Origin: Planobacterium oryzisoli
GTDB taxonomy: Bacteria > Bacteroidota > Bacteroidia > Flavobacteriales > Weeksellaceae
Reading direction: 5' to 3'
Length of the DNA: 64,000 nucleotides
NCBI RefSeq assembly: GCF_015354315.1
Contig: NZ_JADKYY010000001.1
Location: 62,001 to 126,000 of the forward strand
Part shown: positions 1 through 64,000 of the stretch, piece by piece
Numbering within the stretch: the stretch's first letter is position 1
How the letters are laid out: every line of letters begins with the position of its first letter
The notes under the pieces: generated by a model
What the model saw: the letters and a program-made list of their open reading frames with translations, nothing else
The model's database searches: none
Told to the model about the DNA's origin: nothing
Position numbers and translations under genes: made by a program

Positions 1-1425
<1,425 letters not shown>

Positions 1426-1536
1426 ATGTTTTTTTAGCCATTATACGGTATTGTACGAAAGGTATTAGCCAGGAAGAAAAACCTTTTTTAAGATATATTT
1501 AACCTTTACAAGCAAGTTTCTAAGGGGTAAATTGGT

Positions 1537-1544
1537 TATTTTTG
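1537..1544 (+). promoter_or_regulatory. -7 promoter box of tpx
   Basis: TATTTTTG matches TAnnTTTG. Transcription would begin near 1549, about 22 nt before the tpx ATG at 1571. This makes an earlier in-frame ATG at 1532 unusable, because it lies upstream of the predicted transcript start. Confidence 0.55.
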
Positions 1545-1570
1545 GTACAAACAATAATAAAAATAGAATT

Positions 1571-2077
1571 ATGGCAAATATTACTTTAAAGGGCCAGCCG
1601 GTGCATACCGTGGGCGAATTACCTTTAGTGGGAACCACCGTACGGGATTTTGAGTTGGTGAACGAAAATTTAGAGGTGAAAAGACTCTCGGACTATAAAG
1701 GTAAAAAAGTGATTTACAATATTTTCCCGAGTATTGATACCGGTATCTGCGCAGCCTCGGCCCGTGCATTCAACGAGAAGGCGGGAGCGCTGGAAAATAC
1801 CGTGGTGGTGAATGTCTCCAAGGACCTTCCTTTTGCCTTGGGTAGATTCTGCGCCGCGGAAGGCCTTGACCATGTGGAGACACTGTCGGATTTCAGGTCC
1901 AATTTCGCCGACGATTATGGAGTGCGTATTACCGACGGTCCTATGGAAGGACTTTTAAGCAGAGCGGTAGTCGTTACCGATGAAAACGCGCAGGTAATTT
2001 ATACCGAACAAGTAGGTGAGATTGCCCAAGAGCCCAATTACCAGGCAGCACTCGATGCTGCAACTTCTGCGTCTTAA
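1571..2077 (+). CDS. tpx: Thiol peroxidase Tpx
   Basis: Atypical 2-Cys peroxiredoxin that reduces hydrogen and alkyl hydroperoxides using thioredoxin; the Bacteroidota protein is presumably cytoplasmic. The 168-residue protein has the family signature IFPSIDTGICAAS with the peroxidatic Cys60, and the resolving Cys94 in RFCAAEGL. Length and both motifs match E. coli Tpx. The start at MANITLKGQP is preferred over an ATG 13 codons upstream because it aligns with the family and because the promoter box overlaps the longer start. The gene stands alone, divergent from icd. Confidence 0.96.
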   Translation: MANITLKGQPVHTVGELPLVGTTVRDFELVNENLEVKRLSDYKGKKVIYNIFPSIDTGICAASARAFNEKAGALENTVVVNVSKDLPFALGRFCAAEGLDHVETLSDFRSNFADDYGVRITDGPMEGLLSRAVVVTDENAQVIYTEQVGEIAQEPNYQAALDAATSAS

Positions 2078-2124
2078 ATTATAATTGTTATCTATCAGCA
2101 GACGCTCTTGCAGGAGCTGCTCGC

Positions 2125-2171
2125 AAACGTGCACTGTGTAAGGCTCCTTGCGATCAGCCCTGTTTTTTTTT
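2125..2171 (+). terminator. Possible terminator after tpx
   Basis: A near-inverted repeat (GCAGGAGC near 2125 against GCTCCTTGC near 2146) is followed by GATCAGCCCTG and a run of T from 2162. The long loop and the gap before the T run make this weaker than other terminators here. The 2078-2190 gap otherwise shows nothing recognisable. Confidence 0.3.
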
Positions 2172-2190
2172 TAATATAAAATGCACAACT

Positions 2191-2517
2191 ATGTCCCCAT
2201 TATTTGAGAAAGCCTCCCTTTTTACCTTTTCCCAACAGATAGAATACAGCAAAGGCGGAGTAGTCAGTAAACAGGTCCTAAAGAACCAAGGAGGAAACAT
2301 TACCTTGTTCGCTTTTGATATGGGTGAAGGCTTAAGTGAGCATACCACTCCTTTTGATGCCCTTCTCCAGGTACTTGAAGGAGAGGCGGAAATCTCCATC
2401 CAAGAGCGTAGCTTTACCGTAGAGCAAGGCCAGAGTATCATTCTCCCGGCCTCGGTACCCCACGCCGTGCATGCCACGCGCCCCATGAAAATGCTTCTTA
2501 CCATGGTTAGGCCCTAA
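2191..2517 (+). CDS. Cupin-domain protein
   Basis: A 108-residue single-domain cupin. The two conserved cupin motifs are visible: around residues 47-75 (GLSEHTTPFDALLQVLEGEA) and 85-100 (SIILPASVPHAVHAT). The metal-ligand pattern is reduced: His51 and His95 are present, but the usual HxH pair is not obvious. Small cupins of this kind act as sugar or small-molecule binding proteins or as accessory oxidative-stress proteins; no substrate can be assigned. It is followed closely by an SRPBCC gene on the same strand, which has its own possible promoter. Confidence 0.85.
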   Translation: MSPLFEKASLFTFSQQIEYSKGGVVSKQVLKNQGGNITLFAFDMGEGLSEHTTPFDALLQVLEGEAEISIQERSFTVEQGQSIILPASVPHAVHATRPMKMLLTMVRP

Positions 2518-2561
2518 AGCATTTGTTTTTTGCTATATTTAACGAAGCTAATGCCCTAGGT

Positions 2562-2975
2562 ATGGAAAAAATTAAAAAGGAAATAGTGCTTTTAAAAGGC
2601 AAAAAGCAGGTCTGGGACCTTCTGGTTGAACCCACACATGTGAAAGCATGGTTTGCTCTTCAAAACGACTGGCACGGCCAGCAGGCTGTGAACTCATTAC
2701 GTGAGGGAGGAGAATTTTTATACCAAATGGCTTCCAAGAATGCAAAAGAGCTGTATGAGCTGAAAGGTACCATTTCCAGGGTAGACCCCGGGAATGTATT
2801 GCAGGTGGACTTACGTGAGGGCCGCACGCTTAGCTTCGCGCTCCATGCAATCGATCCAACCACTACAAGGGTGGAGTTTGCTATAGACCCAGAAACGAAA
2901 AATACTGTGGAATCCCAGAAACGACTCTGGGACGAACTCTCCAGCCAGTTCGAATCGTATGTCGAGCGGCATTGA
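2562..2975 (+). CDS. SRPBCC (AHSA1-like) domain protein
   Basis: A 137-residue protein of the START/SRPBCC fold, the helix-grip family that binds hydrophobic ligands. The pattern KGKKQVWDLLVEPTHVKAWF near the N-terminus and the closing RLWDELSSQFESYVERH are typical of Aha1-C-like small proteins. The start at MEKIKKEIVL is chosen over an ATG at 2523, because a TATATTTA box at 2534-2541 sits between them. The function is unknown. It lies tail to tail with the next gene, 6 bp away. Confidence 0.8.
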   Translation: MEKIKKEIVLLKGKKQVWDLLVEPTHVKAWFALQNDWHGQQAVNSLREGGEFLYQMASKNAKELYELKGTISRVDPGNVLQVDLREGRTLSFALHAIDPTTTRVEFAIDPETKNTVESQKRLWDELSSQFESYVERH

Positions 2976-2981
2976 TGCCTG

Positions 2982-4019
2982 TTATTTTTGCGACGAATCT
3001 TCGTACTGTCTTAGGGTAAAGTAGAGTAACTTCCGAACAATCTCGCCCATCGTCGTGCACTGTAGAAACTTGGGTTCTTTAAGCTCCCTAGCCAGTTCCT
3101 GGGAAAGTTGCTGAATTTTCTCATCCGTGGAGAGCTTCTCTTTAGAGAGGGCTGCAAAAAGCTCTTCCATTCGGTCTCGTGCCACAATCATACGTTTGCT
3201 CATCAGAGAACGTTCCTCATGTTGGTACTGCTTTATGGAGGAGGGATCAATATAATCCATTACAAACTGTACGTACTTCGAATTTTCCTTGAAGAATTGC
3301 GGCTTGTAGAGATTCACGCGCGGCTCGTAGGATTGCTGGTCAAAATCAATACTACGGATACGGTACTTGATCTCATCAAAGTCGGGAGTGAGTACGATGA
3401 CAAAATTATAGGAGCGCTGGTCACCCAAGAGGCGTAAGAAACACCGTTCATTGAATTTTACAAACTCTTTGGCAATCCTTTTTGGATTTTGGTTCTCGTC
3501 CATCCACTTGTCCAAAAACACATCGCCAGGGATTCCCGAGACATGTTCCTCGATGAGGGTATCGGAATCGACCAGAAAATCAATTCGGTTGGGAGAGAGC
3601 AGATATTCCAGTTCCAAACCAAAAACCCGTGATGCATCGGCTTTCTTTACATAGAAATAGTCGTGGATGTCGTTGTGGAGGTTACGGATTTTGATGCGGA
3701 AGGGATTGGAATTACCAAAAGTGCAGTAATCAATACTGTCTACGATAAGGTGCGAGCGCGCCTCTTTGTTGCCGTCCGAGCGCAGGCGCTGGTAAATATC
3801 CAGAAGGCCCGAATGTATTTCCTCCATTTCCCTGTAATCGTAGAATACCCCCTCCCAAAGCGTGTCCTTACCTTCCCGGTCCAGGATGGGGAAGTGGTCG
3901 CTGTAGCGCATCAAATCCTGGTAGGTGATAGGAAGGCGCATCGTGCGGTCGTATTTTTTAAGGTACGCACTAAGAGAACTGGAAACCGGGAAGTGCCGCT
4001 TTTTTTTGCTTATATTCAT
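2982..4019 (-). CDS. Conserved hypothetical protein with kinase-like motifs
   Basis: 345 residues, no signal peptide or membrane segment, and I do not recognise a named family. The central third looks like a divergent protein-kinase-like fold: a hinge-like DTLIEEHVSGIPGD, then LLGDQRSYNFVIVL, where D and N are spaced as in a catalytic loop (D-x4-N), then IRSIDFDQQSYE, which resembles the metal-binding DFG/DFD strand. A Gly-rich loop and an ATP-binding lysine are not obvious. The C-terminal 90 residues are helical and charged. Kinase-like ancestry is my inference; a catalytically dead fold is equally possible. Confidence 0.6.
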   Translation of the reverse strand: MNISKKKRHFPVSSSLSAYLKKYDRTMRLPITYQDLMRYSDHFPILDREGKDTLWEGVFYDYREMEEIHSGLLDIYQRLRSDGNKEARSHLIVDSIDYCTFGNSNPFRIKIRNLHNDIHDYFYVKKADASRVFGLELEYLLSPNRIDFLVDSDTLIEEHVSGIPGDVFLDKWMDENQNPKRIAKEFVKFNERCFLRLLGDQRSYNFVIVLTPDFDEIKYRIRSIDFDQQSYEPRVNLYKPQFFKENSKYVQFVMDYIDPSSIKQYQHEERSLMSKRMIVARDRMEELFAALSKEKLSTDEKIQQLSQELARELKEPKFLQCTTMGEIVRKLLYFTLRQYEDSSQK

Positions 4020-4109
4020 CAGTGAATCTACAGATCCCCGCTGGGGGTAGTGGCACTAAATTAGTTAAAAGAATTTACAATGCGTATTTTTACGCTTTAG
4101 TTATACACG

Positions 4110-4736
4110 TTGAAGAACTATTATTATTTTCTTGGCCTAGAGCCCACTGCCACAAAGGAGCAGATAAAGGCTGCCTACCGAAAGCTCTCCCATAAGTACC
4201 ATCCGGACCGTAACCCGGATGATCCGTTTTTTCAAAAACGGTTCATGCAGCTGCGCGAAGCGTATGAGACGCTCACCGAGCCTGCCCAGAAGGCACTGTA
4301 CGACCAGCAACTCGAAGCCTTGAGCTACCACCAGAGAAGTATGCTGCCACCGGTCATCAAGTCTTTTTCGGTAAGCAAACGCCGTGTGGCCTCCGGCGAG
4401 AAGGTCATTGTCACGTGGAATACCTTGAACGGGGATGTAGTAAAGTTGCTGCCCTATGGGCTGGTACGCGGCTACGGGGAAAAGACTATCGTAGTGGATT
4501 CGTTTGAAAACGGGGAATTTCAGTTACTGCTTCATGTGCACAATACGCTGCTTAAAAAAACTGTGGTGCAGTCTCTGGTGCTTCAGCAGGTAGTTGAAAA
4601 TTTGCAACCTAACTCAGATGCCGAACCCATACTCCGTGGCAGGGAGAAAGTGCCTGAAAGTAAAAAGCCCGGCTATCTTTTGTGGATTCTACTGGCGGTT
4701 GCAGTAGTGGTATTTTACTATCTTTTATTTGGTTGA
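4110..4736 (+). CDS. Tail-anchored J-domain (DnaJ-like) protein
   Basis: A 208-residue co-chaperone candidate. Residues 3-65 form a J domain with HPD at 31-33 (KYHPDRNPDD), which should stimulate a DnaK ATPase. The middle (about 80-170) is a beta-rich region of unknown role. Residues 188-207 (LLWILLAVAVVVFYYLLFG) are one C-terminal membrane anchor, so the J domain would face the cytoplasm. Translation starts at TTG: an in-frame stop lies 9 bp upstream and no ATG precedes the conserved YYYFLGL. The 3' end converges on a small minus-strand gene. Confidence 0.88.
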   Translation: MKNYYYFLGLEPTATKEQIKAAYRKLSHKYHPDRNPDDPFFQKRFMQLREAYETLTEPAQKALYDQQLEALSYHQRSMLPPVIKSFSVSKRRVASGEKVIVTWNTLNGDVVKLLPYGLVRGYGEKTIVVDSFENGEFQLLLHVHNTLLKKTVVQSLVLQQVVENLQPNSDAEPILRGREKVPESKKPGYLLWILLAVAVVVFYYLLFG

Positions 4737-4752
4737 AAAAAGATGATATTTA

Positions 4753-4905
4753 TCATGAAATCTTTAATCTTCCGGGACATTTCTTGCAACGTTTGCCTTT
4801 CTTAAATTTTTTGCAGCAGTTCTTTTTTCCGCAGAACATCTCAGTATTGAAGCCTTGTGCAGGTGCCAGGGGTGCAATTTTGAAGGGTACAATGGAGCTA
4901 ATCAT
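4753..4905 (-). CDS. Small Cys/Lys-rich protein (50 residues)
   Basis: An unlisted small reading frame starting at ATG 4905 and ending with TGA. The N-terminal half is neutral and Pro-rich (MISSIVPFKIAPLAPAQGFN); the C-terminal half is strongly basic with five cysteines in the pattern C25-x4-CC-x8-C-x2-C (CGKKNCCKKFKKGKRCKKCP). A second ATG at codon 23 would give a 28-residue form. Spacing and charge suggest a metal- or nucleic-acid-binding mini-protein. I have an impression that similar Lys/Cys-rich mini-proteins occur in flavobacteria, but could not check it. The plus-strand frames over this stretch look random. Confidence 0.6.
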   Translation of the reverse strand: MISSIVPFKIAPLAPAQGFNTEMFCGKKNCCKKFKKGKRCKKCPGRLKIS

Positions 4906-4947
4906 GCAGCAAATATAAATCTTATTTAGAATAAATCAAAACAAGTT

Positions 4948-4967
4948 GAGCGATTCCTTAGTCGCTC
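4948..4967. other. Hairpin upstream of gcvP
   Basis: GAGCGA and TCGCTC form a perfect 6-bp stem with an 8-nt loop, between the small Cys-rich gene and gcvP. There is no T run in either direction. It could be part of a leader or an operator. I do not recognise a glycine riboswitch here. Confidence 0.35.
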
Positions 4968-5003
4968 GTGGAGGTACGTTGCTTATCCCACACAATTGTC
5001 GTA

Positions 5004-5033
5004 TTTTTACAAGACAAATCTCACTTGTAAAAA
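5004..5033. promoter_or_regulatory. Inverted repeat before the gcvP start
   Basis: TTTTTACAAG and CTTGTAAAAA form a 10-bp inverted repeat with a 10-nt spacer, ending 13 bp before the gcvP ATG. It overlaps a TATTTTTA stretch that may be the -7 box. Position and symmetry suit an operator or a leader hairpin; both are inferences. Confidence 0.4.
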
Positions 5034-5046
5034 AACCGATTTAAGT

Positions 5047-7902
5047 ATGAATACCCAACAGTTTGTAAACCGCCATATTTCCCTAAATGAGGTGGACCAA
5101 TCCGCTATGATGCAGAAAATTGGCGTAGATAGCCTTGAGGAATTAATTTCCCAGACCATACCGGATTCCATTAGGCTGGAGAAGGATTTGAATATCTCCA
5201 AACCGCTATCAGAGTACGAGATGATTCGCCATTCACGCAGCCTTGCCAACAAGAACAGTGATTTTGCAAATTATATTGGGTTTGGTTACCACAATACGCT
5301 GCTTCCTGCAGCCATTAAGCGTAATATATTTGAAAACCCTTCGTGGTATACAGCCTACACACCCTACCAGGCAGAAATCGCGCAAGGCAGGTTGGAAGCT
5401 CTTCTTAACTACCAGACAGTAATTACCTCCCTCACGGGCCTTCCTATTGCCAATGCTTCGCTACTGGATGAATCTACTGCCGCAGCCGAGGCCATGAGTA
5501 TGTTTTTTGGTTCTAGGACTAAAGAACAGAAAAAAGGAGCAAACCGGTTTTTTGTTTCGGATCTTGTACTTCCACAAACCGTGGCCGTTTTAAAGACGAA
5601 AGCAGAAGGATTGGGAATCCAGATCGTTGAAGGCGACCATGCTTCGATGGAACTGGACAGTAGTTATTTTGGTGCACTGCTTCAATATCCTGGAAAGAAC
5701 GGTATTCTCATTGACTATACAGACCTTATCGCATCCTACAAGGAATTAGACCTGCAGGTTGCTGTAGCCTGTGATCCACTGGCATTGGTGAAGGTAAAAT
5801 CGCCCGCATCCATGGGTGCAGACTGCGCGGTGGGTACCAGCCAAAGGTTTGGTATCCCCATGGGCTACGGGGGACCGCACGCGGCCTTCTTTGCCTGTAA
5901 AGAAGACTATAAAAGAGACATTCCCGGCAGAATCATAGGGGTTTCTCAGGATGCTTACGGGAAAAGAGCCCTGCGTATGGCACTACAGACCAGGGAGCAA
6001 CATATAAAGAGGGAGCGTGCTACCTCGAACATCTGTACCGCTCAGGTACTTCTAGCCGTGATGGCAGGTATGTACTGCGTCTACCACGGGCCTAAGGGTC
6101 TTGCCTACATTGCCGATCAGATTCATTTTAAGACCAACGCACTGGCTAGTGCGCTTTCTATCCTTGGATACGATATCGTAGAGGAACCGGTATTTGATAC
6201 CGTAAAATTCCGCCTCTCGGAGGAGGAAAAGGGCCGTTTGATGCGGCTGATGCGTGACCGTAGGATCAATCTGAATTATTTTTCCGAAGGGTATGTAAGT
6301 ATAGCAATAAACGAGAGTACCACAGTGAAAAAGCTCGACTATCTATTGGAAGCTTTCGCGCAGTTCTTAGACAAGCAGGCCTTTAAACTCACCATTAAAG
6401 AAGAGGGCAGCATTCCACAAGAGCTTCTACGCACCGATGCAGTACTTACCGAGGAAGTGTTCAACAAATACCATACGGAAACCGAACTTATGCGTTACAT
6501 CAAGCGTCTGGAACGCAAGGATCTATCCTTGACCCACTCTATGATTTCGCTCGGTTCGTGCACCATGAAACTTAATGCGGCTACCCAGATGCTTCCACTT
6601 TCCTGGGGTGAGTGGGGAAGTGTCCATCCGTTTGTTCCTACCGAACAGGCCGGGGGCTACCAGCAAATGATTAAAGAACTGGAACGTGATCTATCGGAAA
6701 TAACCGGTTTTGCGGCCACTTCCCTTCAACCCAATTCCGGGGCACAGGGCGAATATGCCGGACTCATGGTGATTCGAGAGTACCATAAATCCCGCGGCGA
6801 ACTGCACCGCAATATTGTACTTATTCCACAATCTGCGCACGGAACCAATCCTGCCTCTGCGGTACTTGCCGGCATGAAGGTGGTGGTGTGCAAGAATTTG
6901 GAAAATGGTGAGATCGATCCGGTAGACTGGGCAGAGAAAGCATCCCAACACAGTGAAAACCTAGCTGCGGCAATGATTACTTATCCTTCCACTTATGGGT
7001 TTTTCGATGCAAATATCCGCGAGATCATCGAAATCGTTCATACCCACGGAGGACAAGTGTACATGGATGGGGCCAATATGAATGCGCAGGTAGGATTCAC
7101 CAGTCCCGGGCATATCGGTGCCGATGTTTGCCATCTAAACTTGCACAAGACCTTTGCTATTCCGCACGGTGGCGGAGGTCCGGGTGTGGGTCCTATTTGC
7201 GTTGCCAAGCACCTAGTGGAGTTCTTGCCTTCCAATCCCAACATACGCATTGGAGGAAAAAATGCCTTGGAGGCAATCTCTGCGGCGCCGTACGGCTCTT
7301 CACTGGTCCTTAATATTTCCTATGCCTACATTAAAATGCTGGGTACAGAGGGCCTTAAGAAAGCCACCGAGCATGCCATCCTTAATGCCAATTACCTTAA
7401 GGAAGTCCTGGCAGAACATTATCCTGTGCTTTATCAGAACGAACAGGGCCGTGTGGCCCATGAGTGCATCATTGATTTCCGCCAGTTTAAACCGTACGGT
7501 ATCGAAGTGGCCGATGTGGCCAAAAGATTAATGGACTACGGTTTCCACGCTCCTACCGTTTCTTTCCCAGTAGCAGGTACCCTAATGATTGAACCTACCG
7601 AATCGGAATCCAAAGAGGAAATTGACCGATTTGCTGAGGCATTAATCAGTATCCGTCAGGAAATTGAAGAAGTGGTGCAAGGACTTGCCGATAAAGATAA
7701 TAATGTACTGGTAAATGCACCGCATACCGAGCAGGTGGTCATCTCCGATACTTGGGACCGTCCGTATTCCCGTGAGAAGGCTGCATATCCACTGGAGTGG
7801 GTTAGAGAAAGAAAGTTCTTTGCCTCAGTATCCCGAGTGGACGAAGCGTTCGGCGACCGCAACCTAGTCTGTACGTGCGAGCCTATTGAAGCATACATGT
7901 AA
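5047..7902 (+). CDS. gcvP: Glycine dehydrogenase (decarboxylating), P-protein
   Basis: The PLP-dependent subunit of the glycine cleavage system: it decarboxylates glycine and passes the aminomethyl group to lipoylated GcvH. This is the full-length single-chain form, 951 residues, with both homologous halves. The PLP lysine is Lys701 in LNLHKTFAIPHGGGGPG. Other family blocks visible are ANASLLDESTAAAEAM and SLGSCTMKLNA. The start MNTQQFVNRH fits the family; an upstream in-frame ATG at 4996 would add 17 residues without similarity. The gcvT and gcvH partners are not in the window. Confidence 0.97.
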   Translation: MNTQQFVNRHISLNEVDQSAMMQKIGVDSLEELISQTIPDSIRLEKDLNISKPLSEYEMIRHSRSLANKNSDFANYIGFGYHNTLLPAAIKRNIFENPSWYTAYTPYQAEIAQGRLEALLNYQTVITSLTGLPIANASLLDESTAAAEAMSMFFGSRTKEQKKGANRFFVSDLVLPQTVAVLKTKAEGLGIQIVEGDHASMELDSSYFGALLQYPGKNGILIDYTDLIASYKELDLQVAVACDPLALVKVKSPASMGADCAVGTSQRFGIPMGYGGPHAAFFACKEDYKRDIPGRIIGVSQDAYGKRALRMALQTREQHIKRERATSNICTAQVLLAVMAGMYCVYHGPKGLAYIADQIHFKTNALASALSILGYDIVEEPVFDTVKFRLSEEEKGRLMRLMRDRRINLNYFSEGYVSIAINESTTVKKLDYLLEAFAQFLDKQAFKLTIKEEGSIPQELLRTDAVLTEEVFNKYHTETELMRYIKRLERKDLSLTHSMISLGSCTMKLNAATQMLPLSWGEWGSVHPFVPTEQAGGYQQMIKELERDLSEITGFAATSLQPNSGAQGEYAGLMVIREYHKSRGELHRNIVLIPQSAHGTNPASAVLAGMKVVVCKNLENGEIDPVDWAEKASQHSENLAAAMITYPSTYGFFDANIREIIEIVHTHGGQVYMDGANMNAQVGFTSPGHIGADVCHLNLHKTFAIPHGGGGPGVGPICVAKHLVEFLPSNPNIRIGGKNALEAISAAPYGSSLVLNISYAYIKMLGTEGLKKATEHAILNANYLKEVLAEHYPVLYQNEQGRVAHECIIDFRQFKPYGIEVADVAKRLMDYGFHAPTVSFPVAGTLMIEPTESESKEEIDRFAEALISIRQEIEEVVQGLADKDNNVLVNAPHTEQVVISDTWDRPYSREKAAYPLEWVRERKFFASVSRVDEAFGDRNLVCTCEPIEAYM

Positions 7903-7920
7903 ACAGATTAAATACTATTT

Positions 7921-7957
7921 AACGCCTCCGAATTTCTAAGAGAAGTTCGGAGGCGTT
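7921..7957. terminator. Bidirectional terminator between gcvP and a lipoprotein gene
   Basis: AACGCCTCCGAA pairs with TTCGGAGGCGTT, and the stem continues inward to an AAG triloop, giving about 17 bp with one wobble. It sits between two converging genes and can serve both. The flanking T tract is short on the plus side. Confidence 0.75.
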
Positions 7958-7961
7958 TGCT

Positions 7962-9050
7962 TTACAGTCCAAAGGTAAGGGTGTATTTCTTAGTGGTCTG
8001 CCAGCCCCTAGGGGTCTTCTCTCCGGAAAGAGTACCCGTGCCTACTTGGTCAGAGAAATCCATAAAGAGCACGCCCGGGTAATCCTTATAGGTTTGGATT
8101 CGGCTGTATTTTATGGGAAAATACGAATCGATGACATCCATTTTAAGTGCGGCTTGGTCCTCTGTCTTATAAAGCAGGAGCCGCTGGTGATCCGGATGGA
8201 CTGCTAGGAAGTCTGGGCAATCGGTTAGAATCTCTATAAATTCATAAGCAGAGCGTAGTGGAGTCTGCTCCTTTAGTATTTTCAGGTACAATCCGGTAAG
8301 GTCTCCGCTGCTTGGTTTGTATCTTGGATTAGGGTCTTCACTATCGTTAAGTCCATCCCCGTCGCTGTCTTTACGGAGTGGATGGAGTCCTAGGAATTCC
8401 TCGAAGAGATCGTTGTAGCCGTCCCCATCACTGTCCTTAAATAGTGTCGAGAGTGGTATGCTTAGTTCCTGGCTTTCTTTCAAGACTTTGTAGCGTGGGC
8501 GCATCGGAACCCGCGAGAGCCGCTCCATGGTAACTAACGCTCCGTCTAATACGATACGGTCTTCTCTTAGGAAGGGCTCATCTCTCTTGTAAAGGTTGTC
8601 CACATAGTAGGAAGGGGTAAGTCCCAAGAAATAGGGTTTGGGTCCTGACGTTTCGCTGCGAACAATCCAAAGTCCGTAACGGTTCTTTGCTAGGGTTAGT
8701 CCATTTTGTGTGGAGAGAAAGGTAAATCCTGGCAGAGCCTTCTCTAGGGGCCCGTATTTTTGCTTGTAGGAAGCACTGCCAGTAGATTCCTCCAACTGCT
8801 GTTTTTCTAACTGACGCTTTTGCTCTGAATAGGAAAATGCCCGGAAGCTGGGGGAGGTACTGGCCGTGATGTGTGCAGGAAAGGCCTGTTGCTTAGTATA
8901 GCCTAGTGGCATCTGCTTAGGACGGTCGTAATTGATTCCTTCCTTACTTTCATAGCAGAGATCTTCCTTAGTGTCCGTAGTAGCAGTGCCGGTAGGAGCT
9001 TTTTCGCAAGCGTAGAGTAGGAGCAGACTGCATAGAATAAGAGGTTTCAT
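7962..9050 (-). CDS. Lipoprotein with thrombospondin type 3 calcium-binding repeats
   Basis: 362 residues with a lipoprotein signal peptide; the lipobox ends at Cys15 (LLLLYAC), so the protein is likely anchored in the outer membrane or on the cell surface. Residues 206-241 hold two TSP3-type repeats (DSDGDGYND and DSDGDGLNDSEDPNP) that bind calcium. The rest is beta-rich and unrecognised. No enzyme motif is visible. It is divergent from dgt, with a 14-nt palindrome in the 50-bp gap. Function unknown; adhesin-like or structural roles are possible. Confidence 0.82.
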   Translation of the reverse strand: MKPLILCSLLLLYACEKAPTGTATTDTKEDLCYESKEGINYDRPKQMPLGYTKQQAFPAHITASTSPSFRAFSYSEQKRQLEKQQLEESTGSASYKQKYGPLEKALPGFTFLSTQNGLTLAKNRYGLWIVRSETSGPKPYFLGLTPSYYVDNLYKRDEPFLREDRIVLDGALVTMERLSRVPMRPRYKVLKESQELSIPLSTLFKDSDGDGYNDLFEEFLGLHPLRKDSDGDGLNDSEDPNPRYKPSSGDLTGLYLKILKEQTPLRSAYEFIEILTDCPDFLAVHPDHQRLLLYKTEDQAALKMDVIDSYFPIKYSRIQTYKDYPGVLFMDFSDQVGTGTLSGEKTPRGWQTTKKYTLTFGL

Positions 9051-9066
9051 TACAAAATCGGATTTA

Positions 9067-9080
9067 CCTTAAATTTAAGG
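9067..9080. promoter_or_regulatory. Perfect 14-nt palindrome between divergent genes
   Basis: CCTTAAATTTAAGG is perfectly symmetrical and lies just upstream of the dgt -7 box, in the only gap between dgt and the divergent lipoprotein gene. It would suit a dimeric repressor or activator; no regulator can be named. Confidence 0.4.
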
Positions 9081-9082
9081 CT

Positions 9083-9090
9083 TATTTTTG
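9083..9090 (+). promoter_or_regulatory. -7 promoter box of dgt
   Basis: TATTTTTG, ending 10 bp before the dgt ATG, so the predicted leader is only a few bases long. Confidence 0.55.
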
Positions 9091-9100
9091 TCTTTGCATT

Positions 9101-10456
9101 ATGATTTTAAACAGCTTATATACCTCGGCACGAAGTGGAAGTGCCCCGTCCTCCGTGGCAAGTAGGACAGACTATCAAAGGGATTTTGACCGCATTGTGT
9201 TTTCCTCGGCTTTCCGTAGGCTTCAGAACAAAACACAGGTTTTTCCATTGCCCGGCAGCGTCTTTGTCCATAACCGTCTTACCCATTCACTGGAAGTCTC
9301 CTCGGTGGGGAGAAGTATTGGAAGTTTAGTGGGAGAATTCATTCATACGCGCTACTATAACGACTTAGACCTTCCCTCGCGGGAGTTTTATCTGCACAAC
9401 TTAAGCAATGTACTTGCAGCAGCCTGTCTTTGCCACGACGTAGGCAACCCTGCCTTTGGTCATTCGGGTGAGGATGCCATAGCCACCTATTTTGAAAAAA
9501 ACGAAGAGGCACTACGCTCTTTGTTTACTGAGGGCGAGTGGATGGACCTGGTGCATTTCGAGGGTAATGCTAATGCAATGCGCACACTCACACACAGACA
9601 AAACGGTAAAGATCAGGGAGGAATACAGCTTACTTTGTCCACTTTAAGCTGCATTGCTAAATATCCATGTGAATCCCTGGCAAAAGACAAGAAGGTGCTT
9701 CACCGGAAGAAATTTGGATTTTTCCAGAGTCAAAAGCAGGTATTTATGGAAATGGCCCACCGAACGGGTATGCTAATGGAGAGTTCTGCACCGTTGGTAT
9801 TTAAACGCCACCCCTTTGTGTGGCTCGTGGAGGCTGCAGACGATATTTGCTACAACATCATCGATATGGAGGATGCCCACCGCTTGGGTATTGTATCAAC
9901 CAGCGATGTAGAAGACCTGTTTCTTCAACTGATAAAGGGTAGCCAAAGCGACCACTCCCGAGTGAAACAGCGTATGGGTGTTCTTACCAATGCCAACGAA
10001 AGGATTTCTTACCTTCGGGCAAAGGTGATCAATACCCTTGTCTCCTCCACTGTAGAACTCTATAAAGAGCAACTTCCCATTATTTTAAACGGAACCCTCT
10101 CGGAGTCTCTTGTGGATACCTACAGTAGGGAGAATCCCGCCATAGGGGCCATACAGAAGTTTTCCCGTGAGAAGATCTACCGCCACCGCTCGGTAGTGGA
10201 AATTGAAAATGCAGGATATAATGTAATGTACGAACTTCTGGACCATTTCATTCCTTGCGTCATTAAGCCAGTAGAAAAGCGTAAATCCTATGATAGAATT
10301 GCCTTGGAGTTAATTCCCCCGCAGTTTCTCTATCCCCAGGCCTCCCTCTACGAGCAGGTACTAGGCGTAGTGGATTTTGTAGCCGGGATGACCGATAATT
10401 TTGCTACCGACCTATACCGCAAAATTAAAGGGATCGATATTGGTATGACCATGTAA
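9101..10456 (+). CDS. dgt: Deoxyguanosinetriphosphate triphosphohydrolase
   Basis: HD-superfamily enzyme that hydrolyses dGTP to deoxyguanosine and triphosphate, adjusting dNTP pools. 451 residues, normal for the long dGTPase type. The N-terminal FSSAFRRLQNKTQVFPL block is diagnostic. Metal ligands are visible at His62 (THSLEV), His112-Asp113 (CLCHDVGNPAFGHSGE) and probably the later VEAADDICYNIIDMEDA Asp. It is transcribed alone, from a very short leader. Confidence 0.95.
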   Translation: MILNSLYTSARSGSAPSSVASRTDYQRDFDRIVFSSAFRRLQNKTQVFPLPGSVFVHNRLTHSLEVSSVGRSIGSLVGEFIHTRYYNDLDLPSREFYLHNLSNVLAAACLCHDVGNPAFGHSGEDAIATYFEKNEEALRSLFTEGEWMDLVHFEGNANAMRTLTHRQNGKDQGGIQLTLSTLSCIAKYPCESLAKDKKVLHRKKFGFFQSQKQVFMEMAHRTGMLMESSAPLVFKRHPFVWLVEAADDICYNIIDMEDAHRLGIVSTSDVEDLFLQLIKGSQSDHSRVKQRMGVLTNANERISYLRAKVINTLVSSTVELYKEQLPIILNGTLSESLVDTYSRENPAIGAIQKFSREKIYRHRSVVEIENAGYNVMYELLDHFIPCVIKPVEKRKSYDRIALELIPPQFLYPQASLYEQVLGVVDFVAGMTDNFATDLYRKIKGIDIGMTM

Positions 10457-10529
10457 GGACCGTCTTTTTTCTGCAATTTTATCGTATCTTTAGACAGGAA
10501 ACACTTTTAACCCCGAAAACACTTTAATT

Positions 10530-11453
10530 ATGTCTTACGTAGCAATATTGGTCTTTATAGGCCTTATTATCTTGTTTGCTTCTTTTTTTACAGTCAAGCA
10601 GCAAACCGCAGCCATCGTGGAGCGCTTTGGAAAGCTCCAATCGGTGCGACATGCGGGATTTCACCTGAAAATCCCACTAATTGACCAAATTTCCAGACGC
10701 ATCAATTTGCGTATTCAGCAGCTGGACGTGATTATCGATACCAAGACGCTCGACAACGTGTTTGTAAAGATGAAAGTATCAGTTCAGTACCAGGTCATTC
10801 GCGAACAAGTCGCCGATGCATTTTATAAACTGGAATATCCTGAAGGACAGATTACCTCGTACGTCTTTGACGTAGTTCGCGCAGAGGTGCCAAAAATGAA
10901 GCTTGACGACGTATTTGTAAGAAAAGACGACATTGCCATTGCAGTAAAAGGCGAATTGCAGGATGCCATGCAGAGCTACGGATACGACATCATCAAGGCG
11001 CTTGTAACGGATATCGATCCTGATGAACAGGTAAAACACGCAATGAACAGAATAAATGCCGCGGAACGTGAAAAAACAGCTGCTGAATACGAATCCGAAG
11101 CGCAGCGCATCCGTATCGTTGCCGTGGCAAAAGCCGAAGCGGAGTCCAAGAAACTCCAGGGGCAAGGTATTGCGGACCAAAGAAGGGAAATTGCAAAAGG
11201 GCTTAAGGAGTCGGTAGAGATGTTAAACAATGTAAATATTAATGCAGCCGAAGCTTCTGCTCTGATAGTAGTTACGCAGCATTACGATACTCTTAACTCA
11301 GTAGGCGCCAACAACCGCAGTAATCTAGTTCTATTGCCCAATTCTCCAACTGCTGCCAGCAATATGCTGAACGATTTGGTAGTGTCCATGGCTGCCACCC
11401 AGCAGTTCGCGGATCTGGATAAAGCTAATTTACAGGGTTCTCCCAAACGGTAG
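10530..11453 (+). CDS. SPFH/Band 7 domain protein (QmcA/HIR-like)
   Basis: 307 residues. One N-terminal membrane anchor (about 4-22, AILVFIGLIILFASFFTV) is followed by a Band 7 domain (about 23-190, starting KQQTAAIVERFGKLQ) and a coiled coil rich in Ala/Glu/Lys (about 170-225, AAEREKTAAEYESEAQRIR). These proteins oligomerise into membrane microdomain scaffolds and often modulate proteases. The architecture is closer to stomatin/QmcA than to HflK or HflC, which would come as a pair. No NfeD partner gene is adjacent. Confidence 0.9.
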   Translation: MSYVAILVFIGLIILFASFFTVKQQTAAIVERFGKLQSVRHAGFHLKIPLIDQISRRINLRIQQLDVIIDTKTLDNVFVKMKVSVQYQVIREQVADAFYKLEYPEGQITSYVFDVVRAEVPKMKLDDVFVRKDDIAIAVKGELQDAMQSYGYDIIKALVTDIDPDEQVKHAMNRINAAEREKTAAEYESEAQRIRIVAVAKAEAESKKLQGQGIADQRREIAKGLKESVEMLNNVNINAAEASALIVVTQHYDTLNSVGANNRSNLVLLPNSPTAASNMLNDLVVSMAATQQFADLDKANLQGSPKR

Positions 11454-11470
11454 AAAGCACCGTAACAAGC

Positions 11471-11510
11471 AAAAAAAAAGGGCTTTCGCACCACGCGAAA
11501 GCCCTTTTTT
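11471..11510. terminator. Strong bidirectional terminator
   Basis: GGGCTTTCGC and GCGAAAGCCC form a 10-bp stem with a 5-nt loop, bordered by A9 on the left and T6 on the right. It serves both the SPFH gene and the converging DUF962 gene. Confidence 0.9.
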
Positions 11511-11808
11511 AATGTCCGGTCCTAATTAATTCTTTTGCCATACGCAGTCCCGCGCGAAAGGTCCATAAGGGCGCTTTGGTGCCTACCGGTCTGGACTTTT
11601 CAAAGAGTAAATGGGAAAGCCAGGGAAGACCAAATCCCACTAGGGGTACATAAAATAAAAACCGCTCTTTTCCCGACAGAAGTACATAGGTTACTACATA
11701 CACTACCAAGACCAGCGAAAGCATATGTATTATGCGTGTGGCAAGCTTTGTATGGGCTGAGAGGTAGGATTTATAAAATGTTTCAAAATCTTGGGCAGGT
11801 TTAGTCAT
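11509..11808 (-). CDS. DUF962 (Mpo1-like) small membrane protein
   Basis: 99 residues with two membrane segments (about 27-45 and 49-68). The signature LVGFGLPWLSHLLFEKSRP followed by PLWTFRAGLRM matches the bacterial single-domain DUF962 family, related to yeast Mpo1, an iron-dependent dioxygenase of 2-hydroxy fatty acids. Candidate iron-binding histidines are His19, His28 and the one in WLSH. The gene begins 8 bp after the permease gene upstream, so they are probably co-transcribed. The enzymatic role here is inferred only from the family. Confidence 0.75.
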   Translation of the reverse strand: MTKPAQDFETFYKSYLSAHTKLATRIIHMLSLVLVVYVVTYVLLSGKERFLFYVPLVGFGLPWLSHLLFEKSRPVGTKAPLWTFRAGLRMAKELIRTGH

Positions 11809-11816
11809 AAGGGGAT

Positions 11817-13502
11817 TTAATTCAAATCTCCATTCAAATCCTGTTCCAGTTTACTATTGCGCATACCGTAGAAAAAATAGATGATCAAACCGATAGCGAA
11901 CCAAATGCCGAACCAAAACCAGTTGTCGTGGGTCATCCCTGTCAGTAAATACAGACACGAACTTAACCCGAGTAATGGAAGCAGGTTCAAATTCTTGAGA
12001 AACGCCAGTACCACTAGAACCAGATTAATCACAATAAAAAGAAATACGGAAAGTCGAAACTCCCCTTCATTAGGATCGTGCCAGTCCATCAGATGATGGA
12101 AAAATTCAGGTTGCCAATAGTAGAATCCAAACAGCCCTCCTAAAAACAAGACGGGAAAGGAGTATTTAGCATTGACATAAGGCAAATGGAAGCGTCCTGT
12201 GAGTTTCTCTTTACGCGGCATGAGAAGGATACCTCCATTGACCAGTACAAAGGCGAATATGGTGCCTATACTGGTAAAATCCAGTATGAAGGACTTATCG
12301 GTAAATAGAATAGGCAGACCCACTGCTACTCCAGTAATCACGGTAGCAAAGGATGGGGTTTTGTATTTAGGGTCAATAGTTGCAAATTTTTTAGGTAGCA
12401 GTCCGTCGCGCGACATGGCATACCATATGCGTGGCTGTCCCATCTGAAAAACCAGTAGCACAGAAGTGATTGCAATGATGGCAGTCACTGCCACTGCAAA
12501 CTCCATCCACGGCATGTTGGCATTTTCTGGAGCAAAGATAAACGCTAAGGGATCACCCACTCCGTCGAATTTCCGATAGTCCACCATTCCGGTAAGAATA
12601 AGTGTGAGGGCCATATAAACCAGGGTACTTAACGCCAAGGCGATGATCATACCACGAGGCAGGTTCTTTTGCGGATTTTTGGTCTCTTCAGAGAGTACAC
12701 TAAGTGCATCAAATCCTATATAGGCAAAAAATACGCCCGATACCGCCGCCATCACACCGGAGAATCCATTGGGCATGAAACTGGGCTCTCCCTCTGCACT
12801 GATGGGCGTCCAGTTTTCTGTATTTATATACCCAATACCTACAAAAATGATTAGAGCTATCACTGCCAGTTTAAGTAGGACCAGTAGGTTGTTGATATTT
12901 TTACTTTCCTTAATACCTATGTATACCAGTGCTGTGATTAGTGCATTGATCATAAGGGCGGGTACATCCAGTATAACCCTTAAATTCCCGAGCATGGGCG
13001 CCGTATTCCAAGCATTGATAAGGTCTTTATTCTCAGATGCCCCTTCGTAGGCCTTTCGCGCCTCGGGATACGAGGTAGAAAGATAGTCAGGGACATGCAC
13101 GCCCAGACGCTCCAAGAAACTGGTAAAATAATCACTCCAGGAGAAGGCCACATAGATATTTCCGAAGGAGTACTCCATGATCAGGGCCCAGCCTATGATC
13201 CAGGCGATAAGTTCCCCAAAGCTGGCATACGCATAAGTGTATGCGCTCCCGGCTTTTGGAATGCGGCTAGCGAACTCGGCGTAGGATAGTGCGGTAAAAG
13301 CACAAGCAAAACCGCAGATGATATACAGGGACAGCACTCCTGGGCCTCCGCGAAAAATAGCTTCCCCCAAGCTGCTGAAGCTACCTGCGCCAATGATTGC
13401 GGCGAGTCCAAAAAAGACAATGTCCCAGATGCCCAGTACGCGACGAAGACTCGTGGACTGGTCGTTGGCATCGTAGGTTTTTCTTCTGAAAAGTTGGTTC
13501 AT
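11817..13502 (-). CDS. APC-family amino acid permease (CAT-like)
   Basis: 561 residues with about 12-14 hydrophobic segments. The N-terminal GIWDIVFFGLAAIIGAGSFS and the following SYAEFASRIPKAGSAYTYAY are signatures of the amino acid-polyamine-organocation superfamily; the long loop after the fourth segment and the FAYIGFDALSVLSEETKNP block place it with cationic amino acid transporter-like proteins. The substrate cannot be assigned from sequence. A minus-strand promoter box (TACATTTG) lies 18 bp upstream. The DUF962 gene follows in the same direction. Confidence 0.92.
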   Translation of the reverse strand: MNQLFRRKTYDANDQSTSLRRVLGIWDIVFFGLAAIIGAGSFSSLGEAIFRGGPGVLSLYIICGFACAFTALSYAEFASRIPKAGSAYTYAYASFGELIAWIIGWALIMEYSFGNIYVAFSWSDYFTSFLERLGVHVPDYLSTSYPEARKAYEGASENKDLINAWNTAPMLGNLRVILDVPALMINALITALVYIGIKESKNINNLLVLLKLAVIALIIFVGIGYINTENWTPISAEGEPSFMPNGFSGVMAAVSGVFFAYIGFDALSVLSEETKNPQKNLPRGMIIALALSTLVYMALTLILTGMVDYRKFDGVGDPLAFIFAPENANMPWMEFAVAVTAIIAITSVLLVFQMGQPRIWYAMSRDGLLPKKFATIDPKYKTPSFATVITGVAVGLPILFTDKSFILDFTSIGTIFAFVLVNGGILLMPRKEKLTGRFHLPYVNAKYSFPVLFLGGLFGFYYWQPEFFHHLMDWHDPNEGEFRLSVFLFIVINLVLVVLAFLKNLNLLPLLGLSSCLYLLTGMTHDNWFWFGIWFAIGLIIYFFYGMRNSKLEQDLNGDLN

Positions 13503-13519
13503 AGTTTTGTTGAAAAAAA

Positions 13520-13527
13520 CAAATGTA
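13520..13527 (-). promoter_or_regulatory. -7 promoter box of the permease gene
   Basis: TACATTTG on the minus strand fits TAnnTTTG, giving a predicted leader of about 12 nt. Confidence 0.5.
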
Positions 13528-13670
13528 AGTAAAAATGTTTTTTATTGGTTAAAAACCCCCGAGGGTGGTGGATTACCTATGGGGTTGCTCGCCCGAATTT
13601 TTAGATAACTTTAACAGTTATCCACAAACTAACAACCTACCCAAAACTTGCATAGATAAGAAGTTTTCTA

Positions 13671-13678
13671 TACTTTCG
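13671..13678 (+). promoter_or_regulatory. Promoter of the TPR/barrel pair
   Basis: TACTTTCG at the -7 position (one mismatch to TAnnTTTG), with a TTG at 13648-13650 as the -33 element, spacing 20 bp. Transcription would start near 13684, about 30 nt before the ATG. A consensus DnaA-box-like TTATCCACA lies just upstream at about 13618. Confidence 0.5.
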
Positions 13679-13714
13679 TTGATCAAATGTGATTAACTTT
13701 TTAAGTGTTAAAAC

Positions 13715-16675
13715 ATGAATTCGAATCGTTTAGCCCTAATTGCGGGCCTCTTTTTTGCCGCTCAAGCGCAAGGGCAACAATCCTCTTTCTTTACCGACCG
13801 CGAAGCCTACCGTTTCCAACTGGCGGAGAATCTATTCCAATCTAAAATTTACAAGGCTGCGCAGCATGAATATGCCCGACAGTATTTCTATAACCAATCC
13901 CTTTCCAACTCCCAAAAAGAAGCAGCCCAATTTTTTGATAACGTCATTGGGGTAGTCCTGGAAAAACAGTACGCAGAGAAGGGACTGGATGCTTTTCTCT
14001 TGCAGTATCCTAATTCGGCTTATTTCGCCCAGGCCAGCATGCCTCTGGCCGACTACTACCTGGCAAAAAAAGAATTCTCCAAAGCACTCGACATACTACT
14101 GGACATCAATCAATACCAGTTGTCCCGTGAAGATAATGCGCGCTATGTCCTTAAACTCGGATACAGCAAATTCATGACCGGGGATACGGCCGGCGCCACT
14201 GAAGCATTGCAGGAAGCCTATGCCCAGAGCTTCGGACAGACCCGTTCCCAGATAGCCTATATGCTGGGACATCTATATTATGCCCAGGGAGAAAACCAAC
14301 AGGCTTTCACGTATTTCGAGCAGTTAAGAGACGAGCCTACCTACAGTGCTTTGGTTAGGCCTTATTACGTGCAGCTACACTACAATGAAAAGCAGTACGA
14401 TATGGCCATAGAAGCGGGTACTTCCTTACTGAACGACGTGCTTTCAGAGGAGTACCGCGCCGAGGTACACAAGATAATTGGAGAGAGCTATTTCATGCAG
14501 AATGAATATACTCAGGCGTATCCACACCTTAAACATTATGTGGATTTCACACCAGAGCCTACGCATAGCGATCTCTACCAAATGGGTTTTGTGGCAAGTC
14601 AGATAGGTAACTTCCCGGAAGCGGTCTCGTACTACAACCGAATCGTCAACACCGATTCGCCACTGGCACAAAATGCGTACTACCAATTAGGTAATGCCTA
14701 TTTACAGGCCGATCAGAAACTTGAGGCCTTGTCGGCCTTTCGTTCCGCGTACCAAATGTCCTACGATGCGGATGTGAAAAAGAAGGCCCACCTACAATAT
14801 GCAAAACTCTCCTACGATATAGGAAATCCTTTCGAGGCAGCCCCTACCGTACTGCAAAACTATTTGGAAAACTATCCCGGGGAACAGGCAAGCACAGAGA
14901 TCAGTGCATTGCTGGTAAAATCCTACCTCTATTCCGGAAATTATAAAGAAACACTCGAGGCCATAGACCGATTACCCTCTTCGACCCCTACTACCGATAA
15001 GATTGACCAGGAAGTTTCCTTCCTTCTAGGAACCGAGGAGTTTAACAAAGGTAATATGGATGCCGCCGAGGCCTATTTTCTCCGCTCCCTTGAACACAAA
15101 GCTAATACCGAATTCAATTTGAGGGCTCAGTACTGGCTGGCGCAAACCTATTATCAGAAACAACAGTACGAGCAGGCACAAAAGGGATTCTTGGCCTTAG
15201 AGGGCAAGCAGTTTGAAGAAAGTCAGCAGCTTGCTTACGACCTGGCGTACAGCTATTTCAAAAACAAGCAGTTTGATTTGGCGGAACGTTATTTCACCCT
15301 GTATCTAAGCAATCCGAAAGAGGAGTTTTTACAGGATGCAAGACTTCGCCTTGCCGACACCTATTATGCCAACAATAAACTCTCGGAAGCCCTGGCCATT
15401 TACGAGGAGACCGAAAATCTTTCGGACTATTCCCTGTATCAGAAAGCCATGGCATTTGGATTCAAAGGCGATTCCATGGCTAAGATTCAGCACCTAAAAG
15501 AATTGGTGGATCGCTATCCGGATTCAACCTACAAAGGGGATGCGCTCTACGAATTAGGGGTAGCCTACAGTTCGAACGAAGACTACAAAAATGCAGAAAC
15601 TTATTTTAGCAGGGTAGAGAAGGAATCCTCCGACATGCAGTTAATAGCCAATGCCCGCATTTACAGTACGCAGAACCTTGTGGACCAAAACCGAAATGAT
15701 GAAGCGCTTAAACGGTTCGAAGACCTGGCACTGGAATATAAAAATACTGCGGTGGCACAAAGAGTCGTACTTGCGGCGCGTCCACTCTATCTTCAAAAGG
15801 GTGATGTGCAAGGGTACCAGGCACTGGCCGAGCGGGCAGGTGTTGCCTTGGATCAGGGCGCCATTGAGGAGATCAGTTTAAGTGCTGCAAAAGCGCTCTA
15901 TGCGGAGAAAAAGTACCAGCAGGCTATTCCGCTCTACGAAAAGTACCTCATCGAAAATCCTTCCGGGCAGAACCTGGCCCAGGCTCAGTTTGAACTGGGA
16001 GAAAGTTTCTACTACACACAGCAGTATTCAAAAGCGGTTTTGGTGTTCCAGGCAATCACTACTTCACCCAACGACTATACCGAGCAGGCGCAGGGACGCC
16101 TTGCGCAGATTTACCTAAGAGAGGAGAATTACGAGCAGGCAAAACCAGTGCTTACCGCACTGGAAAAAGCAAGTGCTCCGGCACTACGCAGCTACGCCCT
16201 GGTGGAGCTCATGAAGCTTGCCGCACTCGAGAAAAACTGGAAGGAGGCCGAACTACTTTCCCAGCGGGTACTTCAAGACACCAGTAATCCACAGTCTATC
16301 AGAGAACTGGCGCAGGCAATCGAGGCCCGGTCTCTTATGCATAGAGGACGCGATGAGATGGCTAGAAAAGCATACGAGCCCCTTGAGCGCTCTTCAAACA
16401 CTGAGGTTGCAGCAGAGGCTCTTTATGCAAAAGCGTTCTATCAAAATAAAGCTAAAGCCTACAAGAGCTCCAACGAGACCGTATTCCGCCTAGCCAACAA
16501 TTATGCTTCCGAACAGTACTGGGGCGCCAAAGCATTGGTAGTACTTGCCAGCAACTACATAGGACTAAAAGACAACTACCAGGCCAGCTACACTATTGAT
16601 CAGATTATAGAAAATTATGGTGATTATCCCGATGTGGTTGCCGAGGCGCGCGCGCTGAAAAGTAAAATAAAATAG
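13715..16675 (+). CDS. Large periplasmic TPR protein
   Basis: 986 residues with a signal peptide (cleavage near AQAQGQ, about residue 20) and tetratricopeptide/Sel1-like helical repeats across nearly the whole length; repeated patterns such as ALYELGVAYSSNEDYKNAETYF and QFELGESFYYTQQYSKAVLVF are clear. TPR proteins scaffold protein complexes. Long secreted TPR proteins encoded just before an outer-membrane barrel are common in Flavobacteriia. The barrel gene follows after 46 bp in the same direction, so the two probably work together in the cell envelope. The precise role is unknown. Confidence 0.88.
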   Translation: MNSNRLALIAGLFFAAQAQGQQSSFFTDREAYRFQLAENLFQSKIYKAAQHEYARQYFYNQSLSNSQKEAAQFFDNVIGVVLEKQYAEKGLDAFLLQYPNSAYFAQASMPLADYYLAKKEFSKALDILLDINQYQLSREDNARYVLKLGYSKFMTGDTAGATEALQEAYAQSFGQTRSQIAYMLGHLYYAQGENQQAFTYFEQLRDEPTYSALVRPYYVQLHYNEKQYDMAIEAGTSLLNDVLSEEYRAEVHKIIGESYFMQNEYTQAYPHLKHYVDFTPEPTHSDLYQMGFVASQIGNFPEAVSYYNRIVNTDSPLAQNAYYQLGNAYLQADQKLEALSAFRSAYQMSYDADVKKKAHLQYAKLSYDIGNPFEAAPTVLQNYLENYPGEQASTEISALLVKSYLYSGNYKETLEAIDRLPSSTPTTDKIDQEVSFLLGTEEFNKGNMDAAEAYFLRSLEHKANTEFNLRAQYWLAQTYYQKQQYEQAQKGFLALEGKQFEESQQLAYDLAYSYFKNKQFDLAERYFTLYLSNPKEEFLQDARLRLADTYYANNKLSEALAIYEETENLSDYSLYQKAMAFGFKGDSMAKIQHLKELVDRYPDSTYKGDALYELGVAYSSNEDYKNAETYFSRVEKESSDMQLIANARIYSTQNLVDQNRNDEALKRFEDLALEYKNTAVAQRVVLAARPLYLQKGDVQGYQALAERAGVALDQGAIEEISLSAAKALYAEKKYQQAIPLYEKYLIENPSGQNLAQAQFELGESFYYTQQYSKAVLVFQAITTSPNDYTEQAQGRLAQIYLREENYEQAKPVLTALEKASAPALRSYALVELMKLAALEKNWKEAELLSQRVLQDTSNPQSIRELAQAIEARSLMHRGRDEMARKAYEPLERSSNTEVAAEALYAKAFYQNKAKAYKSSNETVFRLANNYASEQYWGAKALVVLASNYIGLKDNYQASYTIDQIIENYGDYPDVVAEARALKSKIK

Positions 16676-16721
16676 AAATTGATTACTGCCCCCAAAGATT
16701 TTGGGCACATTCCAATAAATT

Positions 16722-18503
16722 ATGAAAAAAGCATTACCTACATACCTATCGCTAGCCACCTTTTTAATCATGGGGTACTCCTACGGTCAAATTGGAGAAG
16801 AGCGTCTCATACTGGATAAACAAAGAGAACCCGAAGTTAATAAGATCGATAAGAAAAAGACCTCGGTGGAACGTATAAAAAACTATCCACCGGAGGAAAA
16901 AAATGCGGTACCTATTGAGTACCAAATTGAAAATGTTCCTGCGATCTCAGACTTCAAAACATCGCTAATTCAGGGACGGGATATTACTCCTACTATAAAG
17001 CAGGACTATAAGAATAATTATTTCCGGATTGGATACGGTAATTATGCACGGATTCTGGCCGATGGTAATCTCTCTGCTGCACTGGATGAAAAAACAGATG
17101 TTGGTCTGGATATGCATTTTCTTTCCACCGATGGACTCAAGAAACTTTATCCGTGGAACTCCAGTGCAAGTGATGCTAAGATTGGCGGATATCTGAATTC
17201 GTACGCCGAAAAAGGAAAATTTAATTTATCTGCGGACTATGGATTCAAAGACTATAACTACTACGGCATTTATGCCATGCAACCAGACTCTGGTATAGAC
17301 CTGACGCAAAAGACGAATGTGATTGGAGTGCGTGGACACTATGATTTCTATTCCAACGAGATACTTAACGATGCGCGTCTGGAAACTGGATTCCTGTCGG
17401 ACCACTTTGATGCTAAGGAAAGTCATATTTCGGCCGGAATCAATCTCTCTAAGCATGGAGTAGCCCTTGGAGGAGAAGAATTTTTGCTTAATGCAGATTT
17501 AGGTTTGGGCGTGGAGTCTCTAAGCAATGAGTTCCTGCTGGCCTCCAGGTCAGAAAACAAATTAGTGAATTTAGCAATTACCCCTAGCATAACCCTAGCC
17601 CGAGGAGAGTCGTATCTGCGTTTAGGAGCAGGTTTTGATTTTCTTTCTTCTCAATATTCCACAGTGAATACACCGGGAAGTACAAACGACAAGACGTATT
17701 GGTTCCCTCAGGGAGAGCTACTTATAGCGGCAGCTCCTGAATTTAAATTTTTTGCAGGGGTTAGGGGAGGAGTACATATACATTCCTATGCTGATATGCT
17801 TGAGGAAAACCCTTTTCTTCTTTCTGACCAGCAGACCAAATCAACAATCGAAAAGTACCATGTGTATTTCGGACTCAAAGGGGATCTTTTGGAGAATTTA
17901 AAATACGAATTTAAGGGAGGATTTGGAAAATTACTCGATGCGCAGTACTTCCGAGCCAATTCCCTTTTGGACAATAACTACACACTAAACCGTTCGGCTT
18001 ATAATTTTGCAAATACGTTTTCTGCGGCCTATAGCGATGCCGACCTCTCTGAAGTGACCCTTCAGGTGCAGTATTTCCCGTTCGCAAACCTCGCTCTTGA
18101 TGCGTTGGTGGAATACCAAAAATACAAACTGCCAGATGGTATGCAGATCTACTACAAGCCGGAAGTGGTTTCCTCCCTTGGTGGCCGCTATACACTTCTG
18201 GACAATAAATTGGATTTAGGGGCGCGTATATTGCTTTCCTCTGCACGGTATACAAACGCTTTTACCATCGGCAGCGAACCAGCAGATCCTATGCAGGAAG
18301 CTATGCGTTATACCTGGACGCAGGTGGAAAACGAAAAACTCGAAGGATTTGTAGATATGAATGTTTCTGCAGAGTACCGAATTCATAAAAATTTCAGTAT
18401 TTTTGCGCTCGGAAATAACCTGCTCAACAACAACTACCAGCAGTTCAAAGGATACAAAGTGCTGGGAGCTCAAGTAATGGGAGGGGTAAAGATTATTTTC
18501 TAA
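16722..18503 (+). CDS. TonB-dependent-receptor-like outer-membrane barrel protein
   Basis: 593 residues with a signal peptide (about 1-22). A short polar N-terminal region without a recognisable plug domain is followed by a long series of alternating aromatic/polar strands typical of an outer-membrane beta-barrel, ending in the aromatic-terminated VMGGVKIIF, a C-terminal Phe as expected for BAM recognition. It may be a plugless barrel or a specialised receptor. It is probably co-transcribed with the upstream TPR gene; a hairpin (TGCCC against GGGCA, about 16687-16707) in the 46-bp gap could reduce read-through. Confidence 0.8.
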   Translation: MKKALPTYLSLATFLIMGYSYGQIGEERLILDKQREPEVNKIDKKKTSVERIKNYPPEEKNAVPIEYQIENVPAISDFKTSLIQGRDITPTIKQDYKNNYFRIGYGNYARILADGNLSAALDEKTDVGLDMHFLSTDGLKKLYPWNSSASDAKIGGYLNSYAEKGKFNLSADYGFKDYNYYGIYAMQPDSGIDLTQKTNVIGVRGHYDFYSNEILNDARLETGFLSDHFDAKESHISAGINLSKHGVALGGEEFLLNADLGLGVESLSNEFLLASRSENKLVNLAITPSITLARGESYLRLGAGFDFLSSQYSTVNTPGSTNDKTYWFPQGELLIAAAPEFKFFAGVRGGVHIHSYADMLEENPFLLSDQQTKSTIEKYHVYFGLKGDLLENLKYEFKGGFGKLLDAQYFRANSLLDNNYTLNRSAYNFANTFSAAYSDADLSEVTLQVQYFPFANLALDALVEYQKYKLPDGMQIYYKPEVVSSLGGRYTLLDNKLDLGARILLSSARYTNAFTIGSEPADPMQEAMRYTWTQVENEKLEGFVDMNVSAEYRIHKNFSIFALGNNLLNNNYQQFKGYKVLGAQVMGGVKIIF

Positions 18504-18516
18504 AAAAAATATCGCC

Positions 18517-18588
18517 GGGCCCATAGTTTAATGGATAGAATTAAAGATTCCGGTTCTTTAGGTTGAGGTTCGATTCCTCATGGGCCTA
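18517..18588 (+). tRNA. tRNA-Arg (anticodon CCG)
   Basis: Cloverleaf read by eye: acceptor GGGCCCA/TGGGCCT (G-U at the first pair), anticodon stem AAAGA/TCTTT with loop TTCCGGT so the anticodon is CCG, and T stem TGAGG/CCTCA with loop TTCGATT. Discriminator A, CCA not encoded. It decodes CGG. A strong terminator follows directly. Confidence 0.92.
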
Positions 18589-18592
18589 CTGC

Positions 18593-18637
18593 AAAGGAAA
18601 AGCGTCTGTTTTTAACAGCGCTTTTCCTTTTTTTTAT
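18593..18637 (+). terminator. Terminator of tRNA-Arg
   Basis: GGAAAAGCG/CGCTTTTCC with an inner CTGTT/AACAG stem (one bulged T, TTT loop) and a following T8 tract. Confidence 0.88.
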
Positions 18638-18676
18638 TTCTGGCGAGACTAAGGGTGTTCTAAGGTATTAACGGTA

Positions 18677-19144
18677 TTATTTTAAGCCAAAGTACGACTC
18701 GATATACCGCTGTAGTGCCATATCGGGTGAGGTTTTGTACCATTTAAGTATATGGTTTTTGTCTGCTTCCATCTCCTTGTAGTACCCAAGCACGCGGGGA
18801 GCCTTCTCCTGGGAGATATACCGCATTAGCCTGATTTCCACATTGGAAGGATCTTTGCGCACTGCGGCACTCATCTGTTCTTTTCCGTTTTTAAAATGTT
18901 TGTATTTATTAAGGACATTGGCGTCGTGTTTGGCCATAAAGAAATAACCCACCGCCAAAAAACTCTGGTAGATCGGTAGCTTGGTTTTATTGTAACCTGC
19001 CATGGATCGCGCAATAAGCTGCTTTCCCGCGGCCGCGGATTCTTCGCCCTGTTTAAGATAACCACGAAGCTCGGGAATTGTTTGACTTTGGCTGAGCATA
19101 GCTACAGATAATAGGATGAAAGTAAAAAATTTCTTCATAATCAT
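18677..19144 (-). CDS. Secreted conserved hypothetical protein
   Basis: 155 residues with an N-terminal signal peptide (FFTFILLSVAMLSQSQ, cleavage near 21). The mature part is alpha-helical and basic, with a TPR-like look (AVGYFFMAKHDANVLNKY; AVRKDPSNVEIRLMRYI). I do not recognise a characterised family. It lies 23 bp downstream of ribA on the same strand, so it may share its transcript; two in-frame start ATGs are 2 codons apart. Confidence 0.65.
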   Translation of the reverse strand: MIMKKFFTFILLSVAMLSQSQTIPELRGYLKQGEESAAAGKQLIARSMAGYNKTKLPIYQSFLAVGYFFMAKHDANVLNKYKHFKNGKEQMSAAVRKDPSNVEIRLMRYISQEKAPRVLGYYKEMEADKNHILKWYKTSPDMALQRYIESYFGLK

Positions 19145-19167
19145 TCGATTAACCTTTTGTGCGTAGG

Positions 19168-19791
19168 TTAAACCACTTCCTTTAATAAGTGTCCCATTTG
19201 CTTCTTTTTTACACTAAGGTATCCCTCACTGTGTTTATTGGCTTTTATTTCTAAGGGTATGCGGTTCATTAGGGAAATAGTACTACGTTCAAATATGCGC
19301 ATTTTCTCCGGGTTGTTGGTGAGCAGATTTACTTTTTTTATGCCCAAGAGTTCAAGCATGGTGATCCCAATCGTAAAATCCCTATTATCGATCGGAAGTC
19401 CCAGATGTAAATTGGCCTCAATGGTATCTAAGCCTTGCTGCTGCAATTGGTAGGCGCGTATTTTATTGATAAGTCCAATGCCTCTTCCTTCTTGTCTAAG
19501 GTAGATTAGTACGCCTCCGTGTTTTTGGAAATACGCCATCGCCTCATCAAGTTGTGCACCGCATTCGCACTTGCTGGAATGGAAGATCTCTCCCGTAACG
19601 CACTCGGAGTGAAAACGCACATTCACAGTTGCATTCAAATCGGTGCCTTTAGCCACTAAGGCGAGATGAGGCATCCAGTTCTCGTCTGTTGCGGAGAAAG
19701 CAAGCATTTCAAAATCGCCAAAATCTGTAGGTAGGTAGGACTTAGCCTGAATTTTTAATGGTATTAACGTAGGTTGTGGTATAGTTATCAT
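19168..19791 (-). CDS. ribA: GTP cyclohydrolase II
   Basis: First step of riboflavin synthesis: GTP to 2,5-diamino-6-ribosylamino-pyrimidinone phosphate, formate and pyrophosphate. 207 residues, stand-alone RibA without the DHBP synthase half. Zinc ligands Cys64, Cys75 and Cys77 (SECVTGEIFHSSKCECG) and the RQEGRGIGL active-site loop (99-107) are present. Many flavobacteria make riboflavin with a fused RibBA, so a stand-alone RibA placed divergently from a TetR gene suggests a conditionally expressed second enzyme; whether a ribBA exists elsewhere is not visible here. Confidence 0.93.
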   Translation of the reverse strand: MITIPQPTLIPLKIQAKSYLPTDFGDFEMLAFSATDENWMPHLALVAKGTDLNATVNVRFHSECVTGEIFHSSKCECGAQLDEAMAYFQKHGGVLIYLRQEGRGIGLINKIRAYQLQQQGLDTIEANLHLGLPIDNRDFTIGITMLELLGIKKVNLLTNNPEKMRIFERSTISLMNRIPLEIKANKHSEGYLSVKKKQMGHLLKEVV

Positions 19792-19811
19792 TTTAAATTG
19801 GTTTTATTTGG

Positions 19812-19836
19812 TACAAATATATACTAATTATTTGTA
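19812..19836. promoter_or_regulatory. Inverted repeat over divergent ribA/tetR promoters (putative TetR operator)
   Basis: TACAAATA (19812-19819) and TATTTGTA (19829-19836) form an 8-bp inverted repeat with a 9-nt spacer. It overlaps a minus-strand -7 box TATATTTG (complement of 19814-19821) for ribA and abuts the plus-strand TATATTTG at 19835-19842 for tetR. A dimeric repressor bound here would block both promoters. That the adjacent TetR protein is the binder is inferred from position. Confidence 0.55.
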
Positions 19837-19842
19837 TATTTG
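19835..19842 (+). promoter_or_regulatory. -7 promoter box of the tetR operon
   Basis: TATATTTG fits TAnnTTTG exactly; TTTGG at 19807-19811 is a possible -33 element. Predicted leader about 25 nt. Confidence 0.5.
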
Positions 19843-19871
19843 TATAAAATAATACTAAATAATACAATACA

Positions 19872-20516
19872 ATGATACCAAAACAAGAAAGAGCTGAGCT
19901 TCTCAAATCCTATAGTACCTATGTACTAGACCATGGGAAAAGGCCCGACAATGTCTATCAATTCACAAAGTCCATAGCAATGGAGGAGAATATGTTCTAT
20001 ACATTTTATGCCTCCTTTGCGAGTTTAGAGGCCGATTACCTACAGGTCCTTTTTGAGCGCTCGGTAGAGGTATGCAGCTCCACCACCTCCTATCAAAACT
20101 ACGCGGTAAAGGAATCCTTATTAGATCTGTACTATATCTTTTTTGAAAACATGGCACTAAACAGGAGCTTTATCCTCTATTTACTCCAAGGTCCACCCCA
20201 TCAGAGACTTATGGTTCTTGGAAATTTAAAAAAGCCCTTTTTAACCTTTCTAAAAGGTCTGGCGTTCGGAAGTCTTCGCGTAGAGGGTTCGAAAACGCTC
20301 CAACGCTACTTAGAGAAGGGACGTTATGAAGCACTTTGGCTCCATTTTGTCTCTGCAGTGGAGTTTTGGATGAAGGATAATTCTGCGGATTTCGTCGATA
20401 CGGATATTTATATCGAAAAATCGCTCGATACTGCCAGTGCAGTACTAGAAAACCCCGCAGCAAAGAAGGTGGTGGATTTTGGAAAATTTATGTTTCACAA
20501 GAACAAAATGTGGTAA
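19872..20516 (+). CDS. TetR-like transcriptional regulator
   Basis: 214 residues, all-helical. The N-terminal 50 residues (KQERAELLKSYSTYVLDHGK...VYQFTKSIAMEENMFYTFY) resemble a degenerate TetR helix-turn-helix of the sort usually annotated as TetR C-terminal-domain proteins in flavobacteria; the rest fits a ligand-binding helical bundle. It heads a compact operon (next gene 1 bp downstream) and faces ribA across a shared operator-like inverted repeat, so it probably represses both. The ligand is unknown. Confidence 0.7.
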   Translation: MIPKQERAELLKSYSTYVLDHGKRPDNVYQFTKSIAMEENMFYTFYASFASLEADYLQVLFERSVEVCSSTTSYQNYAVKESLLDLYYIFFENMALNRSFILYLLQGPPHQRLMVLGNLKKPFLTFLKGLAFGSLRVEGSKTLQRYLEKGRYEALWLHFVSAVEFWMKDNSADFVDTDIYIEKSLDTASAVLENPAAKKVVDFGKFMFHKNKMW

Positions 20517-20517
20517 A

Positions 20518-21855
20518 ATGAAAACAGTAGATTCAATACCTGTCTCCAAAGCCGCACGCACTGGTACCCTTTTGAAAGCCGGCGCAAAAGTGGGAGTCAA
20601 CTATCTGCGCTACTATGGAGATAGAGTACTAGGAGACAAGGATCAGGCGCAGGAGAAGTTGGAGCGTAGTAACGCAAAGGATATATATAAAAGTCTGGAA
20701 ACCATGAAAGGTTCTGGTCTTAAGGTGGCGCAAATGCTAAGTATGGAGAAAACGCTCCTACCCCAAGCGTATGTGGAGCAGTTTTCCCTCTCCCAGTTTT
20801 CTGTGCCTCCCCTTTCTATTGCGCTAGTTAGAAAGACCTTTCGCAAAGACCTTGGAAGTAATCCTGAAGAACTTTTCGACTCCTTTGCCAGTGACGCACT
20901 TTTTGCCGCAAGCATTGGACAGGTGCACCGTGCAGAGAAGAACGACCATACCTATGCGGTGAAAATCCAGTACCCGGGCGTGCGTGATTCGGTGTCTTCT
21001 GACTTGCAGTTGCTGCGTCCTTTCGCACTACGTATCCTAGGACTTCCGGAAAAAGGTTCTGAAATTTATTTTAGTGAAGTAGAGCAGAAGTTACTCGAGG
21101 AGACGGATTATGCCTTGGAGTGTATGCAGAGTCAGTCCATAGCCGCTGCTTGCAGTCATATTCCAGGATTGCGCTTTCCTAAATACTATCCGGAGCTCTC
21201 CAGTCCACGTATCTTAACTATGGACTTTATGCAAGGACAGCATATCTCGCAGTTTGTAGACGATAGGGCTAATGAACCCCTGCGGCAGCGTGTGGCCCAG
21301 TCCCTATGGGACTTTTATATGTACCAGTTCCATGTGCTTCGAAAGGTGCATGCCGATCCCCATCCCGGTAATTTTATAGTTTCTTCGGAAGGTCAGTTGC
21401 AACCAATCGATTTTGGATGTATGAAAGAACTTCCGGATGCATTTTATAGGCCTTATTTTTCATTGGTGCGGCCGGAAATCATAGAAGACGAAAGAAAATT
21501 CAATAATGCGCTGTACGCTCTTGAGATTTTGCGTACGGAAGATTCTGCAGAAGAAACTGCATTTTTTACCCAGCTATTTAAAGAAATACTCGTACTTATA
21601 ACCCAACCTTTTTCTCAAAGCACATTTGATTTTTCCTCTAAAGAGTTTATGCACAAATTAACCACTATCGGTGCAAGGTATGCTAAGATGAAAGAGCTAC
21701 GTTCCTACAATACCAACAGAGGTTCCAAGCATTTTATTTATATGAACCGTACACTGTTTGGTTTGTTTCAGCTTATGCACCAAATTAGCACCGGTCCCAT
21801 TCTGGTAGAGCGTTACAAGAATTTTACTAATCCAACGCATACGGTGGCAAACTAA
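20518..21855 (+). CDS. ABC1/UbiB-family atypical kinase
   Basis: 445 residues of the UbiB/COQ8 protein-kinase-like family. Motifs in order: KxGQ-like KVAQ at 69-72 (Gly replaced by Ala), Ala-rich loop AASIGQVHRA from 130, Lys149 in AVKIQYPG, catalytic HADPHPGN with Asp280 and Asn285, and DFG at 298-300. Start ATG overlaps the end of tetR by context (1-bp gap). UbiB proteins support quinone biosynthesis or lipid-soluble isoprenoids; here the neighbours (tetR, marR, SDR) suggest a regulated stress role rather than housekeeping ubiquinone synthesis, since these bacteria use menaquinone. Confidence 0.9.
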   Translation: MKTVDSIPVSKAARTGTLLKAGAKVGVNYLRYYGDRVLGDKDQAQEKLERSNAKDIYKSLETMKGSGLKVAQMLSMEKTLLPQAYVEQFSLSQFSVPPLSIALVRKTFRKDLGSNPEELFDSFASDALFAASIGQVHRAEKNDHTYAVKIQYPGVRDSVSSDLQLLRPFALRILGLPEKGSEIYFSEVEQKLLEETDYALECMQSQSIAAACSHIPGLRFPKYYPELSSPRILTMDFMQGQHISQFVDDRANEPLRQRVAQSLWDFYMYQFHVLRKVHADPHPGNFIVSSEGQLQPIDFGCMKELPDAFYRPYFSLVRPEIIEDERKFNNALYALEILRTEDSAEETAFFTQLFKEILVLITQPFSQSTFDFSSKEFMHKLTTIGARYAKMKELRSYNTNRGSKHFIYMNRTLFGLFQLMHQISTGPILVERYKNFTNPTHTVAN

Positions 21856-21861
21856 AGAGTT

Positions 21862-22503
21862 ATGGAGAATGAATTTTACCATGCGGCGCTTGGTACCATT
21901 ACGGATTTTCTTGCCGAGCAAAAAGCTGGAAAAGCAACTATGGAGGAGTTTCGTCAATACCTCAATCAAAAGCACTTTTTAAGTCAAAGTCCACTCAGAC
22001 TAAGTTCCAAAAGGGAAAGCGAGCTTAGTGACAACGATCTTGCAAAGCAACTTATCTTACTCAGTAGATTTTCCAAACAAATGCTCCGTAAAGCGCTTAA
22101 GGAATTTCCTGCTCTTCAAAATGAGGAGTTCACCTATCTGTACCGGTTGAAAGATGAGCCACTGCTTAGTAAGAGTGAACTCATTGAGCGTAACGGACAT
22201 GAAAAACAAACCGGTACCGAGATAATTCGTCGACTGGCACGCTCGGGACTAATCGAGGAATGTACTGATTGCAAGGACAAAAGAATCAGACGCCTTCGGT
22301 TATCACCTAAAGGCGAGTCGGAATTTGCTCAAAGTTTTAGTCAGGTCTCTAAAGCGGCTCGTCTTATGGTTGCAGTACTGGAGACAGAAGAAAAGCAAGC
22401 CTTCTTGAAGCAACTTAAAAAGCTCAATACCTTCCATTTCACTCTGTACACGAGTATGCGGAAGAATGATTTCGATTCGATTGTTAAAAAAATAGCATTA
22501 TAG
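21862..22503 (+). CDS. MarR-like winged-helix regulator
   Basis: 213 residues. The central part has the MarR layout: helices before LSKSELIERNGHEKQTGTEIIRRLARSGLIEE (recognition helix region about 110-140), then a wing DCKDKRIRRLRLSPKGES. This KDKR...L...G pattern is typical of the beta-wing. It lacks a redox-Cys pattern beyond CTDC before the wing, which could sense thiol stress. Third gene of the tetR operon (6-bp gap before, 1-bp gap after). Confidence 0.8.
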   Translation: MENEFYHAALGTITDFLAEQKAGKATMEEFRQYLNQKHFLSQSPLRLSSKRESELSDNDLAKQLILLSRFSKQMLRKALKEFPALQNEEFTYLYRLKDEPLLSKSELIERNGHEKQTGTEIIRRLARSGLIEECTDCKDKRIRRLRLSPKGESEFAQSFSQVSKAARLMVAVLETEEKQAFLKQLKKLNTFHFTLYTSMRKNDFDSIVKKIAL

Positions 22504-22504
22504 T

Positions 22505-23191
22505 ATGGCAAATTATTTAGTAATAGGTGGAGGCAGTGGTTTCGGTAAAGCGATAGCCAAGGACTTACTATCTAATCACAACGTATGGGCAACGTACCAC
22601 ACCACGCAGCTGGACTTTACACCTACCCATATGCAGCGCCTCAATGTATTGGATGAGGAGTTAACTATGGAACTACCCCAAGTGCTTGATGGGTTGGTTT
22701 ATGCGGTAGGAAACATTCCTCTCGGTGGGTTTCACAGAAGTAGTCCAGAGGATTTTTTAAAGGATTATTCGCTCCAAGTGCTGGGTGCGATAAAGGTGCT
22801 GCAAAGGGCTCTGCCGGCTTTAAAACGTTCAGAAAATCCTTCCGTAGTACTTTTCTCAAGCGTAGCGGGGAAAAAAGGTTATGGGTTTCACTCGGTTGTG
22901 TCCACTCATAAAGCAGCTTTGGAAGGCCTGGTGCGTTCCCTGGCGGCAGAATTCGCGCCCCGTATTCGTTTTAACTGCATTGCCCCAGGACTTAGCGAAA
23001 CTCCTTTGGCGTCCAGGTTACTTGACAGTCCAGAAAAGAAAGAGAAAATGGCCCAGCGTAATCCCATGAAAAGGATTGGTTCAAGCAAGGATGCTTCCTC
23101 ATTGTGCCGGTTTCTTTTAAGCGAAGAAGCATCATGGATCACAGGCCAGTGCATTGCACTCGATGGAGGGGAGTCCACTTTAGGAATATAA
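22505..23191 (+). CDS. Short-chain dehydrogenase-like protein lacking the catalytic Tyr
   Basis: 228 residues with a Rossmann N-terminus (VIGGGSGFGKAIAKD, cofactor loop 8-14) and the C-terminal SDR pattern (WITGQCIALDGG). The Ser of the triad is present (VLFSSVAG, 118-119), and Lys136 sits in STHKAALEGL, but the position four residues before the lysine is Val132 instead of Tyr. HS at 129-130 may replace it. From memory, similar flavobacterial proteins share an FHSxV...K pattern, so this may be a family trait. Last gene of the tetR-ABC1-marR operon. Substrate unknown. Confidence 0.85.
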   Translation: MANYLVIGGGSGFGKAIAKDLLSNHNVWATYHTTQLDFTPTHMQRLNVLDEELTMELPQVLDGLVYAVGNIPLGGFHRSSPEDFLKDYSLQVLGAIKVLQRALPALKRSENPSVVLFSSVAGKKGYGFHSVVSTHKAALEGLVRSLAAEFAPRIRFNCIAPGLSETPLASRLLDSPEKKEKMAQRNPMKRIGSSKDASSLCRFLLSEEASWITGQCIALDGGESTLGI

Positions 23192-23234
23192 TAGTTTTCC
23201 CACGTTAAAGTTTGTGAAGTTTTGGATGGAGTAA

Positions 23235-23264
23235 TTGCAGTACGCAAAGTAAAATGTATTTTTG
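23235..23264 (+). promoter_or_regulatory. Promoter of dedA
   Basis: TATTTTTG at 23257-23264 with TTG at 23235-23237, spacing 19 bp: both Bacteroidota elements are present. It separates dedA from the upstream operon. Confidence 0.65.
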
Positions 23265-23282
23265 CACTTTCATTAAAATACC

Positions 23283-23963
23283 ATGGAATTACTTCAATCT
23301 GCCCTAGACTTCTTCTTGAATCTTGATAAACACCTTTTCACAATGATTGTGGACTACGGGGTCTGGGTATATCTAATCCTATTTCTAATCATATTTGTGG
23401 AGACAGGGCTGGTCATCATGCCGTTCTTACCAGGGGACTCGCTCCTTTTTGCAGCCGGCACCTTTTGTGCGGGAGTCATTGGTCAAAACGGAGAGACGGC
23501 GAGTTTAAATCTTTTCCTGGTTTTATTTCTGCTTATCGTAGCAGCCATTCTTGGCGATACGGTCAATTATACGCTAGGGAAAAAGGTAGGACTTAAAGCC
23601 CTGGCTTGGAAAATAGGAGACAAGCAACTAGTGAATCCAAAGTATATTTTGCAAACGCAGGAGTTTTATAAGAAGAACGGTCCTAAAACTATAATTATTG
23701 CGCGCTTTGTTCCAATCGTACGTACTTTCGCCCCGTTCGTCGCTGGCATTGGTAGTATGCACTACAGCACTTTCATTCGGTACAATGTCATCGGTGCGTT
23801 AGTATGGGTGCTAAGTCTTACGCTGGCCGGGTACTTTTTTGGAAATATCCCCATTGTTAAGGAGAATTTTGAAACGGTGATTTTTGGAATTATCGGCATA
23901 TCCTTACTACCCATGGTATGGGAGTTTATAAACGCGAAGTATCTTACTAAGAAAGAAAAGTAA
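23283..23963 (+). CDS. DedA-family membrane protein
   Basis: 226 residues with about five hydrophobic stretches. Diagnostic blocks: FVETGLVIMPFLPGDSLLFAAG near residues 38-60, GDTVNYTLGKKVG, and FYKKNGPKTIIIARFVPIVRTFAPFVAGIG near 135-160, with the conserved Glu and Arg residues. DedA proteins act as lipid scramblases/flippases, including undecaprenyl-phosphate recycling in several bacteria. Located in the inner membrane. It has its own promoter. Confidence 0.93.
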   Translation: MELLQSALDFFLNLDKHLFTMIVDYGVWVYLILFLIIFVETGLVIMPFLPGDSLLFAAGTFCAGVIGQNGETASLNLFLVLFLLIVAAILGDTVNYTLGKKVGLKALAWKIGDKQLVNPKYILQTQEFYKKNGPKTIIIARFVPIVRTFAPFVAGIGSMHYSTFIRYNVIGALVWVLSLTLAGYFFGNIPIVKENFETVIFGIIGISLLPMVWEFINAKYLTKKEK

Positions 23964-24058
23964 AGAGAATTCCTCGACGCTGGCGACAGTGATAAGTGTC
24001 ATATTGTGCTGGGCTGTTTTTAACCGTAACTTTAAGTAACGCTTAAAAACACACACAT

Positions 24059-24301
24059 ATGGAAAACCATACACTTCGAAACGAATTTCCCCAATACCAG
24101 CAGCGCATCGAGAAACTAAGAATGCGAAGCGAGGAATTCAAGAGCCTCTATGTAAATTACGAAGAAGTTAATGCTATAATACAGCATTTTGAACGTGGCG
24201 GCTTTTCTCATACCTCTGACACTCATCTTAACGAGCTAAGGAAGAGACGGTTAAAGCTCAAAGACTCTATTTATAAACATCTCTCATTAGAGCCGAATTG
24301 A
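24059..24301 (+). CDS. DUF465 (YdcH-like) small coiled-coil protein
   Basis: 80 residues, two helices. The pattern NEFPQYQQRIEKLRMRSEEFKSLYVNYEEVNAIIQHFERGG followed by ELRKRRLKLKDSIYKHL is the classic DUF465 signature. Function is not established; the family forms helical hairpins. A TAACTTTA box about 30 bp upstream is a possible promoter and a strong terminator follows. Confidence 0.88.
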   Translation: MENHTLRNEFPQYQQRIEKLRMRSEEFKSLYVNYEEVNAIIQHFERGGFSHTSDTHLNELRKRRLKLKDSIYKHLSLEPN

Positions 24302-24328
24302 TACAAAGTGGTTGTATAGTGCCAGAAG

Positions 24329-24356
24329 CCTGTCCCTCAAAGGACAGGTTTTTTTT
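24329..24356 (+). terminator. Terminator after the DUF465 gene
   Basis: CCTGTCC/GGACAGG stem with a CTCAAA loop and a T8 tract. A smaller repeat, ATACAA/TTGTAT, lies just before it. Confidence 0.88.
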
Positions 24357-24483
24357 GTTTAGTCCGGTGTATAGAAAAAGCACCAGAGTACGCTAACCAC
24401 TTTAAGAAAACCAAGTGATTACGAGCTGTCGTTAAGAAAAAATTAATTTTTTAAGTTTTTTTTATCAATTCGCTAATAATCAC

Positions 24484-24491
24484 TACTTTTG
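24484..24491 (+). promoter_or_regulatory. -7 promoter box of typA
   Basis: TACTTTTG fits TAnnTTTG and lies between the in-frame ATG at 24489 and the true start at 24510, supporting the shorter protein. Confidence 0.55.
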
Positions 24492-24509
24492 CACCGTCTA
24501 AAATTCAAT

Positions 24510-26321
24510 ATGCTAAATATCAGAAACATCGCGATTATCGCACACGTTGACCACGGCAAGACGACTTTGGTTGACAAAATCATTCATGCCACCAGTGTTT
24601 TCAGAGACAATCAGGAATCCGGTGAGCTTATAATGGACAATAATGACCTGGAGCGGGAAAGAGGGATCACCATTCTTTCTAAGAACATTTCCGTTACCTA
24701 CAAGGACACTAAGATCAATGTAATAGATACTCCTGGCCACGCCGATTTTGGTGGGGAAGTGGAGAGAGTACTTAAAATGGCCGATGGGGTTTTACTACTT
24801 GTAGATGCTTTTGAAGGGCCTATGCCACAAACCCGTTTTGTACTACATAAAGCTCTGGAGTTAGGTCTTAAGCCTATTGTGGTTATAAACAAAGTGGACA
24901 AGGAAAACTGTCGTCCGGAAGAAGTACACGATAACGTATTTGACCTTTTCTTTAATCTCGATGCAACCGAGGAGCAACTGGACTTTCCTACATTTTACGG
25001 CTCTTCCAAGCAAGGGTGGTTCAACTCTTCTTTAGAAACAACCGATTCGATCCTTCCCCTGTTGGATGGTATTCTTCAATATGTTCCCGAACCAAAGGTG
25101 GAGGAAGGAAGCTTACAGATGCAGGTTACCTCACTAGACTATTCCTCATTTCTAGGTAGGATTGCCATAGGCAAGGTAGCACGCGGAAGTGTGAAAGAAG
25201 GGCAGTGGATTGGTCTTGCACAGGAGGACGGAAAAATTGTTAAAGGAAAGATCAAGGAACTATATGTGTTCGAGGGATTAGGGAAGAAAAAAGTAAGTGA
25301 GGTTAGTGCAGGGGATATCTGCGCCATTGTAGGATTTGACGCTTTTCAAATTGGAGATACCTTTGTAGATCTAGAAAATCCTGAACCAATGACCCGTTTG
25401 TCGATTGACGAACCTACACTTAACATGACTTTCTCAATCAATAATTCCCCTTTCTTTGGTAAAGATGGGAAGTATGTGACTTCGAATCACCTAAAAGAAA
25501 GACTGGAAAAAGAACTGGAGAAAAACTTGGCTCTACGGGTGGAGCAAACCGACGATGCCAATACCTTCCTTGTATTTGGTCGCGGTATACTACACCTTTC
25601 CGTACTTATCGAAACCATGCGCAGAGAAGGATACGAAATGACCATTGGTCAACCTCAGGTAATCTTAAGAGAGATCGATGGAGTAAAATGTGAACCGTAC
25701 GAAAGTATGGTGGTGGATGTTCCTGAGGAATACGCAAGCCGAGTGATTGATTTGGCCACGCAGCGTAAGGGTGATTTGCATATTATGGAAACCAAAGGAG
25801 AAATGCAGCATTTGGAATTTGAAATTCCTTCCCGAGGACTTATTGGTCTACGTTCACAAATGCTAACCGCTACGGCAGGGGAGGCCATCATGGCACACCG
25901 ATTTGCAGAATATAAGCCTTTCAAAGGGGCAATTGCAGGCCGTAACAACGGAGTGTTGGTTTCTAAGAACCAAGGGCCGTGTACTGCCTACTCCATTGAA
26001 AAACTTCAAGATCGGGGTCGCTTTTTTGTTGATCCAGGAGAAGAGGTGTACATGGGTATGATTGTTGGGGAACAGAACAAGCCAGGTGACCTGGTAGTAA
26101 ACATTGTTGAAGGAAAGCAGTTGAACAACATGCGGGCATCCGGAAAAGACAAAGACGGAAATATTGCGCCGAAAATACTCATGTCTCTAGAGGAATGTAT
26201 GGAATATATCCAGGCCGATGAAGCGATCGAGGTGACGCCGAACTTTATAAGGATGCGTAAGAAGGTCCTCTCTGAAGAGGATAGAAAACGTGCCGACAGA
26301 CAGGCAAAGTCCGAATCGTAA
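24510..26321 (+). CDS. typA: Ribosome-associated GTPase TypA/BipA
   Basis: 603-residue translational GTPase that binds the ribosome and helps 50S assembly, especially at low temperature and under stress. The G1 motif AHVDHGKTT is near residue 12-20; [12 protein letters not shown] (G3) and [13 protein letters not shown] (G4) follow; the C-terminal EF-G-like and BipA-specific domains ([14 protein letters not shown]...; [12 protein letters not shown]) are intact. The start [10 protein letters not shown] is chosen because the longer frame would begin inside the promoter. Confidence 0.97.
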
Positions 26322-26340
26322 TTTCTAATAGTACAAATAT

Positions 26341-26367
26341 AAGGCGTCTTTTGGGCGCCTTTTTTTA
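26341..26367 (+). terminator. Terminator after typA
   Basis: AAGGCG/CGCCTT extended by TC/GG pairs, small T-rich loop, T8 tract. Confidence 0.85.
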
Positions 26368-26411
26368 TTGTAAAAAATGTTAAACTTCGTACTGCTACTA
26401 CTAATTTCTGT

Positions 26412-26419
26412 TACTTTTG
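26412..26419 (+). promoter_or_regulatory. -7 promoter box touching the GH10-like gene start
   Basis: TACTTTTG ends 4 bp before the ATG at 26424. With the usual distance from box to transcript start, transcription would begin at or inside the start codon, so the mRNA would be leaderless, or translation starts at the ATG three codons later (26433). Confidence 0.5.
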
Positions 26420-26423
26420 CCCT

Positions 26424-27989
26424 ATGAAGAAAATGCACATTCATCTACTGTGGCTGGTACTTTTTGCCCTACTTTTATCAGCCTGTAAATCGAAAACAGT
26501 TGAAAAAAGGCAGACTGTACTCGATAAAGACAGTACGTTCACTCCCCCCGTTTCCAGTAAAGTACCATCGGAGAAAGAGGTACTGGTACTGCCTGAGGTA
26601 CCCAGAGAGTTTAGAGCAGCCTGGATAGCCACAGTGGCCAATATTAACTGGCCCTCCCGAAATTCCCTAAGTGTGGCAGAACAAAAGAAGGAAGCTATTT
26701 ATATTCTGGACAGGCTTTCTGAGGCCAACTTCAATGCCGTAATCTTTCAGGCTAGACCTTCTGGAGATGCTTTTTACGAAAGTGCCATGGAACCCTGGTC
26801 TTATTTTCTTACTGGAACCGTAGGAAAAGCTCCAGAACCTTACTACGATCCTTTGCAGTTCTGGATTCAGGAATCCCATAAAAGGGGTATGCAGCTCCAC
26901 GTATGGATCAATCCGTATAGGGCGCACCATACGACCGGCGGGCCGATTACTTCGGCGAGTCTCGTAAAGAAGATGCCGGAACAAATTAAAAAGCTCCGTA
27001 ACGGAATGTACTGGATGGATCCTTCCGATCCTCAGGTACAAGACCACGTATCTCGTGTTATAGCGGATATTGTGCAGCGCTATGAAATTGATGCCATACA
27101 CATTGATGATTATTTTTACCCTTATAAGGAGTACAATGGAGGTCGGGATTTTCCGGATGAAAATTCTTGGATGGCGTACCTGAACTCAGGAGGTACATTG
27201 ACTCGCGCGGACTGGCGTAGAGCCAATGTGAATAAGTTCATTAAGCGAATCCATACGGAGATTAAAGATATAAAGCCTACTGTAAAATTTGGGATTAGTC
27301 CTTTTGGAATTTGGAAAAGTGGATATCCTCAAGACGTGAAAGGTACCTCGCAGTTCGATGAACTGTATGCAGATGCCAAACTATGGCTTAATGAGGGATG
27401 GTTGGACTATTTCTCTCCTCAACTGTACTGGAAAGAAGAGGGGCCTCAGCGCTTTAGTTCTCTATTACGTTGGTGGCAACAGGAAAATTCGAAAGGGCGA
27501 CACCTATGGCCTGGACTCAACACCGTCGGGGTGAAAAATGTGGAGAGTCGTGCTAGTGAAATTCAGGGCCAGATGAGTACGATCCGACGTGAGCTTCTAA
27601 AAAGTAAGGGTGAGATACATTACAGTATTGCAGGAGTACTAAAAGATCCACTCATGTACCAGACCATTAAAAAAACCTACGAGCAGAAAGCACTGGTGCC
27701 TAAAAGTCCTTGGATAAATGCTCCTGTCGTTCCTGCGCCCAGGCTCTTTGCCAGCGGGCAGCAGAGCTCCCTGCGCGTGGAATGGCGCACTGCACAGCCT
27801 GATAAGGTATTTGGATGGATTCTTTACGCAAAATACGATCAACAGTGGCAGTCCCATATCTTAGGTAAAGAGCAGCTGGTTCAAACACTGCCACGCACCA
27901 AAGACGGCAAGACACTCAAGGCCGTAGCATTAAGAGCGGTCGATCGTCTTGGGAACGAATCCGACTACGAGCACCTTGCAGTGGACTAA
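26424..27989 (+). CDS. Family 10-like glycosyl hydrolase lipoprotein (GHL10/DUF187)
   Basis: 521 residues with a lipoprotein signal (FALLLSAC, Cys near 21). The catalytic region begins PREFRAAWIATVANINWPS, the diagnostic GHL10 opening, and continues with VIFQARPSGDAFY, LHVWINPYR and DAIHIDDYFYPY, carrying acidic residues likely to be catalytic. The C-terminal 100 residues look like a beta-sandwich. Related enzymes act on peptidoglycan-type glycans after amidase action, so a cell-wall role is likely; substrate not proven. Exported and membrane-anchored. Confidence 0.9.
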   Translation: MKKMHIHLLWLVLFALLLSACKSKTVEKRQTVLDKDSTFTPPVSSKVPSEKEVLVLPEVPREFRAAWIATVANINWPSRNSLSVAEQKKEAIYILDRLSEANFNAVIFQARPSGDAFYESAMEPWSYFLTGTVGKAPEPYYDPLQFWIQESHKRGMQLHVWINPYRAHHTTGGPITSASLVKKMPEQIKKLRNGMYWMDPSDPQVQDHVSRVIADIVQRYEIDAIHIDDYFYPYKEYNGGRDFPDENSWMAYLNSGGTLTRADWRRANVNKFIKRIHTEIKDIKPTVKFGISPFGIWKSGYPQDVKGTSQFDELYADAKLWLNEGWLDYFSPQLYWKEEGPQRFSSLLRWWQQENSKGRHLWPGLNTVGVKNVESRASEIQGQMSTIRRELLKSKGEIHYSIAGVLKDPLMYQTIKKTYEQKALVPKSPWINAPVVPAPRLFASGQQSSLRVEWRTAQPDKVFGWILYAKYDQQWQSHILGKEQLVQTLPRTKDGKTLKAVALRAVDRLGNESDYEHLAVD

Positions 27990-28082
27990 TGCACTGAGCA
28001 GCAAAGCTTCCCACTTTTAATGAATTTTATATTCGTAGCAGGTGGTTTGGAATTTAGTTGTATCTTGCACTCAGTTATTAAG

Positions 28083-28126
28083 TTGAAATATCAATAGATG
28101 TTCATATGTCCGTTCGTTGATTTCAA
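28083..28126 (+). promoter_or_regulatory. Leader hairpin of the RRM protein mRNA
   Basis: TTGAAATATCAA (28083-28094) can pair with TTGATTTCAA (28117-28126) with a 2-nt bulge around a 22-nt loop. It sits in the 5' leader, 35 bp before the RRM start codon. The leader of roughly 90 nt is AT-rich, recalling cold-responsive leaders. A weak promoter (TTTGG, 19 bp, TATCTTGC) lies near 28047-28072. Regulatory role inferred. Confidence 0.4.
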
Positions 28127-28161
28127 TATTATTAATCAGCAATTTTTATTATTTATTTATT

Positions 28162-28479
28162 ATGAACATTTTTATTTCAAACCTCAACTACAACACTGTT
28201 GAGTCCGAGTTGCAAGCATTATTTGAAAACTACGGTACCGTAGATTCCGCTAAAATCATTTCCGATAGAGAAACAGGCAGAAGCCGTGGATTCGGATTTG
28301 TTGAAATGCCGGATAACGAAGAAGCACAAAAAGCAATTGAAGAATTAAACCAAAAGGAGTTTAAACAAAAAGTCCTTAATGTTTCCGAGGCACGTCCAAG
28401 AGAGGAGAGACCAAGAGGTGGTTTCAATTCGGGTGGTGGTTACAACCGTGGCGGAAACGAAAGAAGAAGAGACTGGTAG
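28162..28479 (+). CDS. RRM-domain RNA-binding protein
   Basis: 105 residues: one RNA recognition motif (residues 1-80) with RNP2 IFISNLNY at 3-10 and RNP1 RSRGFGFVEM near 41-50, then a short Arg/Gly-rich tail (RGGFNSGGGYNRGGNERRRDW). Small RRM proteins of this Rbp type are common in Bacteroidota and cyanobacteria and bind single-stranded RNA, often affecting mRNA stability or cold adaptation. The start MNIFISNLNY is preferred to an upstream ATG at 28117 that would overlap the leader hairpin. Confidence 0.93.
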   Translation: MNIFISNLNYNTVESELQALFENYGTVDSAKIISDRETGRSRGFGFVEMPDNEEAQKAIEELNQKEFKQKVLNVSEARPREERPRGGFNSGGGYNRGGNERRRDW

Positions 28480-28502
28480 TTTAACTGCACATCCTTCATA
28501 AG

Positions 28503-28527
28503 AGCTTCAGGAAACTGGAGCTTTTTT
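28503..28527 (+). terminator. Terminator after the RRM gene
   Basis: AGCTTCAG/CTGGAGCT closed by a GAAA tetraloop (GNRA type), followed by a T6 tract. Confidence 0.85.
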
Positions 28528-28541
28528 CATTTCAAAATCCC

Positions 28542-28576
28542 TATATTTGCGCCAAAATTTAAGGTGCTGGCACCTT
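28542..28576 (+). promoter_or_regulatory. ychF promoter and leader hairpin
   Basis: TATATTTG at 28542-28549 is an exact -7 box. Shortly downstream AAGGTG/CACCTT (28561-28576, loop CTGG) forms a hairpin near the 5' end of the predicted transcript, 25 bp before the ATG. Confidence 0.5.
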
Positions 28577-28600
28577 GTTCTACTCCGTTAATTTAAATAT

Positions 28601-29692
28601 ATGAAATGTGGTATCGTAGGACTTCCCAACGTGGGAAAGTCCACCTTGTTTAACTGTCTTAGCAATGCCAAAGCGCAGTCCGCCAATTATCCCTTCTGTA
28701 CAATCGAACCCAATTTGGGAACGGTATCGGTTCCTGATCCAAGGCTTTTTGAGCTTGAAAAGCTGGTCAAACCAGAGCGCGTTCTTCCGGCGGTTGTTGA
28801 AATCGTAGATATTGCCGGACTCGTAAAAGGGGCTAGTAAAGGGGAAGGCTTAGGAAACCAATTCTTGGCCAATATCCGCGAATGTGAAGCCATTATTCAC
28901 GTTTTGCGGTGCTTTGAAAATGGGAATATAGTGCACGTGGAGGGAACAGTAGATCCTTTGCGCGATAAAGAGATAATCGATATCGAGCTTCAGCTAAAAG
29001 ATATAGAAACTATAAGTAAAGCGGTAGAGAAAGCCAAAAAATTTATAAAATCCGGAAAGAAGGAGGATGTCCTTACTTACGAGACACTACTTTCTCTTCA
29101 GAGCTTTCTTGAAGAGGGTCGCAATGCAAGAGAATTTGAAACCAATGACCTTACCAGGTCCATAATAGAAGATATTCAATTACTTACAAAGAAGCCGATT
29201 CTCTATGTGTGTAATGTAGATGAAGAAGGTATTAAAAACGGCAATCCGTGGATCGAGAAGATCCAGGAAATGGCCTCACAAGAAGGGGCAGAAGTGGTCG
29301 TGCTTGCAGCACAGATCGAGGCCGATATCAATGAACTAGAGACCTTCGAAGAACGGGAAATGTTTCTTGACGAACTAGGTCTAAGCGAACCCGGGGTAAA
29401 CCGCTTAATACGTAAGGCATACGCCCTTTTAAAACTTCAGACCTACTTTACTGCAGGAGTTAAAGAGGTCCGCGCTTGGACCATAGGCCAAGGATGGACT
29501 GCTCCTCAGGCGGCCGGAGTAATCCATACGGATTTTGAGAAGGGATTCATCCGGGCAGAAGTTATTAAATACGACGATTACATTCACTTTGGTTCGGAGG
29601 CTAAAGTAAAGGAAGCCGGCAAAATGGGGGTGGAAGGAAAGGAGTATATTGTTAAGGACGGAGATATTATGCATTTTCGATTCAACGTATAA
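28601..29692 (+). CDS. ychF: Redox-regulated ATPase/GTPase YchF (Obg family)
   Basis: 363 residues, the family's normal length. The P-loop GLPNVGKSTLFNCLS is at 7-21, followed by DIAGLVKGASKGEGLGNQFL (G3 region) and the C-terminal TGS domain (TIGQGWTAPQAAGVIHTDFEKGF). YchF prefers ATP over GTP in E. coli and associates with ribosomes, acting in translation under stress. Translated from an own transcript with a clear promoter and terminator. Confidence 0.96.
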   Translation: MKCGIVGLPNVGKSTLFNCLSNAKAQSANYPFCTIEPNLGTVSVPDPRLFELEKLVKPERVLPAVVEIVDIAGLVKGASKGEGLGNQFLANIRECEAIIHVLRCFENGNIVHVEGTVDPLRDKEIIDIELQLKDIETISKAVEKAKKFIKSGKKEDVLTYETLLSLQSFLEEGRNAREFETNDLTRSIIEDIQLLTKKPILYVCNVDEEGIKNGNPWIEKIQEMASQEGAEVVVLAAQIEADINELETFEEREMFLDELGLSEPGVNRLIRKAYALLKLQTYFTAGVKEVRAWTIGQGWTAPQAAGVIHTDFEKGFIRAEVIKYDDYIHFGSEAKVKEAGKMGVEGKEYIVKDGDIMHFRFNV

Positions 29693-29715
29693 TAGGAAAT
29701 TTGCTCTACATCTAT

Positions 29716-29742
29716 AAAGGCGGACATTGTCCGTCTTTTTTT
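29716..29742 (+). terminator. Terminator after ychF
   Basis: GGCGGAC/GTCCGTC stem (one G-U) with ATT loop, flanked by AAA and a T7 tract. Confidence 0.85.
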
Positions 29743-29813
29743 GTAAATAATAACAAATTTTAACACAATCTTTCCTTTCAAATTTGTAAATTAGAAATAC
29801 CAAATAACAGATT

Positions 29814-30569
29814 ATGAACAATTTAGAAGGAAAGGTAGCTATGGTTACTGGTGCCGGGTCAGGTATAGGACTAGCTACTGCACAGTTACTTGCCCGCCGC
29901 GGCGCAAGTGTGGTTTTAAGTGATATAGACCAGGAAAGTGTGAAGAAAGCCACCGAGGAGTTGATTCAAAATGGAATGACGGCCGCTTATTTCAAGGCCG
30001 ACACCTCTAGTTTAGAAGCGCATGAAGCTATGATGGTTTTCATAATGGAGAAATTCGGAAGGTTGGACATAGCAGTCAATAACGCTGGAATTGGTAGTAA
30101 ATTTGAGAAAACCGCTGAAGTGTCGGCTCAGGACTGGCAAAAAGTTATTGATATTAATCTCACCGGAGTGTTTTACGGAATGAAAACCCAGATTCCCGCA
30201 ATGATGAAAAGCTCTGGAGGATCCATTGTGAACATAGCATCAATTTTGGGCCAAGTCGGATTCTTGGGAGCTGCCGCGTATATTGCCTCTAAACATGGGG
30301 TGGTTGGGCTAACCAAGGCAGGTGCTCTAGACCACGCTTCCGATAAGATAAGAGTAAATGCTATTGGACCGGGCTTTATCTATACCGGCTTAGTGAATGA
30401 AGAGACCATGGGCAAGGAAGCCATTACGGATTTGGAACAAAAGCATGCATTGCATCGGCTAGGTACTCCTGAGGAGGTGGCAGCGCTCTGTGCGTTTCTA
30501 GCTAGTGACGAGGCTTCATTTATTACTGGTAGTTATTATCCGGTGGATGGAGGATACTTAGCGATGTAG
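29814..30569 (+). CDS. Short-chain dehydrogenase/reductase (glucose 1-dehydrogenase-like)
   Basis: 251 residues, classical SDR. Cofactor loop TGAGSGIG at 12-19; Asn114 (DINLTG), Ser143, Tyr156 and Lys160 (YIASK) form the complete tetrad. Asp37 after the second strand (SDID) favours NAD over NADP. Substrate cannot be deduced. An FMN reductase gene follows 21 bp downstream and is probably co-transcribed, suggesting a shared redox role. Confidence 0.93.
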   Translation: MNNLEGKVAMVTGAGSGIGLATAQLLARRGASVVLSDIDQESVKKATEELIQNGMTAAYFKADTSSLEAHEAMMVFIMEKFGRLDIAVNNAGIGSKFEKTAEVSAQDWQKVIDINLTGVFYGMKTQIPAMMKSSGGSIVNIASILGQVGFLGAAAYIASKHGVVGLTKAGALDHASDKIRVNAIGPGFIYTGLVNEETMGKEAITDLEQKHALHRLGTPEEVAALCAFLASDEASFITGSYYPVDGGYLAM

Positions 30570-30590
30570 AAAAATAAAAATAAAGAGCAT

Positions 30591-31136
30591 ATGAGTAAAA
30601 AAATTGCAGTACTTGTGGGAAGTCTTAGGAAAGACTCTTATAATCTAAAAGTGGCCGAGTTCTTTAAGAATTTGGAGAATGGAGATTTGGAACTAGAAAT
30701 TATTGATATCGGGCATCTAGCGCATTACAACGAGGATTTGGATAAGGAGCCTCTGCCAGAAGGCTGGGAAGAATTTCGCACCAAGATTAAAGGTGCAGAC
30801 GGTTTTCTTTTCGTGACTCCTGAATACAATCGTAGCGTACCTAGTGCACTAAAAAATGCTTTGGATATCGGGTCAAGGCCATACGGACAAAATGCATGGG
30901 CAGGTAAGCCCGGAGCAGTTGTGAGTGTTTCACAGAGCGCTCTGGGTGGCTTTGGAGCAAACCATGCGTTAAGACAAAGTATGGTTTTCTTGGATGTGCC
31001 TTTAATGCAACAGCCAGAGGCGTATATCGGTCAGGTGCAGAACCTGTTACAAGACGATGGCTCCTTTGTAAAGGATACACAGGAATTCTTAAAGCAATTT
31101 ATGCAGGCGTACCAGAAGTGGGTTAGTAATTTTTAA
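30591..31136 (+). CDS. NADPH-dependent FMN reductase (flavodoxin-like)
   Basis: 181 residues. VGSLRKDSYN at 8-17 is the FMN phosphate-binding loop, and VTPEYNRSVPSALKNALD near 75-92 is the diagnostic block of the chromate/quinone/azo reductase type. GKPGAVVSVSQSALGGFGANHALR fits the isoalloxazine-binding part. These soluble enzymes reduce FMN, quinones or xenobiotics with NADPH. It lies directly after an SDR gene. Confidence 0.92.
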   Translation: MSKKIAVLVGSLRKDSYNLKVAEFFKNLENGDLELEIIDIGHLAHYNEDLDKEPLPEGWEEFRTKIKGADGFLFVTPEYNRSVPSALKNALDIGSRPYGQNAWAGKPGAVVSVSQSALGGFGANHALRQSMVFLDVPLMQQPEAYIGQVQNLLQDDGSFVKDTQEFLKQFMQAYQKWVSNF

Positions 31137-31160
31137 GTGGAAATTTGCATATAACCAGCA

Positions 31161-31198
31161 AAGCATTGAAAGGGCAGTGGCTCGTTCAATGCTTTTTT
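31161..31198 (+). terminator. Terminator after the FMN reductase
   Basis: AAGCATTGAA/TTCAATGCTT, a 10-bp perfect stem with a 14-nt loop and a T6 tract. Confidence 0.85.
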
Positions 31199-31202
31199 GT
31201 TT

Positions 31203-31210
31203 TAACTTTG
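31203..31210 (+). promoter_or_regulatory. -7 promoter box of the AI-2E permease gene
   Basis: TAACTTTG fits TAnnTTTG; predicted leader about 15 nt. Confidence 0.5.
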
Positions 31211-31229
31211 ACGATACAAGCTTTTCACC

Positions 31230-32297
31230 ATGCGAACCCTTTTTTCTCAGAAAACCATCCTACGGAGTATGGTTTTGCTAGCACTATTCCTGCTGCTAGT
31301 CTTAGCTTTTGAGCTTAAGTATTTTACCACCGGTTTCCTTGGAGCCATTGTACTTTATGCGGTCGTACGCAGATATTTTTTATACCTAACTGAAAGAAAA
31401 CGTTGGAATAAACTTGTCTCTACGTTATGGATTCTTTTTTTGATTATTGTGAGCTTTGGGGTGCCTTTATGGCTTTTGCTTGAAATCTTAATTCCTCAAA
31501 TAAATGATGTCATTGACCATCCTCAGGAGATTATCAAAAAATTTAACCCGGTAGTAGAATTCATACAGGGCAATGAGTATATCCAGCGACTGGATTTTCA
31601 AATAGATAATGAGCAGTTAATAACCATTGTAAACCGAGTTCTGTCTTATATACCTTCAACGTTGAACTGGGTAGGTAATTTCTTTGCAAATATATTTGTG
31701 GCACTCTTCATTCTCTATTTTATGCTGATGAGTAACCGCACTATGGAAGCGCAAGTAAAAGCGTTAGTACCACTCTCAGAAGGTGCCAAAAACTACTTTA
31801 TCACAGCAAACCTGGAACTGATTCGCTCCAATGCCTATGGAGTTCCTATCCTTGCGGTCAGCCAGGCACTCATCGCCATAGTAGGATATAGTATTTTTGG
31901 CGTTGAGAAAGCAGTGTTCTGGGGACTGCTTACCGGTGTTGCTTCCATTGTTCCGGTAGTTGGAACGATGGTAGTATGGATTCCAATATGCATTTATCAG
32001 ATAGCAACAGGTCAGATGGATCAAGGGCTTATGCTTGCACTGTACTGTTTTATATTGGTTGGTGGGATAGATAATGTCTTACGCTTTACACTATTAAAGA
32101 AAATGGCCGATATTCACCCTTTAATAACGGTATTTGGTGTTTTGGTAGGTCTTAAGCTTTTTGGTGCCATGGGCTTGGTTTTTGGACCTTTGCTTCTTTC
32201 ACTTCCATTTGTACTATACCAGACCTATACTATAGAACGAGGACAAAGGTTAGAAGCGGGTCCCTATCCTGGTCCTATTGATAAACACTCTTCTTAA
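31230..32297 (+). CDS. AI-2E family (YdiK/TqsA-like) membrane transporter
   Basis: 355 residues with 7-8 membrane segments and the family layout: two or three N-terminal segments, a central soluble stretch (about 95-155), then the C-terminal set with GLLTGVASIVPVVGTMVVWIP and a late FGAMGLVFGPLLLSLPFV. Members export small molecules or sodium and include the AI-2 exporter TqsA, but most do not handle AI-2. No substrate assignment is possible. Confidence 0.9.
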   Translation: MRTLFSQKTILRSMVLLALFLLLVLAFELKYFTTGFLGAIVLYAVVRRYFLYLTERKRWNKLVSTLWILFLIIVSFGVPLWLLLEILIPQINDVIDHPQEIIKKFNPVVEFIQGNEYIQRLDFQIDNEQLITIVNRVLSYIPSTLNWVGNFFANIFVALFILYFMLMSNRTMEAQVKALVPLSEGAKNYFITANLELIRSNAYGVPILAVSQALIAIVGYSIFGVEKAVFWGLLTGVASIVPVVGTMVVWIPICIYQIATGQMDQGLMLALYCFILVGGIDNVLRFTLLKKMADIHPLITVFGVLVGLKLFGAMGLVFGPLLLSLPFVLYQTYTIERGQRLEAGPYPGPIDKHSS

Positions 32298-32476
32298 CTG
32301 ATTGGAACGTTTTTTACTAACAATTAACTTTACGGGTGAAGGAACTTGTGCTATCTCATAAAGGAATTCGTGCGATTATTTGTGGCGCAATAGCGTGGCA
32401 GAACCATAGCAGTAACCTTGCTCTTAGTATGTAACAGTTAGTGAATTTACCCTACTTATTGGTAAAAAAGTACACT

Positions 32477-33259
32477 ATGAACAATCATGAAATAGACTAC
32501 ACAATTCACGGTGAGGAAATGCAATGCGTTGAAATTGAACTGGATCCCCAGGAGAGTGTTATCTCTGAACCTGGCAGTTTTATGATGATGACCGACGGGA
32601 TAGAAATGAAGACTATGTTTGGCGATGGAAACGAGAAGGGAATCATGGGTAAATTATTTTCTGCAGGCAAACGGCTTCTAACAGGAGAGAATCTGTTTAT
32701 GACCGTCTATACCAATCATTCTGCAGGAAAGAAACAAGTAAGTTTCGCAGCACCGTATTCAGGTAAAATCATTCCACTGGATCTCTCAGAACTGAATGGG
32801 AAAGTTATTTGTCAGAAAGACAGTTTTTTGTGTGCAGCTAAAGGTGTGGCTGTGGGAATTGAATTTCAGAAGAAATTAGGTACGGGCCTCTTCGGAGGCG
32901 AGGGATTTATCATGCAAAAGCTCGAAGGCGACGGAATGTGTTTTGTCCATAGTGGAGGACATGTCATCGAAAAAGTGCTTTTACCTGGGGAAGTATTAAA
33001 GGTGGACACGGGTTGTATTGTAGCATTCACCCAAGAGGTAGATTACGATATACAGTTTGTGGGTGGAATTAAAAATACCCTTTTCGGTGGAGAAGGTCTT
33101 TTCTTTGCACAACTTCGCGGACCGGGTAAGGTATGGATCCAGACACTGCCCATATCGCGACTTGCGAACAGGATTCTACAGTTTGGTACGCAAAAGAAAG
33201 GAGAGGAAGGTTCATTACTAGGAGGGTTAGGGCGGATGCTGGACGGTGACGGTATGTAA
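32477..33259 (+). CDS. TIGR00266/AIM24 family protein
   Basis: 260 residues, all-beta, Gly-rich. Blocks EPGSFMMMTDGIEMKT, GGEGFIMQKLEGDGM, GEVLKVDTGCIVAFTQEVDYDIQFVGG and NTLFGGEGLFFAQLRGPGKVWIQT identify this AIM24-like family, a tryptophan RNA-binding attenuator-type fold. Molecular function is not established. The ATG at 32477 is chosen over one at 32441 because the family starts near HEIDYTIHGEEMQCVEIEL. The 179-bp gap upstream holds only a TAACTTTA box as possible promoter. Confidence 0.9.
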   Translation: MNNHEIDYTIHGEEMQCVEIELDPQESVISEPGSFMMMTDGIEMKTMFGDGNEKGIMGKLFSAGKRLLTGENLFMTVYTNHSAGKKQVSFAAPYSGKIIPLDLSELNGKVICQKDSFLCAAKGVAVGIEFQKKLGTGLFGGEGFIMQKLEGDGMCFVHSGGHVIEKVLLPGEVLKVDTGCIVAFTQEVDYDIQFVGGIKNTLFGGEGLFFAQLRGPGKVWIQTLPISRLANRILQFGTQKKGEEGSLLGGLGRMLDGDGM

Positions 33260-33300
33260 AACTGCACTATCGTAAACGCTCGCTTTGCTAAAGAATACAC

Positions 33301-33337
33301 AGACCCAGGAGAACCTGTCTTCTCTGGGTCTTTTTTA
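33301..33337 (+). terminator. Terminator after the AIM24-like gene
   Basis: AGACCCAG/CTGGGTCT plus inner AGAA/TTCT (one bulged G), followed by T6. Confidence 0.88.
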
Positions 33338-33392
33338 TTGGATTTGTGAAGAAACTTTCTCTAAAATATTTTCCAATTCCTTTGTATTTCAA

Positions 33393-33422
33393 TACTTTTG
33401 TAGTTATGCGGCTTTATAACTG
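33393..33422 (+). promoter_or_regulatory. Promoter of parE-parC with downstream dyad
   Basis: TACTTTTG at 33393-33400 is the -7 box; AGTTAT...ATAACT (about 33402-33421) is a 6-bp inverted repeat right at the predicted transcript start, possibly an operator. Confidence 0.45.
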
Positions 33423-33457
33423 CAAAACTCCAAAACTAGATAAATCCAACGTTTTTA

Positions 33458-35338
33458 ATGAGCGATAACAATACAGTGCAATATACTGAGGCTAATATTC
33501 GGACTCTGGATTGGCAGGAACATATCCGTCAGCGTCCGGGAATGTACATTGGTAAATTGGGTGACGGTTCTTCGGCGGACGACGGCATTTATATCCTTTT
33601 GAAAGAGATCATTGACAATTCAGTCGATGAATTCGTGATGAAGTCTGGAAAACGCATTGAGATTAAAATCGACGAAGGCAGAGCGCAGATCAGAGACTAT
33701 GGAAGGGGAATACCTCTTGGTAGCGTTGTGGATGCGGTATCCAAGATGAACACTGGAGCAAAGTACGACAGTAAGGCTTTTAAGAAGGCAGTGGGATTGA
33801 ATGGAGTGGGTACCAAAGCAGTGAACGCACTTTCCGAATACTTCCGTGTACGTTCTTTTCGGGACGGACAGATGAAAATTGCCGAATTCTCACAAGGTAC
33901 TATAACGCAGAACCATCAAGAATCTTCAACCTCAGAGCGCAATGGTACCGAGATTACTTTTATCCCCGATGCGACCATTTTTACGCATTTCAAGTTCCGC
34001 AAAGAGTATATCGAGCGAATGCTCCGTAATTATGTATACTTAAATCCTGGTTTAAAGATTCTGTTTAATGGAGAGACATTCTATTCAGAGAACGGTCTGA
34101 AAGATCTGCTTCAAGAAGAACTGGAAGAAGAAATTTTGTATCCCATCATTCATCTTAAAGATGAAGATATTGAAATTGCCATCACGCATTCCGACAAAAG
34201 TCAGTCCGAGACTTATTTTTCATTTGTCAACGGTCAGAACACAACTCAGGGCGGTACTCATCTCAATGCATTCAAAGAAGCCTATGTAAAGACCGTACGT
34301 GAGTTTCTTAACAAAAACTACGAAGCAGCCGATATTCGCAAATCCATCATAGCCGCAGTTTCTATTAAAGTCATTGAGCCGGTGTTTGAATCCCAGACTA
34401 AAACAAAACTAGGCTCCAGTGATATGGAACCGGGAAAGGAAACTATACGCGCTTTTATGATCGGATTCTTAAAGAAAGCGCTGGATAATTATTTGCATAA
34501 GAATACTCCTACTGCTGAGGCGCTTCAACGCAAGATACTTGTCTCTGAAAGAGAGCGAAAGGAGCTATCCGGTATTCAGAAACTTGCTCGTGAGAGAGCT
34601 AAGAAAGTATCTCTGCACAATAAAAAATTAAGGGATTGCAGGCAACACTATAACGACCAGAGGGCTCTTAGGAAAAGCGAGTCACAGATCTTCATCACCG
34701 AGGGAGATTCCGCATCGGGATCCATTACTAAATCAAGGGATGTGGAAACGCAGGCTGTTTTTTCGCTTCGCGGAAAGCCTTTGAATTCTTATGGCCTTAC
34801 CAAAAGAGTGGTTTATGAGAACGAGGAGTTCAACCTGCTCCAAGCTGCGCTCAATATTGAAGATTCATTGGAAGATTTGCGTTACAATCAAGTGATTATT
34901 GCCACCGATGCGGACGTGGACGGTATGCATATCCGATTGTTGATGATTACCTTCTTTCTCCAGTTTTTCCCCGATCTCATAAAGAATGGCCATTTGTATA
35001 TACTGCAAACCCCCTTGTTCCGTGTACGGAATAAGAAGGAGACTAGGTACTGTTACAGCGATGCAGAGCGAATAAAAGCACTTAATGAACTAGGTAAAAA
35101 TCCGGAGATCACAAGGTTTAAGGGACTTGGAGAGATCTCACCGGATGAATTTAAGCACTTTATAGGAAAAGATATCAGGTTGGAACCCGTCGTGTTAGGT
35201 AAAGATCAGACCATAGAGCAGCTTCTTGAATTCTACATGGGAAAGAACACTCCGGACAGGCAAAATTTCATTCTTTCCAACTTGGTGATTGAAGATCCTG
35301 AAATTGACAAAAAACAGCAACTAGAAGAAACCTTATAA
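33458..35338 (+). CDS. parE: DNA topoisomerase IV subunit B
   Basis: 626-residue ATPase subunit of a type IIA topoisomerase that decatenates chromosomes. The GHKL ATPase motifs are visible: [10 protein letters not shown] (ATP/Mg Asn/Glu), [11 protein letters not shown], and [14 protein letters not shown]. The TOPRIM part has EGDSASGS and the Asp triad [11 protein letters not shown]. The sequence is closer to the flavobacterial ParE type than GyrB by its compact length and its pairing with a parC-type gene 27 bp downstream. Confidence 0.93.
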
Positions 35339-35365
35339 CCTTTAGAACCAAAGAGGACTTAAAAC

Positions 35366-37942
35366 ATGTCTGAAGAACATTATAACGAGGGTGAGAGTTT
35401 AAAGAAAGTCTCCGGTCTGTATAAGGACTGGTTTTTGGATTATGCTTCCTATGTAATCCTTGATCGCGCTATTCCATCCGTATTCGACGGATTCAAGCCG
35501 GTACAACGTAGAATCATGCATTCCATGCGTGAACTGGAGGATGGTCGCTACAACAAGGTCGCAAACATTGTAGGTAATACCATGAAGTACCATCCCCATG
35601 GTGATGCATCCATAACGGATGCTATGGTGCAAATTGGTCAAAAAGAACTTCTCATCGATACGCAGGGAAACTGGGGAAATATTTTTACAGGGGATTCTGC
35701 AGCTGCAGCGCGTTATATTGAAGCGCGTCTGACCCCATTTGCACTCGAGGTGGTATTTAACCCCAAAACGACACATTGGGTCAAGTCCTACGACGGTCGT
35801 AATAATGAACCCGTGGATCTTCCCGTAAAGTTCCCGCTACTTTTGGCGCAGGGTGTAGAAGGGATAGGTGTGGGTTTGTCTACAAAGATTCTACCGCATA
35901 ATTTTAACGAATTGATTGCGGCCTCCATTGCGCACCTAAAAGGAAGGAAATTCGAACTTTATCCTGACTTCCTTACCGGGGGGCTACTGGATGTCTCTGA
36001 ATATAATGACGGGGAGCGTGGCGGTAAAGTTCGTGCCCGAGCAAAGATAATTCATAAAGAGAAGAACACTCTTTCAATCACTGAACTTCCGTACGGAAAG
36101 AATACCGGCGATTTGATAGATTCGATAGTTAAAGCCACCGAGAAGGGAAAAATAAAGATCAAAAAAATAGAAGATAATACGTCTTCGAAAGTAGAGATAC
36201 TTATTCATTTGCACAATGATGTTTCCCCGGATAGAACCATCGATGCGTTGTATGCATTTACGGATTGCCAGGTGTCGATTTCTCCAAACGCCTGTGTTAT
36301 TGTAGGAGATAAGCCCATGTTTCTGTCGGTTTCGGAGATATTGAGGATGAACACCGACCATACGGTCGGACTATTAAAGAGAGAATTAGAAATTGAACTA
36401 GACGAACTTCAGGAGAGCTGGCATTTTGCTTCCTTGGAACGTATTTTTATAGAGAATAGGATTTACCACGATATAGAGGAAGTAAAGTCGTGGGATGAGG
36501 TGCTCTCTACCATTGAAACTGGACTAAAGCCACATACCGGCCATCTGCTTCGTGCGGTAACACAAGAAGATATAGTAAAACTTACGGAGATTCGTATCAA
36601 ACGTATATCCAGATTTGACTTGGACAAATTCAAAGAAACCATTGCATCTTTGGAAGAGAAGATTGCGCAGTGCAAATTCCATCTTGAAAATTTAATTTCC
36701 TACGCAATAGAGTACTATACACGGATCCAGAAAAAATACGGTAAGGATAAGATACGCCGTACGGAGCTACGCGTTTTTGATACCATCGATGCTACTAAAG
36801 TTGCTGTAGCCAATGAGAAATTCTATGTAAATAGGGAAGAGGGCTTTATAGGAACGTCCCTGCGCAAGGATGAGTATCTGTTCGATTGCTCCGATATTGA
36901 CGATATTATAGTGTTTCGCAGAGATGGAACTATGAAAGTAGTCAAAGTCGAAGGCAAGACCTTTGTAGGCAAGGATATTCTCCATGTGGGCATCTGGAAA
37001 AAAGGAGACCAGAGAACCGTATATAACATGATATACAGAGAAGGCAAGGAAGGACCTTATTATATGAAGCGGTTTGCAGTCACTGCCGTGACGAGAAATA
37101 CCGATTATGCATTGGCTTCAGAAATGAAAGGCTCCAGTGTACTTTATTTTTCTGCCAATCCCAATGGCGAAGCTGAGATTGTATCAGTGCTTTTAAAACC
37201 CAACCCACGCGTACGCAAAAGTCGCATGGATGTGGATTTTTCAGAGCTAGCAATAAAGGGAAGAAGCGCACGAGGCAACCTGGTCACTAAGTATGCCGTG
37301 AAGAAGGTTGAACTCAAGGAAGAGGGAGTCTCCACGCTGGCGCCACGAAAAATCTGGTTTGATGAAAAAGTGCGGAGGCTTAATGTGGAGGGGCGAGGCG
37401 TTTTACTTGGAACTTTTAAAGGCGACGATAAAATTTTAACGGTAACCGACCAAGGGGAGGCACGTCTGGTGAATTTTGATCTTTCCAACCGGTTTGACGA
37501 TCAATACCTTATTCTTGAGAAATGGCATCCTGAGCAACCTCTGGGGTGCGTGTATTTCGACGGAGAGAAAGGTATATATTATATCAAGCGATTTATTCTG
37601 GAAAATAATTTTTCAACACAGAGCTTTATGCCATCGCAGCATGCAAAGTCCTTTATCGAAGCAGTTTTTGTGGGTAACGGTGTACAAGCAGAGTTGGTAT
37701 ATTCCAAAGAAAAAGGTAAAGAAAAGGATAACGATATTATTGCAGTAGATGAGTTTATTGCAGTAAAAGGAATAAAGGCCATAGGAAACCAGCTCACAAA
37801 GCATAAGATTAGGTCCGTAGAATTACATTATCCCCAGGAATCTTTAGTGGAGAGTGGTTCTGAGCAAATCCTTTCCGAGCCTGAAGCGGAAAATAGTGAT
37901 CTCCCTGATGAAGGCATTATTGGTAATTTGTTCGAAGAATAA
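35366..37942 (+). CDS. parC: DNA topoisomerase IV subunit A
   Basis: 858-residue DNA-cleaving subunit. The N-terminal winged-helix domain includes the quinolone-determining region (GNTMKYHPHGDASITDAMV) and catalytic Tyr in DSAAAARYIEARLT (near residue 117). A canonical GyrA-box (QRRGGRG) is absent from the C-terminal blades, supporting ParC over GyrA. The C-terminal 100 residues are a divergent acidic tail. Co-transcribed with parE and probably with a rhomboid gene 11 bp downstream. Confidence 0.92.
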   Translation: MSEEHYNEGESLKKVSGLYKDWFLDYASYVILDRAIPSVFDGFKPVQRRIMHSMRELEDGRYNKVANIVGNTMKYHPHGDASITDAMVQIGQKELLIDTQGNWGNIFTGDSAAAARYIEARLTPFALEVVFNPKTTHWVKSYDGRNNEPVDLPVKFPLLLAQGVEGIGVGLSTKILPHNFNELIAASIAHLKGRKFELYPDFLTGGLLDVSEYNDGERGGKVRARAKIIHKEKNTLSITELPYGKNTGDLIDSIVKATEKGKIKIKKIEDNTSSKVEILIHLHNDVSPDRTIDALYAFTDCQVSISPNACVIVGDKPMFLSVSEILRMNTDHTVGLLKRELEIELDELQESWHFASLERIFIENRIYHDIEEVKSWDEVLSTIETGLKPHTGHLLRAVTQEDIVKLTEIRIKRISRFDLDKFKETIASLEEKIAQCKFHLENLISYAIEYYTRIQKKYGKDKIRRTELRVFDTIDATKVAVANEKFYVNREEGFIGTSLRKDEYLFDCSDIDDIIVFRRDGTMKVVKVEGKTFVGKDILHVGIWKKGDQRTVYNMIYREGKEGPYYMKRFAVTAVTRNTDYALASEMKGSSVLYFSANPNGEAEIVSVLLKPNPRVRKSRMDVDFSELAIKGRSARGNLVTKYAVKKVELKEEGVSTLAPRKIWFDEKVRRLNVEGRGVLLGTFKGDDKILTVTDQGEARLVNFDLSNRFDDQYLILEKWHPEQPLGCVYFDGEKGIYYIKRFILENNFSTQSFMPSQHAKSFIEAVFVGNGVQAELVYSKEKGKEKDNDIIAVDEFIAVKGIKAIGNQLTKHKIRSVELHYPQESLVESGSEQILSEPEAENSDLPDEGIIGNLFEE

Positions 37943-37953
37943 CATAACGATTT

Positions 37954-38607
37954 ATGGATCAGATTTTATTAATCATTATAGTACTAACCGGTGTTATTAG
38001 CTATTACGCTTTGAATAACCAAGCGGTATTTGAAAAATACAAGTTTAATGTAGGCGATATAATCCACCGAAAGGAATATATTCGGTTACTGTCCGCTGGA
38101 TTTTTGCATGCAGACTTCATGCACTTGGCATTCAATATGCTGACGCTCTATTTTTTCGGACCCATTGTCCTGGAAGCCTTTGGGGTAATTGGGTTCTTGC
38201 TGGTGTATTTAGGATCTATACTGCTTGGTAACCTTTTCTCATTGTTTCTCTATAAGCACCAGGGTTGGTATAGTGCGATCGGTGCGAGTGGAGGAGTGTC
38301 CGGGATTCTCTTTAGTGCAATTGCTGTCTATCCCCAGATAGGCATTTACTTTTTCTTTATTCCCATTGCTATTCCAGGATATATTTTCGGCTTACTCTAC
38401 TTTGGGTATTCGGTATATATGATGCTTAATCCACGCCCTCACGACAATATAGGACATGCAGCGCATTTAGGTGGAGCGTTCTTTGGATTGGTCTATGCCA
38501 TTGCAGTACTGCCGGAACTGGCCCTTGGGAATGCCCGCTATATACTTATTATGTCCCTGCCACTACTGTATTTATCGTACCAAATCTTCGTGCGAAAAAA
38601 GATTTAG
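37954..38607 (+). CDS. Rhomboid-family intramembrane serine protease
   Basis: 217 residues with six membrane segments. HADFMHLAFNMLTLYFFG is the conserved loop-2 block with the oxyanion Asn; the nucleophile lies in GASGGVSGILF and the partner His in NIGHAAHLGGAFFG. The catalytic Ser-His dyad is therefore intact. These proteases cleave transmembrane segments of client proteins in the inner membrane; clients unknown. It is the last gene of the parE-parC transcript and converges on prmC. Confidence 0.93.
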   Translation: MDQILLIIIVLTGVISYYALNNQAVFEKYKFNVGDIIHRKEYIRLLSAGFLHADFMHLAFNMLTLYFFGPIVLEAFGVIGFLLVYLGSILLGNLFSLFLYKHQGWYSAIGASGGVSGILFSAIAVYPQIGIYFFFIPIAIPGYIFGLLYFGYSVYMMLNPRPHDNIGHAAHLGGAFFGLVYAIAVLPELALGNARYILIMSLPLLYLSYQIFVRKKI

Positions 38608-38611
38608 CTAC

Positions 38612-39412
38612 CTACTTTATACCCACCACGAAACGGTCGTTGCCGGAAAGGTCCTGAATTAGTTCAGTGCGGGTACATACCTTATTAAATAAGTCCAAGG
38701 TCTCATTACCTAATTTCTGGTTTATTTCCACTAGAACTAGCCCACCGCTACGAAGGTGGGATTGTGCATCTTTAGCCAACTTCCTATAGAAAACCAGTGG
38801 ATCAGGTCCCGGGGCAAAAAGAGCATTGTAGGGTTCAAAACCAAGCACATTGCGCTCAATGTTTTGGAGTTCTTCTTCTGAGATGTAGGGTGGATTGGAG
38901 ATTAAAACGTCTACGTTTTGTACAGGAAAACTACTACGAAGGTAGTCCATGCAAACAAATTCGATTTTCTGCAAGTGGCGCTGCGCGTTACTCTTCGCTA
39001 TCTCAATCGCTTCTGGGGATACGTCTATTCCCCATACCACTGCGTGCGGCTGATGTATCTTGAGAATTATTGGTATAACTCCTGAGCCGGTCCCGATATC
39101 TACTATGGTAAGGTGTTCTTTGAAATCTTTTTCTAGTGCTATCCTCTGTAGGGCTAGTTCCACAAGTTCTTCGGTTTCAGGTCGTGGTATTAGAACGGAG
39201 GGAGTAACCACGAAATCTTTTCCATAAAAGGTACTCTCACCTATAATATATTGGTATGGTTCTGATTGCTCCAGCCTTAATAAAGCATTCCTAATTTCGC
39301 TCTCTCGAGTAAAATGGCCGCTGATCTGTTGGTAGAGAAACCTTATTTCGGATTGTGAATAGAGATGTTGAAGCCTACGATCAAATTCCAACTGTAGCGA
39401 AAATGCATCCAT
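38612..39412 (-). CDS. prmC: Release factor glutamine methyltransferase
   Basis: 266 residues. Methylates the GGQ glutamine of peptide release factors RF1 and RF2. The N-terminal helical domain ends with LIPRPETEELVELAL; motif I IVDIGTGSGVIPI, and the NPPY motif in LISNPPYISEEELQ, bind the target glutamine. The ATG at 39412 is used because it starts 1 bp after the yaaA stop codon; a longer frame would overlap yaaA by 25 codons. Third gene of tsaC-yaaA-prmC. Confidence 0.95.
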   Translation of the reverse strand: MDAFSLQLEFDRRLQHLYSQSEIRFLYQQISGHFTRESEIRNALLRLEQSEPYQYIIGESTFYGKDFVVTPSVLIPRPETEELVELALQRIALEKDFKEHLTIVDIGTGSGVIPIILKIHQPHAVVWGIDVSPEAIEIAKSNAQRHLQKIEFVCMDYLRSSFPVQNVDVLISNPPYISEEELQNIERNVLGFEPYNALFAPGPDPLVFYRKLAKDAQSHLRSGGLVLVEINQKLGNETLDLFNKVCTRTELIQDLSGNDRFVVGIK

Positions 39413-39413
39413 A

Positions 39414-40175
39414 TTAGCGAGTGAAAGTGATTTTTTGATCGGTTGATAAAGACTCCTCGTACCGGTAACCCTCCAGATTAAACCCAAAGAGCTGTTCCTT
39501 TTTGGTAACTTGATGTATTGCGCAGTAACGGACCATTAATCCCCGTGCGTGTTTGGTATAGACTACGATGTTTTTGGGTTTGCCTGATTTTAATTCCAAG
39601 AATTCTACATCCAGCACCTGATTAGTAAGTTGTTTGAAATCGAGTGCCCTTGCATATTCAGCACTTGCTAGATTTAAAATAATTTCTCCTTTTTTCAGTT
39701 CTTTGGATAGTCGCTCAGTAAGGATTTCTTTCCAGAAAGAGTATAGGTCTGAATGACCTTCTATTGCAAATTTCCGGCCCATTTCCAAGCGGTAAAGCAT
39801 AATACGGTCCGAGGGACGTAACAATCCGTAAAGACCTGAAAGAATTCGGTAATTCTTTTGTAAGTACTGTAGTTCCGCCTCGCCCAGACTTGAAGCATCA
39901 AGGCCTCTGTATACTTCTCCCTGAAATGCAAAAATGGCCTGGGCGCTTTCAGATGTTTTGGGATGGGGTACCCAGTTTTGAAAACGTTCCCAATTTTCAT
40001 CAGCCAGTTTATCGGAAATCTCCATCAGTTTTTTTAGGTACTGAGGAGTCTTTGTTTTTATAACTTCATGAAGAGCGGTTGCCTGCTCAATAAAAAGGGG
40101 AGTGGAAGATCTTAAAGGAGATTCCACTTTGTGGCCGGTCTTCATTAGTTTTGCCGGAGAAGTAACTATCTTCAT
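39414..40175 (-). CDS. yaaA: Peroxide stress protein YaaA (DUF328)
   Basis: 253 residues, family-typical length. Starts MKIVTSPAKLM, with FQGEVYRGLDASSL, RILSGLYGLLRPSDRIMLYRLEMG and the C-terminal EGYRYEESLS signature. In E. coli YaaA lowers free iron during hydrogen peroxide stress and binds DNA-like substrates. Middle gene of a three-gene operon with tsaC upstream (32-bp gap) and prmC downstream. Confidence 0.95.
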   Translation of the reverse strand: MKIVTSPAKLMKTGHKVESPLRSSTPLFIEQATALHEVIKTKTPQYLKKLMEISDKLADENWERFQNWVPHPKTSESAQAIFAFQGEVYRGLDASSLGEAELQYLQKNYRILSGLYGLLRPSDRIMLYRLEMGRKFAIEGHSDLYSFWKEILTERLSKELKKGEIILNLASAEYARALDFKQLTNQVLDVEFLELKSGKPKNIVVYTKHARGLMVRYCAIHQVTKKEQLFGFNLEGYRYEESLSTDQKITFTR

Positions 40176-40207
40176 TTACGGTATTTTGTACTATGGTTGT
40201 AGTATAA

Positions 40208-40819
40208 TTATAACTGCCCTTTACCTTCACGGATGATCTCAGGTTCACCTGAGGTTAGATCGACCACAGTGGAGGCGGTGTTGTCTCCAAATCCCGAATC
40301 AATTACGACATCTACCAGATTCTCGTATTTTTCGGCTATCAACTCAGGATCTGTGGTGTATTCCAAAACTTCATCGTCGTCTTTGATTGAAGTGGAAGCG
40401 ATTGGATGGCCTAACTTTTCCACAATTAGCTGAGGAATGTTATGCTCCGGAACGCGTATGCCAATCGTCTTTTTCCCTTTATAGGCTAGAGGAAGATTTT
40501 TGTTTGCTTCCAAGATGAAAGTGAACGGGCCGGGGATATTATTCTTAAGAATTCTAAAGATGCTTGTGTCGATCGGTTTAGTATACGCGGATAAGTGACT
40601 CAGGTCATTGCATATAATAGAGAATTGCGCCTTTTCGAGTTTTACCTTCTTGACTTGAGCCAAACGTTCCATGGCACGGATATTATTTATATCGCATCCA
40701 AGAGCGTACACAGTATCCGAGGGATAGATTATAAGACCTCCGTCTCTTAAGACTTTTACCACCTCGTCTATAGCGTTTTGCTGTGGATTTTCAGGATGTA
40801 TTCTAATTATGCGTGCCAT
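40208..40819 (-). CDS. tsaC: Threonylcarbamoyl-AMP synthase (TsaC/Sua5 family)
   Basis: 203 residues, YrdC-like domain only, without the Sua5 C-terminal domain. It makes threonylcarbamoyl-AMP from threonine, bicarbonate and ATP for t6A37 in ANN-decoding tRNAs. Motifs: GGLIIYPSDTVYALGCD near 27-43, and GIRVPEHNIPQLIVEKLGHPIASTS near 120-145. A -7 box ends just 4 bp before the ATG, so the mRNA may be leaderless. First gene of the operon. Confidence 0.94.
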   Translation of the reverse strand: MARIIRIHPENPQQNAIDEVVKVLRDGGLIIYPSDTVYALGCDINNIRAMERLAQVKKVKLEKAQFSIICNDLSHLSAYTKPIDTSIFRILKNNIPGPFTFILEANKNLPLAYKGKKTIGIRVPEHNIPQLIVEKLGHPIASTSIKDDDEVLEYTTDPELIAEKYENLVDVVIDSGFGDNTASTVVDLTSGEPEIIREGKGQL

Positions 40820-40823
40820 TAAG

Positions 40824-40831
40824 CAAAGTTA
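40824..40831 (-). promoter_or_regulatory. -7 promoter box touching the tsaC start
   Basis: TAACTTTG on the minus strand, its last base 5 nt before the A of the ATG. The predicted transcript would start at the start codon itself. Confidence 0.5.
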
Positions 40832-40891
40832 CTAAATTCTCTTCTGAGCCCAATAAAGCTTCACATTATTTGCAAAATGAAAGAAATTGTG

Positions 40892-40899
40892 TATATTTG
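40892..40899 (+). promoter_or_regulatory. -7 promoter box of the tRNA-fMet pair
   Basis: TATATTTG, 11 bp before the first tRNA; transcription should start within a few bases of the mature 5' end. Confidence 0.6.
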
Positions 40900-40910
40900 C
40901 AATCCAATAT

Positions 40911-40983
<73 letters not shown>

Positions 40984-41039
40984 CTAATTCTACGAAGTTT
41001 TCATTTGCGGATGTGATGGAAATTTTTATTACCAAACAC

Positions 41040-41112
<73 letters not shown>

Positions 41113-41122
41113 CTAAGAAAAT

Positions 41123-41156
41123 ACAGAGAATCACAAAGTGGTTCTCTGTTTTAATT
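41123..41156 (+). terminator. Terminator of the tRNA-fMet pair
   Basis: ACAGAGAA/TTCTCTGT extended by T-G and CAC/GTG around an AAA loop, with TTTTAATTT after it. The last bases touch the methyltransferase start codon region, so that gene may depend on read-through. Confidence 0.75.
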
Positions 41157-41157
41157 T

Positions 41158-41859
41158 ATGGTCATGATTGATTTACCGGGTTTAGCAATAAAAGATTATT
41201 ATGAGCAAAATCGTTCAAGCAGACTTTATGTGCACGATAGGTTTGGGCCCAAAGTTCTTATGCCGGTGTCTTTGTATTTTAGAAGTTTTGCACAAATGCC
41301 CGAGCTGGAGCAGTTGGCAGTGCGTAGTAGTAAAGGGTCTGTTTTAGATATTGGTGCTGGAGCGGGTTCACATGCCCTTGAGCTGCAGGAAAGAGGATTG
41401 GACGTGTGTGCCTTGGAGATCTCAGAAAGTGGCTGCAAGGTAATGAGAGATAGAGGAGTGAGGGAAGTAGTATGTGCAGATTTTTTTTCATTTTCAGGTA
41501 GGAAGTACGACACACTGCTACTGCTAATGAACGGCATAGGCTTGTGCAGCGATTTACAGGGGTTTGGGGTTTTCTTAGAAAAAGCCAAAGAGCTTCTAAA
41601 GACAGGCGGGCAGATTATTTTCGATTCGTGTGATATTAAGTATATGTACGAAGAGTTCATCCTTCCTTCCAATTATTATTATGGTGAAGTGGAGTGTAGT
41701 TACCAGTACGGTTCTTTAAGGAGTGCTTGGTTCAAATGGCTCTATATAGATTACAGTACCATGCAAAAAATAGCCCGCAGTAAAGGGTTTGAGTCGGAGC
41801 AATTAGCTAAAGATAGTAACCATCAATATCTCGCAAAATTAACTTTAAGTGCTTTATAG
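41158..41859 (+). CDS. SAM-dependent methyltransferase (class I)
   Basis: 233 residues. SAM-binding motif I is VLDIGAGAGSHALEL near residues 61-75; the acidic ribose-binding residue follows in CALEIS, and LLLLMNGIGLC is the post-II region. The long loop and C-terminal YQYGSLRSAWFKWLYIDYSTM resemble small-molecule methyltransferases. No substrate can be given. A second ATG two codons later (41164) is an equally possible start. It stands between the tRNA-fMet pair and a bidirectional terminator. Confidence 0.82.
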   Translation: MVMIDLPGLAIKDYYEQNRSSRLYVHDRFGPKVLMPVSLYFRSFAQMPELEQLAVRSSKGSVLDIGAGAGSHALELQERGLDVCALEISESGCKVMRDRGVREVVCADFFSFSGRKYDTLLLLMNGIGLCSDLQGFGVFLEKAKELLKTGGQIIFDSCDIKYMYEEFILPSNYYYGEVECSYQYGSLRSAWFKWLYIDYSTMQKIARSKGFESEQLAKDSNHQYLAKLTLSAL

Positions 41860-41919
41860 GATATAATTTATAAGTACTTATAAATGAATAAAATATATAA
41901 TTTATATCAGAAGATACTT

Positions 41920-41957
41920 TAAAAAAAAGCATCGGTTCTAAACCGATGCTCTTTTTA
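41920..41957. terminator. Bidirectional terminator between methyltransferase and fsa
   Basis: AGCATCGGTT/AACCGATGCT, 10 bp with a CTA loop, A-rich on the left and CTTTTT on the right. It serves both converging genes. The 41860-41920 stretch is plain AT-rich sequence. Confidence 0.88.
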
Positions 41958-41972
41958 AAGTTCTTTTTCTTT

Positions 41973-42626
41973 TTATTTCATTTTCTTAGAATCTTCTATA
42001 AACTGAGCGAGTCCTTTGTCTGTTAAAGGGTGATTCAATAAACTTAAGATTGGAGCCAAAGGAGATGTAATTACATCGGCGCCAAGTTTAGCACAATCAA
42101 TTATATGCATGGAGTGGCGAATCGACGCTGCAAGAATTTGTGTAGGGTAACCGTAGTTGTCAAAAATAGTACGGATTTCATTAATAAGGTTCAGACCGTC
42201 GACAGATATATCGTCCAGTCTTCCTAGAAATGGAGAAACGTAGGTAGCCCCGGCTTTTGCTGCTAACAAGGCTTGACCAGCGGAAAAAATTAGGGTGCAG
42301 TTGGTTTTTATTCCTTTATCGGTAAAATATTTAAGGGCTTTGATTCCGTCTTTTATCATTGGAATTTTCACAACAATATTAGGATGAATCGCCGCAAGTT
42401 CTTCTCCCTCTTTGATCATTTCCTCGTAGGTAGTAGATAGGACTTCGGCTGAGATGTCTCCATCAACGATCTCGCAAATAGCACTGTAGTGTGCATTGAT
42501 AGCCTCATTGCCGCTAATTCCCTCCTTAGCCATAAGGCTGGGATTGGTAGTTACTCCATCCAGGATACCAAGATCCTGTGCTTCTTTGATTTGCTCTAAA
42601 TTAGCAGTGTCGATAAAAAATTTCAT
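41973..42626 (-). CDS. Transaldolase/fructose-6-phosphate aldolase (FSA type)
   Basis: 217 residues, the short subfamily of transaldolases. [36 protein letters not shown] is the diagnostic opening. The Schiff-base lysine is in [11 protein letters not shown] (near residue 86), and [13 protein letters not shown] is the phosphate-site region. Bacteroidota usually use this form in the pentose phosphate pathway as the transaldolase; fructose-6-phosphate aldolase activity is possible and cannot be decided by eye. Promoter TATCTTTG upstream. Confidence 0.93.
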
Positions 42627-42652
42627 TGTAAAAGTGGGTTTTTGCTTTCCGA

Positions 42653-42660
42653 CAAAGATA
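42653..42660 (-). promoter_or_regulatory. -7 promoter box of the transaldolase gene
   Basis: TATCTTTG on the minus strand; predicted leader about 22 nt. Confidence 0.55.
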
Positions 42661-42773
42661 TGAAAATCGTCTGGCAGAAGGTAGTAAAGTTTTAGCCAAG
42701 AAAGCTTATTTAAAGAATAACCCGCACAAGGTTCGAATGGTATAATGTATGCGGACCTCTCGCAGAAAATCGC

Positions 42774-42781
42774 TATATTTG
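42774..42781 (+). promoter_or_regulatory. -7 promoter box of the GH43 gene
   Basis: TATATTTG; predicted leader about 20 nt. The divergent gap to the transaldolase gene holds no other recognisable element. Confidence 0.55.
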
Positions 42782-42806
42782 ATAGGAAGTTTATTTTTTC
42801 TTACGC

Positions 42807-44564
42807 ATGAAATCCTTTTTATCTCTCTCATTGCTATGCGTGTCAACAGCAGTTGTCTTTGCACAACAAGAAACCTATTGTAATCCCATCAATATAGATT
42901 ACGGGTATACTCCCTTTGAAGTTTTTTCCAAACAAGGAAAGCATAGGGCCACTGCAGATCCAGTCATTGTGAACTTCAAGGACCGTCTCTTTCTCTTTTC
43001 TACTAATCAGGAGGGGTATTGGCACAGCGAGGACATGCTGAATTGGAAATTCGTTTACCGTAAGTTCTTGAGGGATGACAAATATATACACGATTTAAAT
43101 GCTCCAGCAGCCTGGGTTATGGACGATGCTCTTTATGTGTACGGTTCTACCTGGGAATCGGATTTTCCTATATGGAAAAGTAAGAATCCCACCAAAGACG
43201 AATGGGAAATTGCAGTGGATACACTTAAAGTGGGTGCTTGGGATCCTGCATTTCACTACGATCAGGACACCAAGAAGTTATTTCTTTATTGGGGTTCTAG
43301 TAACGAATGGCCTTTATTAGGAACAGAAATTAATACCAAGACGATGCAGAGTGAAGGCTATGTGAAACCCATTCTACGACTAAAACCTGAAGACCATGGG
43401 TGGGAACGCTTTGGTGAATACAACGATAATGTATTTCTGCAACCATTTGTAGAGGGCGCATGGGTAACAAAGCATAACGGAAAGTACTATATGCAGTATG
43501 GTGCTCCCGCTACTGAATTTAGTGGCTATGCAGATGGAGTGTATGTGTCAAGCAATCCACTGGAAGGATACCAGTACCAAAAGCACAACCCATTTTCCTA
43601 CAAACCAGGCGGATTTGCAAGGGGTGCGGGGCATGGATCTACTTTTCAGGATAAATATGATAATTACTGGCACGTATCAACCATTTTTATCTCCACTAAA
43701 AATAATTTTGAAAGGCGGTTAGGAATATGGCCTGCAGGATTTGATAAGGATGATGTAATGTACAGTATTACGGCGTATGGAGATTATCCCACGTACACTC
43801 CAGAATACGCTCAAGGTCAGGACTTCACAAAAGGACTGTTCACTGGATGGATGCTGTTGAATTATAACAAGCCTGTTCAAGTGTCCTCCACCCTGGGAGG
43901 CTACCATGCCAATTACGGAGTGGATGAGGATATAAAAACATACTGGAGTGCCCAAACCTCCGGCAAGGGAGAGTGGTTTCAGACTGACTTGGGTACTACC
44001 TCTACTGTGTATGCGATTCAAGTGAATTATGCTGACCAGGATGTTGAGTTCATGGGAAAAACCCTTGGAAAAGCGCACCAGTATAAAATTTATGGTTCAC
44101 TAGATGGTAAGAAGTGGTCAACAGTGGTTGATAAGAGTAAAAATACTACGGATGTTCCGCACGACTATATTGAATTAGAGAAACCGGTGAAAGCGCGTTT
44201 TCTCAAGATGGAAAATAATAAAATGCCAACCGGAAAGTTTGCTCTAAGTGGTCTTAGGGCGTTCGGAAAGGGATCCGGACCCGTGCCTGCTCCCGTGGAA
44301 AATTTTGTACCCTTACGAGCAGATCCTAAAAAACATGGAGAACGGCGCAGTATTTGGATGAAGTGGCAACAGAATTCTCTTGCAGACGGATACGTGATTT
44401 ATTTTGGAAAAGATCCTGACAAGCTCTATGGAAGTATAATGGTTTATGGTAAAAATGAGTATTTCTTTACTGGAGCCGACCGTACGGATACATACTATTT
44501 TCAAATAGAGGCATTCAATGCTAATGGAATTTCCGAGCGTTCACAAATATATAAATCAGAGTAA
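42807..44564 (+). CDS. Secreted family 43 glycoside hydrolase with F5/8 type C and Fn3 domains
   Basis: 585 residues, signal peptide cleaved near FAQQ (about 20). Residues 25-330 form a five-bladed propeller of the GH43 kind: catalytic-base Asp in HRATADPVIVNF, pKa-modulating Asp in GAWDPAFHY and general-acid Glu in QPFVEGAWVTKH. Residues about 350-490 are a discoidin (F5/8 C, CBM32-like) module (DEDIKTYWSAQTSGKGEWFQTDLG), then a fibronectin type III-like end. Likely an exo-acting xylosidase or arabinofuranosidase; substrate not decided. The next gene begins 1 bp downstream. Confidence 0.9.
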   Translation: MKSFLSLSLLCVSTAVVFAQQETYCNPINIDYGYTPFEVFSKQGKHRATADPVIVNFKDRLFLFSTNQEGYWHSEDMLNWKFVYRKFLRDDKYIHDLNAPAAWVMDDALYVYGSTWESDFPIWKSKNPTKDEWEIAVDTLKVGAWDPAFHYDQDTKKLFLYWGSSNEWPLLGTEINTKTMQSEGYVKPILRLKPEDHGWERFGEYNDNVFLQPFVEGAWVTKHNGKYYMQYGAPATEFSGYADGVYVSSNPLEGYQYQKHNPFSYKPGGFARGAGHGSTFQDKYDNYWHVSTIFISTKNNFERRLGIWPAGFDKDDVMYSITAYGDYPTYTPEYAQGQDFTKGLFTGWMLLNYNKPVQVSSTLGGYHANYGVDEDIKTYWSAQTSGKGEWFQTDLGTTSTVYAIQVNYADQDVEFMGKTLGKAHQYKIYGSLDGKKWSTVVDKSKNTTDVPHDYIELEKPVKARFLKMENNKMPTGKFALSGLRAFGKGSGPVPAPVENFVPLRADPKKHGERRSIWMKWQQNSLADGYVIYFGKDPDKLYGSIMVYGKNEYFFTGADRTDTYYFQIEAFNANGISERSQIYKSE

Positions 44565-44565
44565 C

Positions 44566-45093
44566 ATGAAAGCCACCTTAACATTATTTCTTCTCTGTAT
44601 CGGCCTGTGCTGCACGGGACAAATTAAAAACTTACGAATGCAAAGTTCGGGTTCACAGCCTCTGGTGCTGGTAAATAACACCATTTGTGGATTTGGTTTT
44701 TATAAATCCCTTCAAAATGCATTAATAGAAAGTATGCATGTGTACAATAAAAAATTGCCTGAAGACATGAAAGCTTTCGGTTCGTTTCTTTCTCGAGGTA
44801 TCATCTCTATTCAAACTACAAAGCCGTTAGAAGCGGAGCCCTCATTTACCTTGCAGCAACTCAATCAAATGAACGGCATTGCAAAGGACAATCCTGTGGA
44901 AGTGGATGGAGTAGTCATTTCCGATTCACAAGTCAGAGTTTTTGCAAAATCCATAGCCCTGCTAAAAACGCAGAAGAAAAGTCTGGAACCACAGCTTATT
45001 GTACTAACAGAAAATAATGCGAACAATTACCGCTCCATTATAATGCCCCGTAAGGACAGTTATTTAGAGCAGACCTCTACTACTTTACCGTGA
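44566..45093 (+). CDS. Secreted hypothetical protein with plug-like pattern
   Basis: 175 residues with a signal peptide (LFLLCIGLCCTGQ, about 1-18); Cys14-Cys15 could also make it a lipoprotein, though the lipobox is poor. The mature part is faintly like a TonB receptor plug: QPLVLVNNTICGF, then AFGSFLSRGIISIQTTKP in place of the usual YGSRGANGVIVITTK. There is no barrel. Directly after the GH43 gene and surely co-transcribed, so it may help in glycan handling. This reading is tentative. Confidence 0.6.
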   Translation: MKATLTLFLLCIGLCCTGQIKNLRMQSSGSQPLVLVNNTICGFGFYKSLQNALIESMHVYNKKLPEDMKAFGSFLSRGIISIQTTKPLEAEPSFTLQQLNQMNGIAKDNPVEVDGVVISDSQVRVFAKSIALLKTQKKSLEPQLIVLTENNANNYRSIIMPRKDSYLEQTSTTLP

Positions 45094-45117
45094 CTGTTAC
45101 TAGGAATGTAGTCTGGT

Positions 45118-46419
45118 CTAATGTTCTTTCCTTCTTTCATAATTGTACGAGCCCTGCCATTTGGTATTTAACTGTTGTCGTATTTTCTCTTCTGTAGTAT
45201 TATGACCAGGATGGTAGTATACCGTTCCATCTAATTGATCTGGCAGAAACTGTTGCTGCGTGAAGTTTCCTTGATAGGAATGTGCATACTTGTAATTTTT
45301 TCCATAGTCCAGAGATTTCATCAACTGTGTCGGCGAATTTCTAAGATGCAGAGGTACCGGGAGATTTCCCGATCGTCGTACTTCCTCGACAGCCGCATTA
45401 ATCGCTGTATAGGTACTGTTGCTTTTTGCCGATACTGCTAAGTATACTGCGGTCTGACTTAAGATTATTCTAGACTCAGGATATCCAATGACGCTCACTG
45501 CTTGAAAGCAGGAATTTGCCATGGTCAGTGCCTGCGGATTAGCTAGACCTATATCCTCACTGGCTAAAATCAATAGCCTACGTGCAATGAATTTCAAATC
45601 CTCACCCGCCTCAATCATTCGTGCTAGCCAATATACCGCTGCGTTGGGGTCAGATCCACGGATGGATTTTATAAATGCTGAAATAATGTCGTAGTGCTGC
45701 TCTCCATTCTTGTCGTAGAGTACAATATTTTCCTGCAGCGTTTCCTTGGCCATCTCCGAGGTTATTAAAGTGGTGTCCGTGGATAGGTATTGGCCTAGGA
45801 CAAGGTCCACGGCATTAATCAGTTTACGTGCATCGCCGGCACTGTAATGTTTAAAGACAGCAGTATCCTCAATAGCGAACTGGCTATGGTGCAGTTCGTT
45901 AAAACGCTTGGTGGCCTGATGGGCTAACTGATCTAAATGCTCGTTCTCTAAAGGTTTAAGAACATATACCTGTGAACGTGACAGTAATGCCGACACCACC
46001 TCAAAACTAGGATTTTCCGTGGTAGCGCCCACCAGGACAATCCATCCTTTTTCCACTGCATGAAGAAGGGAGTCCTGCTGGGATTTATTAAAACGATGAA
46101 TTTCATCAATGAACAATACAGGAGCTTTCCCAGAAAAAAGATGCTGATTTTTTGCCTTTTCAATCACTTCACGTACTTCCTTGACTCCACTACTCACTGC
46201 TGATAGTTTATAGAAATCCCGTCCCGACTGGCTCGAAATTATTTCTGCCAAGGTGGTTTTTCCTGTACCAGGGGGTCCCCAGAAAATCATCGACTGCAGA
46301 TGGCCACTTTTCAACATACGGGCAATCGTACCTTGATTACCTGTAAGATGTTGCTGGCCAAGTACCTGATCAAGTGTGGTGGGTCGCATTTTCTCTGCGA
46401 GCGGAATTTGACTGTGCAT
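45118..46419 (-). CDS. rarA: Replication-associated recombination protein RarA (AAA+)
   Basis: 433 residues; clamp-loader-like AAA+ ATPase acting at stalled replication forks (MgsA/WRNIP1 family). Walker A FWGPPGTGKTTLAE; Walker B VLFIDEIHRFNKSQQD; sensor region LVGATTENPSFEVVSALLSR. The C-terminal tetramerisation domain ends YHPGHNTTEEKIRQQLNTKW. The start is put at MHSQIPLAEKMRP, because a minus-strand -7 box (TAACTTTG, 46438-46445) overlaps an in-frame ATG seven codons upstream. Confidence 0.94.
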   Translation of the reverse strand: MHSQIPLAEKMRPTTLDQVLGQQHLTGNQGTIARMLKSGHLQSMIFWGPPGTGKTTLAEIISSQSGRDFYKLSAVSSGVKEVREVIEKAKNQHLFSGKAPVLFIDEIHRFNKSQQDSLLHAVEKGWIVLVGATTENPSFEVVSALLSRSQVYVLKPLENEHLDQLAHQATKRFNELHHSQFAIEDTAVFKHYSAGDARKLINAVDLVLGQYLSTDTTLITSEMAKETLQENIVLYDKNGEQHYDIISAFIKSIRGSDPNAAVYWLARMIEAGEDLKFIARRLLILASEDIGLANPQALTMANSCFQAVSVIGYPESRIILSQTAVYLAVSAKSNSTYTAINAAVEEVRRSGNLPVPLHLRNSPTQLMKSLDYGKNYKYAHSYQGNFTQQQFLPDQLDGTVYYHPGHNTTEEKIRQQLNTKWQGSYNYERRKEH

Positions 46420-46437
46420 ACTCTCTACTTTATTTCT

Positions 46438-46445
46438 CAAAGTTA
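46438..46445 (-). promoter_or_regulatory. -7 promoter box of rarA
   Basis: TAACTTTG on the minus strand overlaps the upstream in-frame ATG at 46440, so that ATG cannot be in the mRNA; the next ATG at 46419 would be preceded by about 14 nt of leader. Confidence 0.55.
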
Positions 46446-46486
46446 ATAAATCTACAAAGGGATGTGCAAGGTGAAATATTTTAAGT

Positions 46487-46494
46487 TATTTTTG
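46487..46494 (+). promoter_or_regulatory. -7 promoter box of yidD-lgt
   Basis: TATTTTTG ends 7 bp before the yidD ATG; predicted leader only about 3 nt. Confidence 0.5.
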
Positions 46495-46501
46495 TACTGG
46501 T

Positions 46502-46735
46502 ATGAACTCGAAATTTCAGCGAATCACAATTTTGCCTCTGGTTTTCCTGGTGCGCGCTTACCAGTTGTTTCTATCTCCATTACTTGGTAAGAACTGCCGG
46601 TACCACCCCACGTGCTCCACTTATATGTTGGAAGCACTGAAAAAATACGGACCCCTAAAAGGGACCTATCTTGGATTAAAGAGGATAAGTAGGTGCCATC
46701 CGTGGGGAGGAGAGGGCTACGACCCGGTACCTTAA
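46502..46735 (+). CDS. yidD: Membrane protein insertion efficiency factor YidD
   Basis: 77 residues. The family signature is complete: [33 protein letters not shown]...[20 protein letters not shown], including the three conserved cysteines. YidD is a membrane-associated amphipathic protein that assists YidC insertion. It usually lies in the rpmH-rnpA-yidD-yidC cluster; here it pairs with lgt (26-bp gap), which also acts on newly inserted envelope proteins. Confidence 0.95.
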
Positions 46736-46761
46736 TAGATACTTAAGCAAAAAAATTTACT

Positions 46762-48024
46762 ATGAATAATATTATTAGAAAAACGGCATTTCTCATTTTA
46801 CTACTGTCAATAGTCGTTGTCAAAGCCCAATTGTATCCTTCAGGTCTTTCAACAGGACGAATGGTTGTGGATAGCAAAGAACTTCCAGTTCAGATTTTTT
46901 CCACTACGGATATACCTGCTTTTATTGATTTTGCACAAAAAGAACATTCCAATTCGGTATTGGTGATTCTGAACGATGTCGTGAAGGCTTATGCACCAGG
47001 CGAGGTATTCACGACCTATACCAGTAACGGGTACCAACTGTTAGATGATCGTATGCAAGTGCTGCCTGCAGCAAATGCAAGTGCTCCGCAAACTGTTAAA
47101 TACCTGTACCACCCTAGCGGTCCTGCGGAGGTTATAACTCCTGATAAGACTGCTGAACTACGTACGCCCTTTACTATTTGGGATCCTTCCACTGGCATTA
47201 ACCTTGGTCCTATCACACTACATTACTATAGTCTAATGTTCATTCTAGCTTTTGGTCTAGGTTATTTCCTTATGTCCAAGATCTTTCAGCGCGATAGGGT
47301 CCATCAAAAATACCTCGAACCATTGTTTACATGGACCCTGTTGGGTACAATACTAGGCGCAAGACTAGGCCATGTGATTTTTTATCAGCCGGAATTATTC
47401 AAGCAGGACTTTCTTTCGGTTTTTCTACCGATCCAGACGCAGCCCGAATTTAAATTCACCGGCTTTTCAGGTTTGGCAAGTCACGGTGCCGCAATCGCAC
47501 TGATTTTTACTACGCTTTATTACGCCTACAAAATCATTGGCAAGAATCCTTTTTGGGTATACGACCGTATAGGTATTGTGGTGGCTTTGGGAGGCGCATT
47601 CGTACGAATAGGGAATTTTTTCAATTCGGAGATTATTGGTAAACCCGTACACCAAGACTCACCTTTAGCAGTCCTTTTTCCGCAGATGAGTAGCGAATAC
47701 GGGTTAACGGTCCCACGATATCCCACACAACTACTCGAAGCAGGAGGGTATTTCTTGCTATTTATAGCTCTATGGTTCTTATATAGATATACCAACAAAA
47801 AGTATCAGCAAGGGTGGCTGTTCGGCCTGTTTTTTATTGTACTTTGGTCTATTCGTTTGTTAGTAGAATTTTTAAAGGAACCTCAGGGAGAAGAATTTAT
47901 AGGATTTCTCGGACTCAATACAGGTCAGGTTCTGTCCTTGCCATTTATAGTAGCCGGGGTTATTATCATGGTTACATCCAAAAATCGGAAGATTTCGCCA
48001 GAAGAGAATTCCAAGCCGGAATAA
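46762..48024 (+). CDS. lgt: Prolipoprotein diacylglyceryl transferase with secreted N-terminal domain
   Basis: 420 residues; typical Lgt is about 260-300. The C-terminal 280 residues are a normal Lgt in the inner membrane: GARLGHVIFYQPE, FSGLASHGAAIALIF, and the signature GAFVRIGNFFNSEIIG. It transfers diacylglycerol from phosphatidylglycerol to the lipobox Cys. Residues 1-140 are an extra region with a signal-peptide-like start (FLILLLSIVVVKAQ) and a soluble beta-rich domain ending YHPSGPAEVITPDKTAELRTPF, which should face the periplasm. The extension is probably lineage-specific; its role is unknown. Confidence 0.93.
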   Translation: MNNIIRKTAFLILLLSIVVVKAQLYPSGLSTGRMVVDSKELPVQIFSTTDIPAFIDFAQKEHSNSVLVILNDVVKAYAPGEVFTTYTSNGYQLLDDRMQVLPAANASAPQTVKYLYHPSGPAEVITPDKTAELRTPFTIWDPSTGINLGPITLHYYSLMFILAFGLGYFLMSKIFQRDRVHQKYLEPLFTWTLLGTILGARLGHVIFYQPELFKQDFLSVFLPIQTQPEFKFTGFSGLASHGAAIALIFTTLYYAYKIIGKNPFWVYDRIGIVVALGGAFVRIGNFFNSEIIGKPVHQDSPLAVLFPQMSSEYGLTVPRYPTQLLEAGGYFLLFIALWFLYRYTNKKYQQGWLFGLFFIVLWSIRLLVEFLKEPQGEEFIGFLGLNTGQVLSLPFIVAGVIIMVTSKNRKISPEENSKPE

Positions 48025-48036
48025 CTACAAAATGCA

Positions 48037-48063
48037 AAGGGCCACAATTAAGGCCCTTTTTTT
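48037..48063. terminator. Bidirectional terminator between lgt and a lipoprotein gene
   Basis: AAAGGGCC/GGCCCTTT with an 8-nt loop and T7 on the plus side. Confidence 0.85.
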
Positions 48064-48070
48064 ATCTAAT

Positions 48071-48364
48071 TTATTTCACTTCAAGAATCTGAATCGCTCC
48101 CTTATGGGGGTGGTAGAGCAAACAAACGTACTCGTCCTTTGGTGGGGTACATTTATCCAAATCTTTATAGACTACATTTATTGTACTTCCTTCTGTGTAA
48201 TTTTCAAGCATATCTCTGTTACAGACTTTATAGTCTTCTCCTTTAATTGTCAGATACGTGCCACTGCAGTTTTTCACTACGGTAGCAGTGGGATAGGACT
48301 GTTGGGCGGCACAACCTGCAAGCAACATCATAACTGGGACTGTAAGTATTTTAATAAATCTCAT
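48071..48364 (-). CDS. Small lipoprotein, unknown function
   Basis: 97 residues. Lipobox MLLAGC with Cys18; the mature protein is small, with four more cysteines (KNCSG, KVCNR, DKCTP, YVCLL), which could form two disulfides. It looks like a small OB- or beta-sandwich-like envelope lipoprotein (SGTYLTIKGEDYKVCN...GSTINVVYKDL). No family recognised. A CAACTTTG box about 20 bp upstream is a one-mismatch promoter candidate. Confidence 0.75.
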   Translation of the reverse strand: MRFIKILTVPVMMLLAGCAAQQSYPTATVVKNCSGTYLTIKGEDYKVCNRDMLENYTEGSTINVVYKDLDKCTPPKDEYVCLLYHPHKGAIQILEVK

Positions 48365-48407
48365 AATTCACTTTTCAGCAACGCTGCAAAGTTGATGCCG
48401 TGCTGTT

Positions 48408-49112
48408 TTAGAAGTTTAGAGGATAAGGGGCCTCTACTTCGTAGGGAACTTTCCCAGGTTCAAAGATTCGGGTAGAACAGGAACCTTCTATCAGTAGTTT
48501 TTGGTTCTTTTTGCGTATCCAGTTTCCTTCGCGAAGTCCAAGAACAGGAATGTTGTTTTGCGTTAAGTATTCCATTATGCGGGTTTCGCGTGTCTCACCG
48601 TTGTGCTTTAGTGTAGGGTCAGGATCCAAATAATGAGGATTTAAATTGTAAGGAATCAGACCCATCGCATCAAAACTTGGTGGATAGACTATTGGCATAT
48701 CATTGGTTGTCTTGATGCTTAAACCACCAATATTACTTCCCGCACTCGTTCCCAAATAAGGCTTGCCTGTTTTTACTTGGGTAGCAAGCAGTTCCATAAG
48801 ACTGTGCTCGTGGAGCATTTTGGTTAACAAAAAGGTGTTTCCTCCTCCTGTAAAATAGGCCTGCGCTTCTTCAATAGCCTTTTGGGGATTTGAAAATTTA
48901 TGTAAGCCTACTACTTCAATCCCGAGGATTTTAAAGTAGGCAGATGCTTTTTCGGTATAACTTTCGTGCGAAATCCCTGAAGGCCTAGCATAGGGAATGA
49001 ATAATAGGGTGCGGATCCCACTGAATAGTTCCTGTAGGTGAGGTGTTAAATACTCCAGGTACTGACCGCCGTAAAGGCTGGAAGTGGAAGCAAGAAGAAA
49101 GTTTTCGTTCAT
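48408..49112 (-). CDS. pepE: Alpha-aspartyl dipeptidase PepE (peptidase family S51)
   Basis: 234 residues. Serine peptidase hydrolysing Asp-X dipeptides. The nucleophile Ser lies in LGTSAGSNIGG (near residue 120), preceded by AYFTGGGNTFLLTKML, both diagnostic of the S51 family; NLNPHYLDPDP supplies the His region. The ATG at 49112 is chosen because the longer frame would overlap the thioesterase gene. The two genes are probably co-transcribed (14-bp gap). Confidence 0.93.
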   Translation of the reverse strand: MNENFLLASTSSLYGGQYLEYLTPHLQELFSGIRTLLFIPYARPSGISHESYTEKASAYFKILGIEVVGLHKFSNPQKAIEEAQAYFTGGGNTFLLTKMLHEHSLMELLATQVKTGKPYLGTSAGSNIGGLSIKTTNDMPIVYPPSFDAMGLIPYNLNPHYLDPDPTLKHNGETRETRIMEYLTQNNIPVLGLREGNWIRKKNQKLLIEGSCSTRIFEPGKVPYEVEAPYPLNF

Positions 49113-49126
49113 TAGTAAGTATAAAT

Positions 49127-49543
49127 TTAGGTGGTCGTGCTCCAATAAGGTTTTAGTAAGGAAGCTAGAAAGTCAGGGCATCGTACTATTTTCTGCGTTT
49201 CTGCACATAGAAAATAGAGTGTTACCTTAGCAGTGGTAATTAACTCTTTAGAAGGATTATAAATTTCGTAGTCAAAAACAATTCGCACTCCGGGAAATTT
49301 TTCTACACGAGTTATTATGTTTAAAATCTCATCGTATTTTGCAGGTTTCAAATACTTTATCTCGTACTGTGAAACTGGCATCCAAATTCCCCTCTTTTCA
49401 ATCTCTTCATAGGACAAACCTATGGTGCGCATTAGTTCAACACGCGCAACCTCCAGATACTGAGCATAGTTTCCATAATAGACGTACTTCATAGGGTCGG
49501 TCTCTGCGTAACGTACTCGTAATGAGTGTGTTGTTTCGATCAT
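49127..49543 (-). CDS. Acyl-CoA thioesterase, YbgC/FadM hot-dog family
   Basis: 138 residues, single hot-dog domain. The catalytic region RVRYAETDPMKYVYYGNYAQYLEVAR shows the family Asp and Tyr/His-like positions; EIKYLKPAKYDEIL follows as usual. Likely hydrolyses short or medium acyl-CoA. The start at 49543 is preferred over 49570, since a minus-strand TATATTTG box lies at 49568-49575. Confidence 0.9.
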   Translation of the reverse strand: MIETTHSLRVRYAETDPMKYVYYGNYAQYLEVARVELMRTIGLSYEEIEKRGIWMPVSQYEIKYLKPAKYDEILNIITRVEKFPGVRIVFDYEIYNPSKELITTAKVTLYFLCAETQKIVRCPDFLASLLKPYWSTTT

Positions 49544-49567
49544 TGGGGTGTTGTTTGATTGAACATA

Positions 49568-49575
49568 CAAATATA
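49568..49575 (-). promoter_or_regulatory. -7 promoter box of the thioesterase-pepE pair
   Basis: TATATTTG on the minus strand, predicted leader about 20 nt. Confidence 0.55.
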
Positions 49576-49691
49576 TTTATTAATAATCAAGTTCCGTTTT
49601 ATTTTTTTTTGAGAATAATTTTTGTCATCTTTGTTTCTCTACTTCTCAGGTAGTCAAATATATATTTTCATTTCGATTTTACGTGTAATTT

Positions 49692-51140
49692 ATGGATCAA
49701 GAGTTATCATTGGTGTGGGAAAAGTGTCTGCAGTTTATGCGGGACAACCTAAATGCGGCAGAGGATAGCAACGATCTAAAGAAGCTAGAAAAATCCTTTG
49801 ATCTGTTATTTGACAAGGTTACTCCGTTATCCTTGGTAAACCAAAACTTAACTCTACTTGTTCCTAGTGATTTCTACAAGGAATATATCGAAGATAATTA
49901 TCTATCCCTTCTTTCCGCTGCCTTGAGAAAAAACTTTGGAAAAGGAATTAAACTTTGGTATTCGGTTATGGAAAATCGGCCTTTGGGTAAGGAAAAACCC
50001 ATTGTGCAGAATGTGAAAGGCAATTCCACACCACCTCCGAAAGTCCAGGAAGCCTTACCAAGGACTAAGAATTTAGTAAATCCATTAGTAGCGCCAGGCA
50101 TAAAGAAGGTTCATATTGAGTCTAATCTGCTTGCCCATCTATCTTTTGACAATTTTATAGAAGGGGAGAGTAATAAATTTGCTTCCACTGTGGCGCGCTC
50201 TATTGCTAAAAGGCCAGGTGCGACTGCATTCAATCCTTTATTTATCCATGGTGGTGTGGGTGTAGGAAAAACCCATCTTGCGCATGCAATCGGCCTGGAA
50301 GTAAAGAATAATTTCTCCGATAAGGTGGTATTGTATCTTTCCTCGGAAAAATTTATTCAGCAGTTTGTATCTGCAGCAAAAGCCCAAAATAAGACCGATT
50401 TTCAGAATTACTACCAAATGGTGGATGTACTGATTATCGACGATATTCAGTTTTTATCTGGTAAAGCCGCTACCCAAGACAGCTTCTTCCATATTTTCGA
50501 TTATTTGCACCAAAACGGTAAGCAGATTGTTTTGACTTCTGATAAGGCTCCTGTCGATATCCAAGATATCCAGGAAAGGATAGTCTCTCGATTTAAGTGG
50601 GGTCTGTCCGCCGAGGTAAAATCACCCGATTTCCTAACCCGAAGAAAGATTATCGTGGATAAGCTTAGCAGGGACGGTATTGTCTTAACCGAAGACATGG
50701 TAGATTATCTTGCTGGAGAGGTTAAATCCAATGTGCGTGAACTAATCGGTGTGATTAATTCTGTGATTGCATATTCTACAGTATACAAGTCGGATCTTAG
50801 CTTGGAATTGCTCAAGGATACAATCAATAAGATTGCCTCCACACAAAAGAAAGTAATCAATATACCCTACATCCAAGAAGTTGTATGCGAATATTTTGGA
50901 ATCGATCGTGATCAGTTGTTGTCTAGATCACGTAAGAGAGATATTGCCTTACCGCGCCAATTGGCTATGTACTTCTCAAAGGAACTCACCAATGCCACTT
51001 TTGCAAAAATAGGTGAGGAAATGGGTGGTAAAGACCATTCTACCGTGATGTATGCGTGCGAGACAATAAAGGATGTCTCTAAGATTGACAAAGAAATTAA
51101 AAAGTACGTTAAGGACCTTTCGGACCGTATTAAGCAGTAA
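49692..51140 (+). CDS. dnaA: Chromosomal replication initiator DnaA
   Basis: 482 residues. Domain I (1-85), a short linker, the AAA+ domain with Walker A HGGVGVGKTHLAHA and Walker B VLIIDDIQFLSGK, and the DNA-binding domain IV ending with GGKDHSTVMYACETI, the dnaA signature. Binds DnaA boxes and opens oriC. Neighbours are not dnaN/recF, as is common in Bacteroidota. A CATCTTTG stretch with TTTG upstream near 49610-49633 is a weak promoter; no DnaA-box cluster is evident beside it. Confidence 0.97.
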   Translation: MDQELSLVWEKCLQFMRDNLNAAEDSNDLKKLEKSFDLLFDKVTPLSLVNQNLTLLVPSDFYKEYIEDNYLSLLSAALRKNFGKGIKLWYSVMENRPLGKEKPIVQNVKGNSTPPPKVQEALPRTKNLVNPLVAPGIKKVHIESNLLAHLSFDNFIEGESNKFASTVARSIAKRPGATAFNPLFIHGGVGVGKTHLAHAIGLEVKNNFSDKVVLYLSSEKFIQQFVSAAKAQNKTDFQNYYQMVDVLIIDDIQFLSGKAATQDSFFHIFDYLHQNGKQIVLTSDKAPVDIQDIQERIVSRFKWGLSAEVKSPDFLTRRKIIVDKLSRDGIVLTEDMVDYLAGEVKSNVRELIGVINSVIAYSTVYKSDLSLELLKDTINKIASTQKKVINIPYIQEVVCEYFGIDRDQLLSRSRKRDIALPRQLAMYFSKELTNATFAKIGEEMGGKDHSTVMYACETIKDVSKIDKEIKKYVKDLSDRIKQ

Positions 51141-51197
51141 TTTTACTTGCCTAACGCATCTACGGCTGCGTCTCACTTATAGCTTATCTTCTTCCAA

Positions 51198-51635
51198 ATG
51201 AAAATTTTAACGGTTTGTCTTGGCAATATTTGCAGAAGCCCATTGGCAGAACTTATCATGAAGGAATCTCTTGGCTCGGATTTTCATGTGGAAAGCAGAG
51301 GGACCATTGGAATACATCAAGGTCGAAGTGCGGATCGTCGCTCGGTTGCTATCGCACAGGACAATGGGCTGGATCTGCAACCCCATAGAGCTAAGATGCT
51401 AACGACAGAAGATTTGGAAAACTTCGATCTAATCTTATGTATGGACCACAGCAATCTTGCGGATGTGCATTCGCTTTGCGCTTCGGAGCAAATGCGCCGA
51501 AAGGTTCGACTCATTTCCCCCGATAATCTACCGGTACCAGATCCCTATTACGGGAACAGAGAAGATTTTGAGCGGGTTTGGCAATTACTGCAAGACGCTG
51601 CTAAGCATTGGTCCCATACACTAAATAACATGTAG
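51198..51635 (+). CDS. Low-molecular-weight protein tyrosine phosphatase
   Basis: 145 residues, complete. Active-site loop CLGNICRS with Cys7 and Arg13 (C-x5-R), and the general acid Asp115 in PVPDPYYGN. Dephosphorylates phosphotyrosine; may be linked to exopolysaccharide kinases. It lies 57 bp after dnaA and 1 bp before the methyltransferase. From codon 94 onward the gene is part of a 965-bp segment repeated 5,093 bp downstream, where only the 3' part is present. Confidence 0.94.
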   Translation: MKILTVCLGNICRSPLAELIMKESLGSDFHVESRGTIGIHQGRSADRRSVAIAQDNGLDLQPHRAKMLTTEDLENFDLILCMDHSNLADVHSLCASEQMRRKVRLISPDNLPVPDPYYGNREDFERVWQLLQDAAKHWSHTLNNM

Positions 51636-52442
51636 TATGTTAGTACTCATTCCCGCATATCTTAGCCCTGAAGCCAACGTGGACGAAATTGCGCCTGTAA
51701 TTAGGGACTATATCCGCTCAATTGATCATTATTTTGTGGAGAATGAGAAAACGGCCCGGCGTATAATTAAATTTTTATGTCCTGAGAAAGTACAAGCAGA
51801 ACTTAAGCTTTATCTGCTCGATAAAGATACAGTAGTTTCTGAACTTTCCGATGCTCAGGACTTGCTTAAGAGTGGTGTGGACTTTGGTGTTCTTTCTGAA
51901 GCAGGAATGCCCTGCATTGCCGATCCGGGGCACATCATTGTGCGATGGGCACACCAGCATCAAATCAAAGTGCTTCCCCTCACGGGACCCTCTTCTATAC
52001 TACTTACATTAATATCCAGTGGTTTTATTGGCCAGCAGTTTACTTTCCATGGATATTTACCAATTGATAAGTCCCAACGTCGGGCGCAGATTTTACAGAT
52101 GGAATCCGTGGTAAATAAAGCAGGATATACGCAGATATTCATGGAAACTCCCTACCGTAATAATGCACTTATAGAAGATCTTGTAAAGATTTTATCTCCT
52201 GAGACCTCGCTTTGTATAGCGGCCAATCTTACCCATCCTAAGAGCGAATCTATTAAGACTCTAAAAGTAAAGGAATGGAGAAAAAAGAAAGTGGATTTTC
52301 ATAAAATACCTGCAGTCTTTGCAATAGGGAGGACTTAAACCCGCACAACTCACAATTCCAAACCGTAGTTTCTTTACTCCAATAGACTTAAAATTAACAC
52401 ATGTTAACTAGGATGTAGCATCATCTTTGGATTACTATTTTT
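51478..52442 (+). repeat. 965-bp direct repeat, copy A
   Basis: Covers codon 94 to the end of the phosphatase gene, the whole methyltransferase gene and its 3' flank up to TATTTTT. Aligns without gaps to 56571-57535 at a constant offset of 5,093 bp, with 14 mismatches counted by eye (about 98.5% identity). Left boundary is GCGCTTCGGA; right boundary is ATTACTATTTTT. Confidence 0.95.
51637..52338 (+). CDS. RsmI-like SAM-dependent methyltransferase, copy A
   Basis: 233 residues of the tetrapyrrole-methylase fold. FVENEKTARR, LSEAGMPCIADPG, LPLTGPSS and IFMETPYRN match, in order, the blocks of RsmI, which 2'-O-methylates C1402 of 16S rRNA. It is shorter than E. coli RsmI (286), and it is not certain that rRNA is the substrate. 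Begins 1 bp after the phosphatase stop. A second, nearly identical copy lies downstream, differing at Ile185 and Lys207. Confidence 0.88.
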   Translation: MLVLIPAYLSPEANVDEIAPVIRDYIRSIDHYFVENEKTARRIIKFLCPEKVQAELKLYLLDKDTVVSELSDAQDLLKSGVDFGVLSEAGMPCIADPGHIIVRWAHQHQIKVLPLTGPSSILLTLISSGFIGQQFTFHGYLPIDKSQRRAQILQMESVVNKAGYTQIFMETPYRNNALIEDLVKILSPETSLCIAANLTHPKSESIKTLKVKEWRKKKVDFHKIPAVFAIGRT

Positions 52443-52443
52443 G
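52394..52443 (+). promoter_or_regulatory. Palindrome plus -7 box at the end of repeat copy A
   Basis: TTAACACATGTTAA (52394-52407) is a 14-nt dyad, followed by TATTTTTG (52436-52443). The same arrangement in copy B stands before the eRF1-like gene, so here it is a displaced promoter now facing the island. The last G of the box is the first base outside the repeat. Confidence 0.5.
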
Positions 52444-52680
52444 TCAAAAAGATTAATTAAGCCCAAAGTGTCTTATAAAGAGCAGTTTACAAGAACCGAA
52501 AATGCCATCGGTAGCGATTTAGTAATGGTGCTTACTGCACTCTCTTTCAATTGGAAAATCATTAAATTACATACATCATTGAAAAATCAACTTAAATTTA
52601 AAGCGCATTTAGTCTAAGAGAGAAATTGACTTAGTTGACAACTTCCGCTGTAATATTTCTACCGATCTTGATTAAATCAA
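52443..52680. other. Non-coding junction between repeat copy A and the island
   Basis: AT-rich stretch of 238 bp. A readable plus-strand frame from GTG 52468 to TAA 52617 (49 codons, VSYKEQFTRTENAIGSDLVM...) may be the remnant of a lost gene, possibly a transposase C-terminus; I do not recognise it. Nothing else was seen before the end of the kinase gene at 52681. Confidence 0.4.
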
Positions 52681-55182
52681 TCATTCATCCCCGCCAAGGC
52701 CAATATTAGCCTGAAGAACCTTTAACATATCCTTTGATGTAAATGGTTTGGACAAAAAATCGTTCATTCCCGCCCTAACGCATCGTTCCATTTCGCCAGA
52801 GACATTTCCTGCACTTACCGCTATAATTGGTATATATTGATATCCTGGCAATAAACGGATATGTCTCGTAGCATCATAGCCATCCATAATAGGCATTTGT
52901 ACGTCCATTAAAATGAGTTGGAATATCTCCTTTTCACATGCTTCAACAGCTTGTTTTCCATCACTCACTTGCAGAAGTCTCGCACCAGGAACTAACATCT
53001 CTAGCATCTTGTGATTCAAAGCCCTATTAACCGGATTATCATCAGCCAATAAGATATTTATAGGTTGTTCAAAAATTAACAGATCCCTGTTCGAGAAATC
53101 TTCTTCTCTTTTAGTTTTAACGCTCTGAGAGGTTTTAGCAAGTATTCTATATAATTCATCAGATTTAATTGGCTTGAGTAAACAATGCGAATTTTCATTC
53201 TTTCTGAATGCTGATCTAACATCATGTTCTTCCGAGGAAGTATGTAATACCACAAGAGGCACAGTTCTATTATTCTGTTTAAAAATCTCTTTCATCTTAT
53301 CTATAGTTTCAAGCCCTGAAAGTATTGGCATATTGTAATCCATTAAGATAGTATCGAAAAACTCTCCATTAATTAAAAGCTGAATAGCTTCTATACCATT
53401 AGCTGCCGTAACACAAGTGATATTTTTATACTCTAACATATGTTTAAGAATGGTCCTATTGTTCTGGTTGTCATCAACAATTAAAACCCGACCAACATTC
53501 AATTCTTCTTCTACTTGTACCAAATTTTGCTCATATCGTACTTCAATATCAAAATAAAAAATAGACCCTTTATCTAATTCACTCTCAAGCTTTAGATTAC
53601 TACCCATATATTTTAATAGATTATTAGATATGGTTAGACCTAAGCCTGTTCCTCCGTATTTTTTGCTTACCGAACTATCTTCTTGAGTAAAAGCATTAAA
53701 GATTCGTTGCTGCTTTTCCAAAGGAATACCAATTCCCGTATCGCGAACAGAAAAACGCAAAATAATGGTTTCTTCATTCATTTGGATTTTCTTTACAGAA
53801 AGCTCAACCTCACCTTCTGGAGTGAACTTAACAGCATTTCCAAGCATATTTACTAACACTTGCGTTAAACGCGCCTCATCAATCCAGATATCCTGAGGCA
53901 AACCTTGTTCTACGTTTAATAACAACTCTAAATTTTTATGTTGCGCTTGATAAAGAATAATATTTACAATCTGGTTAATAACTTCATAAACGTTATATCG
54001 ATCGATAAAAAGTTCCAATTTTCCTGATTCTATTTTAGAAAAATCAAGAATATCGTTTATCACACTAAGAAGTATATTTCCAGAATCTCTAATATAGTTT
54101 AGGTATTGATATTGTGTGTCATTTAATTCTGTTTTAAGCAACAGATCTGCAAACCCAATCACACCGTTAAGTGGAGTACGGATTTCATGACTCATGTTAG
54201 CTAAAAATTCTGATTTTGCTTTGTTTTGTAGATCGGAAATTTTTCTTTTTTGTTCTAATTCTTCAGATAGCGCTTGTAATTGGATTTGCGCCAAATACTG
54301 AAATGTGAAGTCTGTGAACACCCACATACGTCCTTTTACGTTTTGAGAAACAGCAGGAACACAAGTGACATTAAGCACTAAACTTACTGGATCACCAAAA
54401 ATCCACTTCCAATCGTCAATTTTTTGACCAGAGGAACTAAATAATCGCAACCCACCCTGATTAATTTCTTCTTTGTTTACAGCAGTACTTTTTAGTTTTT
54501 GCATTGCTTGAGCAATAGCAATAGGACTGTTTTTTCCTTTTGGGATTTCTAAAATTTCAGAAGCCTTTCTATTCACCCACCCATTCTCACCACCATCATC
54601 AACAAAAACAATTCCTTGAGGAATAGTTTCAAGAATAGTATTGAAACGCGTGCTGAACTCTTCAATCACTAAATGTTTCTGAATAGTGAAACACGTATCT
54701 TTAAGCCCTTGGTGCAAAGAATTTAAAAAACTCTTATACGATATGTCTAAAGAAAGAGACTGCTCCACCGTTAGCAGAAATCCCCCTCTAAGCCCCTTTT
54801 CCTGTAATGGTAAAAAAACAACGACTTCAGATTGTTCCTTTTGATTCAAAAAATCAACATTCAAGACAATATCCTCTTGCGCAAGAAAGTCAAGAATTAG
54901 CTGAACATCAAACAAATTGTTTAGAAGTTCTTTTGAGGTACTATATACTATACGTGCAGTTATATTGTCTTCAATTCTTACAAATGAAACTACCCTAGCC
55001 TGCGAATGCATTTTAAGCAGATTCGTAGATTCACATAAAACCTCCTTATAATCTGTTTTCTTCTTAATTGGGTACAAGCCAGTTAAAAAACTAACCGCTT
55101 CATAATTCCAATCTATATCGCTCAGCTTATTCAAAATATTAAATAAATAGTTTAATCTCCTTAATGATTTCTTCTGGAGCAC
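52681..55182 (-). CDS. PAS hybrid histidine kinase with two receiver domains
   Basis: 833 residues, no membrane segment, so cytoplasmic. N-terminal GAF-like region (about 40-165); PAS domain (about 180-290); HisKA with phospho-acceptor His332 (SHEIRTPLNG); HATPase with N449, DTGIGIP (481-487) and GGTGLGL (510-516); receiver 1 with Asp615 and Lys670; receiver 2 with Asp760 and Lys812. No output domain, so phosphate must go to another protein or the receivers act as sinks. The start is uncertain: GTG 55182 overlaps the hydrolase gene by 44 bp; TTG at 55134, right after its stop, is an alternative. Markedly AT-rich (14 of 60 G+C at 54001-54060). Confidence 0.93.
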   Translation of the reverse strand: MLQKKSLRRLNYLFNILNKLSDIDWNYEAVSFLTGLYPIKKKTDYKEVLCESTNLLKMHSQARVVSFVRIEDNITARIVYSTSKELLNNLFDVQLILDFLAQEDIVLNVDFLNQKEQSEVVVFLPLQEKGLRGGFLLTVEQSLSLDISYKSFLNSLHQGLKDTCFTIQKHLVIEEFSTRFNTILETIPQGIVFVDDGGENGWVNRKASEILEIPKGKNSPIAIAQAMQKLKSTAVNKEEINQGGLRLFSSSGQKIDDWKWIFGDPVSLVLNVTCVPAVSQNVKGRMWVFTDFTFQYLAQIQLQALSEELEQKRKISDLQNKAKSEFLANMSHEIRTPLNGVIGFADLLLKTELNDTQYQYLNYIRDSGNILLSVINDILDFSKIESGKLELFIDRYNVYEVINQIVNIILYQAQHKNLELLLNVEQGLPQDIWIDEARLTQVLVNMLGNAVKFTPEGEVELSVKKIQMNEETIILRFSVRDTGIGIPLEKQQRIFNAFTQEDSSVSKKYGGTGLGLTISNNLLKYMGSNLKLESELDKGSIFYFDIEVRYEQNLVQVEEELNVGRVLIVDDNQNNRTILKHMLEYKNITCVTAANGIEAIQLLINGEFFDTILMDYNMPILSGLETIDKMKEIFKQNNRTVPLVVLHTSSEEHDVRSAFRKNENSHCLLKPIKSDELYRILAKTSQSVKTKREEDFSNRDLLIFEQPINILLADDNPVNRALNHKMLEMLVPGARLLQVSDGKQAVEACEKEIFQLILMDVQMPIMDGYDATRHIRLLPGYQYIPIIAVSAGNVSGEMERCVRAGMNDFLSKPFTSKDMLKVLQANIGLGGDE

Positions 55183-55921
55183 TCATATGTGGAAAATGTC
55201 CAAAAGCATTTACGACTTTCAATTTGCTATTTGGAATATTATCGTTCATATACTCTGCAACACGCAAAGGCACAGCAATGTCTTCTTGTGCCTGTATAAT
55301 TAATGTGGGCTTATCCAATTTTCGTAATTCTCTACGGTAATCTGACTGAAATATAACCCGCGCTACAGATTGTGCAATATCAGGTCTAATCGCTTTAAGT
55401 GTTGATGCGAAATTTTCTGCCAATTCAGGATTTTCTGGGTTAGCCATTGCAGCAACAGAAAAACCACTTACCCAAGCGAAATAATTATTTGACATAGTCT
55501 CAAATATTAGATTCAACTCCTCCTGATCAAATCCACCTTGATAATTAAAATCATTTAGATATCTTGGAGAAGCACCTATCAGCACTAATTTGGAGAAAAG
55601 ATTTGGTCTTTTTAGCGTAGCAAGTATACCTATCATTCCACTCACAGAATGTGCTATGAGTATGGCATTTCTAACTTTATACGTTTCGCAAATAGCAATA
55701 AGATCTTCAGCATAAGGGCTAAGATTATTGTATTTATTTGGACTATATGCCTGGGGATCAGAGTTTCCACTTCCGACATTATCAAAAAGGATAAGCCTGT
55801 ATTCAGACAGAAATGCTTGTTTAACGCCGTCCCATGCGCTTTGATCTGTCCCGAATCCATGAGCAAATACAATAGTAGGTCCACCTAAGTTACCTATTTC
55901 TACAACGTTGTTTTTATTCAT
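55139..55921 (-). CDS. RsbQ/D14-like alpha/beta hydrolase
   Basis: 260 residues, no signal peptide. Opening FAHGFGTDQSAWDGV and LFDNVGSGNSD match RsbQ, the hydrolase needed by the PAS phosphatase RsbP in Bacillus subtilis energy-stress signalling, and its plant relatives D14/KAI2. Triad: Ser92 (AHSVSG), Asp214 (QAQED) and His242 (GHFPHMS). Its gene overlaps a PAS histidine kinase gene, so the hydrolase probably makes or releases the ligand that the PAS domain reads. A promoter box TATGTTTG lies upstream. Low G+C like its partner. Confidence 0.92.
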   Translation of the reverse strand: MNKNNVVEIGNLGGPTIVFAHGFGTDQSAWDGVKQAFLSEYRLILFDNVGSGNSDPQAYSPNKYNNLSPYAEDLIAICETYKVRNAILIAHSVSGMIGILATLKRPNLFSKLVLIGASPRYLNDFNYQGGFDQEELNLIFETMSNNYFAWVSGFSVAAMANPENPELAENFASTLKAIRPDIAQSVARVIFQSDYRRELRKLDKPTLIIQAQEDIAVPLRVAEYMNDNIPNSKLKVVNAFGHFPHMSAPEEIIKEIKLFI

Positions 55922-56355
55922 TAGGTATTATTTTATCATACCACCATTTAAAAAAGGGCTTCCGAACACAACCTGCAAACATACAAAATTTAATAATTTG
56001 TATAAAGTATACCTTAAATTAAAGGGTGCGTAAATATACTAATTCCACCAGATGTTCATTGATTAATAATTTAGATACCCGGAGAACTCCAGATTTAAAA
56101 TTGATATTATGTCAATTACAGCACCTAGCCTAAAGCCGATTATATATTAAGTAAAATAATGCTATCTTCTAGCTCAATCTAAAATTCATAATGAGAAAAG
56201 GGTAAAATAATCTACCTTCTATTTCGAAGAAAGATAGTGAACTATATTTTAGTACATGACAAAAAATACAACCGCCTGATTATCAGGTAATTATTTCATG
56301 ATAAATTTGTTTAAAAGACTGATATTCAGTATATTAAGGAATTATTTTCAACGTA
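55922..56355. other. AT-rich gap with promoter and two dyads
   Basis: 434 bp without a gene. It holds the minus-strand -7 box TATGTTTG (55976-55983) for the hydrolase, and two 13-nt dyads close to the transposase remnant: CCTGATTATCAGG (56275-56287) and ACTGATATTCAGT (56318-56330), which share CTGAT/TCAG half-sites. The left end of the degraded insertion sequence should lie in this stretch, but I could not identify its terminal repeat. Confidence 0.45.
55976..55983 (-). promoter_or_regulatory. -7 promoter box of the hydrolase-kinase operon
   Basis: TATGTTTG on the minus strand fits TAnnTTTG, giving a predicted leader of about 50 nt. Confidence 0.5.
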
Positions 56356-56570
56356 ATGTCCTTAAGCACGAATACCAGTCAGTGCGATAAATATACGGAT
56401 TTATTAACCATATTTAAAGCCCATCTAAGCAAGGATCTCAATCTTTCCAGGATCCGCCTGGTCTGTCTTTTTATAACTGCTCTATGCAAAGTTAAGTCAG
56501 TAAACTATTCCAAATTGTCTGCAGAATTTGATTCTCCATCCGCCGCCAACTGTTGTTTTAGGCGAATCCA
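56356..56570 (+). pseudogene. IS4-family transposase, N-terminal remnant
   Basis: About 72 codons from ATG 56356: MSLSTNTSQCDKYTDLLTIF, LNLSRIRLVCLFITALCKV, then NYSKLSAEFDSPS and CFRRIQRF. This is the N-terminus of Bacteroidota IS4-type transposases, which continue for about 300 more residues with the DDE core. Here the frame changes to phosphatase-derived sequence right after the CAGCGCTTC of the IQRF block. The shared GCGCTTC at the joint points to recombination at short homology. No DDE domain, so inactive. Confidence 0.85.
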
Positions 56571-56728
56571 GCGCTTCGGAGCAAATGCGCCGAAAGGTTC
56601 GACTAATTTCCCCCGATAATCTACCGGTACCAGATCCCTATTACGGGAACAGAGAAGATTTTGAGCGGGTTTGGCAATTACTGCAAGACGCTGCTAAGCA
56701 TTGGTCCCATACAGTAAATAACATGTAG
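56571..56728 (+). pseudogene. Truncated tyrosine phosphatase (3' fragment)
   Basis: Carries the last 52 codons of the phosphatase gene, including the PDPYYG acid loop, but lacks the first 93 codons with the C-x5-R active site. An ATG at 56528 in the transposase remnant opens a frame running into it (66 residues), but the product could not be a phosphatase. Confidence 0.88.
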
Positions 56729-56729
56729 T

Positions 56730-57431
56730 ATGTTAGTACTCATTCCCGCATATCTTAGCCCTGAAGCCAACGTGGACGAAATTGCGCCTGTAATTAGGGA
56801 CTATATCCGCTCAATTGATCATTATTTTGTGGAGAATGAGAAAACAGCCCGGCGTATAATTAAATTTTTATGTCCTGAGAAAGTACAAGCAGAACTTAAG
56901 CTTTATCTGCTCGATAAAGATACAGTAGTTTCTGAACTTTCCGATGCTCAGGACTTGCTTAAGAGTGGTGTGGACTTTGGTGTTCTTTCTGAAGCAGGAA
57001 TGCCCTGCATTGCCGATCCGGGGCACATCATTGTGCGATGGGCACACCAGCATCAAATCAAAGTGCTTCCCCTCACGGGACCCTCTTCTATACTACTTAC
57101 ATTAATATCCAGTGGTTTTATTGGCCAGCAGTTTACTTTCCATGGATATTTACCAATTGATAAGTCCCAACGTCGTGCGCAGATTTTACAGATGGAATCC
57201 GTGGTAAATAAAGCAGGATATACGCAGATATTCATGGAAACTCCCTACCGTAATAATGCACTTATAGAAGATCTTGTAAAGAATTTATCTCCTGAGACCT
57301 CGCTTTGTATAGCGGCCAATCTTACCCATCCTAAGAGCGAATCTATAATGACTCTAAAAGTAAAGGAATGGAGAAAAAAGAAAGTGGATTTTCACAAAAT
57401 ACCTGCAGTCTTTGCAATAGGTAGGACTTAA
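56730..57431 (+). CDS. RsmI-like SAM-dependent methyltransferase, copy B
   Basis: 233 residues, intact frame. Two amino-acid changes from copy A: Ile185 to Asn and Lys207 to Met; the other coding differences are silent. All motifs (LSEAGMPCIADPG, PLTGPSS, METPYR) are unchanged. It has lost its native upstream genes (dnaA and full phosphatase), so expression would depend on transcription from the transposase remnant region. Confidence 0.85.
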   Translation: MLVLIPAYLSPEANVDEIAPVIRDYIRSIDHYFVENEKTARRIIKFLCPEKVQAELKLYLLDKDTVVSELSDAQDLLKSGVDFGVLSEAGMPCIADPGHIIVRWAHQHQIKVLPLTGPSSILLTLISSGFIGQQFTFHGYLPIDKSQRRAQILQMESVVNKAGYTQIFMETPYRNNALIEDLVKNLSPETSLCIAANLTHPKSESIMTLKVKEWRKKKVDFHKIPAVFAIGRT

Positions 57432-57486
57432 ACCCACACAACTCACAGTTCCAAACCGTAGTTTCTTTACTCCAGTAGACTTAAAA

Positions 57487-57535
57487 TTAACACATGTTAA
57501 CTAGGCAGTAGCATCATCTTTGGATTACTATTTTT
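57487..57535 (+). promoter_or_regulatory. Palindrome plus promoter-like box before the eRF1-like gene
   Basis: TTAACACATGTTAA (57487-57500) and TATTTTTA (57529-57536), 18 bp before the ATG. The dyad would suit a dimeric regulator. The -7 box ends in A instead of G, unlike copy A. Confidence 0.5.
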
Positions 57536-57553
57536 AACCAAAAAAATAGACTT

Positions 57554-57928
57554 ATGGATACAAAGAAAATAGCTGCAATATGGCTAGATAGTGAAAAAGC
57601 AATTATCGTAAAGAACCACCACGATCAAAGCGCTCATGAATTTGTTATTGTCGACGAAATTCTTCATGAAAAGCAAGTGGGTAATACCAGCGAGCATGCT
57701 GCCAATAATTCTGAGCAGACCACTAAGGCGAAGTTTTTTAAAGAGATCGACAAACAGTTAGATAATACGCAAGAACTTTATATTACAGGTCCAGGTACTA
57801 TTCAAGAAGAATTGAAACATTTTCTTCTGGACACTGCGCAGTTTAAAAATCTACCCATTACTCTAGGAGTGGATCAGCAATTATCAAATGAGGCTTTCTT
57901 ATCTCAAGTGAAAGAGATGTACGCGTAA
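57554..57928 (+). CDS. Probable eRF1/Dom34-like (baeRF-type) single-domain protein
   Basis: 124 residues. The pattern KKIAAIWLDSEKAIIVKNH near the start, FFKEIDKQLDNTQELYITGPGTIQEELKHFL in the middle and ITLGVDQQLSNEAFLSQVKEMY at the end resembles small bacterial proteins related to the middle domain of eRF1/Dom34, sometimes called translational machinery proteins. Their role may be in ribosome-associated stress responses; not established. It is the gene that follows the methyltransferase in the presumed original order. Confidence 0.6.
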   Translation: MDTKKIAAIWLDSEKAIIVKNHHDQSAHEFVIVDEILHEKQVGNTSEHAANNSEQTTKAKFFKEIDKQLDNTQELYITGPGTIQEELKHFLLDTAQFKNLPITLGVDQQLSNEAFLSQVKEMYA

Positions 57929-57963
57929 CAATCGTGATGTAATTACCTTATACTACCTCTATC

Positions 57964-58001
57964 TGTCCTTTGAATTCCAGTAGATTCAAAGGACATTTTT
58001 T
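57964..58001 (+). terminator. Terminator after the eRF1-like gene
   Basis: TGTCCTTTGAAT/ATTCAAAGGACA, 12-bp perfect stem, 8-nt loop, T6 tract. Confidence 0.9.
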
Positions 58002-58022
58002 ATAGTAAGACTTAGGATTAAT

Positions 58023-58030
58023 TATATTTG
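58023..58030 (+). promoter_or_regulatory. -7 promoter box of the PBP4 gene
   Basis: TATATTTG; predicted leader about 12 nt. Confidence 0.55.
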
Positions 58031-58046
58031 AAGAAAAATAATTAAG

Positions 58047-59414
58047 ATGAAAGTACTTTTTTTGGTTTGTTCCATTGTCTTTTCGGTTGCAAATGCGCAA
58101 CATGTAAAGCAAGACTTACAAAATAGGATTAATGAGGTAATGTCCAAACCAGGTGCTAAGAGTGCAAGTATAGGGATGTATGTTGAAGATCATTTGGGAA
58201 ATACCGTTTTCGCCCTAAATGAACAACAGGGTTTCACCACAGCCTCCACGCAGAAGCTTCTAACCGCGGCGGCAGCTTTAGATATGTTGGGTGCAGATTT
58301 TACATGGATGACCACTGCTAGCTATACAGGCTCTATCGAAGGGGGTATACTCCATGGAAATATTATTTTAAGGTCTAATGGCGATCCAACCCTTGGAAGT
58401 TGGCGCTACCCTGGATTCAAGCCGGACGAGGTAATGAATTCACTCTCGCAAGCCTTAAAAAATAAAGGCATTACTTCCATCGATGGACAGCTATATGTGG
58501 ATGATTCGGCTTTTGATTTTCAAACCGTACCAGGTGGTTGGCCATGGAACGACATGGGTAATTACTACGGGGCAGGCGTCTGGGGATTAAACTGGAGAGA
58601 AAATCAATTTGATGCTTTTTTTGATAAAGGGGTTTTAACTGGCACTAATGTGCATCTTCCAGACCTTAAGTGGGTTAATAACTTGAAAGTGGGTGGTAAC
58701 AGTGATCAGAGTATCATCTATACTGCTCCCCATTCCAATGTAGCGCTTATAAATGGCACGTTGCCTAATCGAAAGATAACTGTATCGGGTGCCATGCCTA
58801 ATCCTCCTATTACATTTGCGTCCGAATTGATTGCTTCGTTAAATTCTCAAGGGATTAAGATAAAGAAGGGTGCTCATTCTTTTTCGCAAAACCTTGCAAC
58901 CGGGGACTCGTTTTCTAAAGAACCGGAGAATGTGATTTGGGAGTGGAAGTCACCTCCACTTCGTGAAGTCGTTTACTTTTTTCTAAGTAAGAGTGTAAAC
59001 CTTTACGGAGAAACGTTGGTTAAGACAATCGGAAAAGAACGCACTGGAGAAGGCTCTTTTGAAAGAGGGGTGAAAACAATAAAAGATTTTTGGTCTAAGA
59101 AGTCCATCTCTTCATCCGAACTAAATTTTATTGACGGGAGTGGACTGTCTCCTCAGAACTATGTATCGCCTCGTGCACAGGTAAAGGTGTTGCAATATGC
59201 CTTGAAGCAGCCTTGGAGCTCCGATTTTACCAAAGGTTTTCCTACACAGAATGGTATGAAGATGAAGAGTGGAACACTGGGTAATGTCAAATCATTTGCA
59301 GGGTACCATACTTCTAAATCGGGGCAGAAGTACACCTTCTCCATTATACTCAATAACTATCAGGCTCCAGACCTCTCCGCTTCGCTATTCAAAGTACTGG
59401 ATGGGCTAAAATAG
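58047..59414 (+). CDS. dacB: D-alanyl-D-alanine carboxypeptidase/endopeptidase (PBP4 family)
   Basis: 455 residues with a signal peptide (about 1-17, ending VANAQ). Class C low-molecular-weight penicillin-binding protein: S67-T-Q-K70 nucleophile motif (STQKLLTAAAALDMLG), the SxN motif in SKSVNLYGETL and KSG in MKMKSGTLGNVKSFAG (KTG variant). The large insertion between SxxK and SxN, characteristic of PBP4, is present. It trims or cleaves peptidoglycan cross-links in the periplasm. Converges with the M1 peptidase gene, 1 bp away. Confidence 0.94.
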   Translation: MKVLFLVCSIVFSVANAQHVKQDLQNRINEVMSKPGAKSASIGMYVEDHLGNTVFALNEQQGFTTASTQKLLTAAAALDMLGADFTWMTTASYTGSIEGGILHGNIILRSNGDPTLGSWRYPGFKPDEVMNSLSQALKNKGITSIDGQLYVDDSAFDFQTVPGGWPWNDMGNYYGAGVWGLNWRENQFDAFFDKGVLTGTNVHLPDLKWVNNLKVGGNSDQSIIYTAPHSNVALINGTLPNRKITVSGAMPNPPITFASELIASLNSQGIKIKKGAHSFSQNLATGDSFSKEPENVIWEWKSPPLREVVYFFLSKSVNLYGETLVKTIGKERTGEGSFERGVKTIKDFWSKKSISSSELNFIDGSGLSPQNYVSPRAQVKVLQYALKQPWSSDFTKGFPTQNGMKMKSGTLGNVKSFAGYHTSKSGQKYTFSIILNNYQAPDLSASLFKVLDGLK

Positions 59415-59415
59415 A

Positions 59416-61032
59416 TTAGGGATTTACTCTTTGGTACTGTAGATAATAGTTGGAATTAAAGAGAGCTTGAGGATCTGCACTGCACTTTACTTTCTTAAAG
59501 GCACTCGTTGGCTCTAGTACCAGTCCGTTAGTAAGCCGTATGGGCAGGTTTAGGTGGGGCACGGTGTTCTGATAGCGGTAGTACAAATCTCCGTCCTTTT
59601 GATAGTATTCCAGCACGGGAATTTTAGTGGTCCGCAAATATTGGTCAAAAACGGTAGAAAGATCTACTCCAGAGTGTTTAGATATGTAGTTCTCAATTTG
59701 AGTGGAAGAGGGAGTCTGAAGCCTAAATTCGCTATTTAGCCCCCGCATAATTTGCCGGAACTTCCCATCGTCATTAATAATCTGGCGGATGGTGTGAAGC
59801 ATGTTGGCACCCTTGTAATACATATCACCACTTCCGGACTGTGCTACTCCGTAGTGCCCAATGATAGGACGGTCGTTTTTTATATTCTGCCGTGTTCCCT
59901 GCACATACCTATTGGCAGATTCAGTGTCCAGGTATTTCTCCGTAAAGAGTGTCTCACTGTAACTAGTAAATGCTTCATGTATCCACATGTCGGCTTTTTC
60001 CTTTGCTGTAATATTATTAGCAAACCATTCGTGCCCAGTTTCGTGTATGAGTATAAAGTCCCACTTGAGTCCTACGCCCGTGCCAGAGAGGTCGCGTCCC
60101 AGGTATCCGTTGCGGTACCCGTTCCCGTAGGCAACATTACTTTGGTGCTCCATTCCTAGGTATGGTGTTTCCACCACTTTATAGGAATCTTTATAGAATG
60201 GATAGGCTCCGAACCAGTACTCGAAGGCTTGTAACATCGGCTTGACTTGCGTGAATTGGCGCTGTGCCTTTGGAAGGTTATAATCCAGAACCCAATAGTC
60301 CAGATCCAAGGTCCCACCTTCTCCATTAAAAGTATCTTTAAAATTCACATAAGAGCCGATGGAAGGTACAATGGAGTAACCGTTGATAGGGCTCTCAACC
60401 CTCCATGTATAGTATTTTTTTCCTTGTGATGACTCTAGTTTGACAAGCCTTCCGTTGCCCACACCCACTAAGGACTCCGGTGTTATTATAGTCATGTCCA
60501 GACCTCTGTCCGGTTCATCGTCCCAAGTATCTTTCAGTGGAAGCCAAACAGAGGTTCCGATTCCCTCTTGTGCTACACTGGCGAAAGGTCGTTGTAAACT
60601 ATCTCTTTTAAAAACCCATCCTCCGTCCCACGGGGCATTTTTTGCCTCTGTAGGTACCCCGTGGTACGATAGAGTTACCGAATGACGTGAACCTTTGCTA
60701 AAACGTCCCAGAGCTTCAATGAAGATGAAATCTCCTTCGCGCCTGTGCGTTTTGTAGGGAAATGAACTATGGTCAATTGCATAGTGCATTGGTTGCTGTA
60801 AATCAATTTGAAATACAGGGTTGGTGCGCTGCTCGGTGACTTGGAACTCGATACGGTTACTACCTTTTAACGACTTTTGATCGAAATCAGGTTCTACAGT
60901 AACTACGTAGCGTTGCACATCCCAGAAATTACGGAATTCGGTATTGGAACCGCGTAATGTGTCCTGTCGATTAAACTGCTGTGCAAAAGTTGGTGTGCTA
61001 AGTAGTGCACAAATAAAAAACAAAAGGCGCAT
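59416..61032 (-). CDS. Secreted M1-family metallopeptidase
   Basis: 538 residues with a signal peptide (MRLLFFICALLSTPTFAQQ). Gluzincin motif HETGHEWFANNITA with a downstream Glu in MWIHEAFTSYSETLF; the exopeptidase motif before it is YLGMEHQSN (GxMEx in place of GAMEN). An N-terminal beta-saddle domain precedes the catalytic domain, and the usual long C-terminal helical domain is missing. Likely a periplasmic or surface aminopeptidase. The ATG at 61032 is chosen for its clean signal peptide. Downstream of tatC by 46 bp. Confidence 0.92.
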   Translation of the reverse strand: MRLLFFICALLSTPTFAQQFNRQDTLRGSNTEFRNFWDVQRYVVTVEPDFDQKSLKGSNRIEFQVTEQRTNPVFQIDLQQPMHYAIDHSSFPYKTHRREGDFIFIEALGRFSKGSRHSVTLSYHGVPTEAKNAPWDGGWVFKRDSLQRPFASVAQEGIGTSVWLPLKDTWDDEPDRGLDMTIITPESLVGVGNGRLVKLESSQGKKYYTWRVESPINGYSIVPSIGSYVNFKDTFNGEGGTLDLDYWVLDYNLPKAQRQFTQVKPMLQAFEYWFGAYPFYKDSYKVVETPYLGMEHQSNVAYGNGYRNGYLGRDLSGTGVGLKWDFILIHETGHEWFANNITAKEKADMWIHEAFTSYSETLFTEKYLDTESANRYVQGTRQNIKNDRPIIGHYGVAQSGSGDMYYKGANMLHTIRQIINDDGKFRQIMRGLNSEFRLQTPSSTQIENYISKHSGVDLSTVFDQYLRTTKIPVLEYYQKDGDLYYRYQNTVPHLNLPIRLTNGLVLEPTSAFKKVKCSADPQALFNSNYYLQYQRVNP

Positions 61033-61078
61033 AAGTAGTGGGATTAAGAGTCTATAATACAAAAAAAATTTGGCGCTT

Positions 61079-61903
61079 TTAATCTGGGGATTTAGCATCA
61101 AGGTTCTCTTTCAGCATTTTCTTATAGGTACGCAAACTTAGCGCAATGCTGATTTCGTAGAGAGCAAGAAGCGGAATGGCCGCCATTGTCATGCTTAATA
61201 CATCGGCAGGGGTAATTACGGCCGCAATAACCATAATTAGAATTATAGCGTGCTTGCGGTAGGTTTTAAGGAATTGAGGAGTGAGAATTCCGATACGCGT
61301 CAAAAAATACACAATAATTGGAAACAGAAAAACAATACCCATTCCCACTACGATCTGAAAAAAAAGTGCAGCGTAATCGGAAAGGTCGTATAGCGGCTCA
61401 ATAATATCCGAAATCTTGAAAACCACTCCAAAGTTTATCGCAAAAGGTAGAATAAGGAAATAGCCACACATAACACCGGTGAGGAAGAGTATCCATACTC
61501 CGTTAATTAGAAATGTGGAATTCTTTCTTTCGCTAGGGTGCAATCCCGGAGCAATGAATCTCCAAAGTTCCCATACGATATAGGGAAAGGCCAGCACCAA
61601 ACCGCCTACTACAGATACGGACATCATTACATTGAACTGCTGGTAGAGTTTCTGAACACGAACAGGGAAATCAGCAGGTAACTCAATGGCATTGGTTCCC
61701 GCAATTTGCTGAGAGAGGTAGTTAATGAACCGTATAGTGGGGAAGTCATTTCGGACGGGGCCAAAAAAAATCGTATCGATAATCCATTCGATATTGAATC
61801 CCACTAGGAAGGCACCTAGGACGACTGCTATTATGCTTCTTATAAGATGTCCTCGCAGTTCTCCAATGTGGCCCATTAAGGACATATCTTTCTCTTCACT
61901 CAT
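61079..61903 (-). CDS. tatC: Sec-independent protein translocase TatC
   Basis: 274 residues, six membrane segments. Begins KDMSLMGHIGELRGHLIRSI, the conserved N-terminal block (HLxELRxRL type); FAINFGVVFKI and FLFPIIVYFLTRIGILTPQFLKTYRKHAII are diagnostic. Receptor for twin-arginine signal peptides. The tatA gene is not adjacent. Co-directional with kdsD upstream (55-bp gap) and the M1 peptidase downstream. Confidence 0.95.
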   Translation of the reverse strand: MSEEKDMSLMGHIGELRGHLIRSIIAVVLGAFLVGFNIEWIIDTIFFGPVRNDFPTIRFINYLSQQIAGTNAIELPADFPVRVQKLYQQFNVMMSVSVVGGLVLAFPYIVWELWRFIAPGLHPSERKNSTFLINGVWILFLTGVMCGYFLILPFAINFGVVFKISDIIEPLYDLSDYAALFFQIVVGMGIVFLFPIIVYFLTRIGILTPQFLKTYRKHAIILIMVIAAVITPADVLSMTMAAIPLLALYEISIALSLRTYKKMLKENLDAKSPD

Positions 61904-61971
61904 AGTATTTGGGTAGCGTGAATAACTAAAAAAATTAATTTTTCATTATCCACAGTCTGAAACTTGATTAT

Positions 61972-62916
61972 TTAAATGATGCCCTCGTCCAATAATCGAT
62001 GCAAATCGATAATGCCATGATATGTGCCATTCTTGGTGACGACAAGCTGGCCTATGTTGAACTTTCGGAGGGTTTGCATTGCTTCTTTAGCCAGGGCGTT
62101 GTACTCAATAGTCTTAGGGTTTTTACTCATTATATCTTCCGCTTTGAGATCGGAGATGTCTTGTGTGTTTAGTAACATGCGTCGGATGTCGCCATCGGTT
62201 ATGATACCAAGTATCTTATCACCGCTTTGCACAACACTCACACCATGCTTGGAGCCACTCACGGAGATAATGACCTCGCGCGCGGAGGATTCTGGCAGCA
62301 CACTAGGTTTTTGCTCAGAGAGAAACTGTTCCACTTTTGCTGTTAGATTTTTACCCAAGCTACCACCTGGATGAAAGCGCGCAAAATCATGTTCTTTAAA
62401 ACCTTTTCGCTCCATAAGGCACACTGCAAGTGCATCGCCTAAAGCCATCTGAACGGTAGTGGAGCTAGTGGGTGCTAATTTATTGGGACATGCTTCCTTT
62501 TCCACAGAAGTATCAAGGACCACATCACTGCCAAGGGCCAACTTGCTCCTTATATTTCCTGTCATAGCTACTACAGCACTTGAATATTCTTTTAAATAAG
62601 GAATTAAGTTTACTATTTCCGGAGAGTTGCCTGAATTGGAAATACAAAGTACCACATCCTGTTTTTGGATTAAACCCAAATCACCATGAATGGCTTCTGC
62701 AGCATGGAGAAATTGGGAAGGGGTACCAGTGGAGTTTAATGTGGCTACGATTTTATTTGCGACATGTGCGGATTTTCCTATACCCACAACAATCAACTTG
62801 CCCTGGGCCTGTAAGATTAACTCCAAGGCATGTACAAAATTCGTGTCAATCCGTTCCTTGAGATTTTCCAGCTCCTGTATTTCGATTGCAATTGAATTCT
62901 TTGCTAAATCGATCAT
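61972..62916 (-). CDS. kdsD: Arabinose-5-phosphate isomerase KdsD/KpsF family
   Basis: 314 residues. SIS domain (about 30-170: GKLIVVGIGKSAHVANKIVATLNSTGTPSQFLHAAEAIHGDLG) followed by two CBS domains (about 200-314, ending GIIDLHRLLDEGI). Converts ribulose-5-phosphate to arabinose-5-phosphate for Kdo in lipopolysaccharide. ATG 62916 is used; an in-frame TTG at 62931 would add five residues. Divergent from recQ. Confidence 0.94.
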   Translation of the reverse strand: MIDLAKNSIAIEIQELENLKERIDTNFVHALELILQAQGKLIVVGIGKSAHVANKIVATLNSTGTPSQFLHAAEAIHGDLGLIQKQDVVLCISNSGNSPEIVNLIPYLKEYSSAVVAMTGNIRSKLALGSDVVLDTSVEKEACPNKLAPTSSTTVQMALGDALAVCLMERKGFKEHDFARFHPGGSLGKNLTAKVEQFLSEQKPSVLPESSAREVIISVSGSKHGVSVVQSGDKILGIITDGDIRRMLLNTQDISDLKAEDIMSKNPKTIEYNALAKEAMQTLRKFNIGQLVVTKNGTYHGIIDLHRLLDEGII

Positions 62917-62971
62917 TGTTTGCGTGTCCAAATGCGACTTGTTTACAATAGATTATTAAGCTATATTATGA

Positions 62972-63002
62972 TTGATTTGTACCATAATATTTAGTAACTT
63001 TG
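62972..63002 (+). promoter_or_regulatory. Promoter of recQ
   Basis: TAACTTTG at 62995-63002 with TTG at 62972-62974, spacing 20 bp. Predicted leader about 25 nt. Confidence 0.6.
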
Positions 63003-63033
63003 ATTAATATGCAAATTTAGCAAACAAAATCAG

Positions 63034-64000
63034 ATGAGTAGTAAAAACGCCGATTTATCCAAAGAATTAAAGAAATATTTCGGTTTTTCCACCTTTAAAG
63101 GTCCTCAAAAAGAGGTAATGGAAACATTGCTTGAGGGTAAGGATGTATTTGTACTCATGCCTACCGGTGGAGGAAAGTCCCTCTGCTACCAATTGCCGGC
63201 ACTCATTTCGGAAGGTACGGCAATCGTGGTTTCTCCCTTAATAGCTTTGATGAAAAACCAGGTGGATGCGGTAAATAGCCTTGCATCGGGTCATGGCATT
63301 GCGCATGTACTTAATTCTTCCTTAAATAAATCGCAGACAAATCAGGTATTCACGGACATTAAAAGCGGCAAGACTAAATTGCTTTATGTGGCACCTGAAT
63401 CTTTGATCAAGGAGGATTATGTAGATTTTTTGAAAGATGTCACGATTTCCTTTGTAGCCATTGACGAAGCCCATTGTATTTCCGAGTGGGGGCATGATTT
63501 CCGGCCAGAGTACAGAAACTTAAAACTGATCATAGACAAAATAGCCGATGTGCCGATTATTGCCTTGACTGCTACAGCTACGCCTAAAGTCCAGGACGAT
63601 ATACAAAAAACTTTAGGTATGCAGGATGCGCAGGTTTTTAAGTCTAGTTTTAATCGACCCAACCTGTATTACGAGGTTCGTCCTAAGGTTAATGTGGATA
63701 AGGAAATTGTGAGATTTATTAACCAGCGTAAAGGGAAATCGGGAATTGTATACTGTCTTAGTCGTAGGAAAGTGGAAGAATTTGCCCAGCTTCTTCAAGT
63801 AAATGGTATCAATGCTTTGCCATACCATGCGGGATTGGACCAAAAGACACGGGTATCTAATCAAGATAAGTTCCTAATGGAAGAATGCGATGTTATTGTT
63901 GCTACAATTGCATTTGGAATGGGAATCGACAAGCCTGATGTTCGTTTTGTGATTCATTACGATTTTCCCAAGTCATTGGAAAGTTACTATCAGGAAACAG
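63034..64000 (+). CDS. recQ: ATP-dependent DNA helicase RecQ (N-terminal part)
   Basis: First 322 codons; cut by the right edge (family about 610-730). Motif 0 and [19 protein letters not shown] and [16 protein letters not shown]; motif [22 protein letters not shown] (DEAH); motif [17 protein letters not shown]; motifs IV-V in [17 protein letters not shown] and [22 protein letters not shown]. 3'-5' helicase in recombination and fork repair. RQC and HRDC domains lie beyond the window. Confidence 0.96.

Follow-up and report, generated by a model that had tools for sequence, protein, structure and literature searches.

The five genes between positions 19168 and 23191 of the window (the whole 64-kb stretch of DNA that was analysed) appear to be a separated portion of a set of genes that apparently serves many flavobacteria against light damage. 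The explanation that best accounts for the locus overall, and which we regard as reasonably probable, is a piece of a photoprotection regulon holding a lipid-handling pair similar to COQ9 and COQ8. That the locus shares its regulon with a carotenoid (crt) and photolyase operon located elsewhere in the same genome is very probable.

All five ORFs were found at the positions given in an earlier note on this DNA, whose description of four packed plus-strand genes with ribA divergent across 80 bp is confirmed. The minus-strand ribA (19168-19791) encodes a GTP cyclohydrolase II (Pfam GTP_cyclohydro2, E 1.5e-54) and reaches a TIGR00505 equivalog score of 232 bits, above the cut-off of 205.85. The plus-strand genes, separated by gaps of 1, 6 and 1 bp, encode a TetR-fold protein (19872-20516; Pfam TetR_C_23, 4.7e-25, without TetR_N), an ABC1/UbiB-family atypical kinase related to COQ8 (20518-21855; Pfam ABC1, 2e-51), a MarR regulator (21862-22503; Pfam MarR_2, 1.8e-7) and a short-chain dehydrogenase/reductase (SDR) (22505-23191; Pfam adh_short_C2, 3e-37). 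The ABC1 ORF starts with the ATG at 20518, and a TTG start at 20479 would overlap the TetR-like gene. This arrangement exceeds chance, as the TetR-like gene could be paired with an ABC1 gene in 109 of the 112 loci examined and RibA, MarR and SDR recur beside the pair in relatives. The two partners occur in the same genomes in 31 of 31 cases.

In relatives, ribA is found with the crt genes and the TetR-like, ABC1, photolyase, SDR and MarR genes in one divergent cluster, which also includes DUF2805, and photolyase or crt genes adjoin the TetR-like/ABC1 pair in 49 of 110 other loci. The resemblance to flavobacterial photolyase clusters suggested in the earlier note is therefore borne out, as the cluster of the relatives holds photolyases together with a crt operon. 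The accompanying statement that no photolyase is present is correct for the neighbourhood, the window locus itself containing neither photolyase nor crt genes, but not for the genome, in which MarR2, CrtI, CrtB, SRPBCC, CrtZ, CrtY and a photolyase are encoded in this order at C1:278-284k, 195 kb from the window locus. A genome without photolyase and carotenoid genes was thus rejected. The idea of a stress module is largely right: because the relatives join the same genes with photolyases and crt genes, a rearranged module for light or oxidative stress is a supported interpretation. Its premise of a missing photolyase and its count of two regulators had to be corrected. A literature search gave no direct account of such a flavobacterial cluster that includes an ABC1 kinase.

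A cluster without crt and photolyase genes could also be what is left of a decaying module acquired by horizontal transfer, non-functional because the crt and photolyase functions are supplied elsewhere. The TetR-like/ABC1 pair is absent from the same-genus genome G001, and the window MarR, as well as the small protein up155 encoded next to ribA, is nearer to other genera than to G001; this genome is only 93% complete, however, and a single genome cannot decide between gain and loss. Five intact and tightly spaced ORFs, retained key motifs in RibA and ABC1 and the presence of both predicted operators speak against decay, which we consider very unlikely. The up155 gene (18677-19144, minus strand), whose product has a signal-like N-terminal stretch and no Pfam family, lies downstream of ribA in the window, and its homologues in relatives belong to the crt operon, with crtB and crtZ on either side. 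It shares 50% identity with the crt-linked copy in L034 and only 29% with the copy in G001, and is probably a relic of a formerly linked crt operon.

The connection of the window locus with the crt/photolyase operon is reflected in the promoters. Two copies of the palindrome TAGTA-N8-TACTA lie 31 bp apart in the gap between ribA and the TetR-like gene, and two others lie upstream of the crt-linked MarR2. The first predicted MarR operator, TGGTACAAATATATACTA (19809-19826), overlies the -7 box TATATTTG of the ribA promoter on the minus strand, which was assigned by reading the sequence, and the second, TTGTATAAAATAATACTA (19840-19857), is situated where the TetR-like operon begins. With an operator matrix derived solely from other genomes, two of the top three sites in the 64-kb window fell inside the 80-bp gap, operator 1 being the third-best position. 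In the 20-kb crt region, the two top-ranking sites were both upstream of MarR2. Genome-wide counts were obtained by pattern searches; with at most one mismatch the palindrome occurs at four places, two of which are the ribA/TetR-like and MarR2 promoters. For the remaining two (C1:134904 and C17:1399), as for window site 46745, no fitting light gene stands out in the neighbourhood. Across loci the motif score follows the presence of MarR (17 loci with MarR versus 92 without, p 1.6e-8). Loci left out of the matrix (L065, L163, L167, L173 and L174) also carry the palindrome adjoining MarR, and L065 has the same operator pair with the same 31-bp spacing; how the operator is placed with respect to the -7 box varies between lineages.

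It is proposed from these sequence features that the window MarR controls the window locus and, together with its paralogue MarR2, the crt/photolyase operon. The window locus would then be one piece of a photoprotection regulon, and the other would be the second, native operon with its own MarR, which holds the crt and photolyase genes in use. The MarR proteins, which we infer to be the binders, would occupy the palindromes in both promoter regions and repress transcription until released by light, the inferred signal, or by an accompanying oxidative or isoprenoid change. Once released, RibA would supply flavin, as FAD for the photolyase, the SDR would contribute a reduction, and the TetR-like protein and the ABC1 ATPase may cooperate like COQ9 alongside COQ8 in lipid handling, binding and presenting a membrane isoprenoid lipid such as a carotenoid or menaquinone.

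The earlier note had counted two regulators. On that reading the TetR-like protein would be an ordinary DNA-binding repressor acting on the operon that it heads, including the ABC1 kinase gene, with MarR as the second one. There is probably only one, as the operator is tracked by the MarR gene and the signature typical of DNA binding is missing from the TetR-like protein. The predicted structure of this protein is a TetR fold (pLDDT 91.8), its nearest structural and profile matches include FadR and KstR, and its gene stands first in the operon, as those of autoregulators often do. TetR_N is nevertheless not among the matches listed for any of 46 TetR-like members, a listing of the 25 most frequent families, and a TetR_N scan of the genome misses the window gene, though it finds two other TetRs. 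The region of the "recognition" helix is acidic, with Glu39 invariant and mostly Glu or Asp at positions 41 and 50, and position 49 is Phe or Leu in place of the Lys of FadR-type TetRs. Furthermore, no TetR operator present in every lineage emerged from a palindrome search, the promoter repeat varying by lineage along with the presence or absence of MarR. An ordinary repressor is hence improbable, and judged from its sequence the TetR-like protein is probably not DNA-binding.

Its C-terminus gives the best COQ9 (PF08511) match of its own genome, at 13.7 bits and below the cut-off of 20.5. COQ9 matches in one register were found for 20 of 31 TetR-like genes, the best relative reaching 17.7 bits and all of them staying below the Pfam cut-off. 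When the PDB was searched with a profile of the whole protein, FadR-type TetR regulators came up (E 4e-4) but COQ9 did not, and in the fold comparison the COQ9 structures solved with bound lipid, 6awl (Z 13.9) and 6dew (Z 13.8), were level with ordinary TetR regulators, two of which score higher. A COQ9-like lipid-handling partner of the COQ8-like ABC1 kinase is a serious candidate role for the TetR-like protein, held at slightly below even confidence. The kinase itself possesses the Ala-rich loop, HxDPHxGN and DFG. Throughout the 112-member cluster, KxAQ (once KVTQ) replaces KxGQ wherever the motif was readable, member L096 not being read, and the generic ABC1 in L064 has KLGQ. The genome encodes only two ABC1 genes.

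In lineages without MarR, the TetR-like/ABC1 promoter has a different repeat, TGTTTAA-N16-TTAAACA, which came to light in the same palindrome search and which crtI has as well, also where the pair is located elsewhere. The repeat precedes the TetR-like gene in 53 of 107 loci versus 9 of 1043 other genes, is also present upstream of crtI, SRPBCC and FolE, and occurs in none of the 17 MarR loci. Scattering of the genes without co-expression had been named in advance as speaking against a module; scattering is seen in many relatives, yet the pair there keeps the repeat common to crtI. The pair is also widespread in genomes without a linked light gene, with 28 loci in the htpG/fabH context and others in Cytophagales, so that it could have a broader core role. 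It might serve menaquinone or general membrane-lipid maintenance with no specific light role, its nearness to light genes then reflecting the clustering of stress genes; UbiB-family kinases, like COQ9, act on quinone lipids (PMC7615680, PMC9774615). The crtI-shared repeat is, however, retained at the pair in 23 of the 28 htpG/fabH loci, and exact sites are scarce (1-4 per genome), which makes a pure maintenance unit rather unlikely. A broader formulation is offered tentatively, with the balance somewhat against it: the pair may be an obligate two-gene unit of Bacteroidota, in which a non-DNA-binding TetR-fold protein acts as the COQ9-like lipid-binding partner of a KxAQ COQ8-like kinase under light/carotenoid control via two unrelated operator systems.

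Known systems offer partial parallels. The LitR/CarH-controlled light regulons of Pseudomonas contain phrB, an SDR, an FAD oxidoreductase, folE and cryB (PMC9758184), and co-regulate photolyase, SDR and GTP cyclohydrolase in small scattered operons, as is predicted here. In contrast, the present system has a predicted MarR-type regulator, a GTP cyclohydrolase II (RibA) and a constant TetR-like/ABC1 pair, and the Pseudomonas paper names neither MarR nor ABC1. The crt operon of Corynebacterium glutamicum is under CrtR, a light-dependent repressor of the MarR type, which is released by isoprenoid pyrophosphates (PMC6739363, PMC5401885) and also adjoins carotenoid genes with an operator, here predicted, at the promoter. 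The window MarR belongs to another subfamily, extended at the N-terminus by about 75 residues, its predicted operator is an 18-bp palindrome while CrtR needs TTAA, and its predicted target set is wider, including flavin and photolyase genes. As with COQ8 (UbiB/ADCK3) and COQ9 in coenzyme Q biosynthesis (PMC7615680, PMC9774615), an ABC1 atypical kinase is accompanied by a TetR-fold protein for which DNA binding is not predicted, with the sub-threshold C-terminal COQ9 signal in register; different from them are the bacterial two-gene operon, KxAQ for KxGQ, and a setting of carotenoid and photolyase genes instead of COQ genes.

The substrates of UbiB-family kinases are unclear even in mitochondria, and a strictly paired small bacterial kinase with a COQ9-like partner would be a tractable model, having defined promoters and a visible output in carotenoid colour and photosensitivity. 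The two operators can be tested and may mark out light regulons of Flavobacteriales, and, as a caution, the annotation of TetR_C_23 proteins as regulators may be wrong.

With regard to flavin supply, the window ribA is the third copy in the genome, the others being a ribA on C16 and the separate ribBA (DHBP_synthase plus GTP_cyclohydro2) for which the earlier note had advised a check and which is present on C14. A DMRL antenna linking RibA to an Fe-S photolyase, considered for relatives, was dropped for this genome because its sole PF03441 match is a classical photolyase. In six relatives ribA is positioned between crtI and the TetR-like gene, and the SDR of the window resembles the type found in the photolyase clusters of relatives.

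The ribA gene (19168-19791, minus strand) faces, across 80 bp, a packed plus-strand operon encoding a TetR-like protein (19872-20516), an ABC1/UbiB-family kinase (20518-21855), a MarR protein (21862-22503) and an SDR (22505-23191), with gaps of 1, 6 and 1 bp, and all five genes were found where the earlier note had placed them. Pfam/NCBIfam searches backed the names RibA, ABC1, MarR and SDR and assigned the TetR-like protein to TetR_C_23 only, with no match to TetR_N. Downstream of ribA, the small protein encoded by up155 (18677-19144) starts with a signal-like stretch and falls in no Pfam family. GTP cyclohydrolase II is encoded three times in the 2.1-Mb genome, once as the separate ribBA that had been raised as a question.

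Adjacency of the TetR-like and ABC1 genes is conserved, and this pair is the most interesting outcome of the analysis. Among 149 relatives, 33 encode an ABC1 protein, two of them a generic ABC1 at 31% identity, and the TetR-like protein occurs in exactly the same 31 as the non-generic ABC1. In neighbour clustering of 112 loci, including 80 further named loci, the TetR-like gene was pairable with ABC1 in 109, at a median gap of 3 bp. Photolyase or crt genes adjoin the pair in 49 of 110 loci and htpG or fabH in 28, with zero overlap between the groups. The linked cluster of the closest relatives (L034, L036, L037, L062 and L063) occupies two opposite strands, one carrying SRPBCC, lycopene cyclase, CrtZ, up155, CrtB, CrtI and RibA, the other TetR-like, ABC1, photolyase, DPRP-type photolyase, DUF2805, SDR, MarR and photolyase; the window retains up155, RibA, TetR-like, ABC1, MarR and SDR. 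The up155 gene is a regular crt operon member between crtB and crtZ (12072-12530 in L034). In MarR-less clusters RibA is replaced by GTP cyclohydrolase I (FolE; 16729-17298 in L084), which suggests a tie between photolyase and the supply of either pterin or flavin.

The locus had been read as a candidate stress module, possibly reduced for want of a photolyase. Its stress character is largely borne out as probable membership of a photoprotection regulon, and the photolyase-free part falls, as the same genome carries photolyase and phytoene synthase at C1:278-282k in an operon ordered MarR2 (a MarR paralogue), CrtI, CrtB, SRPBCC, CrtZ, lycopene cyclase and photolyase; the window locus is a detached part of that regulon. 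The only same-genus genome (93% complete) carries a counterpart of the crt operon, MarR included, and the TetR-like/ABC1 pair was not found in it. MarR2 is 59% identical to that genome's copy, whereas the window MarR and up155 show ~50% identity to other genera versus ~30% to the same-genus genome. The crt operon therefore seems to be native to the genus; the window locus resembles a reduced version of the linked module that was either gained or retained, as judged against one same-genus genome.

Promoters of the linked clusters contain an 18-bp palindrome, TAGTA-N8-TACTA, whose training sites were chosen by eye, so that weight is placed on tests with left-out sequences. Using a matrix from other genomes only, sites at 19840 and 19809 ranked second and third in the 64 kb; both lie in the 80-bp ribA/TetR-like gap, 31 bp apart, and the two best sites of the 20-kb crt region are both upstream of MarR2. 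The left-out loci L065, L163, L167, L173 and L174 have the palindrome near MarR, L065 likewise with two sites 31 bp apart. A whole-genome pattern search (<=1 mismatch) returned four places, two being the ribA/TetR-like and MarR2 promoters; the pattern was drawn up after both had been seen, and only its rarity is informative. The neighbours of the remaining two and of window site 46745 included no fitting gene. The strong matrix match at 46745-46762, just upstream of an lgt-like gene, is without obvious link and probably due to chance; the operator-like palindrome at C17:1399-1416, on another contig (locus L202), has an integrase-type recombinase gene directly downstream. Across 109 pairs the palindrome score is high with MarR and low without it (p 1.6e-8; the MarR-bearing loci include some training sites). 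Because the palindrome is also present at MarR loci without a TetR-like gene (L179-L182, some sites used in training), its likely binder is MarR and not the TetR-like protein.

Of the two regulators originally proposed, MarR probably keeps its role, and the annotation of the TetR-like protein as a regulator is probably wrong. Its TetR fold is confident (AlphaFold2 model, pLDDT 91.8), TetR_N was not among the matches listed for 46 TetR-like members, and a TetR_N genome scan missed the window gene though it found two other TetRs. Within the helix expected to contact DNA, Glu39 is invariant, acidic residues tend to occur at positions 38 and 41, and Phe or Leu predominates at position 49, where FadR-type TetRs have Lys. 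COQ9 is a TetR-fold lipid-binding protein for which DNA binding is not predicted (PMC9774615). The best match of the COQ9 model in this genome is the TetR-like gene (E 0.09, below the cut-off), its six best matches over 149 genomes all belong to the TetR-like family, and it gives sub-threshold matches to 20 of 31 TetR-like genes in one register. Against this, a whole-length profile search favours FadR regulators over COQ9, and in fold comparison ordinary TetRs score level with COQ9 structures (Z 13.9). The kinase retains the Ala-rich loop, HxDPHxGN and DFG. COQ8 is likewise an ABC1 kinase (PMC7615680), and a TetR-fold protein beside an ABC1 kinase resembles COQ9/COQ8; the pair's kinase differs from COQ8 in having KxAQ (once KVTQ) instead of KxGQ. 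In L064 the generic ABC1 reads KLGQ. The COQ9 signal and lost DNA-reading features beside an ABC1 kinase favour a COQ9/COQ8-like pair, to which we give slightly less than an even chance.

The feature first noted is real and its interpretation partly right: gene content, TetR-like/ABC1 pairing and shared operators are established, and from these we infer a signal, an operator binder and a lipid. MarR would keep ribA and the operon off until light, or a change accompanying light, frees it from the promoters; RibA would then increase flavin supply for photolyase, and the TetR-like/ABC1 pair would handle an isoprenoid lipid. For such release CrtR of Corynebacterium offers a comparison: this MarR protein acts in a light-dependent manner, and in vitro isoprenoid pyrophosphates release it (PMC6739363, PMC5401885).

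In lineages without MarR the promoter of the pair contains the inverted repeat TGTTTAA-N16-TTAAACA, a second candidate operator unrelated to TAGTA-N8-TACTA. It stands upstream of the TetR-like gene in 53 of 107 loci versus 9 of 1043 other genes, and at the TetR-like gene in 23 of 28 htpG/fabH-context loci and 0 of 17 MarR loci. Promoters within L066-L133 (e.g. L073, L100, L110) carry this candidate light-regulon operator of Flavobacteriaceae. Exact sites number 2, 3, 1 and 4 in four genomes, with none in P. oryzisoli or in the reversed control. All four have one at the TetR-like/ABC1 pair, and two have a further site at crtI, adjoining a MerR gene. In one genome, sites also lie at SRPBCC and between the nth and peroxiredoxin genes. 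A B12-binding_2 domain in a MerR of this crtI-adjacent kind makes a CarH/LitR-type regulator a plausible guess as the candidate. Promoter elements shared with crt genes in both systems indicate, at the sequence level, that the pair is under common control with carotenoid genes through two different systems, even when unlinked.
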